36,694 bases of DNA from a virus. The stretch covers positions 1 to 36,694 of the IMG/VR virus record IMGVR_UViG_3300046000_003349; one strand, 5' to 3'. The notes beneath the pieces are model-generated. The model had not been told where the DNA came from, searched no databases, and saw only the letters and a list, made by a program, of their open reading frames with translations. Shown here piece after piece: positions 1 through 36,694 of the stretch (the stretch's first letter is position 1; every line of letters begins with the position of its first letter). A program made the position numbers and the translations under genes.

Positions 1-127
1 CTTTGAGGGTTCTTGTCGCTTGCGAATACTCAGGGACCGTCAGGGATGCCTTTCGCGCCTTAGGTCACGATGCTATCTCTTGCGACCTGCTTCCAACTGA
101 CGTTCCCGGCCCACATCACACTGGCGA
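1..127. repeat. 127-bp direct repeat of the window ends (left copy)
   Basis: Positions 1-127 are identical to 36568-36694. The length of exactly 127 matches a common maximum k-mer size of de Bruijn assemblers, so this is most simply the overlap left when a circular or circularly permuted genome is written as a linear contig. The repeat lies inside the cytosine methyltransferase gene, whose start codon lies just upstream of the right copy. It supports completeness of the genome and should be counted once. Confidence 0.95.
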
Positions 128-815
128 TGTTGCGGATCTTTTGACCCAAGAATGGGACTTGCTCATCGCCTTTCCACCATGCACCTATCTATGCTCTTCC
201 GGCATGCACTGGACAGTCAGGGGAAAGCGTGATCCTCAACTCACTGAGGATGCACTGGATTTCGTGCAATCGCTTCTTGGTGCAAACGTGAAACACATTG
301 CACTGGAGAATCCAGTTGGTTGCATCTCAACCAGAATCCGCAAACCTGACTGCATCGTCCATCCTTGGCAACACGGTCACCCAGAATCCAAAACCACCTG
401 CCTATGGCTCAAGAACCTCCCAAAACTAACTCCGACAAACGTCATCCAAAAGCCAGCGAACGGTCGATGGGAGAACCAGTGCGCCAACGGATCTCAAAAC
501 AAGCTGCCACCGAGTCCAGACAGGTGGAAGCTGCGGAGCAAGACCTACCAAGGAATTGCGAACGCGATGGCAAGCCAATGGAGCGCATACGCATCTGGTT
601 CTGGAACGACTTCCCAGAATGCGAGTGCTGCGGAGAACCATTCTGTGAACACCATGCAATGCACTATGGAGACTGTTCTTGCCTTGGCCCAGACAACGCA
701 GAAGAACAAGGGTGGGAACTTGAAGAATACTCAGACGATGGAACGCTCTACGCAATTCGTCCATTGCCCACCAGGGGATGCCTCGATTCTGATGATGGCT
801 CTTGCAAGGAGATAG
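3..815 (+). CDS. Phage DNA cytosine methyltransferase (5' end lies at the other end of the window)
   Basis: Putative C5-cytosine DNA methyltransferase that would transfer methyl from S-adenosylmethionine to the phage genome. Counting from position 3, the N-terminus carries a SAM-binding-like segment (VACEYSG, about residues 5-11), the catalytic PPC of motif IV (58-60) and an ENPVG motif-VI-like segment (102-106). The true start is the in-frame ATG at 36537, which adds 11 residues (MNTQKHTSVTP) and gives 281 residues for the closed circle. The recognisable domain ends near residue 192 (QGIANAMASQW). The last ~75 codons overlap the next gene in another frame and have out-of-frame-like composition, so they look like read-on after loss of a stop codon. 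No partner endonuclease is seen, which suggests an anti-restriction role. The methylated sequence cannot be predicted. Confidence 0.85.
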   Translation: MRVLVACEYSGTVRDAFRALGHDAISCDLLPTDVPGPHHTGDVADLLTQEWDLLIAFPPCTYLCSSGMHWTVRGKRDPQLTEDALDFVQSLLGANVKHIALENPVGCISTRIRKPDCIVHPWQHGHPESKTTCLWLKNLPKLTPTNVIQKPANGRWENQCANGSQNKLPPSPDRWKLRSKTYQGIANAMASQWSAYASGSGTTSQNASAAENHSVNTMQCTMETVLALAQTTQKNKGGNLKNTQTMERSTQFVHCPPGDASILMMALARR

Positions 816-835
816 GAAACACCACAAACCAATGA
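578..835 (+). CDS. Small Cys/His-rich protein, possible zinc binding
   Basis: An 85-residue protein read in a different frame inside the 3' part of the methyltransferase ORF. I chose the ATG at 578 because it falls just where the methyltransferase domain ends. The N-terminal half has closely spaced cysteines and histidines (ECECCGEPFCEHHAMHYGDC, about residues 14-33), a likely metal site, followed by an acidic stretch. Its stop overlaps the next start (ATGA at 832-835), typical of this operon. Function is unknown. Confidence 0.65.
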   Translation: MERIRIWFWNDFPECECCGEPFCEHHAMHYGDCSCLGPDNAEEQGWELEEYSDDGTLYAIRPLPTRGCLDSDDGSCKEIGNTTNQ

Positions 836-1050
836 ACACGAAACCAATGAACAAGAAACCAAGCACAACGAAGAAGATCGAATCATGGCTCCTGCGGGGC
901 TACAAGCTCACTCCACTCCAAGCCCTCGACAAATGGGGATGCATGCGCCTCTCTGCGCGGATCTTGGAGCTACGGCGCCTGGGAGTGAACATCCAGACGA
1001 AGATGGTCACCAGCAATGGGAAAACCTTCGCCCAATACCAAATCCTATGA
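832..1050 (+). CDS. Helix-turn-helix domain protein
   Basis: A 72-residue basic protein. Its central part (LTPLQALDKWGCMRLSARIL, about residues 27-46) followed by ELRRLG resembles the short helix-turn-helix domain found in many phage proteins (Pfam HTH_55-like), with a C-terminal beta segment (NGKTFAQYQIL). The start at 832 is chosen for the ATGA overlap with the upstream stop. It probably binds DNA; the target is unknown. Confidence 0.6.
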   Translation: MNTKPMNKKPSTTKKIESWLLRGYKLTPLQALDKWGCMRLSARILELRRLGVNIQTKMVTSNGKTFAQYQIL

Positions 1051-1328
1051 GGGCAAGCGACAAAGGCTTCAGCATGATCAGCGGAAGACCTAAGAAGAAG
1101 CCTTGGGAGCAGAAAGCTGCGATTGTGCTTCGTTTAGAGCAAGAGACGTATCAACGTATTCGTCGCCTCGCGTTGCGAAAGGATTGCAGCGTCAGCCAAG
1201 CCGCTGAATTGCTCTTCAGAACGCCAGACTCAGAAAAGATCGAGCCGACACTGCCTGTGGATTACTCCCACATTATGAAGAAGGGTGGATACTACACAAT
1301 CTCCCAACTACTCAACACACCACAATGA
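1047..1328 (+). CDS. Small protein with ribbon-helix-helix-like segment
   Basis: 93 residues from the ATG at 1047, which overlaps the preceding stop by four bases; an open frame further upstream is only an overlap with the previous gene. After a basic N-terminus (GRPKKKP) there is a beta strand plus two helices (AAIVLRLEQETYQRIRRLAL, then SVSQAAELLF), the pattern of ribbon-helix-helix DNA-binding proteins. It lies directly before the DnaC-like ATPase and overlaps its start, so it could be a regulator or a replication accessory factor. I do not recognise a named family. Confidence 0.6.
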   Translation: MRASDKGFSMISGRPKKKPWEQKAAIVLRLEQETYQRIRRLALRKDCSVSQAAELLFRTPDSEKIEPTLPVDYSHIMKKGGYYTISQLLNTPQ

Positions 1329-1906
1329 ACACGCTACGAGGATTCCCAAAACGATACGATGATGCCCCACCAGCCGGTGGCGAAGGCTGGCTGGACAACT
1401 ACTCCAAAGCTCTCGATGCAACCAATGCTGGAGGCATCACAATCCTCTACGGAGGGTATGGCACAGGCAAGACCCGCATGGCATGGGAGGTTGCACGAGC
1501 GCACAAGTCGAAGCGCCCGAACATCAGCATTGGTGGTGTAGGCTGGACAGTGGCTACCAAGAAGCGTCCCATGGTTTATACGACTGCGATGAACCTCTTC
1601 ACTTCGATCAAGTCCACCTATTCGTCAAACTCTGAGAAGTCTGAGAAGGAGGTCATATCTGAATACTGTGAAGCCGCTTTGCTGGTGATCGATGAAGTCC
1701 AGGTTCGATCAGAGACTAAATTTGAGGATGACAAGCTAACTACCATCATCGATGCCCGATACATGGACGGGATGCCGACAATCCTTATCTCCAATTACAC
1801 TTGGGAAAGGCTAGCCTCTACGTTATCACCAGCTGTCATTGACAGGTTCGACGAGAACGGTGTGAAGCTCGTTTTTGACTGGGAATCATTCAGGAAGAAA
1901 CCATGA
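1325..1906 (+). CDS. DnaC/IstB-like AAA+ ATPase, putative helicase loader
   Basis: 193 residues. Walker A GGYGTGKT at 43-50, Walker B LLVIDE at 119-124, a sensor-1-like ILISNYT at 153-159 and an arginine-bearing SPAVIDRF at 168-175 give the order seen in DnaC/IstB ATPases. Family knowledge: such proteins load the replicative DnaB helicase. No helicase gene is seen in this genome, so I infer that it delivers the host helicase to the phage origin. It is shorter than E. coli DnaC (245 aa) and lacks an obvious long N-terminal helicase-binding domain. The start overlaps the previous stop (ATGA). Confidence 0.8.
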   Translation: MNTLRGFPKRYDDAPPAGGEGWLDNYSKALDATNAGGITILYGGYGTGKTRMAWEVARAHKSKRPNISIGGVGWTVATKKRPMVYTTAMNLFTSIKSTYSSNSEKSEKEVISEYCEAALLVIDEVQVRSETKFEDDKLTTIIDARYMDGMPTILISNYTWERLASTLSPAVIDRFDENGVKLVFDWESFRKKP

Positions 1907-2229
1907 ACCCGCTCGAAAAAAATACAGCCATCGCCTTGGCCCTCGGCTACACCTACGATGACAGGGTGATGCTCTATGACGGGGAGGAGATTAAGTTCCG
2001 TCTGTGGCGGACCCCCAGCGGAGGGGGTATGGAGAGATCAGGGCCGCCGAATTACTCCGGCGACCTCAACGCAATGCACGAGGCGGAGGAAACGCTTATA
2101 AAAGATGACCCACATGCCTACGGATGTTATAGTAGCAATCTTTACGAAGATTATGAAAACTTTATCCATTTAACAGCAGCCCAACGTGCAGAGGCCTTTC
2201 TCAAAACACTCAACCTATGGCAACCATGA
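1903..2229 (+). CDS. Phage ABA-sandwich-like small protein
   Basis: 108 residues. The middle and C-terminal pattern (YSGDLNAMHEAEETL, about residues 50-64, then TAAQRAEAFLKTLNLW near the end) matches the widespread small phage protein family called the phage ABA sandwich domain. That family has no established function. Starts are coupled by four-base overlaps on both sides. Confidence 0.6.
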   Translation: MNPLEKNTAIALALGYTYDDRVMLYDGEEIKFRLWRTPSGGGMERSGPPNYSGDLNAMHEAEETLIKDDPHAYGCYSSNLYEDYENFIHLTAAQRAEAFLKTLNLWQP

Positions 2230-2492
2230 ACGACGCACCGACATACGCAATGCTAGCGGACATGAGAGATCGAGCAATGATCGCTGAACGAGAACTTTGC
2301 GCCATGACCGAGCAGCGGGACAGGCTGGAGGAACGCCTCAACCACGCCGAAACCCTCCTGTCCGATCTGGCAGGCGGATACTGGCGCTCCGTTTTGAACG
2401 ACCTAGACCCTAACGGAGATGGCGTCATGGGAGAGTGGGTATCTCAGTATTGGGTCATATATTCCGAAAACACAATAACCGCAAAACCATGA
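2226..2492 (+). CDS. Hypothetical coiled-coil protein
   Basis: 88 residues from the ATG at 2226, chosen because it overlaps the stop of the previous gene. The N-terminal two thirds are charged and helical (MTEQRDRLEERLNHAETLL), predicting a coiled coil; the C-terminus is aromatic (GEWVSQYWVIYSE). The MTEQRDRL segment recurs in the next protein, so the two genes may share a duplicated or exchanged piece. No function is assigned. Confidence 0.6.
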   Translation: MNDAPTYAMLADMRDRAMIAERELCAMTEQRDRLEERLNHAETLLSDLAGGYWRSVLNDLDPNGDGVMGEWVSQYWVIYSENTITAKP

Positions 2493-3154
2493 GCGACACA
2501 CCAGAAACAGACGAGCACGATCAGGACCATAATATATCAGGCTACACTCTAGACTTTTGCCGTAAATTAGAACGCGAGCGGGACGAGTGGCAAATAAACG
2601 CACTGCTCAAACTCGCGTTTAAGCAACTGGCTTGCATGTGGTGCGGCGAGATAGTCCATGCTCCAGCCGGATACGAGCCGGGAACTCCGCTAAACAAAGA
2701 CTTGCGGGGGCAGGCATACCGCGAGCATGTCGCTACCTGTGCGAAACATCCCATCCGTGATGTTGAACGCGAGCGGGATGAGGCACGTGAGCAACTATCT
2801 ATTGCCCTCGCAGAAATTGACCGTTTGGACGTGGCAGGAATCCATAGCTGCCATTCTGAGTGTGAGCGGGCAAACTGCGTATTGAGACGCGAACTAACCA
2901 CAATAACCGCCCAGCGGGACAATTGCCAGCTTGAACTCCAAATAGTCATCGAGAGGCTAAAGGGAAATAGGCACCCTGATGATAACGGAATGAAATACGA
3001 AGGGGAGATTGATATAAAGACCATGACTGAGCAGCGGGACAGGCTGGCGGTGGCACTTGAGCAAATACTTTCCTACCAAGGGAGGTTTGCTGAAGAAGAT
3101 CCAGAAAGCATTGCAACCAGAGCCCTCCAATCCCTAACCACGACGAAACAATGA
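2489..3154 (+). CDS. Coiled-coil protein of the 'SDTPETDE' phage type
   Basis: 221 residues starting at the ATG at 2489 (four-base overlap). It opens with SDTPETDE and FCRKLERERDEW, a start seen in many small phage and prophage proteins of unknown role. A possible metal site (CMWCGE and later HVATCAKH) follows, then three copies of a charged ERERDE/EQRDRL-type helix, indicating a segmented coiled coil. No enzymatic motif is visible. Confidence 0.65.
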   Translation: MSDTPETDEHDQDHNISGYTLDFCRKLERERDEWQINALLKLAFKQLACMWCGEIVHAPAGYEPGTPLNKDLRGQAYREHVATCAKHPIRDVERERDEAREQLSIALAEIDRLDVAGIHSCHSECERANCVLRRELTTITAQRDNCQLELQIVIERLKGNRHPDDNGMKYEGEIDIKTMTEQRDRLAVALEQILSYQGRFAEEDPESIATRALQSLTTTKQ

Positions 3155-3477
3155 ACACACCACCAGACACAATGAACGAATCCCACAAAATACGCATCAC
3201 TCAGCTCTCAATCCTGCCGCGAGACGAGCCAATATTCTCCGAGCAATGCACGACGATCGCAATTCTTGATGAAGGCAATGGCGAGTTTCTGGAGTTGGTG
3301 CAACAATCCGGTAGTTTCGGGATGAAGGAACAAACCATCCAAATAAACCCAGAGGAATGGCCGCAACTGAGCCATGCCATTGAGTGGATGATGACTGAAA
3401 TCAGAGACAACGAACCAAACGACCTTCCCCAGACCCCTACTAAGCATCTAGATAGAGATGCAAAAACTAATTTATGA
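3151..3477 (+). CDS. Hypothetical protein
   Basis: 108 residues, coupled to both neighbours by ATGA overlaps. It has a beta-rich middle (TTIAILDEGNGEFLELVQQS) and a conserved-looking INPEEWPQLSHAIEWMM helix. It resembles small single-domain phage proteins but I do not recognise a family. The alternative start at codon 8 would remove seven residues. Confidence 0.55.
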   Translation: MNTPPDTMNESHKIRITQLSILPRDEPIFSEQCTTIAILDEGNGEFLELVQQSGSFGMKEQTIQINPEEWPQLSHAIEWMMTEIRDNEPNDLPQTPTKHLDRDAKTNL

Positions 3478-3695
3478 ATACTAATTCAAATATGGAAAAA
3501 CTACCACCGTCTTATTCCATCGAGGAGGCTGCTCGACTGGGATACAAGTCCATCACCAGGCCATACTCTGAGAGGTCTGAGAATGATCGAAAATACCTAG
3601 TCAACGTCCTTAGAGATATGGTTGGCTTGGAACACTGTCTTATCGAAACTGTATATGGCGTCGAGGTTGGAAGGCTTGAACTCGACCTGCTATGA
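3474..3695 (+). CDS. Hypothetical protein
   Basis: 73 residues; the start overlaps the preceding stop and the stop overlaps the next start. A second ATG at codon 7 is possible. A YSIEEAARLGYKSITRPY segment looks like a short helix-turn-helix or excisionase-like N-terminus, but the similarity is too weak for a call. Confidence 0.5.
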   Translation: MNTNSNMEKLPPSYSIEEAARLGYKSITRPYSERSENDRKYLVNVLRDMVGLEHCLIETVYGVEVGRLELDLL

Positions 3696-3895
3696 ACCTG
3701 TTCCCTGAAATGCCAGATGAATTGTCTCCTCGCCTGAAATGGATGGAGGCCAGGAACATCAAAACGATGAAGAACAAAGATGGAAAATGGCTGGCTTACA
3801 AGAGCGAGACACTTCATCGTTTCATCCACGAGGATGAGATCGACGCTGTTGCTGGTCTTGCCAAGAAACTAAAAATCAAACTCTGGAACGAATAA
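3692..3895 (+). CDS. Hypothetical protein
   Basis: 67 residues, basic, with a pattern of a short helix (SPRLKWMEARNIKT), a beta hairpin around KDGKWLAYKSE and a C-terminal helix. No family is recognised. It is the last gene of the tightly overlapping run before a 4-bp gap to the MazG-like gene. Confidence 0.5.
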   Translation: MNLFPEMPDELSPRLKWMEARNIKTMKNKDGKWLAYKSETLHRFIHEDEIDAVAGLAKKLKIKLWNE

Positions 3896-3899
3896 CGAA

Positions 3900-4229
3900 A
3901 TGAACGAACTAATTGAAAACATTAAAGCATGGGGCGTCGAAAAAGGGATCACTGGACCAAACGCCAAAGGTACCCTCCTAGGGCAGTTAAGTAAAACCCA
4001 AGAAGAGCTAAATGAGACACGCGATGCGTCGGTGATGTTTGCGCGAAAGGTCTGTAGAGACTATTACAAAGCAGAGGTTATGGATGGGATCGGCGATTGC
4101 ACGGTCACGCTTATCTTGGCCGCCGAACTCGCCGGATTGGATTTTCAAGAATGCCTTCAATTCGCATACAACGAGATCAAAGGCCGCACAGGAAACATGG
4201 TCGGAGGGCAATTCGTTAAGGACAAATGA
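3900..4229 (+). CDS. MazG-like nucleotide pyrophosphohydrolase
   Basis: 109 residues, the size of single-domain MazG-like proteins. The acidic motifs of the all-alpha NTP pyrophosphohydrolase fold are present: EELNE (about 34-38) and a second helix with EVMDGIGD (about 60-67), which together would bind Mg2+ and the NTP phosphates. Family knowledge: these enzymes hydrolyse NTPs or dNTPs to NMP and pyrophosphate; phage versions are proposed to clean the nucleotide pool or alter stringent signalling. It overlaps the RuvC-like gene by four bases, placing it in the DNA-metabolism operon. Confidence 0.75.
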   Translation: MNELIENIKAWGVEKGITGPNAKGTLLGQLSKTQEELNETRDASVMFARKVCRDYYKAEVMDGIGDCTVTLILAAELAGLDFQECLQFAYNEIKGRTGNMVGGQFVKDK

Positions 4230-4645
4230 CAACAATTGGAATTGATCCAGGAACCAATGGAGGCATCGCATGGATAACGGACGGGAAACCCTGCGTTGAG
4301 AAGATGCCTGCCACACGCCAAGACTTGTGGGATTTGCTTCGTGACATCACCAGCAATGGGAAATGCTACGCTTACCTTGAACAGGTCCATTCGTCACCTC
4401 AGATGGGAGTGAAGTCGGCATTCACTTTTGGGAATGGATTTGGTCATCTGGAAATGGCGCTGACTGCTGCTGGGATTCCTTTTGAGCGGGTCAGGCCACA
4501 AGTCTGGCAGAAGGAGATGGGATGCATGACCAAAGGCGACAAGAACGTCACCAAAAGAAAGGCTCAGGAGCTTTTCCCTGAAATGAAGGTTACGCATGCT
4601 ACAGCAGACGCTCTGCTGATCATGAAGTATGGGACAGGACGCTAG
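4226..4645 (+). CDS. RuvC-like Holliday junction resolvase
   Basis: 139 residues of RNase H fold. The N-terminus IGIDPGTNGG supplies the first catalytic Asp (D7), LEQ supplies Glu (E52), and HATADALLI near 124-132 supplies the distal Asp (D128). Family knowledge: RuvC-type enzymes cut Holliday junctions; in phages they resolve branched replication intermediates before packaging. It is the last gene of the rightward arm. Its TAG stop shares the CTAG at 4642-4645 with the stop of the convergent gene. Confidence 0.8.
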   Translation: MTTIGIDPGTNGGIAWITDGKPCVEKMPATRQDLWDLLRDITSNGKCYAYLEQVHSSPQMGVKSAFTFGNGFGHLEMALTAAGIPFERVRPQVWQKEMGCMTKGDKNVTKRKAQELFPEMKVTHATADALLIMKYGTGR

Positions 4646-4881
4646 CCAGTCACTGTCACACGCTTGTAGACGTTGGTGATATTGCCATCCATCGAGATTT
4701 GGCGGATGGTAATATCACCATTTTTGACCATCTTTTTCAGTTTGGTTCTCACTGAAGTGAGAGATGCGCCTGAACTATCAACCACCATCTTTGCTGTAAA
4801 CTCGTCTGGATGAATCAATGGTTGGCTGAAATTCTCAAGAATCCAGTCCATGCCGTCAACTTTCGGAATGCTCTTAGCCAT
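4642..4881 (-). CDS. Small winged-helix-like protein
   Basis: 79 residues. The middle (HPDEFTAKMVVDSSGASL, then SVRTKLKKMVKNGDI) reads as a helix-turn-helix followed by a beta wing, suggesting DNA binding. It is the last gene of the leftward arm, overlaps the upstream phosphoesterase stop by one base (TAATG) and ends against the convergent resolvase gene. The partner and target are unknown. Confidence 0.55.
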   Translation of the reverse strand: MAKSIPKVDGMDWILENFSQPLIHPDEFTAKMVVDSSGASLTSVRTKLKKMVKNGDITIRQISMDGNITNVYKRVTVTG

Positions 4882-5681
4882 TATGGTATGTATTTACGTT
4901 GATGGAATAGTGGAAGATCTCCCTTGTCGGTTGTCCTTGAGTCAAGGATGATGCAGGATGGTTCTGTGATGGCATCTGGGACAACTTTGTAGCCGTGTCT
5001 GGTGAGTCCCTGCCATGCACCTGTGATTAGCGATGCTTGATTGCCGTCTGTCCAGATGCCATGTCGATGCCTGTGCGCTCTGCAAATCACTGATGGGACA
5101 CGCTTACCAACCCTTGCACGGGAATGAGTGATAGTCCCCAAGGCGATGGAATGCGCTCCTGCCTCAAGATACGGGCGGGATGTGGCTGAAATGTGGTGAG
5201 CGAAGTTGACGAGAGTCCCATTGATCTCAATGTCCAAGTTGTCCCAAGCATTTTGTCCATTCTCCGGGTTCTTCGATGCACCTAAAGCCTTACCCAGCCG
5301 GATCTCGTCATTCCGAGTATGACACTCCGTTCCTTTGATGATGTGGATGCCAGCCGCCTTGCTTGTCACTGGCTCCAGAATCTGAATCACGGCGGCAGAT
5401 TGATCTCCGATATCTGCACTCATCACTTGGGTGGTCCGGTGGTGGATGCCTTCAACCAAGTCTCCATTGATCACCAGGTCATAGGGTTCATTTCCTACGG
5501 TCTTTGCAATCCACTGATGGCAGTCTTGCCAGCAAGCCCACAACCATTTCTGGAATGGATTCTGCCCAATAGGGAATCCTTCGTTGGACACGAAATCGCA
5601 TGGCCATAGCCCCACAACCGAACCGATATGCAAGTCGGACAATAGGACGATGATCTTAGACTTGCTTTTCAGTGGTTTCAT
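4881..5681 (-). CDS. Calcineurin-like metallophosphoesterase
   Basis: 266 residues. Motifs appear in family order: SDLHIG (15-20), INGDLVEG (71-78), KGTECH (116-121, in place of the usual GNH), FAHHIS, and the C-terminal AHRHRHG. These would hold two metal ions. Family knowledge: the fold includes phosphodiesterases, DNA nucleases (SbcD/Mre11 type) and protein phosphatases, so the substrate cannot be read from the motifs. It sits downstream of the lysis cassette after a 98-bp AT-rich gap that may hold its own promoter, and is cotranscribed with the winged-helix-like gene. Confidence 0.75.
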   Translation of the reverse strand: MKPLKSKSKIIVLLSDLHIGSVVGLWPCDFVSNEGFPIGQNPFQKWLWACWQDCHQWIAKTVGNEPYDLVINGDLVEGIHHRTTQVMSADIGDQSAAVIQILEPVTSKAAGIHIIKGTECHTRNDEIRLGKALGASKNPENGQNAWDNLDIEINGTLVNFAHHISATSRPYLEAGAHSIALGTITHSRARVGKRVPSVICRAHRHRHGIWTDGNQASLITGAWQGLTRHGYKVVPDAITEPSCIILDSRTTDKGDLPLFHQRKYIP

Positions 5682-5779
5682 TTTGATAAGATAAACACAA
5701 AAACTGGTGTATTATTTACGTTTTCTGCACGAAATTGCCGAAAATGGACATAATAGTCGCATTTTGTAGGGTTGTTTTC

Positions 5780-6277
5780 TCAAACAGTGAAGCGGATGCG
5801 AGAGCGGATCTTGGAGATATGACGGGATTTGAGGTAAACTCCACCGCCTTCTCTCGATCCTGCCTTGTCCGTATTACCCTCCACAGTGGCAACATTGCCA
5901 TCCTTGTCTGGAGAGGAAACGGCGATACCAATGTGGGAGAAGGTGAACATAACAATGTCACCGGGGCTGATGTCGCCAGCGTGAGGTCGGCTCGTCCAAG
6001 TCGTCGAGTCTTGGGCAGTGGACCAGTTCTCAAAGTCCCATGCCCCGGCAGTCTGTGGTCGCTTGAACGTCTTGGTTTCTTTCACGCCTGCCGCATCCAT
6101 TGCCTCGCGGACTACCCAGCAGACGAAGGCAGCGCACCAAGGCCACCCCTTCTTAGGATCTAGCCATGTAGCTGCCTTGTATTGGTCAACACGATCACCA
6201 CAGTTTGTATCTGCAACCTCACGCACACCAACTTCTGCTTTGGCTACGCGAATGACTTCCTTTGAGAGATTCTTCAT
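5780..6277 (-). CDS. Endolysin with CHAP/NlpC-P60-type Cys-His peptidase domain
   Basis: 165 residues from the ATG at 6277, chosen over an upstream in-frame GTG (6298) because it forms an ATGA overlap with the upstream gene's stop. The papain-like catalytic set is visible: Cys48 in WPWCAAF, His115 in SHIGIAV and a polar EGNT at 133-136. Family knowledge: CHAP enzymes cut peptidoglycan as amidases or endopeptidases. No signal peptide or separate cell-wall-binding domain is seen, so export would depend on the holin candidates encoded upstream. Confidence 0.8.
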   Translation of the reverse strand: MKNLSKEVIRVAKAEVGVREVADTNCGDRVDQYKAATWLDPKKGWPWCAAFVCWVVREAMDAAGVKETKTFKRPQTAGAWDFENWSTAQDSTTWTSRPHAGDISPGDIVMFTFSHIGIAVSSPDKDGNVATVEGNTDKAGSREGGGVYLKSRHISKIRSRIRFTV

Positions 6278-6438
6278 TGCTTGCTGATCATTTTCCACAA
6301 GCTCAAAAGACCAACAGCCAAACCAACCGTCAAGCCGCTGATTCTGAGTCCGTATTCAATCTGGTCTTGAAGAGATGTGACAACACCCAAGATCGGTGCG
6401 AGGGTTCCAACGATGCTGTGGTAAATGTGCCTAGTCAC
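6274..6438 (-). CDS. Small membrane protein, holin candidate
   Basis: 54 residues starting at GTG 6438, whose bases overlap the stop of the lipoprotein gene (GTGA). Two hydrophobic stretches (IVGTLAPILGVV and GLTVGLAVGLLSLW) separated by a short polar turn, and a basic C-terminus, fit a class II holin. The stop overlaps the endolysin ATG, the classic holin-endolysin coupling. Too short and too hydrophobic for family assignment from sequence alone. Confidence 0.6.
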   Translation of the reverse strand: MTRHIYHSIVGTLAPILGVVTSLQDQIEYGLRISGLTVGLAVGLLSLWKMISKQ

Positions 6439-6566
6439 TTGGTTGGCTTCTCCTCGTAGTGCTGGAACGCAATCTGAACCGCATCAAGCAGTCGCTGGGT
6501 CTGCGATACGTCGGTTGTTGAGCAAGAACAAAGGATGGCGGTGAGAAGGATGGTGAGTGTTTTCAT
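6435..6566 (-). CDS. Tiny lipoprotein, possible outer-membrane spanin
   Basis: 43 residues: MKTLTILLTAILCSCSTTDV... The short basic-hydrophobic leader ends in LCSC, an acceptable lipobox, predicting lipidation at the second Cys and a mature peptide of about 29 residues. In a lysis cassette this is the profile of an o-spanin, but no obvious i-spanin is seen nearby. Flanking overlaps of four bases on both sides support it as a real gene. Confidence 0.6.
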   Translation of the reverse strand: MKTLTILLTAILCSCSTTDVSQTQRLLDAVQIAFQHYEEKPTK

Positions 6567-6715
6567 TTTGCGTCGGATGCTTGGATGAGTCCTGCACCAG
6601 CAACTACTGCTGCTAATGCGGCTGTGAAGTCTGGACTTCCACCAGACAGGATCTGGATGGTCACGTTAGCCAGGGTGGTAATGATTGTAAGGATTCCTAA
6701 TACAGTGGTTTTCAT
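6563..6715 (-). CDS. Small hydrophobic protein, second holin or antiholin candidate
   Basis: 50 residues from the internal ATG at 6715; a longer in-frame extension upstream begins inside the neighbouring gene. Two hydrophobic segments (VLGILTIITTLANVTIQIL and FTAALAAVVAGAGLIQA) flank a GGSPD turn, followed by a polar ASDAK tail. This layout is common for small phage proteins annotated as holins. It is the first gene of the four-gene lysis run, all coupled by four-base overlaps. Confidence 0.6.
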   Translation of the reverse strand: MKTTVLGILTIITTLANVTIQILSGGSPDFTAALAAVVAGAGLIQASDAK

Positions 6716-6740
6716 AATTATCTGGGGTTTTTGAACAAGA

Positions 6741-6995
6741 TCAGACGATTGCAGTTTTAATGAAACTAGAAGCATTTTGATCCCACTGGAAATTGTGTCC
6801 AATGGATTCATCTCGCCGTGTTGTCACTCGATTCTCAAACCAGATCGGGATTCGATCTTCAGCACGCAGTGACTCGACTTTCGCTGCCTGCTCGTCAGTA
6901 AGCTCGATAGTCTCCAATAGCAAGTGGTTTGATGATTGATCCATCGCTTCCTTGAGCCAAATGCCTTTGCGCGGTCCTAGTTTTGCAAGTTTCAT
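6741..6995 (-). CDS. Hypothetical protein between sulfotransferase and lysis genes
   Basis: 84 residues; the start overlaps the sulfotransferase stop by four bases. It has an acidic helical centre (IELTDEQAAKVESLRAED) and an aromatic, polar C-terminus (ESIGHNFQWDQNASSF). No transmembrane segment or known domain is seen. Position suggests a minor virion protein or a lysis accessory factor, with no direct support. Confidence 0.55.
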   Translation of the reverse strand: MKLAKLGPRKGIWLKEAMDQSSNHLLLETIELTDEQAAKVESLRAEDRIPIWFENRVTTRRDESIGHNFQWDQNASSFIKTAIV

Positions 6996-7789
6996 AGATT
7001 TTGAATCCAGTTGAATTTCTGGTGGATGCCTTCAGAGAGATTGCGGCCAAGGGTTTTGTCCCAATCTGGGACGAGTGGGGTGACTTCACTCCGCACAGAA
7101 TGATCGCCATGCGGCCACCCAAGCTCATGTTCATGGGTGTATTGCTCGATGTTGGAGACGTTATGGATGATCGGGTCCATACCCATATACTCCCACACCT
7201 TGCTCATCGTCGCTTGTGGGTTATTCGTAAGGCTTTCTGCATGGACGAAATGCACCTTGTCTTTGTGGAGGCGAGCTACCTCATGGAGTCGCTGGACTGC
7301 AATTCCAACTGGGGCAGTGTCCATCCAGAATTGGCATCGTCCCTCCACCGTCTGGAGTCTTGCCGTGTCTACCTGCGAGTTCTCAGTCTGGAACCCAGGA
7401 TGAGCTTGGAACTTCTTCTCCATGCTCGAAAGCACACCGCGAATGTCACGAACAGGAACCAAGATCTTGGCATCAGGGAACAATTGGAAAAGCAGTGTTG
7501 CGCTGCCAATCCAAGAACGGCTCTTGTCTACTACAACAGGACGATCAGTGATGGAGTCAAAAGCATTTCTGATTCCAGCTCGCATGAAATCAAGGAAAAT
7601 AGTCTCTCCCGTTTGGGCATTGGGAATGGATCGGAACTCGTCAGTCTTGAAGAATGCTTTGGAGAGATACATGATCTCATGCACACCGCTGGTGGCTGTA
7701 GCGTGGACAAGAGAGTTCTGTGCCAGAAGGTTCTGCAACAGAGTCGAGCAAGATCGAGGTAATCCAGATGTGTAATGGACCTGTTTCAT
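6992..7789 (-). CDS. Sulfotransferase family protein
   Basis: 265 residues. The N-terminal SGLPRSCSTLLQN (8-20) is a 5'-phosphosulfate-binding P-loop, DKSRSW (89-94) fits a conserved inner segment, and VPVRDIRGVLSS (111-122) matches the 3'-phosphate-binding motif. Together these indicate transfer of sulfate from PAPS to a hydroxyl or amino group. The substrate is unknown. It is encoded in the late arm between the LRR protein and the lysis cassette, so it would act late, perhaps on a virion protein or on host surface glycan. Related sulfotransferases are known from aquatic phages. The full length and intact motifs argue for an active enzyme. Confidence 0.8.
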   Translation of the reverse strand: MKQVHYTSGLPRSCSTLLQNLLAQNSLVHATATSGVHEIMYLSKAFFKTDEFRSIPNAQTGETIFLDFMRAGIRNAFDSITDRPVVVDKSRSWIGSATLLFQLFPDAKILVPVRDIRGVLSSMEKKFQAHPGFQTENSQVDTARLQTVEGRCQFWMDTAPVGIAVQRLHEVARLHKDKVHFVHAESLTNNPQATMSKVWEYMGMDPIIHNVSNIEQYTHEHELGWPHGDHSVRSEVTPLVPDWDKTLGRNLSEGIHQKFNWIQNL

Positions 7790-7798
7790 TGTGTTGCT

Positions 7799-8302
7799 CT
7801 ACAGATTCTTCACGACTGTCACTATTTGACCACCAATAACATCAGGACCAGCCGTCCAAGTTGCGTCAGATGCTCGAGCGTTAATAGTGAAAGGGGATGC
7901 CGTTCCACCCAAAATATCTGTTTGATTGATGATTGTTCTTGTAACAAAACAGTTCATCACGCTGAGATCGGAACTTCCTTGGAAAACATAATTGGAAACA
8001 CTTGTTACACTTTCTGGAATAGTAATAGATGTAAGCGCGGTATAACCAAACGAGAGACTTCCGATATTAGTAACCCTATTGCTAATGATTGCAGAAGTCA
8101 TACCATCGCAATAATAAAATGCGTTGCCACCGATTGATGTAACAATATTACCTACCCGAACAGCACTAATCTCAGCATCAAACTGACGAAAGTCGTCAGG
8201 AATAGTCGTCAGATTATATCTTTCATCAGGAGTGCCAGTAATAAAAAGCACAGTCGCAGTGTCAGTAATCCCAGTAAGCATGCTTGAAAGTGAATGGTTC
8301 AT
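7799..8302 (-). CDS. BspA-type leucine-rich-repeat protein, putative receptor-binding or adhesion protein
   Basis: 167 residues. Residues about 50-120 contain about three 23-residue repeats of the LRR_5/BspA type (VTSIGGNAFYYCDGM, VTNIGSLSFGYTALTSITIP, VTSVSNYVFQGSSDL). Family knowledge: BspA-like repeats are bacterial surface adhesins. The N-terminal ~45 residues could anchor it to the particle and the C-terminal ~45 are beta-rich. It follows the adaptor gene (TAATG overlap at 8302), so I infer a tail-tip or capsid-surface binding role. Confidence 0.65.
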   Translation of the reverse strand: MNHSLSSMLTGITDTATVLFITGTPDERYNLTTIPDDFRQFDAEISAVRVGNIVTSIGGNAFYYCDGMTSAIISNRVTNIGSLSFGYTALTSITIPESVTSVSNYVFQGSSDLSVMNCFVTRTIINQTDILGGTASPFTINARASDATWTAGPDVIGGQIVTVVKNL

Positions 8303-8916
8303 TAGTAGCGCATCTGCATGTTGGCGTTGGTAAAGATCCTGTTGGCAACCAACTGCAAGGTGTGTTGCTCATCGATGCGAATCATTTCTTCTTGAAGCAG
8401 TAGGTCTGCCTCTTGATCCGCTAATGCTGACTTCTCTTGTTGTCCTTCAGCGCGAAGGTAATCGGCATACGTTCCATGCGCTATGTATTGGAACCACTCA
8501 GCAGGAACATCTGTGGACTCTCCTGAGCCTTCACCGTAAGTATCACTGAGTTGCGACTTGTAGGTGACAAACGCTGATGTAGGAGCAGTGTTCCCAGCGA
8601 CCAATGTGGCACCATCTCCAGTCACCATGATGTCGTATTCCTGAACGGAAGTCGTCACATATGGGGCTTGCACATGGATACGCAGGTAGGTGTCAATCGA
8701 ACTCAATCCCACTTCAGTATATGGCACAACATCGTTTGTGACTACACGCTCTTCTCCAATCTTGAGGAATCGAGGCCAATAGTTAGTCGCTCGATGCGCT
8801 CGTTTTGCCCTGCGATTGATCAACGCATTGATACGACCAAGCTCCAAGGTGGCAAAGACCACTCCACTCAAAGCCTGGATCAAAGAAAGCAGTTCTGCGT
8901 AGGTTCTGGTCTGCAT
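8302..8916 (-). CDS. Head-tail adaptor or neck-type structural protein
   Basis: 204 residues. An N-terminal helix (TYAELLSLIQALSG), a beta-rich centre, then AEWFQYIAHGTYADYLRAEG and a long C-terminal helix (EADLLLQEEMIRIDEQ). This arrangement occurs in conserved structural proteins encoded near capsid genes of many podoviruses, where T7 gp11-like adaptors sit. I assign it by layout and position only. It overlaps both neighbours (TAATG). Confidence 0.5.
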   Translation of the reverse strand: MQTRTYAELLSLIQALSGVVFATLELGRINALINRRAKRAHRATNYWPRFLKIGEERVVTNDVVPYTEVGLSSIDTYLRIHVQAPYVTTSVQEYDIMVTGDGATLVAGNTAPTSAFVTYKSQLSDTYGEGSGESTDVPAEWFQYIAHGTYADYLRAEGQQEKSALADQEADLLLQEEMIRIDEQHTLQLVANRIFTNANMQMRY

Positions 8917-9194
8917 TAAATATTGCCAGCTTTAAGGTGTGATTGTGATTTGAAAAAGTCACGGACAAAGTTGCGGTCATCCCAGCACTCACTTCCGTAT
9001 TTATTTGCAAGCAGGAGATACTCACGTTGAGGAATAGAACCAACAGGCTTGCCTGCTACGGACTTAACTTCACGCATTCTCCTCGCTTCCGCTGCCGCCT
9101 CAATCTCCCGGCGATTCTCTAGACTCTCAATGAACTTGCGTCCAGAGCATAGCTCACGAACAAGGGCCGAATTGATCTCTTCATCAACGAGCAT
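8916..9194 (-). CDS. Small charged protein after the capsid terminator
   Basis: 92 residues from the ATG at 9194. The open frame extends further upstream but runs through the terminator hairpin at 9207-9233, so the internal start is preferred. The sequence is helical and charged (RKFIESLENRREIEAAAEAR) and ends in an aromatic segment (ECWDDRNFVRDFF). It is the first gene beyond the capsid-decoration terminator. No family is recognised. Confidence 0.5.
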   Translation of the reverse strand: MLVDEEINSALVRELCSGRKFIESLENRREIEAAAEARRMREVKSVAGKPVGSIPQREYLLLANKYGSECWDDRNFVRDFFKSQSHLKAGNI

Positions 9195-9198
9195 AAGG

Positions 9199-9240
9199 AA
9201 AGAAAAGGGGAGGGAGATTTTACCCCCCTCCCCAGTTTTG
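9199..9240 (-). terminator. Rho-independent terminator after the capsid genes (minus strand)
   Basis: On the minus strand a perfect 8-bp stem GGGGAGGG/CCCTCCCC (9233-9226 with 9214-9207) encloses an 11-base loop and is followed by TTTTCTTTCCTT. It lies just after the stop of the decoration-protein gene (9244) and just before the start at 9194. It should cap or attenuate the abundant capsid transcript, lowering expression of the adaptor, LRR, sulfotransferase and lysis genes. Confidence 0.8.
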
Positions 9241-9243
9241 GGT

Positions 9244-9705
9244 TTAGGCTTGGTATTGGGCAAGATCCAGGATCTCGAGACCAATCAGGATTTCACCAGC
9301 CGTGATACTTGCCACAGCAGCATCAGTCACCTTGATGTAGACTGGTGTGGATGCAGAAGCTGCAGCTTTAGGCAGGATACCACCAGCAAAGGTAGTAGTC
9401 GCAGCCGAGGCCAAGACAAACAGGTCACCAGTGTTGAACGTAGGAAGACCAGTGGTCATTGCATCAACGTCAAGAGCATCGATGAATTCATCTGGATCTG
9501 CCAGCGTGGTTCCAACATTGACGACTAGGGACGTAGATCCCACAACCGCAACGGTTTCAATCACAGCGCACAGCGACACAGCGCCACCAGCAGGGATATT
9601 TGCGATTTGACGGGTGCCGCCGTTGCCAATGGCAATCAGGTCGGTAGCCGTAAGTCGGATAACATCCGTGTATGGGGAACGCTCGTTATTAGTTAGTTTG
9701 GACAT
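9244..9705 (-). CDS. Putative capsid decoration or head-fiber protein
   Basis: 153 residues, small-residue and beta-rich (AGGAVSLCAVIETVAVVGST, TTTFAGGILPKAAASAS) with no cytoplasmic enzyme motif. It follows the major capsid gene by 24 bp and precedes the terminator at 9199-9240, so it is probably made in large amount. Position and composition suggest a capsid-stabilising decoration protein; the family is not recognised. Confidence 0.55.
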   Translation of the reverse strand: MSKLTNNERSPYTDVIRLTATDLIAIGNGGTRQIANIPAGGAVSLCAVIETVAVVGSTSLVVNVGTTLADPDEFIDALDVDAMTTGLPTFNTGDLFVLASAATTTFAGGILPKAAASASTPVYIKVTDAAVASITAGEILIGLEILDLAQYQA

Positions 9706-9729
9706 ATTTCTATTTCTGTTTGGTTGGGA

Positions 9730-10728
9730 TTAGGAGTAAGCGATTTTGCCGTGGGCTTGTGGATGCTTAACGCACAGGGTTCCTGCAACGTCAACAAAAC
9801 CACGCTCACCACCACCTTGGTTCTCAAGGCGAGTAGCACCCATTGGGATCAAGGTATTGAAGCCCAGATACTTAGGATTGATGACGTAGCCCACGTTGGT
9901 CGATGCGGTTGGCATACAACTTGGGTTGCCATTCAGGATCTTCACCAAGCCGAAATCGGAGTCATACAGGTTCACCGACAAGGTGATCTGCTTGCTCGTA
10001 GCATCTTGGTTGACATGGTAGGTAGTGCTTCCAGTAGCTGGATTCGCACGAGCAAACCCGCTGATAAGCTGGCGAAGTGCTACGTTAGCAACAAGCGTCA
10101 GGCTGTTCATCTCACCATTCTTGGCGAAGATCGAACCAATCAACGTGTTGAACGAACTCTCACTGATGGTAGAGGTGATGATCGAGCCAGATGGAGTCAA
10201 ATACGCAGTAGGAACCGGATTGGTTGCTTGTGCGGTGGATTGAAGCCATTTGCCAAGGCCGCGCATTCCGTAAGGAGTGCCAGCACCGTTCTCAACGGTC
10301 ATCTCGTTGGCAGATGCAATGGTGGCTTCGATGTCACGCTTGATCTCCCGCATGGACTTGGCTTCCGCCTGGGCCACATTAGCAGGACCAACGCTGGTCA
10401 CAGCTTGTTGAAGATTAGACACGATGTAGTCCCGGCGCATCAGTTGGATGTAGTTTCCAAGGCGAGCGCGGTCTGCGAACTTGTCGGAGAACGAGGTAAC
10501 GTCGGAACCTTCACTGATACCAGTAGTCGCTGGAGCAGACAGGGAGTCAACGGTCCACTCAGAGAAGGTGGCGCTGGCTTTACCTTTGCTGCAAAGCGAG
10601 AGAATTGGAGTCTCTTCTGGAGCCAGAATAGAAAGCTCATTGGAGAGATCCTCACGGTTGGACACTGCGGAACCCGTTCCCGACTTGGCGGCGGGGGCGG
10701 ATGGTTGGTAAGTATTTGAAATAGGCAT
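9730..10728 (-). CDS. Major capsid protein, SU10/DUF5309-like HK97 fold
   Basis: 332 residues. The N-terminal region (NREDLSNELSILAPEETPIL, then a TEWTVDSL-like FSEWTVDSL and EGSDVTSF) and the following helix (YIQLMRRDYIVSNLQQAV) match the DUF5309/SU10 major capsid family. A long helix with MREIKRDIEATIASANE corresponds to the spine region. Placement between scaffold and decoration genes supports the call. No protease is seen nearby and the N-terminus is short, so proteolytic maturation of the shell is not indicated. Confidence 0.85.
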   Translation of the reverse strand: MPISNTYQPSAPAAKSGTGSAVSNREDLSNELSILAPEETPILSLCSKGKASATFSEWTVDSLSAPATTGISEGSDVTSFSDKFADRARLGNYIQLMRRDYIVSNLQQAVTSVGPANVAQAEAKSMREIKRDIEATIASANEMTVENGAGTPYGMRGLGKWLQSTAQATNPVPTAYLTPSGSIITSTISESSFNTLIGSIFAKNGEMNSLTLVANVALRQLISGFARANPATGSTTYHVNQDATSKQITLSVNLYDSDFGLVKILNGNPSCMPTASTNVGYVINPKYLGFNTLIPMGATRLENQGGGERGFVDVAGTLCVKHPQAHGKIAYS

Positions 10729-10746
10729 AGTCTTAGTTGGTTAAAT

Positions 10747-11757
10747 TCACTTGTATTTAGCGATTCTTGCAGCAACCCATTCTTCAGGACTCCCACTCTT
10801 TTCAAAGCGGGTGTATGCGTCGGTAACCTTTGTCTTGGAGGATGTTGAGGACTTTGCAGCACCAGCACCAAATGGGGAAGGAGATGGACTGATTTTCAGT
10901 TTCGTCCCCACCGCCGGTTGCTTCTTGGTTCTCATCCCTCCGTTGATGGAGTTTGACGCATGCGCCATGATGTATTCAATCTGGTAGCCAATTTCAGGAA
11001 CTTGTTTGCGTAGCTTTTCGATAAGCGGGTCAGACATCAGATTTCTGAATTGTTTCCCGACAGTCGTGGATTCATCCTTGATGTCTGGAACTTCTTCTTC
11101 TGCCGCTGCGATGTATTGGCCTTTCAACTCTTGCATCTGGGCGATCTGCTGGAGATGCGCCTGTTGTGCAGGAATGTATTTGGTCAACGCCTCACGAGCG
11201 TTTCGGTTGGCTTTACGAATCTGCTGCTTGGTGAACTCCCGATCTCCAACTAGGATTACGTCTTCCGAACGGTAATCCTCGTATTCCTCCAATAGCTCGT
11301 CTGTTGCATCGAGGGTTTTCTCAAGCTCCTTGTATTTCCCCTTCAGCTCGTCAAATGACTGAACTTCGCGGAATGGATTTTGTTCTTGAGGGACTTCCTT
11401 AATTCCAGGTTGAGACTGAATCTTCTCCTCCAGGGCTTTCTTTTGAGCTGTCAGCTCGCCAATGCGTTGAAGCAATCGGCTCTTACCCTTTTTGGCTAAA
11501 GATTGAATCTGCTCCGTCGTCAACGACAGTAGATCAATTTCGCTTTCCTCTTCCTCTTCTTCTGGATCTTCCTCAGTTTCAGTATCTTCTGGCTGGGAAG
11601 GGTTTTCCTCCTCCTCGCCTTCAGATTCCTGCTCCTCAGGTTGTTCCTCGGATTCGGCTTCTGGATTTTGTCTGGCCGTTCTCTGAGCTACAAGCTCTTC
11701 AAATGACATGTTGGACACTGATTCGATAGCCTCAGCGGTAGCTTCTGGATTGCTCAT
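10747..11757 (-). CDS. Scaffolding protein
   Basis: 336 residues directly upstream of the capsid gene. The N-terminal ~75 residues are extremely acidic (runs of Glu and Asp with Pro and Ser). They are followed by coiled-coil helices (LLQRIGELTAQKKALEEKI; FDELKGKYKELEKTLDATDE) and a basic, Ser-rich C-terminus that would contact the inner shell. This is the usual composition of podovirus scaffolds that guide shell assembly and then leave. A promoter-like TTGACA lies about 65 bp upstream. Confidence 0.8.
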   Translation of the reverse strand: MSNPEATAEAIESVSNMSFEELVAQRTARQNPEAESEEQPEEQESEGEEEENPSQPEDTETEEDPEEEEEESEIDLLSLTTEQIQSLAKKGKSRLLQRIGELTAQKKALEEKIQSQPGIKEVPQEQNPFREVQSFDELKGKYKELEKTLDATDELLEEYEDYRSEDVILVGDREFTKQQIRKANRNAREALTKYIPAQQAHLQQIAQMQELKGQYIAAAEEEVPDIKDESTTVGKQFRNLMSDPLIEKLRKQVPEIGYQIEYIMAHASNSINGGMRTKKQPAVGTKLKISPSPSPFGAGAAKSSTSSKTKVTDAYTRFEKSGSPEEWVAARIAKYK

Positions 11758-11799
11758 ATTGGAAACGCCATTTACGCTCGGCGGTGCGATTCGCCGGAC

Positions 11800-11827
11800 G
11801 CTAATGCAATTTAATTACATTTGTCAA
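11800..11827 (-). promoter_or_regulatory. Candidate promoter for the scaffold-capsid operon
   Basis: On the minus strand a perfect TTGACA (11827-11822) precedes an AT-rich spacer (AATGTAATTAAATTGC). No good -10 hexamer is present; ATTAGC or TTAGCG fall at the right distance but match poorly. A separate start is expected here because the terminator at 13095-13139 blocks leftward transcripts from the portal genes. A short inverted repeat (CTTGA-TCG-TCAAG, 11852-11864) upstream could be an operator. Confidence 0.45.
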
Positions 11828-11884
11828 TAGCCTTGTTGAGTAGCTAGGCATCTTGATCGTCAAGTGACTTTTCAGTTCTAGAAA

Positions 11885-12063
11885 AAATTGCTTGTTTCGT
11901 TGGAGATCCTACATGAATATCCAGCCATCTTGCCACGCAGGTTGTCGGACACGTTGAAACGGTCGGCGGCTAGTCGATCGCCTACCCTGTTTATCTCAGG
12001 GGGATTGGCAAGCTGGGTGACTCCAGTAGAGATACGATTGACCCACGTTACGGGTCATTTTTT
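11885..12063 (+). ncRNA. Candidate small RNA or attenuated leader ending at a + strand terminator
   Basis: The + strand shows GGCG/CGCC around 11964-11981, CCCTG/CAGGG (11985-12000), and an outer TATCTC (11992-11997)/GAGATA (12029-12034) stem enclosing CTGG/CCAG (12013-12016/12023-12026); the CCCTG stem and the TATCTC stem exclude each other. A rho-independent terminator follows at 12039-12063. No + strand protein gene lies upstream, so the terminator must end a non-coding transcript or an early-terminated leader. The 5' end and promoter are not clear; 11885 is an approximate boundary. Confidence 0.45.
12039..12063 (+). terminator. Rho-independent terminator on the + strand
   Basis: TGACCC (12039-12044)/GGGTCA (12052-12057) forms a 6-bp stem with loop ACGTTAC and is followed at once by six T. 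The minus strand has no T run after the hairpin, so it acts on rightward transcripts only. It ends the candidate small RNA upstream or attenuates a longer leader. Confidence 0.75.
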
Positions 12064-12077
12064 GTTGTAGATTTCTC

Positions 12078-12106
12078 TTGCACCGTCCAAAAATCCTGCT
12101 TAGATT
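12078..12106 (+). promoter_or_regulatory. Candidate promoter for the structured RNA and sigma-like gene
   Basis: TTGCAC (12078-12083), 17-base spacer, TAGATT (12101-12106). The hexamers match the sigma-70 consensus 3/6 and 4/6 with ideal spacing. It lies just after the + strand terminator and would start a transcript near 12112, at the beginning of the structured region. Confidence 0.35.
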
Positions 12107-12107
12107 G

Positions 12108-12545
12108 GCGTTGACGAGAGGTTGCACTCAACGTCATCTTGTTTTCCCCCGCTGGTTCTGTCCAGCCACTGAAAGCTCCGATGCGGTATTGCAACCTCCC
12201 GCCTCGGAGTTTTCCTTTTCCAGTGGGAGAGCTTGGAACATACGATGCCGTGCAGTCTGAGAAATGGCGTGAATCCCGGCGAGCTGGAGATCTTCAAGGT
12301 TCTGTGCGTTTAGGTTGTCAACGCACGGGTAATCAGTCGCAGTCGAAAGGCTGGGCAAGCCTTGTGTCACGCGAAGCAATTCGCAGGGAGCCTCTATCGA
12401 GACAGTCCTACTCCCGACACAAGGTCCGGTTCAATCCCGGTCGTGAGAAAGCAAAGGAGTGGCTCCATACAGAGACGTTCTTCGATCACGGTTGATTCCT
12501 TGACAGGACAACCGTGTCCGCTGCAGGAGATCACCACCAGAGACT
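12108..12545 (+). ncRNA. Large structured RNA: candidate phage ornate ncRNA or structured leader
   Basis: Stems read by eye on the + strand: CGTTGA 12109-12114/12128-12133; GCTGG/CCAGC 12151-12166; CTCCGA-GCGG/CCGC-TCGGAG 12176-12209 followed by TTTTCCTTTT; GTGCGTT/AACGCAC 12304-12326; CAGTC-GAAA-GGCTG 12340-12353; a three-way junction closed by CCTTGTGTC 12360-12368/GACACAAGG 12416-12424, holding GCGAA-GCAA-TTCGC 12371-12384 and GGGAG/CTCCC 12386-12390/12411-12415; a T-loop hairpin CCGG-TTCAATC-CCGG 12426-12440; and CACGGTTG/CAACCGTG 12487-12516 with an inner TCCT/AGGA. GAGGTTGCA (12118-12126) can pair with the loop TGCAACCTC (12190-12198), a potential pseudoknot. The U-G pair in the GAAA hairpin and two GNRA loops fix the orientation as +. 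GOLLD and ROOL are known large phage-linked RNAs of this style; I cannot match the sequence to either. It could also be the 5' leader of the gene at 12606. Confidence 0.6.
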
Positions 12546-12605
12546 TGAGCGAATGACGCTGATTATTCTTGAAATGATTGAGAAGAAAGAGAAACTAACC
12601 CCGAA

Positions 12606-13091
12606 ATGACAACACAAATGAACGCTGGCGAAATCAAAAACAAACTCGATGAACTTGAAATAAGCATTAAGGCTCAACAAGATAGGATTTCTGATGGGCG
12701 AGAAGTGATGAAAACACTCGGTTTGCAACTCAATGACTCTAAAGAAGAATTAAGAAGGTTGAAGGTGGATTTAAAAAGAAAAACAGAAGAAGATAAGATT
12801 GAATCTGAATGTGAAATCAATCTTGCCGGAGTCTGGGGTGACTTCCATGAGATGGGATTCAGCAAAAAGGAAATCCATGTTCTCCAGAATTTTGACCTTA
12901 CACATAAAAAAATGGGACTGACCCTGGGCGTTTCCGTTGAAAGAGCGCGTCAAATCAGGCTGAGATGCTTGAGAAGGTGCAAGCATCCCCGCCTCTCCTT
13001 GTTTTTCAAAGTTCAACGTGAAAACCAAAACAAATCAGAAAGCAGGGACAATCAATTTGATTCGCTCCTAGATATTCTTGTCAAAAATTGA
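12606..13091 (+). CDS. Protein with sigma-70 region-4-like DNA-binding domain
   Basis: 161 residues. Residues 1-65 form a charged coiled coil. Residues about 99-128 (LTHKKMGLTLGVSVERARQI then RLRCLRRCKHP) copy the region 4.2 helix-turn-helix of sigma-70 factors, which binds the -35 element. Regions 2 and 3 are absent, so it is not a full sigma factor. I infer a phage regulator that contacts -35 DNA or RNA polymerase, possibly for late transcription. It is the only + strand gene inside the leftward late arm and is preceded by the structured RNA, which may be its leader. A start at codon 5 is also possible. Confidence 0.7.
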   Translation: MTTQMNAGEIKNKLDELEISIKAQQDRISDGREVMKTLGLQLNDSKEELRRLKVDLKRKTEEDKIESECEINLAGVWGDFHEMGFSKKEIHVLQNFDLTHKKMGLTLGVSVERARQIRLRCLRRCKHPRLSLFFKVQRENQNKSESRDNQFDSLLDILVKN

Positions 13092-13094
13092 TCT

Positions 13095-13139
13095 GACAAT
13101 AAATCAAAAAGCCGTAGAGGAATTTACTCCCCTACGGCT
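13095..13139 (-). terminator. Rho-independent terminator (minus strand) after the portal-side genes
   Basis: An 8-bp perfect stem AGCCGTAG/CTACGGCT (13110-13117/13132-13139) is followed on the minus strand by TTTTTGATTTATT. It stops leftward transcription before it reaches the oppositely oriented sigma-like gene and the structured RNA. Read rightward the hairpin lacks a T run, so it is not a good terminator for the 12606-13091 gene, although it could stabilise that mRNA end. Confidence 0.75.
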
Positions 13140-13204
13140 CCCTGAACACACAAACACGCCGAAAACAACACGGCAACGCAATAAGAGCAGAACCCAGAAA
13201 AACG

Positions 13205-13417
13205 TCAACCTTCTTTTTTCAGTAAGGCAAGAAGTTCATCCAGGGTGGATACGCTGCCTACAATCTTCATGACCTCATTGGTTTTCGCACACTGGCGAAG
13301 GTCAGCAAAGAACCTCTCACGCTCGTCCATAATAAACTGAATGATTGCCTTGAACTCATCCCGGTCGGAGAGAGCATCAATGGCCTGCTGGATCGTTGGC
13401 TTGGGTAGTCGCGTCAT
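13205..13417 (-). CDS. Hypothetical small helical protein
   Basis: 70 residues, largely alpha-helical and charged (TIQQAIDALSDRDEFKAII; DERERFFADLRQCAKTNEV). The start overlaps the stop of the preceding basic protein (ATGA). It is the last gene of the terminase-portal transcript before the terminator at 13095-13139. No family is recognised. Confidence 0.55.
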   Translation of the reverse strand: MTRLPKPTIQQAIDALSDRDEFKAIIQFIMDERERFFADLRQCAKTNEVMKIVGSVSTLDELLALLKKEG

Positions 13418-13551
13418 TTGCGTTTAGTTGGTTTCTTAGGCATCTTCATCATGTTGATCTCAATCTCAACATAGCGTTTGCCTTTGCCTTTGCCCTTGCT
13501 TCGATCTTCCATCTTATCGTCGTTACAACTTCCTGATTTCATTTTTTTCAT
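13414..13551 (-). CDS. Very small lysine-rich protein
   Basis: 45 residues, MKKMKSGSCNDDKMEDRSKG..., with a KGKGKGKRYVEIEINMM core and a basic PKKPTKRK tail. It is too short for a conventional gene-length cut-off, but the start lies 4 bp after the preceding stop and the stop overlaps the next start. High positive charge suggests nucleic-acid or capsid-interior binding, like the other basic small proteins of this cluster. An alternative ATG at 13542 would remove three residues. Confidence 0.55.
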   Translation of the reverse strand: MKKMKSGSCNDDKMEDRSKGKGKGKRYVEIEINMMKMPKKPTKRK

Positions 13552-13555
13552 AGAT

Positions 13556-13798
13556 TTATTTCATTGATTTGTTTCCACTGCACTTCCATTTACGGCGTGA
13601 CAGGTTGTTTGGGGAGTTTGGATCACTTCTCCAGTCTCCTTTGATTGCGTTGGACCTGGCGCAGTATGAGTCACCTTTGGCAGTGCCAGGACGAATACGA
13701 TCACCACCGTCAGCAGCCTTGCCAGCTTGCCCAAACTTCACAGTCTTCTTTCGTCCTGTGACAGGATTCGTAACTACCTTCTTGAATCGTTTTTCCAT
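13556..13798 (-). CDS. Small basic phage protein (DUF6321-like)
   Basis: 80 residues from the ATG at 13798; an upstream extension overlaps the neighbouring gene and is rejected. The pattern KVVTNPVTGRKKTVKFGQAG followed by IRPGTAKGDSYCARS and NLSRRKWKCSG matches a widespread family of small basic phage proteins usually found near portal and terminase genes. The two Cys could bind metal. Role unknown, possibly DNA packaging or capsid interior. Confidence 0.65.
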   Translation of the reverse strand: MEKRFKKVVTNPVTGRKKTVKFGQAGKAADGGDRIRPGTAKGDSYCARSNAIKGDWRSDPNSPNNLSRRKWKCSGNKSMK

Positions 13799-13799
13799 A

Positions 13800-14432
13800 T
13801 TAGTAAGCCCATTTGGAGTCTCCAAGAAACTCTGCGGAGTCTTGCCACCATTCGTCCCATTGTTCGTTTGTAGCCACTTCCCAGCTAGGAATACACTCAG
13901 CAGCACCTTCTTTGACTAGGCTGATTGGCAGCCATTTCAAACGATTGTTTGGATAAATTGCAATCTGACCATTTGACAACTTCACCACATTCCCCTCTTT
14001 GTGTTCTTCAAGAAGCTCAACGTCACCAATATCAAACGTCCCAGCAGCTTGATTCTCAGGCAGAAAGTCAATCGTGAACCAGTAATGACCACTCATGGGA
14101 GTGCATCCTTTACCCATGTTCACCAGCATTGGAACATCAGCAAGCTGGGCTTTTTGCCAGATCTCAATGCTGCCTGACAAGCATTCCCATAATTGCACCT
14201 TGTGAAGCGGCAGATCAATCTGCTCACCATCTGGCTCATACCAGTAAATGCAATGCGGTGGGATCTTGTCAAAGCAGGCAGCGTATTTGTCCACCCAGAC
14301 TTGGAAGCAGAATGGCCGATTCCGCATAGCGCGGACACTCAGCAACCATGCTGGCTCATACTCTGTCTCGCTACCTCCAAATGCGTCACAACGGACATAC
14401 ACTCGGCACTTGGGAAGGTTTGCGTTTCTCAT
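13800..14432 (-). CDS. Conserved-looking phage protein of unknown function
   Basis: 210 residues, beta-rich and aromatic. Features include an N-terminal CRVYVRCDAFGGSETEYEPA segment, HKVQLWECLSG, a SGHYWFTIDFLPEN segment and a C-terminal WDEWWQDSAEFLGD. It looks like a compact globular protein, possibly a carbohydrate- or nucleotide-handling fold, but no catalytic motif stands out. It lies among small basic virion-associated genes downstream of the portal gene. Confidence 0.55.
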   Translation of the reverse strand: MRNANLPKCRVYVRCDAFGGSETEYEPAWLLSVRAMRNRPFCFQVWVDKYAACFDKIPPHCIYWYEPDGEQIDLPLHKVQLWECLSGSIEIWQKAQLADVPMLVNMGKGCTPMSGHYWFTIDFLPENQAAGTFDIGDVELLEEHKEGNVVKLSNGQIAIYPNNRLKWLPISLVKEGAAECIPSWEVATNEQWDEWWQDSAEFLGDSKWAY

Positions 14433-14659
14433 CGGTAAGCAGATGTTTTTCGTGCGATCTTCTTAGGCTGGGCCACAAATTGTTTCCCTTGGGCGTTCCC
14501 CTTAGCCTTCGCACGATTTGTGGATGCTTTCTCAGATGGAGTCAAGGAATTCCAAGCAGCGTCGGGTAAATATCGTTTTTTTCCTTTGCTGGGCTTCCCA
14601 TCTGAGGTGCGCCACTTCTGCCCACTCCAGTCTTTTAGCGATTGCTGCGGGTCTTTCAT
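14429..14659 (-). CDS. Small basic protein (DUF5872-like)
   Basis: 76 residues. SLKDWSGQKWRTSDGKPSKG, KKRYLPDAAWNSL and the C-terminal GKQFVAQPKKIARKTSAYR match the DUF5872 pattern of small basic proteins in phages and giant viruses. Unusually for this genome the start is preceded by a clear Shine-Dalgarno sequence (AAAGGAGG, about 8 bases upstream on the minus strand), which fixes the start at 14659. It overlaps both neighbours by four bases. Confidence 0.65.
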   Translation of the reverse strand: MKDPQQSLKDWSGQKWRTSDGKPSKGKKRYLPDAAWNSLTPSEKASTNRAKAKGNAQGKQFVAQPKKIARKTSAYR

Positions 14660-14832
14660 CGATAGCCTCCTTTATTTTTCTTGTACTCTGAAGCCAGAAG
14701 CTGGGCCTTCCTCGCGCTCCATTCACCAGGGTCACCACCTTTAGTCCCAGACTTAATCTTGCTGAACAAAGCCTTCCTCATAGTCGGCTTGGTGTAATTC
14801 CCTGCTGCGTTTACGGTGGATTTCTTTTTCAT
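14656..14832 (-). CDS. Small basic protein linking portal and DUF5872-like genes
   Basis: 58 residues, MKKKSTVNAAGNYTKPTMRK..., with KSGTKGGDPGEWSARKAQLL in the middle. It is basic and Gly-rich and resembles small phage proteins commonly found beside DUF5872-like ones. The start overlaps the portal stop (ATGA at 14829-14832) and the stop overlaps the next start. Probably a nucleic-acid-associated virion component, by inference from charge and context. Confidence 0.6.
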   Translation of the reverse strand: MKKKSTVNAAGNYTKPTMRKALFSKIKSGTKGGDPGEWSARKAQLLASEYKKNKGGYR

Positions 14833-16895
14833 TGCTTCATTCCTTGAGTTGTCACGCCACCCATCTGAGCGGGATTAGTTCCAATACGTCCAATTTCAGC
14901 GTTCTGAGCCTGTTGTAGCTGGAATTGATACTGTCCTGCATACTTCTGCAAGCGAGCAGCAAACGCATCGTCAACCTGTGCGCGTTGGGCCACATCAGGC
15001 TGCTGTGCGTATGCCTGAACAAGCTGCATAGCGATCTGTGCGCCATTTGGTTGAGCAGGAACTTCGATGCCAGCAAATATCTTCGCAAGGTCATCTGTGA
15101 CGTTTTTCTGGACCTTCTGTTGAGCTTCCTCAACTGGTTGTAAGACGTAATCAGCAAAGATCGGATTGATCGATGATGCTGCAAACTCAAGTAGTTTGTT
15201 GACATCTAGGATGCCATTACGATCCAACTGAGTAAGTGACACCATACTCTTTAACTGAGTCTCTGCTGTCTCTGGATCACTGGATAAGGAATCAAAGGAA
15301 ACCATGATTGAGAAGTTCTCATCTGGACTACCCTTCGTCATCACCTGTGGGTTTGGATTGCCTGTCACTTGGAAGAACACCTCATCCGGTCCCATCCGCT
15401 GATACAACTTCCAAGCCATTGTCAGGACGTCCTTAACATGATCAAGGAACTTGCCAATGTAATACTGCTGCCGTGCTGACGATAAAGGATTCGTAAGATC
15501 CAAGCCAATTGCTCGGTCAGCCTGTCCACGCATCGAGAGTTCGCTCTCCACAGATCCACCGTCATTCGGAGGAATTGGACCAAATGCAATCTCACCCATT
15601 CGCCGATATGGAACTCTGCGCCCAGGACCCCAATCGGATGGTGGTCGCCCAGCAGGATGCATGATTGGAGGCAGAGTGGCAAGAGACGCACGGTCAATCC
15701 GGCTATCACGCTCTGTCTTGATCTGCATCTGAGGACCACGGAGAATGTCGGAAAACGTCTGCACTTCATACATGCGCTTCTGATCATTGGAGAGACGAGT
15801 AACCACGAATGGGTAATCATCATAGCCATTGAGAAGCTCATGCTTGGCAAAGCCTTCTGTCTGAGGATGGAACACTGTGCAATAGATGCCTTCAGAACCA
15901 TCCTCTTCATCGATCAAACGCTGATACGCATACACAACCATCACAAGATCATTGTCGTCGGTGATTGGCAGGCGCGTCTGGGTCTTGACCTTTTCACCAT
16001 CGAGATACATTGAGTCTTTACCACGCAACGTCGCAATTGCGTTGTCCACCCAGTCTTTGTCCCATTCTTGGTTTGTCACCTTCTTCTCCAACTCTTGAGC
16101 TGTAAGGAAGGTACGCCAGAACATGTATGGAGCGCGTTGTGGGTCTGAAATGTAAGATGGGAACATCACCTCACCATCAGGAGCGCAGGCATAGACAACT
16201 GGGCAATCGACTGTCTGTCGAGTAAGTGGAATTTCCGAAACGCCAGTCTTACGAAGATCCCTAATCGACTTCTTGGCCCTTTTAGGAGAAAGATCAGGGA
16301 ATGATTGTTTGACCAAGTTTAACAACATTTCATCATCTTCTCCACTAAGAATCATTTCGGCAAGATCTGGCGAGGCTTGTTGGATTTCTTGAAGGCTGAC
16401 CTTCTGAAGGTAAGAACGCTTCTCACGATTCCAGCCAACGTAGGAAACCATGATTCCCTTCTCCATGAGGTAGTTCCCACCAAGCTCCATCTGCCGCTTG
16501 AAATCAGGAATGTAGGATGATCGCATCCACTTCAGGAAGCCAGAAACAACCGCAGCCTTAGGCATTGCGGACATCGAAGTGGGGAAGGCTTTGATGTGGG
16601 ATCGAGCCAATGCCTGATCGAACAGGGCCACATACATGTCAATCCGCTCTCCAACTACGTTCACCTCTTGATCAGATGCTCCCTGCCAAGGAAAGGCATT
16701 AGCACCATTCTTTCGCAGATCGTCAGACTTCCCATCCCAGATGTTCCTGCGGTCGTTGTAGGAACGCAAACAAGACTCAAAGTAGTAATCAAGATCAACC
16801 AAACAAGTGTCATAAGCATTTGCTAAAGCACCGATGTCTGGCTCCTTATCCAAGTAGATAAGGGACTCGTCTTCCATTTCTTGAACGTCATTCAT
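14829..16895 (-). CDS. Portal protein (podovirus type)
   Basis: 688 residues, the size of large P22/T7-class portals. It has the expected order: an N-terminal helical region with WDGKSDDLRKNGANAFPWQG, a wing and stem region with DFKRQMELGGNYLMEKGIM, a central beta domain with YDDYPFVVTRLSNDQKRMYE, an acidic DDEMLL insertion, and a Gln/Ala-rich C-terminal barrel-like region (QQAQNAEIGRIGTNPAQ). The portal forms the ring at the unique capsid vertex through which DNA is pumped by terminase and to which the tail attaches. It is four bases overlapped with the small gene upstream. Confidence 0.85.
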   Translation of the reverse strand: MNDVQEMEDESLIYLDKEPDIGALANAYDTCLVDLDYYFESCLRSYNDRRNIWDGKSDDLRKNGANAFPWQGASDQEVNVVGERIDMYVALFDQALARSHIKAFPTSMSAMPKAAVVSGFLKWMRSSYIPDFKRQMELGGNYLMEKGIMVSYVGWNREKRSYLQKVSLQEIQQASPDLAEMILSGEDDEMLLNLVKQSFPDLSPKRAKKSIRDLRKTGVSEIPLTRQTVDCPVVYACAPDGEVMFPSYISDPQRAPYMFWRTFLTAQELEKKVTNQEWDKDWVDNAIATLRGKDSMYLDGEKVKTQTRLPITDDNDLVMVVYAYQRLIDEEDGSEGIYCTVFHPQTEGFAKHELLNGYDDYPFVVTRLSNDQKRMYEVQTFSDILRGPQMQIKTERDSRIDRASLATLPPIMHPAGRPPSDWGPGRRVPYRRMGEIAFGPIPPNDGGSVESELSMRGQADRAIGLDLTNPLSSARQQYYIGKFLDHVKDVLTMAWKLYQRMGPDEVFFQVTGNPNPQVMTKGSPDENFSIMVSFDSLSSDPETAETQLKSMVSLTQLDRNGILDVNKLLEFAASSINPIFADYVLQPVEEAQQKVQKNVTDDLAKIFAGIEVPAQPNGAQIAMQLVQAYAQQPDVAQRAQVDDAFAARLQKYAGQYQFQLQQAQNAEIGRIGTNPAQMGGVTTQGMKQ

Positions 16896-17152
16896 ACAAT
16901 ATATTGGTAGTAATCTTCAATTTCTGAGCTGACAAGGATAACCTTGACTTCCTTGCCAATCAATCGTTTTGCCATATGGGTAGGGACTTTTACATAGACG
17001 CCAAACCCATCAATCCTCCCTTTCACCCATGTCGGGTTGTTGCAAAGGCTCAGGATCACCGCTTTCAAAACTGGAGGCTGGACCTCGTCTGAAGTGGCAA
17101 CAACAACTTTGGGGGGACGCCCCCGCTTCTTTGGTTCTGTTTTTTCGATCAT
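16892..17152 (-). CDS. Small protein with AT-hook-like motif
   Basis: 86 residues from the ATG at 17152, one base after the terminase stop; the longer frame extends into terminase and is rejected. KKRGRPPK at about residues 8-15 is an AT-hook core that binds the DNA minor groove, followed by a small beta domain (VKGRIDGFGVYVKVPTHMAK). It sits between terminase and portal genes, suggesting a packaging accessory role. Confidence 0.6.
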   Translation of the reverse strand: MIEKTEPKKRGRPPKVVVATSDEVQPPVLKAVILSLCNNPTWVKGRIDGFGVYVKVPTHMAKRLIGKEVKVILVSSEIEDYYQYIV

Positions 17153-17153
17153 G

Positions 17154-18752
17154 TTAATAGCCTCCACCTCCCTGAGTTGTAACCGAACTGGCGGAATTGT
17201 CAACGTGATCGATGCCGGCAATGGCTGCGTAGCGCAAAACGTCGATCACATCCTTCCACGCTTCCTTTAATCCACCGTCACCAGTGTATTCCGACAAACC
17301 TTGGATGATATTCTCACAGTCAGAGCTAATGTAGAAATGCGGACGATTCACGGAATCATAAGGTTTGGACGTATCCCATGCCATTTTCCCAATCAAAGCC
17401 TGCAATCCATCGTCAATATCCAACCCAGGCGCCGGGATGCAAACCAGTCCAGCATCGCTCAAATCCTCGATAATCGAAGAGGAACCGTCCTGGACCTGGT
17501 ATTTCGCAGCTCCTAGCCGTGGGTCAATCAACCGCTCAAAGATGTCCTCTTCCTCCTCAAGCTGCTCGATAAGCTCAACGTAGTCTCTGATCCCGTATCC
17601 CTGACCTTTTGCTCCTTCTCCAGGCATCCACTTTCCACCTCTCCATTCCGCCCAATCACCCACATCCACTCCAGGCCATTCACGGTAAACCCACATAGTT
17701 CCCGTCTCATCCATTGCAATCCAGCACATGAACCAGTTCTTCGATCCAGCCGGATCAATCACATGATACCTTGTGACGTTCTTCTTTGGGATCTTGTCCG
17801 GTGAAACCACGTTCACAACCTTGTTGAACTTGGGGAACTTTGTGGCGTGTGACTTCATTGGCACACCATAGGCGCGGATGAGAATCTCTTCTCGTGTCCT
17901 ACCTTTTAGCGTCTCCTTGATGCGGTCATATCCACCAAAAGCGTTGTCCTGAGAGTGAAAATAATGCACTGAGGCATTGAGCTTCTTTGACTTCTGGACA
18001 TACGGAACAAGCTCATTGTTGAGCAGTTCTGCCTTACGACTCTCAATCGTGGTGGCACCATCCAAATACTCCTTGATCACTTCTGTCCACCCATCAATCG
18101 GGGTGAATGTCACCAGCATCTTGGAGTTTCGAGTGGCAAGGCGAAACCTCAACGTGTTGATCAGCTCAGGTCCAAGCAGGTATTCGTCCAACCACACACC
18201 AATATTGTGCCACACAGGATTCCTTGATCCAAGCTCCGCACCTTCTAGAATGGTTGGGTTGTTCTGATACTGGGAATACGTCTTGAAAATAATCTGTGAA
18301 CCATTGGGAAGGATCAACGAGGAGTCAGTAAATCCGGTCTTCTTCTTGTAGGAGATGTAAGCGTTTGCGCTTGTAAACTTGGTTTTAAGATACTCTGGCA
18401 ACCAAGCCCAAACTGCACTTTGCTGCTGCCGAATTGAAACCTCAGACGTTTGAGCAAAGCAGAAGATCTCAGAGTTTGGATTCTCCACCGCAGCACGGAC
18501 AACAGAGAACGCACCCCATTGAGTTTTTCCGCTTCTGTTTCCTCCCAAAGCTAGAATCTCATTGACCTCATAAAGCTGCTCTTCAGCCTTGGTCCAGTGA
18601 GGCAGTCGAAACCCATACGCATACGGGTCTTTTTCTGCATTTTCAATCGCTTCATGGTAAACGCGATGGATCGACAACACCTCCTCAGGTGTCATCTCGA
18701 TCAATTCCTCGTCGGTGGGAGGAGAAAGAATCTGGTGCGGACGCCAAATCAT
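17154..18752 (-). CDS. terL: Terminase large subunit
   Basis: 532 residues. ATPase: GGNRSGKT Walker A (70-77) and VWLDE Walker B (186-190). Nuclease of RNase H fold: first acidic strand HVIDPAG (330-336), second RLIDPR (407-412) and a C-terminal Asp in WKDVIDVLRYA. The enzyme cuts concatemeric DNA and powers translocation through the portal. Length and motif order are normal. It overlaps the small-subunit gene by four bases. Confidence 0.93.
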   Translation of the reverse strand: MIWRPHQILSPPTDEELIEMTPEEVLSIHRVYHEAIENAEKDPYAYGFRLPHWTKAEEQLYEVNEILALGGNRSGKTQWGAFSVVRAAVENPNSEIFCFAQTSEVSIRQQQSAVWAWLPEYLKTKFTSANAYISYKKKTGFTDSSLILPNGSQIIFKTYSQYQNNPTILEGAELGSRNPVWHNIGVWLDEYLLGPELINTLRFRLATRNSKMLVTFTPIDGWTEVIKEYLDGATTIESRKAELLNNELVPYVQKSKKLNASVHYFHSQDNAFGGYDRIKETLKGRTREEILIRAYGVPMKSHATKFPKFNKVVNVVSPDKIPKKNVTRYHVIDPAGSKNWFMCWIAMDETGTMWVYREWPGVDVGDWAEWRGGKWMPGEGAKGQGYGIRDYVELIEQLEEEEDIFERLIDPRLGAAKYQVQDGSSSIIEDLSDAGLVCIPAPGLDIDDGLQALIGKMAWDTSKPYDSVNRPHFYISSDCENIIQGLSEYTGDGGLKEAWKDVIDVLRYAAIAGIDHVDNSASSVTTQGGGGY

Positions 18753-19303
18753 GCGACTTCTAGCTCGATCACTTTACCCTTTGCAATGCGGGTTCTTGCC
18801 TCATTGATAAGGTTTGCCGCGTCATCTAGACTTGCACCCTTACGATGCTCCACCACAGTTGTTGCCATCCCGGTAAGCTGTGCCGCCTTGTCGGTGAGGA
18901 TACCAACGGTGATCGCCAGCTTCTCAGGTGAAATTTTAGCAAGACTGTCAGGATCGTCAAAAAGCTGATTTGCTCGCTCAAACAACAAATCGGTGTATTC
19001 CTGAGCAGCGATGGCGTAGCGCATGGAGAAATCCTTTCGCTTCGTCTCCAAGGTGTCATTGTGTCTCCACTCTAATTTACGGACGATTTCCCGGCTTACT
19101 CCAGTCTTCTTGCAGATCTCGGTTATCCTTGCTCCTTGAGATAAAAGGAACAAAGCCAATGCTGCCTTGTGAGGAGCGTAATGCTCGATGTTGTTGCGAG
19201 GGATGGACTTCGCTCGTTCGCGCACCTCTAGGAACCACTCGCTCTTGTCAGAACGATCGTCGTAGTGGTTGTCTTTTAGCTTCTGTAGTTGTTCGTTGCT
19301 CAT
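18749..19303 (-). CDS. terS: Terminase small subunit
   Basis: 184 residues. An N-terminal helix-turn-helix (LLSQGARITEICKKTGVSRE, about 53-72) would recognise the packaging site, followed by a helical oligomerisation region (YTDLLFERANQLFDDPDSLA) and a charged C-terminus. Assignment rests mainly on the HTH and on the position directly upstream of terL with a four-base overlap. Confidence 0.75.
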   Translation of the reverse strand: MSNEQLQKLKDNHYDDRSDKSEWFLEVRERAKSIPRNNIEHYAPHKAALALFLLSQGARITEICKKTGVSREIVRKLEWRHNDTLETKRKDFSMRYAIAAQEYTDLLFERANQLFDDPDSLAKISPEKLAITVGILTDKAAQLTGMATTVVEHRKGASLDDAANLINEARTRIAKGKVIELEVA

Positions 19304-19317
19304 AGCCGTTGGCTACC

Positions 19318-19332
19318 TAGGATTAAATCCTA
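19318..19332. repeat. 15-bp inverted repeat between terS and the internal virion gene
   Basis: TAGGATT-A-AATCCTA is a near-perfect dyad with 7-base arms. It contains the stop codon of the 19330-22455 gene and lies 15 bp before the terS start. As RNA it would be too tight to form a full hairpin, so a protein-binding dyad is also possible. Confidence 0.4.
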
Positions 19333-22300
19333 TTCTGATTCGATCTCCAAGCCTTGTTTTTCTTTGAAATCTTTCACCATATTGGTCAGTTCAGCGGAAA
19401 ATTCTGGATCGCCAGACGCTTGGTAAGCCAATGCCTCTACACCTTGTCTGGTCATGAACATCTCCTTAGCCATCTTCTCGTAGGCTTGGTTGACTCCTCC
19501 AGGAAGGGAATTGTTTGCAAGTGCCGACCTCAATGCTTTCATATTTGATCCAGAGTGAAGCATTGCAGCAATAAATCGATTTCTCGCGTAGTCTGTCATG
19601 TTCCCAATTGGAACGTAGAAAAAGGATGTTCCTGTGCTGACAATTCCTTTTGGAGCGTATCCCTTTGATCTTACATTTGTAATAGCGTTTGACTCATAAG
19701 TTCTTGCTAGGTCAACCAAGAAGTCAGCACCGTCTTGACCAAGAACAATCTCAAGCTTTTTGGCAAATTCTGATTTACCTGTTTTGCTCTGAGGACCATA
19801 AGCAGTCATGAATTTCTCCGTATCAAACAACGGTTGAAATGGAGCATTTGCAGTTGGTGTTCCTCCTTTGAACTGATCCAAAAGCTCACGTTTGAAATCC
19901 CCTTTGTAGAGGTTTCTTGCCTCAATTGACATTTTACTAAGCTCACGCATAGCCGCAGAGGTTTGAGCTACGGAGAAGCCCGAAAGTATTGACTTGGAAA
20001 GCGTGGCTGGATCGATGTTTTGGAAATTTCCTTTTTGAGCCATCTTGAAAATTTCTGAGGTTACAAGTTGACCCTCTTCTTTTTCAGCCTGAATTCTTTT
20101 TGTGATAGTGCTTGCCAAAGACTTTCTTTCGTTTTCTGAAAGAGCTTGACCCATTAGAGCTACTTCATCAATTGTCAGCTTGGCTTCATCAATTCCACCA
20201 ACGCTTCTTAAATTGCGATTCAATGATTCAAGAGATCTCAGTTGCGCTGCAGAGCTGCTACCAAAAAGAGAGTTAGCAATCCCCCTGTCTGCCTCAATGC
20301 TTCTAGCTCCTTTACCACGAAGGCTTGGCTTTATACCAATGTCATTCATGTATTGCAATTGAAGCAATCCAAGAACTCTGTTAGCTTCTCCTGCTTTTGC
20401 TGGATTAGCTGTGCCAAGTTCACGAAGGGACTGTACAACCCTATTGATTGTTGCAGGCTCTTTCATTACAGCACTGACAATGTCTCTTGGAGTCTTACTT
20501 TGTTCTCCAGCAGCTTCTTTTAGGATGCCTCCAAGAAGATTCTTTTCATAAGCGCCCCTAGCCCTAACTAATTCTGTTGCTTTTGCAAACTCTTCTCCGA
20601 GATTTCGAGTAACTTGATTTGCATCAGTAGAATTAGTTCTTCCATAAATATCTCTCCTTAATTGTGACAACTCCGCTGAAATACCAACGCCAAAAACATC
20701 TTTTGTCGTTCCTCCGACTGCTCCACCATCAGGCCTAGCATCATTGAAAGCCCTAATCCAAGCATCAAAAGCTCTGAAATCTAGTTTATCTTTTGCTCTA
20801 AGAGCTTCGATCTGACTCTCCAATTCATAAATAGTATTGGGATTCTTTTCCGAATCTATCATCTTTCTGATTGAAGAGATCTTATTCTCATCTAAGGCTA
20901 AGGCTTTCAATCTCGCTTCTACACCATTTACTGCGGATTCATCAAATGCTCCGGCAAAGTTTACTTTGCCTTTGAGTCTTGGAAGGTAACCCAATAATTC
21001 TTTTGCGCTTATGGAGAAGCCAGCGTCATCAGCAACTTGAGCCAACACATCATACTGCGCAGTTGTTGTTGCTGTTGCTTGATCCTCAGCATCCTTAATA
21101 GAAGAGCGCAAAATTGTTCCAAGATCATCAACATCACTCAGTGGACCTTTTGTTTGGCGATCAATTGCAGCCTCAATGATGTTCTTGTTACGACCAGTCA
21201 ATGCTGCAATTTCAGAAGAAAGTGCATTCCTTTGCGCTCCTAGCTTGGAGGCAATATCACTGAAGTCATTGGCAGTGACTGGGACTCCGCTCCTGAAGTC
21301 ATCAAGCAATCTCACTGCTGTTTCCTGTGTTCCTCGCGCAGAATTAGCGATATTCGTTCCTGAGAATCGCCCAGCAAGATCAGATTGCATTTCAACACCT
21401 TGAGGGCCAGCTAGCCTAGCTCCCGCTGGAACTTGGATAATGCCAGCAGGTCTACCTTCTTTCGCTGCCAGTTTCTGCTCCCTGGTCATCAATCTCTCTG
21501 CTGCTGACTCAAGCTCTTTAGCAAATTCATTCTCAAATGGATTTTTAATCCTTGTAGCCCTCATTGCTGGGATGGCGATATCAGTGATGCCTCCAATGCC
21601 AGCCCCAATAAGAGCTTGCGTCCCACGCCTTGCAACAGTTCCACCAACGTCAGAATCAAGACCGTAAGAATACCTTAGCCCCTCATCAATCAAAGAACCT
21701 ACACCACCACCTACGGCAGATGAAGCAAGGACTGCTGCGGTTGGGCTTTTGGTTGCTCCTAGTGTGCCAATGAACGAAGCAATCTCCGCTGCAACAACAG
21801 GTGCTTCAGCAGCAATCCCGGCTAGCCCAGCGATTCCTTTATTGAAGGTAGTCTTCACGGAACCATCATCATTCTTGATCAAGAACTCAGTGTTGCCACC
21901 AAGGTCGATTGGCAGCACATTTCCTTTTCCGTATGTCTTCTCAAGAAGTTGTGATTTGCTCTCTGGGTTTGGAAGCGTTGCCACTTGAGCCATGAGAGAA
22001 GTAGGAAGCATCTCACTCTCGACCCCACCTTGCCCAACTGGGGCATTGTAAAGTTGTCCAACAACCTCGCGTTGCCTTGCCTTGAACTCTTCAGGGGACG
22101 GTTGATCCGTCATTACAGGTGGCGCATTGAATCCACCACCACCCATACCCATGTAATTAGGCATGAAGGAAGGACGAGCTTCAAGCTCTTTGCTGAGTTT
22201 GCGAACCTCTTCTAGCTGTGGTTTTGTTTCTTCCTGCTTAAGCAAGTCGTATTCAGCTTCTTGGCGTTCTAATGCGCGACTTAAAGTTACTGACTCATCA

Positions 22301-22455
22301 GCCAGTTGTCTGGCTAATGCCGTATCTCCAGACTTGTCTGCTTCGCTAAGTTTGGAAATAATGTTTTTTCGAGCATCGAATATGTTTTTAATATTTGCAT
22401 CAACTGCAGATATCTTCTCTGTCAAATTAAGACTTGATGATTGGGTTTCAGCCAT
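19330..22455 (-). CDS. Large internal virion (DNA-ejection) protein
   Basis: 1041 residues, the longest protein here. The N-terminal ~100 residues are coiled coil. A Gly/Ala-rich hydrophobic stretch at about residues 210-300 (AAEAPVVAAEIASFIGTLGA; AVLASSAVGGGVGSLIDEGL; TQALIGAGIGGITDIAIPAM) could insert in membrane. The rest is charged helix. Podoviruses carry such proteins inside the capsid and eject them to form a conduit across the host envelope. There is no lytic transglycosylase motif that I can see. Two further candidates lie directly upstream. Confidence 0.65.
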   Translation of the reverse strand: MAETQSSSLNLTEKISAVDANIKNIFDARKNIISKLSEADKSGDTALARQLADESVTLSRALERQEAEYDLLKQEETKPQLEEVRKLSKELEARPSFMPNYMGMGGGGFNAPPVMTDQPSPEEFKARQREVVGQLYNAPVGQGGVESEMLPTSLMAQVATLPNPESKSQLLEKTYGKGNVLPIDLGGNTEFLIKNDDGSVKTTFNKGIAGLAGIAAEAPVVAAEIASFIGTLGATKSPTAAVLASSAVGGGVGSLIDEGLRYSYGLDSDVGGTVARRGTQALIGAGIGGITDIAIPAMRATRIKNPFENEFAKELESAAERLMTREQKLAAKEGRPAGIIQVPAGARLAGPQGVEMQSDLAGRFSGTNIANSARGTQETAVRLLDDFRSGVPVTANDFSDIASKLGAQRNALSSEIAALTGRNKNIIEAAIDRQTKGPLSDVDDLGTILRSSIKDAEDQATATTTAQYDVLAQVADDAGFSISAKELLGYLPRLKGKVNFAGAFDESAVNGVEARLKALALDENKISSIRKMIDSEKNPNTIYELESQIEALRAKDKLDFRAFDAWIRAFNDARPDGGAVGGTTKDVFGVGISAELSQLRRDIYGRTNSTDANQVTRNLGEEFAKATELVRARGAYEKNLLGGILKEAAGEQSKTPRDIVSAVMKEPATINRVVQSLRELGTANPAKAGEANRVLGLLQLQYMNDIGIKPSLRGKGARSIEADRGIANSLFGSSSAAQLRSLESLNRNLRSVGGIDEAKLTIDEVALMGQALSENERKSLASTITKRIQAEKEEGQLVTSEIFKMAQKGNFQNIDPATLSKSILSGFSVAQTSAAMRELSKMSIEARNLYKGDFKRELLDQFKGGTPTANAPFQPLFDTEKFMTAYGPQSKTGKSEFAKKLEIVLGQDGADFLVDLARTYESNAITNVRSKGYAPKGIVSTGTSFFYVPIGNMTDYARNRFIAAMLHSGSNMKALRSALANNSLPGGVNQAYEKMAKEMFMTRQGVEALAYQASGDPEFSAELTNMVKDFKEKQGLEIESE

Positions 22456-24075
22456 TTATTTGGTTTTGTATTTATCAATCAACATTTGCTCATCTGGAGT
22501 AATTGGCGTCCCACTAGTCGGGATTGTCATCTTCCTCTCTTTAACAATTCCTTTTTCATCAATGTATTGTGAAGGAGCTTTTATTGCAGCTTCGTCAAAT
22601 TCCGACTGCGTGATTTCGCCGTTATCCAATTTTGCTTTCAGAACTCGATCAGAACCATAAATAAGATCATGTTGAAGATTCTTAAGCCTAACTAACTCGC
22701 GTCTGAATGACTCTGGACTTTGTGCGTTTTTAAGAGCAGTTGCTGAATTCCTCAAGACTGCCATGTCTTTGTCCGAAACAGCGCCAAGGGCAGCACCAGT
22801 AGGATTATTCGCTCTCATTTGCTGGATGCCTTCAAGAGTAAGAGTAGCAACCACTCGATCAATTATTTCTTTTCTCTCGGCAGCATCAGTCGTTGGCACA
22901 CCTTCACCAACCATTCGTCCTACTGCGCCAAGAACTCCAGGCATCATCGATTTGGATTTTGCCTCAAGCAGATTGAGATCTTCCGTAAGAGCCATAGCCT
23001 TGTCAATTCTGTTTTCTGCTGCTGCTTTCCGTTGTTCTGCTTTTGCGGCACCGACTCCTGCCCCTTGGATCATTTCAAATCCACCTTTGCCATCTGATTT
23101 GATAGTCATGCCAGTCGGCAGAGATGCAGTGTCGAAATCTGTAACATCAAATGTCCCATCTGGATTTAACCTGCCTTCAGGTCGAACTCCAAGATTCATA
23201 AGTTCACCAAGTTTTTCCAAAGTGACATTTACAGGCTTGTTAATTTCCTTCGCCTTTGATTCAATACGTCTGGCACCGGGAGGAATCTCCATCATACTGG
23301 CAGGTGGACCATCAACCTTGGGTTGCAAGTTAGAAGTCGGTGCGCCCGAAGCAAGTGGAGATACATTGGCAAGGCTTGAAACACCATCCGGCATAGCTAA
23401 GGCAGAATCTATTGCACTGGTGCTAATCGCTCCTCTAGGTGGAAGAACTCCATCGCCAATGACTGGTGGCACTCCAGGCTCAGTGCTAGGTAGATTCAAA
23501 CCAGCATCAATTGCATTCCGTGATCGGGGTTGTCCAACTATTGACCCATCCATTCTTGTCCTTACACCTGTTACTGGATTGAAATTTCCATCAAATTCAT
23601 ATTCTTGCCCATTGATGTTTTCAATATATTTTATTGGCTGGAGATTAACACTCTTTGCCCCACCACTTGCAGCAAGTTGCGCCTTTTCAATATCCATCGC
23701 CTGATTCTTGTCAAACCGTCCAAACACATTCGGGATCATCGCCTTCCCTTCAGCCAGCAATGCAGATTTCTGCACAGCACTGAGATTGGCATCGCTTGCA
23801 GCAGTCAGGAATGGCTGGAGGGCATCTCTTGCTCCAGCAATATCATAGGAGTCACTGAGAGTAAGAGCGGCTTCGATTGCCTTCACAGACGCATCGTTGG
23901 CAGCATTGATTTCCTTCTCTTCTTTCCTTGATTCCCTGAAGTCTTTGATTACACCACTGATGCTGTTACCAACGTCAACGAATGACTGCGCTCGCATCCG
24001 ATCAGCTTCAATCACATTCCTGTAATCAGGTTGTGGATACAATGCTGGGTTTATTTGTCCTCCGATAAGTGCCAT
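22456..24075 (-). CDS. Putative internal virion protein
   Basis: 539 residues. It begins with a typical MALIGGQINPALYPQPDYRN entry and a long helix (MRAQSFVDVGNSISGVIKDF). A Pro/Ser/Ala-rich linker (about 170-270) follows, and the C-terminal half is helical with alternating charge. It abuts the 1041-residue protein (1 bp apart) and the 334-residue one, forming a three-gene block as in P22 and T7 ejection-protein operons. No enzymatic motif is seen. Confidence 0.55.
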   Translation of the reverse strand: MALIGGQINPALYPQPDYRNVIEADRMRAQSFVDVGNSISGVIKDFRESRKEEKEINAANDASVKAIEAALTLSDSYDIAGARDALQPFLTAASDANLSAVQKSALLAEGKAMIPNVFGRFDKNQAMDIEKAQLAASGGAKSVNLQPIKYIENINGQEYEFDGNFNPVTGVRTRMDGSIVGQPRSRNAIDAGLNLPSTEPGVPPVIGDGVLPPRGAISTSAIDSALAMPDGVSSLANVSPLASGAPTSNLQPKVDGPPASMMEIPPGARRIESKAKEINKPVNVTLEKLGELMNLGVRPEGRLNPDGTFDVTDFDTASLPTGMTIKSDGKGGFEMIQGAGVGAAKAEQRKAAAENRIDKAMALTEDLNLLEAKSKSMMPGVLGAVGRMVGEGVPTTDAAERKEIIDRVVATLTLEGIQQMRANNPTGAALGAVSDKDMAVLRNSATALKNAQSPESFRRELVRLKNLQHDLIYGSDRVLKAKLDNGEITQSEFDEAAIKAPSQYIDEKGIVKERKMTIPTSGTPITPDEQMLIDKYKTK

Positions 24076-24078
24076 GAT

Positions 24079-25083
24079 TTAGAATGTGTAATAAGGGTCT
24101 TTGGTCCCAGTAGTTCTTGGAGTTGAAGAAGCAGTATTTTTGTTTGATTTGTAATAATCCATACCAAGCCCAGCCAAGTTACTTCCAAGTGAACCGTAAG
24201 CCTTTGCCTTTGCCGCTGATGCTGCTGCATTAGCTGAGTATTGCGCCATGTTTGATTGGTTCTTCGCTCCAGCCTGAGTCATAGCCAAGTTGATTGGCAT
24301 GTTGTAATCAAACTCGCCAGATGATGCTGGTCCAAGTTGCAATCCTAGAGCAAGGTCTTTTCCGCCAGCATTGTAGGCCAATGGGGCTGCACTGAGAGCT
24401 TGCAGTCCAGGAGAGGTGTAGAATGATCCAGCTTGCTTGAACACATCTGCTTCTGCTGCCGCTGCCTCCTGCCGCTTCTGTTGCATTAGGCTTTCTCTAC
24501 CCATCGCTTCAGATACAATGCTGGCGTTACCACCCAGTCGTCCAGATGATTGGAATGCCTCTCTGGCAGACTGCTCATACATCCTCTTCTCTTCTGGCGT
24601 AACGCCTTGTGCTGAAGCTCTTGCTCGTTGAGCTTCTTGTGCTGATGCTTGGACAACTGCTGCTTGCTCTGGAGAGAGTGACTGCATGAGTCCACGAGTC
24701 AACCCTGTCTGCCCAGTTATTAGACCAAGTTCTTCAGCCCGAACTTGTCCTAGAGTCTGGCCTGCTTGTTGTGCCGAGGAAAGTTGAAGAGCGTTGAATC
24801 CAGGTTGTCCATTTACTCCGCCAAGAAATTGTCCGGTTTGACCGAACATCTGGCTCATGAACTCAGGACCAAACCTTTTGCTTAGATCTAAAAACTGTTG
24901 AGTGTTTTGATCATAGTAATCAATCAACCCAGTTGCTTGGCGACCCGCAAGATTTGTTCCCTCTTTGTTTTTCTCAAAGATATCAATAGCGGGTTGCACC
25001 TTTCCGGCTTCACCTGCTTTGCTGGCAGAATACATACCAGCTCCTGCTGTAATTGCCGCTGATCCTACTGCAACCCAAGCCAT
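24079..25083 (-). CDS. Putative internal virion protein with N-terminal hydrophobic helix
   Basis: 334 residues. MAWVAVGSAAITAGAGMYSA at the N-terminus is a hydrophobic, small-residue helix, followed by Ala/Gln-rich amphipathic segments (SAQQAGQTLGQVRAEEL; QEAAAAEADVFKQAG) and a Ser/Asn-rich tail. This composition is frequent in the smallest ejection protein of podoviruses. Stop and start overlap neighbours by one or a few bases. Confidence 0.6.
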   Translation of the reverse strand: MAWVAVGSAAITAGAGMYSASKAGEAGKVQPAIDIFEKNKEGTNLAGRQATGLIDYYDQNTQQFLDLSKRFGPEFMSQMFGQTGQFLGGVNGQPGFNALQLSSAQQAGQTLGQVRAEELGLITGQTGLTRGLMQSLSPEQAAVVQASAQEAQRARASAQGVTPEEKRMYEQSAREAFQSSGRLGGNASIVSEAMGRESLMQQKRQEAAAAEADVFKQAGSFYTSPGLQALSAAPLAYNAGGKDLALGLQLGPASSGEFDYNMPINLAMTQAGAKNQSNMAQYSANAAASAAKAKAYGSLGSNLAGLGMDYYKSNKNTASSTPRTTGTKDPYYTF

Positions 25084-25664
25084 TAGCTCAACTTACCTCC
25101 AAAGTCGTTAATTGCGTTTTCTGTATAAGTTTTCATTATTTCGATTCTTTCTTGCTCGTATCTATCTTTCTTCCACGAATTGGCTCTTTCGTCATTCTTG
25201 TCGAAAAGAGGGTTTTCATTTGGATACGTTAAATATTCAACCATTTCGTCTGGATCGCTTATGTTTTCTGGGTTAGCGTGAAACGTAAGCCAAGTTGTGT
25301 CTTCGTGAATATAAAGAACTCTTTTTGTCCCAGCTTCAGTAACTCCAACAAATGGAGCTTCGTATTCCACTGCTCCAACCTGATCCATTACTCGCAATCT
25401 TCCAGCAGCAATTACAAAAGGATGCGTTGTTTTGTGCTGCATGCTTGTAAGCAATGAACCAGCAGGCATGAATATCTTTCGTACATACATGCCGGGAAGG
25501 AATAGATGCTGAGTGGGAAAATATCCATCTGGCATCTGAGCAAGTTGATATTCAAGCCGTTCAACATCAGAAGCACCAGCAATTTCTTCAGGCGTTGGAA
25601 CCTTAGGAGCAAAAAGTTCTTTGCTCTCAATTGCTTTTTCAGTCACTTCCAGTTGGTTATCCAT
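25083..25664 (-). CDS. Cupin-like phage protein
   Basis: 193 residues. Residues about 55-135 look like a small beta-barrel of cupin type: YVRKIFMPAGSLLTSMQHKT, then HPFVIAAGRLRVMD, then LYIHEDTTWLTFHAN. His residues in HKTTHPF and at the end of the barrel could bind metal. Flanks are charged helices. Cupin-like proteins recur among virion genes of podoviruses, but their role is not established. It lies between the fiber and ejection-protein genes, so a virion component is plausible. Confidence 0.6.
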   Translation of the reverse strand: MDNQLEVTEKAIESKELFAPKVPTPEEIAGASDVERLEYQLAQMPDGYFPTQHLFLPGMYVRKIFMPAGSLLTSMQHKTTHPFVIAAGRLRVMDQVGAVEYEAPFVGVTEAGTKRVLYIHEDTTWLTFHANPENISDPDEMVEYLTYPNENPLFDKNDERANSWKKDRYEQERIEIMKTYTENAINDFGGKLS

Positions 25665-25675
25665 GAGTCTGTGGT

Positions 25676-26428
25676 TTATCCAATGAACATCAAGGAGACT
25701 TCGGGAAAGTTCACGGCACTCCCGCCCGCATCTACGGATTTTAGCTCGATAGTCGATGTCGTTTTTGACCCGCCAAGAGCGCGACCAATAATAACGTCGC
25801 CTGGGGTGCTATCGTTCTCTCCGCTTCCCGAGTAAGCGTAATTGGCGGATGGAAGGGAGGTTGTAAATGCCACGGTAAATGCTCCAGTGGCCGTCTTAGT
25901 GACGCTTGTGACATTGCCCGAGCCGCCCGCAGGGATGAATCTGGTTGTGTTGCCGGAATCTACGGCCCCCGCTGCATTTTTGGTCATATCAAAAACCACC
26001 CATGCCCTGACACCAAATATTGGGGCGGAACCTGTTTGCGCTCCATCTAGTTTGGCAGCAGTAATATTTGCATCTGCAATTTTTCCAGTAGTAACGTTTG
26101 CACTAGCAATCTTTGCAGTTGTTACAACATTGTTGTCAAGTGTGGCTACTCCGCTTGCAACAGTAAAAGCTCCGAAATCAGAATTAGACAGTTTAGCAGG
26201 AGTGACATTTGCATCCAAGATTGCCGTAGTCGTAATAGCGTTAGCCGCTATCTCGTTCGACGTAATCCCGGTTGTTGCTACCTTGAGTTTACCAGAGGTC
26301 AACGCCAGGGTTGTTCCAGTAAGTGCATCAGCAGTAAACAGCGTCTCATCAATGATGTTATTCATCAACGTGCTGGTGATTACCTCGTTGGTAGCAAAGG
26401 TGTGGGTGGTTTCTACGACTCCTGCCAT
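25676..26428 (-). CDS. Tail fiber protein with repeated 'DANVT-AKL' segments
   Basis: 250 residues. Residues about 50-135 carry repeats such as ILDANVTPAKLS, IASANVTTGKIAD and DANITAAKLDG, a beta-helical shaft pattern common in fibers. The C-terminal ~115 residues (VRAWVVFDMTKNAAG, SANYAYSGSGEND, FPEVSLMFIG) form a likely globular head that could contact the receptor. It is immediately downstream of the nozzle gene. Confidence 0.7.
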   Translation of the reverse strand: MAGVVETTHTFATNEVITSTLMNNIIDETLFTADALTGTTLALTSGKLKVATTGITSNEIAANAITTTAILDANVTPAKLSNSDFGAFTVASGVATLDNNVVTTAKIASANVTTGKIADANITAAKLDGAQTGSAPIFGVRAWVVFDMTKNAAGAVDSGNTTRFIPAGGSGNVTSVTKTATGAFTVAFTTSLPSANYAYSGSGENDSTPGDVIIGRALGGSKTTSTIELKSVDAGGSAVNFPEVSLMFIG

Positions 26429-26429
26429 A

Positions 26430-28874
26430 TTATGTCTGGGAAATAATTTGTCTGTTTGTCACTGAACCAGTGACCTTGATTGATGTGACCTTAGGTGACC
26501 CAATGGTTCGTGTCAAGGTAAGGCTTCCTACATACCCTCTGATTCCACCAAGGCGGAACCGTATGTTTCCTGTCTCATCTTCGTTTACGGCTCCTGATCC
26601 AAGGACCACACCGTCAAGAAAAGTGGTTGTCGATCCAATGCTTTGATTGTTGTCTGGATCTTCTGCGGCAAATGAGATGTCATACGCGCCAAGGCCACCA
26701 TCAACGCATTGCATGGTGACTTGTCCATCGGTGAACCGCTTGCGATCAAGATTACCCAATGCGTAGCCCCTGGTAGTCAGGGAAGAATTGATGAAGAAGC
26801 TCGTCACAGCCTTTGTTGAGAGAGTGTTGTCGGCTGAGAGGATCACATCGTTGGATGTCTCTGTCGCTTCCAACTCGTGCAGTCCACCTAGAGATGTCAT
26901 GGCGTAAATACTGTTCCTTTCTGCTGCACCGCCAACAATTAGGTTGGTAATGAAAAAATCACTAGCTTCAAAGGTGTCGATTGACTCCCATCCCCTGTTG
27001 AGAAAGTTAAAAATCAAGATTGTGTTGTTCCCATTGGCATCATTCAAACCAGCACCACTGTCCAGCGGCACAGCAAGGTAATACCTGTTGTTGAATAACA
27101 CTCCAACGGAGTAAATTGCCAGATTCTTGTTGATCCGGTCAATGTATGGCTGAATATTCTTGGAAATTGGCTCATCAGCACCACGCAGGTTGTAGTCATT
27201 TAAGAACTCAACCGCATAAACGCCTTCGTCCGACAAGAAAAACATGGCGTTTCCCTTCATTACTACGCTTTTCCTAGCCAAGCACCCAACCTCAGTGGTC
27301 AAAGCCGTCACCTTGGTGTCGCTCAAGCTGCCAGTAGTCCCACTGATCAAATGCAGGCTGTTCCGATTCAGCACAACTAGCTTGTCATCATAGAATCCTT
27401 GCAGCGCAACCAAGTAGTCAGCCGTTCCACCAGTGATTCTGAATTGACTGGCAATCTGATCGTAGGTGTGATTGTCTAGAATGTCAGAAGCTGCAATTTC
27501 ATCTGTGATGTTCCTGTCTGTGTAGGTTGGAGAGCTAAAGGTTCCGGCTGGATCATAGTAAAACGGGACCCACAATCGACGTTGGAAGTAAGTCCCCCAC
27601 GGTGGGGCAGGTTGATGAATGAATCCTGCTCCAACGCTAAATGGTCCTCCTACTTGGATGTTGTTTCCGCCAATAGTAGTCAAGTTACCTACTGGCGCAA
27701 TAAACTCAATCAATGTGGTTGTGGCATTTTTTACCTCAAACGACTTGCCAGAAATACCGCTGAACGTAGGTTCTGTTGTTTCATAGACAGTAACCGTGTC
27801 TCCAGTAGCAAGTGTTGTGTTGCCTGATACAACCAAACTCAACACACCGGATACTACGTCTACATTGCCTCCAGTCACTGTGAACACCTGTGGTTGAACG
27901 TAGTCTCCAGCAGGAACTAATGTGAAGTCAGCTTTTAGCACTGCGCTTGTGACTACGAACGTCTGTGTCTGTGAAGTTGTAAACGTGTAGGTAAAAACAT
28001 CCTTGTCGGTCACTGACAAAACTACAAACGTCCCATTAGCTGGTGTTCCTCCAGTCAAGCCGCTCACAACGATTGTGTCCAATGCTGTCAGTCCGTGATC
28101 ACGAACTCTCATGGTCACAGTAAATGTTCCAGCCTGACTGGCACTCTCAATATTCCGCCCATTCGGGAACCACTGAAAGCCTTGCAGTCCCCCACGAAAC
28201 AAGCAGATGCGATCAAAGGCTTGGATCATGTCAGTGTCCTCAGTAAGCACCTTGCCAATCGGATACGCGATGTCCTGCGTAGTGTAGCCATTCAGATCAA
28301 CCAAGATCGCCTTTGAATCCAACGCCAGCACAACGCTCTCAGCATTGGCAGAGTTTGGATCGCTGAATAAGCAAGATGCCCTGACATTCACGTTGGCAGC
28401 ATCATTGATTGGAGTGGTTGACAGTGTGCCAATCTGGTCGCTAATCGAAGTCAAACCAGGCACCGAATACGTCAAAGTGTTTGCAGTCGCCACAGTCAGA
28501 GTAAAATCCCCATCCATCACGGCATCACCAACCAGCCCAGTAATCCTTGCTAATGCCGTGCCTGTAAGTCCGTGAGTGGCAATTGTAATCGTCACAACAG
28601 ATGCAGTTACGCTAGCCGCAGTGATGTTTTTTGCCACATCAATCAGGAAGAACGGCAACTGCAATGGACTACCACCGCTGGTCAATGAACTCGTCCTAGC
28701 CACAACACCCTTTCGTGGCTTCCAGTGTCCTTCCATCCTCCCATTCAAGGACTCTCTCACCTCACCAGGTTGTAACTGGTTCAGTTGTAACCTCTGGTTC
28801 ACACCAGTAAACCCACCATCCCCATCAGAGGATTGCCCGTCATTCAACGCACCACTCTGTGCAAATTGACTCAT
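26430..28874 (-). CDS. Tail nozzle / tail-tube hub protein
   Basis: 814 residues. The N-terminus FTGVNQRLQLNQLQPGEVRE followed by LNGRMEGHWKPRKG, and the C-terminal half with beta-propeller-like blades (DKLVVLNRNSLHLISGTTGS; AMFFLSDEGVYAVEF; NTILIFNFLNRGWESID), fit the gp12/gp10-like nozzle of podoviruses. Between them (about residues 70-405) are three similar beta-sandwich inserts with HGLTGTALARITGL- and HGLTALDTIVVSGL-like starts, possibly decoration domains. The gene is second in the late arm and ends 1 bp before the fiber gene. Confidence 0.65.
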   Translation of the reverse strand: MSQFAQSGALNDGQSSDGDGGFTGVNQRLQLNQLQPGEVRESLNGRMEGHWKPRKGVVARTSSLTSGGSPLQLPFFLIDVAKNITAASVTASVVTITIATHGLTGTALARITGLVGDAVMDGDFTLTVATANTLTYSVPGLTSISDQIGTLSTTPINDAANVNVRASCLFSDPNSANAESVVLALDSKAILVDLNGYTTQDIAYPIGKVLTEDTDMIQAFDRICLFRGGLQGFQWFPNGRNIESASQAGTFTVTMRVRDHGLTALDTIVVSGLTGGTPANGTFVVLSVTDKDVFTYTFTTSQTQTFVVTSAVLKADFTLVPAGDYVQPQVFTVTGGNVDVVSGVLSLVVSGNTTLATGDTVTVYETTEPTFSGISGKSFEVKNATTTLIEFIAPVGNLTTIGGNNIQVGGPFSVGAGFIHQPAPPWGTYFQRRLWVPFYYDPAGTFSSPTYTDRNITDEIAASDILDNHTYDQIASQFRITGGTADYLVALQGFYDDKLVVLNRNSLHLISGTTGSLSDTKVTALTTEVGCLARKSVVMKGNAMFFLSDEGVYAVEFLNDYNLRGADEPISKNIQPYIDRINKNLAIYSVGVLFNNRYYLAVPLDSGAGLNDANGNNTILIFNFLNRGWESIDTFEASDFFITNLIVGGAAERNSIYAMTSLGGLHELEATETSNDVILSADNTLSTKAVTSFFINSSLTTRGYALGNLDRKRFTDGQVTMQCVDGGLGAYDISFAAEDPDNNQSIGSTTTFLDGVVLGSGAVNEDETGNIRFRLGGIRGYVGSLTLTRTIGSPKVTSIKVTGSVTNRQIISQT

Positions 28875-29128
28875 TAGGCAGAATACGCAATCACAACGCC
28901 ACTCGACACCGTGAACGACGTAAAGTTACCGCCAAACCCCACACCACCAAAGATCGTGATCGTCTGCAACGCACTGGCATTCGTAACGTTCGATGACGCC
29001 AATGCCGAAAATACCGTGTCCGTCACAGTCTGCAACCATCGGAAATTACCCGTCACCGCTCCAGTCGCTGATGTCACAACGCGACCTCCACCCTGACCCT
29101 GCAAATCGTAGCTCATTGGACTGCTCAT
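28874..29128 (-). CDS. Small structural protein, first gene of the late arm
   Basis: 84 residues from the ATG at 29128; an upstream in-frame GTG at 29137 is less likely. The sequence is Gly/Ser/Thr-rich (GQGGGRVVTSATGAVTGNF) with a beta-rich C-terminus (GFGGNFTSFTVSSGVVIAY) and looks like a virion spike or decoration protein. Its stop overlaps the nozzle start. A TTGACA lies 29 bp upstream, so the transcript may be nearly leaderless. Confidence 0.55.
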   Translation of the reverse strand: MSSPMSYDLQGQGGGRVVTSATGAVTGNFRWLQTVTDTVFSALASSNVTNASALQTITIFGGVGFGGNFTSFTVSSGVVIAYSA

Positions 29129-29134
29129 GCCCAA

Positions 29135-29162
29135 CACTTACCAAATCAAATGATCTTGTCAA
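29135..29162 (-). promoter_or_regulatory. Candidate late promoter for the leftward arm
   Basis: On the minus strand a perfect TTGACA (29162-29157) is followed after 16 bases by TAAGTG (29140-29135), a weak -10. A start site seven bases on would coincide with the first codon at 29128. The same perfect TTGACA occurs before the scaffold gene, which supports a shared -35 recognition in the late arm. Confidence 0.45.
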
Positions 29163-29281
29163 GTCCCCTTTAGCGCATTTTTCCTTTGGGGGGTTGATCG
29201 CTTAGATGTTTCCGCGCCGGTCGCTCCTTACCCCCCTCCCCCCCTGGCGCCTTACCTGCTATTGCAAATTACTTGCGTTTT

Positions 29282-29307
29282 AAGCGTACGTTTCAAGCGT
29301 ACGTTTC
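29282..29307. repeat. Tandem 13-bp repeat with CGTACG core
   Basis: AAGCGTACGTTTC occurs twice without a gap (29282-29294, 29295-29307). The core AAGCGTACGTTT is an almost perfect palindrome centred on CGTACG, so each copy looks like a binding site for a dimeric protein. Position in the divergent region suggests an operator or origin iteron. Confidence 0.7.
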
Positions 29308-29326
29308 AATTCCCTACTTGTTTCAT

Positions 29327-29383
29327 CGCCGGCCAGCGCCGGCCATCCCCTGGCGTTGGACCGCCGGCCATCCCCTGGCGTTG
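29327..29383. repeat. 22-bp direct repeats with CGCCGGCCA boxes
   Basis: An identical 22-bp sequence beginning CGCCGGCCATCC and ending TGGCGTTG lies at 29337-29358 and 29362-29383, 25 bp apart start to start. A third partial copy, CGCCGGCCA, lies at 29327-29335. Each full copy can also pair CGCC with GGCG. The helical-turn-like spacing suggests cooperative protein binding. Confidence 0.7.
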
Positions 29384-29415
29384 CCTTGGCTTTCTTGCAA
29401 GGGGTGAGAAATGTC

Positions 29416-29445
29416 TTGACGTGCCCTGGATCGCATGGGTAGAAT
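29416..29445 (+). promoter_or_regulatory. Sigma-70-like promoter for the rightward arm
   Basis: TTGACG (29416-29421), 18-base spacer, TAGAAT (29440-29445): five of six matches in each hexamer. Transcription would begin near 29452, giving a ~380-base leader with hairpins and the AATCCAC repeats before the first early gene at 29833. Confidence 0.6.
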
Positions 29446-29519
29446 TGATTTAGACGATAGCGTCGGCGACTTCAGGAGCGCGAGGCGTGGACATGTATGG
29501 AATAGCGCCCTTAGTGGCG

Positions 29520-29535
29520 CGGATACAAGTATCCG
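29520..29535. repeat. 16-bp dyad CGGATAC-AA-GTATCCG
   Basis: Perfect 7-base arms separated by AA, about 70 bp downstream of the rightward promoter's start. Such a compact dyad is typical of a repressor or activator operator and would also give a small hairpin in the leader RNA. Confidence 0.55.
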
Positions 29536-29778
29536 AGTGTACTATTACGGGAATAATTTAGTGCAAGGGAATGGATTCACAACGGCTCCAATGGTTCTGA
29601 TGGCTCCAAGGCAATGCATCCAATCCAATGCATTTCCCCCGGCATTTTACGCCAGGGAGCCGGACTATTCAACGGAAACCGTGCCGGCTTTCCTATATGT
29701 ACCTAAGGAGAGAAGAAAAGACTCGATTTGTTGCAATTGGTTCTTGCAATGTGGGGTATGATAGATCATTCTTTCCCC

Positions 29779-29794
29779 GGCGGGAGTTCCCGCC
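29779..29794 (+). repeat. GC-rich hairpin directly before the heptamer array
   Basis: GGCGGG-AGTT-CCCGCC, six perfect G-C/C-G pairs with a four-base loop, ends exactly where the AATCCAC array begins (29795). The pair could be an RNA leader element or, as DNA, part of an origin. Confidence 0.6.
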
Positions 29795-29822
29795 AATCCA
29801 CAATCCACAATCCACAATCCAC
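29795..29822 (+). repeat. Heptamer array (AATCCAC)4
   Basis: Four perfect tandem copies of AATCCAC. Each junction creates ATCCACA, the last seven bases of the DnaA box consensus TTATCCACA. The array ends 10 bp before the start codon at 29833. It may be an iteron set for the phage's DnaA-domain-IV protein, or an unstructured A/C-rich translational leader. Confidence 0.75.
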
Positions 29823-29832
29823 ACGCACACGC

Positions 29833-30735
29833 ATGAACACATCCACATCACGTATGCCACAAACGCGTGCTATGTCCATCGCCGCCGCGCTTGTCGCTGG
29901 CGATACGTCCCCCGCTCTCGCCTTTCTGGCGGAGAATCCGGCCCGCGCCGCCGTTAACGGCACGTGGGAAAATGCCGTTAGCAAGCTTGTCGATCTTGCC
30001 AATCAATTGGCAAGTGGTGGGCCAATCGTCCGCTCGCCGTTCGCCGTATTTGCCCGCGCCGGGAACGTCAAACTTCCCTTTGCCGCGTTTTCCAGCCTTC
30101 CGCTTGTGGATTGTGCAGGCTACGGTGCATGCGGGAAGTGGTGCTATAGCCTGACAGCGTGGCGTTATGCCAACGCATGGGGCAGGCAAACGGCTAACAG
30201 CATGCTCCTCCGCCATGAGGCGGGCCGCGCCTTCATCGCCGCAGAGTTTGCGGCTCTCAAATCCCCCACTCTGCGCCTCTATGTGGATGGCGACTATCAC
30301 AGCAAGGCATCGTTGCGTTGGTGGATGAATCTGGTCGGCACGCGTCCAGATGTGGCCGTCTATGGCTACTCAAAGTCATGGGTGGAATTCATCGCTCTCC
30401 ATTTAGATGGCTACGAATGGCCAAAGAACTATATCCTCAATCTCTCCGGCGGTTCCCGCCATGAGGGGACGAACATGGCCGCTATCATGGGCCGCCTGCC
30501 GGTTACTCGCGGCGAATTCCTCGCCGTTCCAATCGCATCAAAGCACGTGCGAAATAAGGCATACCAATCAAAGCGAAACGCCGGACATGCAGACTATTCG
30601 CGGGACGTTCGCGCCGCCGCTGGCAAACGCGTTTTTGTTTGCCCGGGACGTTGCGGCGATTGCCTCCCAGACGGCTCCCATGCATGCGGGTCGGAACGTA
30701 TGCGCGGCGTCTCAATCGCCATTGGCGTGCATTAA
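29833..30735 (+). CDS. Cys-rich Gp88-like phage protein
   Basis: 300 residues from the ATG at 29833, the first gene of the rightward arm. A Cys cluster (DCAGYGACGKWCYS, about residues 94-107) is followed by Arg-rich helices, then LRLYVDGDYHSKASLRWW and VAVYGYSKSW, and the C-terminus has a second Cys cluster (VCPGRCGDCLPDGSHACG). This order resembles the phage Gp88 family (GCxxxC-type cysteines, a D/N-rich strand, then YxYTK), whose function is not established. The cysteines could hold zinc or an iron-sulfur cluster. Its place as first early gene suggests takeover or replication control. Confidence 0.55.
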   Translation: MNTSTSRMPQTRAMSIAAALVAGDTSPALAFLAENPARAAVNGTWENAVSKLVDLANQLASGGPIVRSPFAVFARAGNVKLPFAAFSSLPLVDCAGYGACGKWCYSLTAWRYANAWGRQTANSMLLRHEAGRAFIAAEFAALKSPTLRLYVDGDYHSKASLRWWMNLVGTRPDVAVYGYSKSWVEFIALHLDGYEWPKNYILNLSGGSRHEGTNMAAIMGRLPVTRGEFLAVPIASKHVRNKAYQSKRNAGHADYSRDVRAAAGKRVFVCPGRCGDCLPDGSHACGSERMRGVSIAIGVH

Positions 30736-30751
30736 CCTGCCCCAGGCCATC

Positions 30752-30790
30752 GCCTAGCCTCCGCCTCACAAGGGCGGGGGCTTTCTAGGC
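30752..30790 (+). promoter_or_regulatory. Bulged intercistronic RNA hairpin, copy A
   Basis: An outer stem GCCTAG/CTAGGC (30752-30757/30785-30790) and an inner stem CCTCCGCC/GGCGGGGG (30758-30765/30773-30780, one U-G pair) with a CTTT bulge on the 3' side. It begins 16 bases after the stop at 30735. Copy B after the next gene has the same outer stem, bulge and flanks but a different inner stem sequence that still pairs. Confidence 0.65.
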
Positions 30791-30817
30791 GAGAGGAGGC
30801 ACCTTGTCCCTTGTCCG

Positions 30818-30844
30818 CACACACACACACACACACACACACAC
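30818..30844 (+). repeat. (CA)13 microsatellite before a start codon
   Basis: CA dinucleotides run from 30818 to 30844 and end one base before the ATG at 30846. No Shine-Dalgarno sequence is present. The run makes an unstructured leader and is a possible slippage site that would change leader length but not reading frame. Confidence 0.85.
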
Positions 30845-30845
30845 G

Positions 30846-31112
30846 ATGCAAACTACCGCCGAAACAATCGATCTATCACAATCCACTATTTCCGATATTG
30901 CCCGTATCGTTTCCGCCACATGGCCGAAAGTAAACTACGCGGCAAAACCTTACCTAGATGCCATGCGTTCTCTTCACTCGATTGGCAACGCTTTCCATGC
31001 GGACGATGGGAAATCCATTGTTTTATATTTCCTGTCCAATGCTTCAAGCTATCGCGGGGAAACGGCAAAGCTAGTCAAAGCGGAGTTGAAAAAGCGCGTT
31101 GGCATTAAGTGA
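30846..31112 (+). CDS. Conserved small phage protein of unknown function
   Basis: 88 residues from the ATG at 30846, after the CA repeat. Pattern: IARIVSATWPKVNYAAKPYL, DAMRSLHSIG, then SIVLYFLSNASSYRGETAKLVKAELKKR. This pattern recurs in small proteins of many phages, usually near early genes, without a known role. It is flanked by the two bulged hairpins. Confidence 0.6.
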   Translation: MQTTAETIDLSQSTISDIARIVSATWPKVNYAAKPYLDAMRSLHSIGNAFHADDGKSIVLYFLSNASSYRGETAKLVKAELKKRVGIK

Positions 31113-31140
31113 TACCCTAGCTTGCGAGCCCCCGTCCATT

Positions 31141-31180
31141 GCCTAGCCCTTCCCCTTTACTGGGGAAGGGATTTCTAGGT
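31141..31180 (+). promoter_or_regulatory. Bulged intercistronic RNA hairpin, copy B
   Basis: Outer stem GCCTAG/CTAGGT (31141-31146/31175-31180, last pair G-U) and a perfect 9-bp inner stem CCCTTCCCC/GGGGAAGGG (31147-31155/31162-31170), with an ATTT bulge. It begins 28 bases after the stop at 31112 and ends 37 bases before the next start. Compared with copy A the inner stem has changed on both sides, keeping the pairing. Confidence 0.65.
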
Positions 31181-31217
31181 GAAGGGCAACGCTTCGCCCC
31201 ATATCCACAAACCATCC

Positions 31218-31658
31218 ATGAAAACAACAGAAACCACCCCGGCGCTTTTGCGCCTTCCAATCGCCCGCACGGCTCCCGCCCGCGCTGCTTTCATCCGTTG
31301 CCAGGACGCCGCCGGGCGTGCCATCGCGCAAGGTTGGACCCTCCGAAAGGGCAGTATCGCCCCTAGCGCACGACGACGCATTCTCTACCTATACGCGACC
31401 CCTCCCGACGGTCCCGAGCGCAGAATATGGTCAGAAGAAACGAATTTCGGCGGGTATCATGCACCCCTTACTGGCCCCAGACTCTTCCACCTTGAATCGG
31501 CCCTTGATGCTCTCATCCAGGCAGCCCCTGACGGTCCCGACGACGACGACGACGCATGCCCCGCTTGCAACTCCCCTTGCGACGGCCCCGTCCCACCGTA
31601 TTGCCCCGAGCATGACGGGAGCTATTCTGCTTTTCTCGCATTCAATAATTGCGACTAA
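31218..31658 (+). CDS. Small protein with C-terminal zinc-finger-like Cys cluster
   Basis: 146 residues from the ATG at 31218. The N-terminal two thirds are Arg/Ala-rich; an acidic DDDDD run (about 110) precedes CPACNSPC and CPEHDGSY, a likely four-ligand zinc site. An ATATCCACA sequence resembling a DnaA box lies at 31201-31209 in its leader. The family is not recognised. Confidence 0.55.
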   Translation: MKTTETTPALLRLPIARTAPARAAFIRCQDAAGRAIAQGWTLRKGSIAPSARRRILYLYATPPDGPERRIWSEETNFGGYHAPLTGPRLFHLESALDALIQAAPDGPDDDDDACPACNSPCDGPVPPYCPEHDGSYSAFLAFNNCD

Positions 31659-31679
31659 TCACCCCGACGACGACCATTA

Positions 31680-31988
31680 ATGAAAACCACCCACCCACTC
31701 CCAGGAAATACACTGCTTTCGATCACCCTTCGAGGTGATTGTGCAGAGTGCCATATTTTTACGGGTGATACGTTCGATGACTATGACGTTATGACGGGCG
31801 CTGGTTTTTATAATGTCATGACCGCCGCAAAATCAGCGGTCATTTCCTCCGGCGCTCGCAGTGTCATGATCTTTGCCTGTGACGACCGCAGGCAAAGAAT
31901 TTTCGACCGCTACGCTAAAAGGTGTGGCGGAAACCAAGTCCCAGCCATCGACCCCGACGGTGATCCATGCGATGCATGGGCATTTTAA
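31680..31988 (+). CDS. Hypothetical protein
   Basis: 102 residues. It begins with a hydrophobic beta strand (TLLSITLRGDCAECHIFTGD) and has a central SGARSVMIFACDDRRQRIFD segment; the four Cys may be structural. The start at 31680 follows the previous stop by 21 bases. A T-loop hairpin follows its stop. No family is recognised. Confidence 0.55.
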   Translation: MKTTHPLPGNTLLSITLRGDCAECHIFTGDTFDDYDVMTGAGFYNVMTAAKSAVISSGARSVMIFACDDRRQRIFDRYAKRCGGNQVPAIDPDGDPCDAWAF

Positions 31989-31993
31989 TCACC

Positions 31994-32016
31994 CGACGGG
32001 GTTCAATCCCCCGTTG
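31994..32016 (+). promoter_or_regulatory. T-loop hairpin 1 (tRNA T-arm mimic) between genes
   Basis: CGACGGGG (31994-32001), loop TTCAATC (32002-32008), CCCCGTTG (32009-32016): eight pairs with one G-U. Stem length and loop copy a tRNA T-arm, but there is no acceptor, D or anticodon arm around it. It starts 6 bases after the stop at 31988. Confidence 0.7.
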
Positions 32017-32042
32017 AAAAATAAATGAGATTGTTCTTTACG

Positions 32043-32062
32043 TTGTCCACAAGCTCTCCACA
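32043..32062 (+). promoter_or_regulatory. Two DnaA-box-like sites in a leader
   Basis: TTGTCCACA (32043-32051) matches the DnaA box TTATCCACA in 8 of 9 positions and CTCTCCACA (32054-32062) follows 11 bases later in the same orientation, one helical turn. They lie 12 bases before the start at 32074. Given the phage's DnaA domain IV protein they may be binding sites, but A/C-rich leaders make CCACA frequent here. Confidence 0.3.
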
Positions 32063-32073
32063 ATACGCCCCAC

Positions 32074-32328
32074 ATGCAAAACATCACACTCCCGACCGTT
32101 CATATGAACGGAACTTCCAGAAAGGACCTCCAAGAGGGCTATTCCAATGCAGCCCTTGAACTAGAAAACTTCATCGATGCTTGGAGTCGGATCGAATTCA
32201 ACGCCCGAGACTATTATGTTGTTGACGGTGCATGGACGAAAGCACGCGACGAACGGGACGCGATGAACGCGAAGCTGCGCGAGCTCCGCGAGTATCTCCA
32301 GGCTATGCAAGAACATCTCTACGCATGA
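32074..32328 (+). CDS. Small helical phage protein
   Basis: 84 residues: ITLPTVHMNGTSRKDLQEGY followed by a long helix (SNAALELENFIDAWSRI), an ARDYYVVDGAW turn and a C-terminal charged helix. This LPTVHxNGTS entry is common in small phage proteins of unknown role. The stop overlaps the next start (ATGA). Confidence 0.6.
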   Translation: MQNITLPTVHMNGTSRKDLQEGYSNAALELENFIDAWSRIEFNARDYYVVDGAWTKARDERDAMNAKLRELREYLQAMQEHLYA

Positions 32329-32438
32329 AAACCATCATTGCCGCCATCGTCTGGATTGCCCTCATCACGACGGCAATTTATTTAGGAAACCACGCACCAT
32401 TCGACATTGAAACGATCCTCCGCCTGACTCTTCCATGA
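32325..32438 (+). CDS. Tiny single-pass membrane peptide
   Basis: 37 residues, MKTIIAAIVWIALITTAIYL... with one transmembrane helix (about 3-20) and a short acidic tail. It is coupled on both sides by ATGA overlaps, the main support. It may be a membrane-acting early peptide. Confidence 0.55.
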   Translation: MKTIIAAIVWIALITTAIYLGNHAPFDIETILRLTLP

Positions 32439-32653
32439 CCGGCAAACCTACCAACCAACCGAAAACAACGACCATGAAAATCACTAACTACCACAACGAA
32501 GAAGTCACATTCACCACCGGACAAACCGTCACTTTCGTTTCCGACGATGGCGCGATGATCGCCGCAACAATCGCCGGAATTTCGGAGGGACTCCTCGACC
32601 TCGTCTTTTCCGACGGTGACACGGGTAGCGAACTCCCGTTTGCCTGCTTCTAA
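32435..32653 (+). CDS. Small beta-rich hypothetical protein
   Basis: 72 residues if it starts at 32435 (ATGA overlap) or 59 if it starts at 32474 (MKITNYHNE). The core alternates beta strands (EEVTFTTGQTVTFVSDDGAM; AATIAGISEGLLDLVFSDGD) like a small SH3- or OB-type barrel. A T-loop-like hairpin follows the stop. Confidence 0.5.
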   Translation: MTGKPTNQPKTTTMKITNYHNEEVTFTTGQTVTFVSDDGAMIAATIAGISEGLLDLVFSDGDTGSELPFACF

Positions 32654-32660
32654 CTACCCA

Positions 32661-32677
32661 GCCGGTTCCACCCCGGC
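32661..32677 (+). promoter_or_regulatory. T-loop-like hairpin 2 between genes
   Basis: GCCGG (32661-32665), seven-base loop TTCCACC, CCGGC (32673-32677). The 5-bp stem and 7-base loop are those of a T-arm, but loop position 4 is C rather than a purine. It starts 8 bases after the stop at 32653 and ends 20 bases before the next start. Confidence 0.5.
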
Positions 32678-32697
32678 AACCCTACCAAACCACCACC

Positions 32698-32871
32698 ATG
32701 ACCCCGCAAACACGCGCCCACGCTGCGCTTGAATACGCTCGCCATGAGCGACTCCACTCCCGCCTCGACGACTGGTCAGCCCCATCGCCCCGATGCAAGG
32801 TCGGGATCTGGTTGGCCCTTTCGGTGGCCCTATGGGTTCCTATGATTGCCGCAATATTACTCCTGAACTAA
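32698..32871 (+). CDS. Small membrane protein
   Basis: 57 residues starting at the ATG at 32698. A polar, Arg/His-rich N-terminal half (TRAHAALEYARHERLHSRLD) is followed by one transmembrane helix (GIWLALSVALWVPMIAAILL). The stop overlaps the next start by one base (TAATG). It may be a membrane-anchored early protein. Confidence 0.55.
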   Translation: MTPQTRAHAALEYARHERLHSRLDDWSAPSPRCKVGIWLALSVALWVPMIAAILLLN

Positions 32872-33482
32872 TGATCGTCATGCCATCGAATTGCGCGGGA
32901 TTCAACGCCGGATTTTTATTCGGACAACACCCAGGAAGGCTGGCGCACCTCCACTCGGTGGATCGGCTAGCCGAACCCATCCACAGCATCCCTTGGGCGC
33001 TAGACAACGGAGTTTTCGGTGCATTCTCGACTGGAAAAGAGTGGTCAGAAGAGCCACTTTATAAATTTCTCGACCGCTTTTCAGCATGGAATCCGCTTTG
33101 GGTGGTCGTCCCTGACTCTATAGGAAACCGCGACGAAACCCTTCGACTTTGGGACATTCACGCGCCAGCAATGCAGGCATTCGGCGTGAGAATGGCGATG
33201 GCGGTTCAGAATGGTATGACGCCCGCAGATGTCCCCAGCGAGGCAGAAGTGGTTTTTGTGGGCGGCTCTACAAGTTGGAAATGGCGCAGCCTGCCAGAAT
33301 GGACGAGCCAATTCCCTCGCGTGCATGTGGGACGAGTCAATTCGCTTCGCTTACTTCTGATGGCAGAAAACTCTGGGGCGGAATCGTGCGACGGCACCGG
33401 ATGGTTTCGTGATCCGACCCGACTTCAAGAACTTACTAGCTACCTCTCTTGCGATCACAACCACCCACGACTTGCTTTATGA
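32871..33482 (+). CDS. DpdA-like (queuine tRNA-ribosyltransferase-fold) protein, putative deazaguanine DNA modification
   Basis: 203 residues from the ATG at 32871; an upstream extension overlaps the previous gene. Segments in order: WALDNGVFGAF (42-52), WVVVPDSIGN (77-86), MAVQNGMTPADVP (110-122), VVFVGGSTSWKW (127-138), HVGRVNSLR (152-160), SCDGTGWFRD (172-181). This TIM-barrel order matches phage TGT-like proteins of the DpdA family, which exchange a guanine base in DNA for a 7-deazaguanine such as preQ0. D45 and D174 are candidate catalytic Asp. It is shorter than bacterial TGT and lacks the zinc site. No preQ0 synthesis genes (folE, queD, queE, queC) are present, so the base would come from the host. 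Family assignment is from recall of the motif pattern. Confidence 0.6.
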   Translation: MIVMPSNCAGFNAGFLFGQHPGRLAHLHSVDRLAEPIHSIPWALDNGVFGAFSTGKEWSEEPLYKFLDRFSAWNPLWVVVPDSIGNRDETLRLWDIHAPAMQAFGVRMAMAVQNGMTPADVPSEAEVVFVGGSTSWKWRSLPEWTSQFPRVHVGRVNSLRLLLMAENSGAESCDGTGWFRDPTRLQELTSYLSCDHNHPRLAL

Positions 33483-33721
33483 ACACTTACCAACTGACGC
33501 ACCGCGCATCATGCCCTAACGGTGACCTTGTAGACGCTTACGAAATAACGATCCGATCACAGACCACGATAATGGTTGAGGAAATCCTGCGAACACTGAA
33601 AGAAGCCCCCCCGAGAATTTACCAAGAGAACCTTGCCTCTTTGCTCCGCGCAAAACTAGGTGCTGCTGTAACGGTCGAAGGTTGGCACCACGGCATTCAC
33701 ATCACCAGCACCTTGGATTGA
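33479..33721 (+). CDS. Hypothetical protein
   Basis: 80 residues from the ATG at 33479 (four-base overlap with the DpdA-like gene). It has a beta hairpin (YQLTHRASC, LVDAYEITIRSQ), a helix (MVEEILRTLKEA) and a second helix-strand unit (ENLASLLRAKLG, HGIHITST). Coupling suggests a function linked to the upstream protein; family unknown. Confidence 0.5.
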   Translation: MNTYQLTHRASCPNGDLVDAYEITIRSQTTIMVEEILRTLKEAPPRIYQENLASLLRAKLGAAVTVEGWHHGIHITSTLD

Positions 33722-33774
33722 CCCTTGAACACATTCTTTTGAGCTAGAAAATACAAAACAAAACACAGAAAACA

Positions 33775-34098
33775 ATGACAACCATTACATCCGCCGAAGT
33801 CAGCCAATGGCTACGCGAACAAATAGCCAAGGTCCACGAGGTCCATGACTATGGACATATTCAAATCAGCCTCCCGGCCCTACGGGCAACAGAGGGGAAA
33901 CACGCGCTGTTTTCCATATATTGCGGTGACGGGATTCAATCTGGCGAACACAAGACGATTGAGGCGTGCTTGGAGCGCATCCAACGCAGATGCATGCCGG
34001 ACCTCGCAATGGAGAAGCGGAGGTTTGCGGCGGCTTTACTCGCTGAAGCTAGCGCCATCGAATCGAAGATCGACGAGACGGAGGCAGGACCATGGTAA
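33775..34098 (+). CDS. Hypothetical protein
   Basis: 107 residues. A helix (SAEVSQWLREQIAKVHEV) leads into beta strands (HIQISLPALRA, HALFSIYCGDG) and a long C-terminal helix (RRFAAALLAEASAIESK). It overlaps the DnaA-domain gene by seven bases. No family is recognised. Its 53-bp leader is A-rich and, unlike most other early junctions of this arm, contains no hairpin. Confidence 0.5.
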   Translation: MTTITSAEVSQWLREQIAKVHEVHDYGHIQISLPALRATEGKHALFSIYCGDGIQSGEHKTIEACLERIQRRCMPDLAMEKRRFAAALLAEASAIESKIDETEAGPW

Positions 34099-34409
34099 TC
34101 GACGACTCGCAAGCACTTATCCAGGCCGCTGCGGAGGTCATGGGGACGACCCCTGAGGAAATCAGTGGAAGAGAAAAGACCTCTGCGGTGGCCTTTGCTC
34201 GCCAGGTCGTCATGGCGTTGTGGTGCGAATCCCACAGCCTGCAAAAATCATGCGAGCTTGTGGGGCGGCACCACCATACTTCCAGCGTCTATGCTCGCAG
34301 GACGGTCCATGAGAAGCTCCAATACTGCCCAGCTACCAAGGAACGAGTCACGAAGATTCTTGAGAAATACCGTGAGATTGTCCTCGCCAAAGAATCCTCC
34401 GAACAGTAA
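34092..34409 (+). CDS. Free-standing DnaA domain IV-like DNA-binding protein
   Basis: 105 residues. Residues about 10-76 follow the C-terminal domain of DnaA: AAAEVMGTTPEEISGREKTS, AVAFARQVVMALWC, then LQKSCELVGRHHHTSSVYAR, which aligns with the DnaA signature around VGRDHTTV. The AAA+ domain and N-terminal domains are missing. Domain IV alone binds DnaA boxes but cannot open DNA. I infer a role in tethering host DnaA or helicase to phage DNA, or in competing for host oriC. It lies just upstream of the ERF, exonuclease and SSB genes. Confidence 0.75.
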   Translation: MVIDDSQALIQAAAEVMGTTPEEISGREKTSAVAFARQVVMALWCESHSLQKSCELVGRHHHTSSVYARRTVHEKLQYCPATKERVTKILEKYREIVLAKESSEQ

Positions 34410-34418
34410 ACCAATCCC

Positions 34419-34441
34419 GTGCGGGGTTCAATCCCCCGCGC
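34419..34441 (+). promoter_or_regulatory. T-loop hairpin 3 between genes
   Basis: GTGCGGGG (34419-34426), loop TTCAATC (34427-34433), CCCCGCGC (34434-34441): eight pairs, one U-G. Loop, stem length and wobble position match hairpin 1 at 31994-32016, while lower-stem bases differ compensatorily. It begins 10 bases after the DnaA-domain stop and ends 23 bases before the ERF start. Confidence 0.7.
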
Positions 34442-34464
34442 ATTCACACAAACCGAAAACGAAA

Positions 34465-35061
34465 ATGAACCTAGAACACAGCACACCAGAATTATTCACA
34501 GCCCTTGCAAAAATGCAGGGGGAAGTAGAGAACGCGACGAAGGGGAGCTTGAATCCCCACTTCAAAAGTAAATACGCAGACCTAGCGGAGGTCCTTAACA
34601 CCGTTCGCCCCGTCCTTGCAGCCAATGGACTGTCGGTCATTCAGAGTCCTTCCTTCGATGGCAGCACCTGCCATGTGACGACGACGCTAGCCCACTCCAG
34701 CGGTGGCTATATTACCGGGACCATGTCTTGCGTCCCTGCCAAGCAGGATGGACAGGGAATCGGGGCAGCCACCACCTACCTTCGCCGCTATAGCCTCGCT
34801 GCGGTCTGCGGAGTGGCCCAGGCGGATGACGACGGTCAAACTGCCTCCCACAGCAAACCTGCCAGTCACCCCCTGATTTCCGCTGCTGAAGCGGCCCGGA
34901 TCAAGGACAACATTGCGGAACTTGGCATTGATGAAGGTGCTTTCATGCTCCACTACGGTGTGAAGTCGATCACCAGCCTCACCACTGACAAGGTGGCATC
35001 AATCGACAAGGCATTCATCGCAAAGGCAAACAACGTATTGAAAAACCAAACAACCGTTTGA
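34465..35061 (+). CDS. ERF-family single-strand annealing protein
   Basis: 198 residues from the ATG at 34465. LFTALAKMQGEVENATKGSL, NPHFKSKYADLAEVLNTVRP, GLSVIQSP, ITGTMSCVPAKQDGQGIGAA and TTYLRRYSLAAVCGVAQADD form the ERF domain in full. ERF proteins anneal complementary single strands during phage recombination and circularisation. The adjacent exonuclease and SSB-like genes complete a Red-type recombination module. Confidence 0.88.
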   Translation: MNLEHSTPELFTALAKMQGEVENATKGSLNPHFKSKYADLAEVLNTVRPVLAANGLSVIQSPSFDGSTCHVTTTLAHSSGGYITGTMSCVPAKQDGQGIGAATTYLRRYSLAAVCGVAQADDDGQTASHSKPASHPLISAAEAARIKDNIAELGIDEGAFMLHYGVKSITSLTTDKVASIDKAFIAKANNVLKNQTTV

Positions 35062-35063
35062 AC

Positions 35064-35870
35064 ATGAAAAACGCAACAATCGAATACAATTTGGGACGCG
35101 CATACTATATGCGGTCCGCATCGCCTCAAAACCTATCCGGCCCAGTGTCGAAGTCCCTGCTTTGGGATTTCAACGATTCCCCCTACAAGTGGAGGCATTC
35201 ATCTGGCAGGGAGGTCACCCGGGCGATGGATCTGGGGACGCTCATCCACAGCGCGATTCTGGAGCCGCTTATTCCACTGGAACAAGTGGCGGCAGTTTCC
35301 CCCTTCCCAGACTTCAGGACGAAGGCAGCGCAGGAGTGGAAGGCTGACCAGAAGGATATGGGGCGCATGATCGCTACCGACGACGACATTCGTGCAGCGT
35401 CTGGATGCGAGCAGGTCTTCGCTGAAGACTATTCCCAGCGGTTTGCCGGGGGGACTAGGACTGAGGTGGCAGTATTCGCCACAATCGGGGCAACCCCTGT
35501 CAAGGGCATGATCGACATCGTTCCTGACGGTCTGGACCTTCTCGTCGATCTCAAAACCACGGCGCGAATCGGCAGCTTGCGGGAAATAACCAACACGATC
35601 ATCTCCAGGGGTTACCATTGGCAGGCAGCCCTCTACCTCGATCTGTGGAACGCTGCCAGTGGCGAACAACGCACCCGATTCGTAATCTGCTTCATCGAAG
35701 TGACGGCCCCGCACGAGTCGGCATGGGTCGAGGTATCACCTGCCCTGATCGAGGCTGGTCGCGCTGGCTACATGAATGCCATTGCCAAGTGGCAAGCAAG
35801 CTGCGCTACCGGATTGTGGTCGCGCCAGCATGAAGGCATCACGATCATCGAGAAACCCGCTTATCTGTGA
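35064..35870 (+). CDS. RecE-type PD-(D/E)XK exonuclease
   Basis: 268 residues from the ATG at 35064, preferred over a TTG at 35058. DLGTLIHSAIL (56-66) supplies the conserved His, VKGMIDIV (146-153) the first metal-binding Asp, VDLKTT (161-166) the D-x-K centre and YHWQAALYLD (184-193) the Gln of motif QxxxY. This is the PDDEXK exonuclease VIII arrangement. It would degrade 5' ends at double-strand breaks to give single strands for ERF. Confidence 0.85.
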   Translation: MKNATIEYNLGRAYYMRSASPQNLSGPVSKSLLWDFNDSPYKWRHSSGREVTRAMDLGTLIHSAILEPLIPLEQVAAVSPFPDFRTKAAQEWKADQKDMGRMIATDDDIRAASGCEQVFAEDYSQRFAGGTRTEVAVFATIGATPVKGMIDIVPDGLDLLVDLKTTARIGSLREITNTIISRGYHWQAALYLDLWNAASGEQRTRFVICFIEVTAPHESAWVEVSPALIEAGRAGYMNAIAKWQASCATGLWSRQHEGITIIEKPAYL

Positions 35871-35881
35871 AACAATGGGGG

Positions 35882-35900
35882 GAGCGCATCCTACACGCTC
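35882..35900 (+). promoter_or_regulatory. Intercistronic hairpin before the SSB-like gene
   Basis: GAGCG (35882-35886) pairs with CGCTC (35896-35900) across a nine-base loop CATCCTACA, between the exonuclease stop (35870) and the SSB-like start (35917). It is not a T-loop. No T run follows, so it is not a terminator. Confidence 0.45.
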
Positions 35901-35916
35901 AACAACCAATAAAAAC

Positions 35917-36225
35917 ATGAGTGATAGAATTGAAGTTAAAGGCACAGTCGAGAAGCTCCTTGAGATCCAAGAGTTCGCTTCCGGCTACAAGAAGCAAACC
36001 CTAGTCGTCGATACTGGAGGGAAATACCCACAGAAGATCGCCATCGACTTTGGGAGGGAGAAAATCGATCTGATCTCAAATCTGACAGAAGGTCAGGAGG
36101 TGACGGTCGGTGTGAACTTCCGAGGCAGCGAATACAATGGGAAATACTACGTTTCCCTGAATGGCTGGAAGGTTGACGCTGGGACGGCAGTCGAGAACGA
36201 TGACTCTGACGCAATTCCATTCTGA
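35917..36225 (+). CDS. DUF3127-like single-stranded DNA-binding protein
   Basis: 102 residues from the ATG at 35917. IEVKGTVEKLLEIQEFASGY, KKQTLVVDTGGKYPQKIAID and NGKYYVSLNGWKV form an OB-fold pattern of the DUF3127 family. The C-terminus DDSDAIPF copies the acidic-hydrophobic tail (DDDIPF type) by which SSB recruits partners. It probably coats single strands for the ERF-exonuclease system. The stop overlaps the next start. Confidence 0.8.
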   Translation: MSDRIEVKGTVEKLLEIQEFASGYKKQTLVVDTGGKYPQKIAIDFGREKIDLISNLTEGQEVTVGVNFRGSEYNGKYYVSLNGWKVDAGTAVENDDSDAIPF

Positions 36226-36467
36226 TGAGTATATTCGACGACATCCCCCTAGAAATAGGGACTGAATACTACGGGAACACAATCCTCGGCTGGAACCCAG
36301 AAGACCAGAAGTATCTCGTTGCTCGTCATAGTAACCCAGAAGGTCGATGGTTATCCCGGCAGAACGTCGAGACATACCATGCGAACAGTCTGATGGAAGG
36401 CGTCGAAGTCCGCGAAGCAAAGCCAGGAAATAGCTACAACACTCGATTCTTTAGGAGTCGCACCTAG
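36225..36467 (+). CDS. Hypothetical protein
   Basis: 80 residues, coupled to the SSB-like gene by the TGATG at its start. The middle (YGNTILGWNPEDQKYLVARH) suggests a small beta sheet; the rest is polar. Possibly a partner of the recombination proteins, by position only. Confidence 0.5.
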   Translation: MSIFDDIPLEIGTEYYGNTILGWNPEDQKYLVARHSNPEGRWLSRQNVETYHANSLMEGVEVREAKPGNSYNTRFFRSRT

Positions 36468-36478
36468 CCTCAACACGA

Positions 36479-36519
36479 GCTGAGACGGTAACAAATCCTC
36501 TGGCCCGGAGAATCTCAGC
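36479..36519 (+). promoter_or_regulatory. Leader hairpin before the methyltransferase
   Basis: Outer stem GCTGAGA (36479-36485)/TCTCAGC (36513-36519), seven perfect pairs, with an inner CTCTG/CGGAG hairpin (one U-G). It lies between the stop at 36467 and the methyltransferase start at 36537. Confidence 0.5.
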
Positions 36520-36536
36520 AGGGCAAACTTTCCAAC

Positions 36537-36694
36537 ATGAACACACAAAAACACACATCTGTCACCCCTTTGAGGGTTCTTGTCGCTTGCGAATACTCAG
36601 GGACCGTCAGGGATGCCTTTCGCGCCTTAGGTCACGATGCTATCTCTTGCGACCTGCTTCCAACTGACGTTCCCGGCCCACATCACACTGGCGA
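36537..36694 (+). CDS. Start of the DNA cytosine methyltransferase (continues at position 3 of the window)
   Basis: The ATG at 36537 opens a frame reading MNTQKHTSVTPLRVLVACEY, which enters the terminal repeat in the same frame as the ORF at 3-815. This is therefore the true N-terminus of that gene in the circular genome. No Shine-Dalgarno sequence is present (leader AACTTTCCAAC). Confidence 0.85.
   Translation, partial: MNTQKHTSVTPLRVLVACEYSGTVRDAFRALGHDAISCDLLPTDVPGPHHTG
36568..36694. repeat. 127-bp direct repeat of the window ends (right copy)
   Basis: Identical to positions 1-127. See the left copy for interpretation as an assembly overlap of a circular or permuted genome. Confidence 0.95.

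Follow-up and report, generated by a model that had tools for sequence, protein, structure and literature searches.

A probable new structured RNA with a portable kissing-loop leader in the late region of a small tailed phage

What occupies the roughly 440 bases that lie on the plus strand amid the minus-strand late region of this phage, between positions 11757 and 12606? The window, that is, the whole stretch of DNA analysed, is a 36,694-base virus record from IMG/VR whose protein families point to a small tailed phage; besides the capsid and terminase genes (Table 1), the protein-family search recovered Erf, exonuclease and DnaC-like genes. The nearest named phage is C75C1 (MCP 55%, terminase 42%), which has no room for the cassette at this site. 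Alignment of the MCP to 84,980 genomes of bacteria and archaea revealed no relative, and therefore no host was assigned. Two other minus-strand genes are worth recording: a Sulfotransferase-family gene (Pfam Sulfotransfer_3, 6992-7789) amid the structural genes and, in the late region, a match at 13800-14432 to phrog_3704, annotated 'ferredoxin' in PHROG (E 9e-35). The original prediction, made from the letters of the window, had placed a large structured RNA at 12108-12545 and offered three readings: membership of the GOLLD or ROOL class, a new class, or an elaborate leader of the sigma-like gene downstream. Our comparative analysis favours the second, and a real, new structured non-coding RNA is in our judgement very probable.

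Over the whole region (526 nt) the folding energy is unremarkable, with z = -1.1 and 15 of 100 shuffles doing equally well, and it is the comparative data that decide; the core at 12300-12445 gives z = -2.9, with 3 of 200 shuffles as good. Starting from 80 capsid-gene relatives and adding DNA patterns, we found the same type of RNA, called type A, in a further 13 viral contigs, and the 11 of adequate length were aligned with the window to give 12 homologues. Homology spans 12109-12547, nearly the predicted interval, and all the stems placed there are present, with 96.3% of cells paired across the alignment. In the refined structure, standard pairs fill 98.0% of pair cells, whereas sliding the partners by 1-3 columns lowers the figure to 35-42%. 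Double changes affect 23 pairs, against 5.1 +/- 1.6 in shuffles, a count in which several sequences are close kin and one divergent homologue, L145, gives most of the double changes in body A. Other changes are independent of L145: the pair 12427-12439 is G-C in some sequences and C-G in others, the junction stem takes several states at 12365-12367/12417-12419, and the helix 12218-12223/12284-12289 reads CCAG/CTGG or CCAA/TTGG. The stretch was rightly described as gene-free: its frames are interrupted by indels and stops and none stays open across the homologues, so a protein-coding reading was rejected. Thus, in related phages, where covariation was to be sought, the stems are kept by compensatory change and no reading frame is conserved. 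Moreover, none of 4227 Rfam families matched the RNA at gathering or relaxed thresholds, in the window or in its relatives. Together with the covariation and the 13 contigs, this argues for a new class. We take 12113 to about 12540 to be a non-coding, structurally conserved phage RNA, with a predicted leader (12113-12220) and a predicted folded body (12218-12540).

Table 1. Position of the RNA elements and of neighbouring features in the window
Feature	Position	Strand	Description
SU10-type capsid protein	9730-10728	minus	protein-family match
Second structured RNA unit	11925-12068	plus	directly upstream; intrinsic terminator 12039-12057 (terminator scan)
Putative sigma70-type promoter	12078-12106	plus	TTGCAC-17-TAGATT; start expected about 12112-12113
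Leader hairpin 1	12113-12135	plus	GACG.GAG / CTC..CGTC; loop is the first kissing strand
Kissing strand 1	12118-12126	plus	GAGGTTGCA; complementary to 12190-12198; takes in inner GAG of hairpin 1
Leader hairpin 2, terminator-like	12173-12220	plus	A-rich flank, G+C stem, kissing-strand-2 loop (12190-12198), U-rich tail
Body domain I	12218-12289	plus	closing helix 12218-12223/12284-12289; inner helix 12248-12250/12277-12279
Hairpin 12301-12309/12321-12329	12301-12329	plus	invariant loop UAGGUUGUC; 3 double-change pairs, 100% paired
GNRA hairpin	12340-12353	plus	CAGTC-GAAA-GGCTG; 100% paired; compensatory change in L145
Three-way junction	12360-12424	plus	stem 12360-12368/12416-12424 (9 bp), arms 12371-12384 and 12386-12415; 100% paired
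T-loop hairpin	12426-12440	plus	CCGG-UUCAAUC-CCGG; abuts junction stem; CCGG/CCGG versus CGGG/CCCG covariation
Long-range helix	12442-12490	plus	CGUGA/UCACG, 12442-12446/12486-12490; 100% paired, one double-change pair
Possible closing helix	12459-12534	plus	GUGGCUCC/GGAG..CAC; weak; 94% paired, but 5 of 12 sequences break one pair
Bulged 3' hairpin	12487-12516	plus	GGUUG..CAACC; 99% paired, nearly invariant, hence little covariation evidence
Sigma-like gene	12606-13091	plus	161-aa coiled-coil protein with sigma70 region-4-like HTH
Terminase, large subunit (Terminase_6N)	17154-18752	minus	protein-family match

The body of the window's RNA, which we call body A, opens with a domain whose closing helix the original prediction had overlooked. 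This helix covaries, and domain I also shows TTAG/CTAA, CCG/CGG and CCA/TGG. In the three-way junction, six pairs distributed over three helices have changed on both sides. The divergent homologue L145 swaps CTTGTGTC/GACACAAG for CTTGCACC/GGTGCAAG, GCGAA/TTCGC for GCTGA/TCAGC and GGGAG/CTCCC for TAGAG/CTCTA, and its counterpart of the first GNRA hairpin is CTGTC-GTAA-GACAG, with a GTAA loop. The second GNRA hairpin, GCGAA-GCAA-TTCGC (the junction arm 12371-12384), is present in the window as predicted; its GNRA loop is lost in L145. Residues U1, U2, C3 and A5 of the T-loop are kept. A tRNA or tmRNA was considered and rejected: the T-loop hairpin is isolated, and ARAGORN and Rfam gave no cloverleaf or tmRNA fold. 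Finally, the 12-bp bulged hairpin stands with one amendment, namely that its base and the covarying long-range helix, which reads CATGA/TCATG in L145, are mutually exclusive.

The first 110 nt or so form a separate portable module, a second feature missed initially. The putative start expected just downstream of the promoter-like site (Table 1) would make hairpin 1 the 5' end of the RNA. At this site many relatives carry TTGACN-16/17-TATTTT or CATTAT, with 6-7 nt between its end and hairpin 1; the window's copy is weaker and was left unlisted by the consensus scan. The outer stem of hairpin 1 is paired in 83% of cells. The complement proposed between the two leader loops was confirmed at 9 bp, and a perfect complement of 8-10 nt joins them in 45 of the 46 distinct leaders found by nhmmer, a sample biased in that the seed alignment was mostly gathered by requiring the complement. 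The nhmmer search itself did not require it, and non-seed leaders share it (for example L019, L062, L071, L075, L079, L106, L114 and L128). Within one genome the complementary run has a mean length of 8.9 nt, which falls to 5.5 nt if the hairpins of different genomes are set against each other. We list 23 distinct matched versions, among them GAGGTTGCA/TGCAACCTC in the window, AGACGGGGG/CCCCCGTCT in L115, CGACCGAAA/TTTCGGTCG in L065 and GCTACAACC/GGTTGTAGC in L015; L048 adds a further pair, GATACTACC/GGTAGTATC. The sole exception, L123 (657-800, plus strand), has a complement of 5 nt and combines hairpins 1 and 2 from different versions; it would be either a mosaic produced by recombination or an assembly chimera. 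Across relatives, hairpin 2 has the G+C stem followed by a U-tract of an intrinsic terminator, and we call it terminator-like by sequence. Indeed, a U-rich tail follows it in nearly all of the 45 leaders, 41 of them having 6 or more T in 12. In the window this tail is interrupted (TTTTCCTTTT), and the 12-nt loop exceeds the limit of the terminator scan, so that the hairpin was unlisted there.

The leader recurs in many relatives ahead of unrelated sequence, where what follows is one of at least four further RNA bodies or, directly, protein genes. Body A is found in the window and in L002, L008, L016, L017, L082, L083, L086, L089-091 and L145. Body B, of about 280 nt, is the commonest; body C occurs in L015, L046 and L048, body D in L062, L064-067, L071, L073, L075 and L079, and body E in L025 and L033. 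In L012, L014, L019, L026 and L070, protein genes follow the leader immediately. Body D has compensatory pairs of its own (9 with double changes in 7 sequences) and, by eye, begins like body A with ACATATC(GAAG)AAACCGAG; the two are perhaps remotely related. Body B is 99.3% identical in L119 and L114, whose leaders are 53.7% identical, and the leaders of L115 and L119 are 100% identical. Leaders and bodies thus recombine, the leader being swapped between bodies.

By the same searches, neither leader nor body is present in 38 of the 73 MCP relatives with enough flank, and some of these (L010, for example) have 11830 joined nearly straight to 13107. As a consequence, we regard the RNA as an accessory, moron-like insert, a cassette whose strand is opposite to that of the late genes around it. 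Among named phages and plasmids, blastn gave no homologue of the RNA, only chance matches of 22 nt, and in 84,980 prokaryote genomes the leader pattern had 9 matches, about the chance number, none of them a leader.

We propose the following scenario for this cassette. Transcription would begin at hairpin 1, and the emerging loop of hairpin 2 would pair with hairpin 1 inside the same molecule. This kissing would decide whether the polymerase stops at the U-tract, leaving a short RNA of about 110 nt, or reads through into the cargo. Hairpin 2 would thus be a conditional terminator, and the cargo would be a large RNA body in the window and different bodies or protein genes in other phages. Protein genes directly behind hairpin 2 imply that the polymerase must get past it on some occasions at least, and the conservation of the U-tail suggests that it does not always do so. 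Gating of read-through by the leader has, in our estimate, somewhat less than an even chance of being right; alternatively, the role of the kissing pair may be structural only. The body would bind some component of the host, a protein being the likeliest, and so act in trans; such action on a host target we likewise place a little below even. A gated leader and a trans-acting body operating jointly, the decoy step left aside, is a tentative and rather unlikely combination. Our preferred guess for the body, a decoy or antitoxin mimic blunting a host abortive-infection system, is in itself unlikely. It is equally doubtful that the whole is an island of 'RNA cargo', in which large RNA effectors that can be exchanged, each working in trans (for example as antitoxin mimics directed at different host abortive-infection systems), are driven by a swappable conditional terminator of the kissing-loop type.

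The idea of a defence decoy comes from an abiF-antitoxin-like element, with no Abi_2 gene, beside the copies of two relatives. In L025 (6393-6428, minus strand) and L033 (1807-1842, minus strand), an abiF RNA match scores 33 bits and is sub-threshold (gathering 37), with E = 6.6e-4 in 951 b and 0.025-0.032 in wider scans. The abiF-like hairpin is the terminator of an RNA unit of about 250-265 nt that has its own promoter-like site and lies directly upstream of the type E leader. The abiF RNA is a trans-acting antitoxin, and RCd22, with two abiF motifs, acts in cis and in trans (PMC12373285). No Abi_2 gene (PF07751) was found in the window's record or in nine relatives, the L025 and L033 records included. 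Against a decoy, the match is not only sub-threshold but belongs to the relatives' neighbouring unit, outside the window's RNA; the latter has no abiF hairpin and no Rfam antitoxin match, and body A resembles no antitoxin RNA. An exact copy of the abiF loop consensus, GCCTCTCAACGATGCTCA, occurs in L028 at about 10669-10686 (minus strand) immediately past the stop of a DnaC-like gene; it lacks the stem and was not accepted as an element. The window has its own second structured unit upstream (Table 1), which is conserved in L084/L002, L091 and L008/L085 only, with one compensatory pair in three sequences. This unit and a loop of the main RNA share the string AGGTTGTC.

The diversity of matched loops could reflect compensatory drift with recombination, assembly between molecules or type-specific interference. 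If the loops paired between molecules, head to tail, in the manner of the kissing loops of GOLLD and ROOL cages, the RNA would form rings or chains, and the versions of the loop pair would prevent the RNAs of different phages from mixing. Each molecule does carry two complementary loops of 8-10 nt, the versions are many and orthogonal, T-loop and GNRA motifs are present, and the covarying kissing loops of GOLLD and ROOL cages proved intermolecular (PMC12286853). However, the loops are only about 60-75 nt apart and able to pair within one molecule, the leader also precedes protein genes without any body, and Rfam gives no relation to either family. We consider both such assembly and its role in keeping RNAs apart to be unlikely.

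Phages P4 and P1 possess antisense RNA immunity systems. By analogy, the short terminated RNA might pair in trans with the nascent leader of a phage of the same type and stop its cassette. The leader alleles are diverse, match internally and move from one body to another, as one expects of a specificity element, but recombination between diverged alleles would look alike, the cassette is accessory, and no integrase or repressor was among the window proteins tested; such interference seems to us quite unlikely.

Improbable as well is a leader that, as HK022 putL RNA suggests by analogy, would bind RNA polymerase directly and render it terminator-resistant for the following genes. Both have two hairpins at the start of the transcript before diverse cargo, yet loop variability is ill suited to a fixed polymerase site, and the portion of the published account available to us describes a putRNA of about 70 nt with two stem-loops and mentions no kissing terminator hairpin (PMC9378689).

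The sigma-like gene provides the basis for a further reading, in which the whole 440 nt would be its cis-acting leader, a riboswitch or attenuator. Its product matches Pfam Sigma70_r4 at 21.2 bits, just below the cut-off, and the gene lies downstream on the same strand. Single-sequence patterns found no relative of the protein in viral contigs, and homologues later emerged beside body B: they follow this unrelated body in L114, L116, L119, L123 and L126 (and partially in L124), with 29-31% identity in two alignments. Among the loci examined the gene occurs only beside such RNAs, a count biased in that many loci were gathered via the RNA. Nevertheless, the gene is deleted in L002 with the RNA retained and is also absent after the RNA in L091, L144 and L145, most copies have other genes next, and the L114 gene seems, from its sequence, to have a promoter-like site of its own. 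The sigma-like gene is thus an optional neighbour, outside the RNA, and as the main reading the leader hypothesis is not supported; we regard it as very improbable. Least credible of all are chance folds in a functionless relic, since the unremarkable whole-region folding energy is outweighed by strong compensatory change and near-universal loop complementarity, which refute this for the core helices.

We return to the preferred reading, a gated leader ahead of a trans-acting body, and to what the family offers. What we describe is in all likelihood a genuine structured RNA, not catalogued before, whose kissing-loop leader is unusual and portable. The function of GOLLD, ROOL and similar large phage RNAs is not known, and here a compact family in small tailed phages supplies natural presence/absence variants and interchangeable bodies, while its many matched loop pairs are ready-made compensatory mutants. 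Kissing-loop terminator gating and trans roles of phage RNAs thereby become directly testable. Were the defence link true, anti-defence protein islands would have in this family a general counterpart made of RNA; were the RNA-cargo island true, it would parallel the exchangeable anti-defence protein genes of other phages.

Several known systems resemble parts of this RNA. The two loops of phi29 pRNA have matched complementary sequences that vary together, as in our leader; the structure and place differ, the window phage has a Terminase_6N large subunit, and Rfam gave no match. The HK022 put RNA likewise offers a promoter-proximal hairpin pair ahead of varied cargo, a functional analogy for the leader only, and differs from it in that the window's leader has kissing loops, a terminator-like second hairpin and variable loops. 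The abiF RNA and type III antitoxin RNAs are short and structured, and they can target a toxin in trans (PMC12373285). L025 and L033 have an abiF-like element at this locus, whereas the window's RNA lacks the motif and no toxin gene was recognised next to it.

GOLLD and ROOL are nearest in kind, being large structured phage-borne ncRNAs with kissing loops (PMC12286853), yet they are not relatives by the covariance-model test. The membership first envisaged found no match at gathering: neither family appeared up to E = 10 in 11700-12700, where the only matches were two unrelated ones due to chance, nor in seven relatives. GOLLD and ROOL are frequently, though not obligatorily, sited near tRNA genes; ARAGORN found none in the window. 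They measure about 660 or over 800 nt against 440 nt here, and the window's RNA differs from both in its portable leader and exchangeable body.
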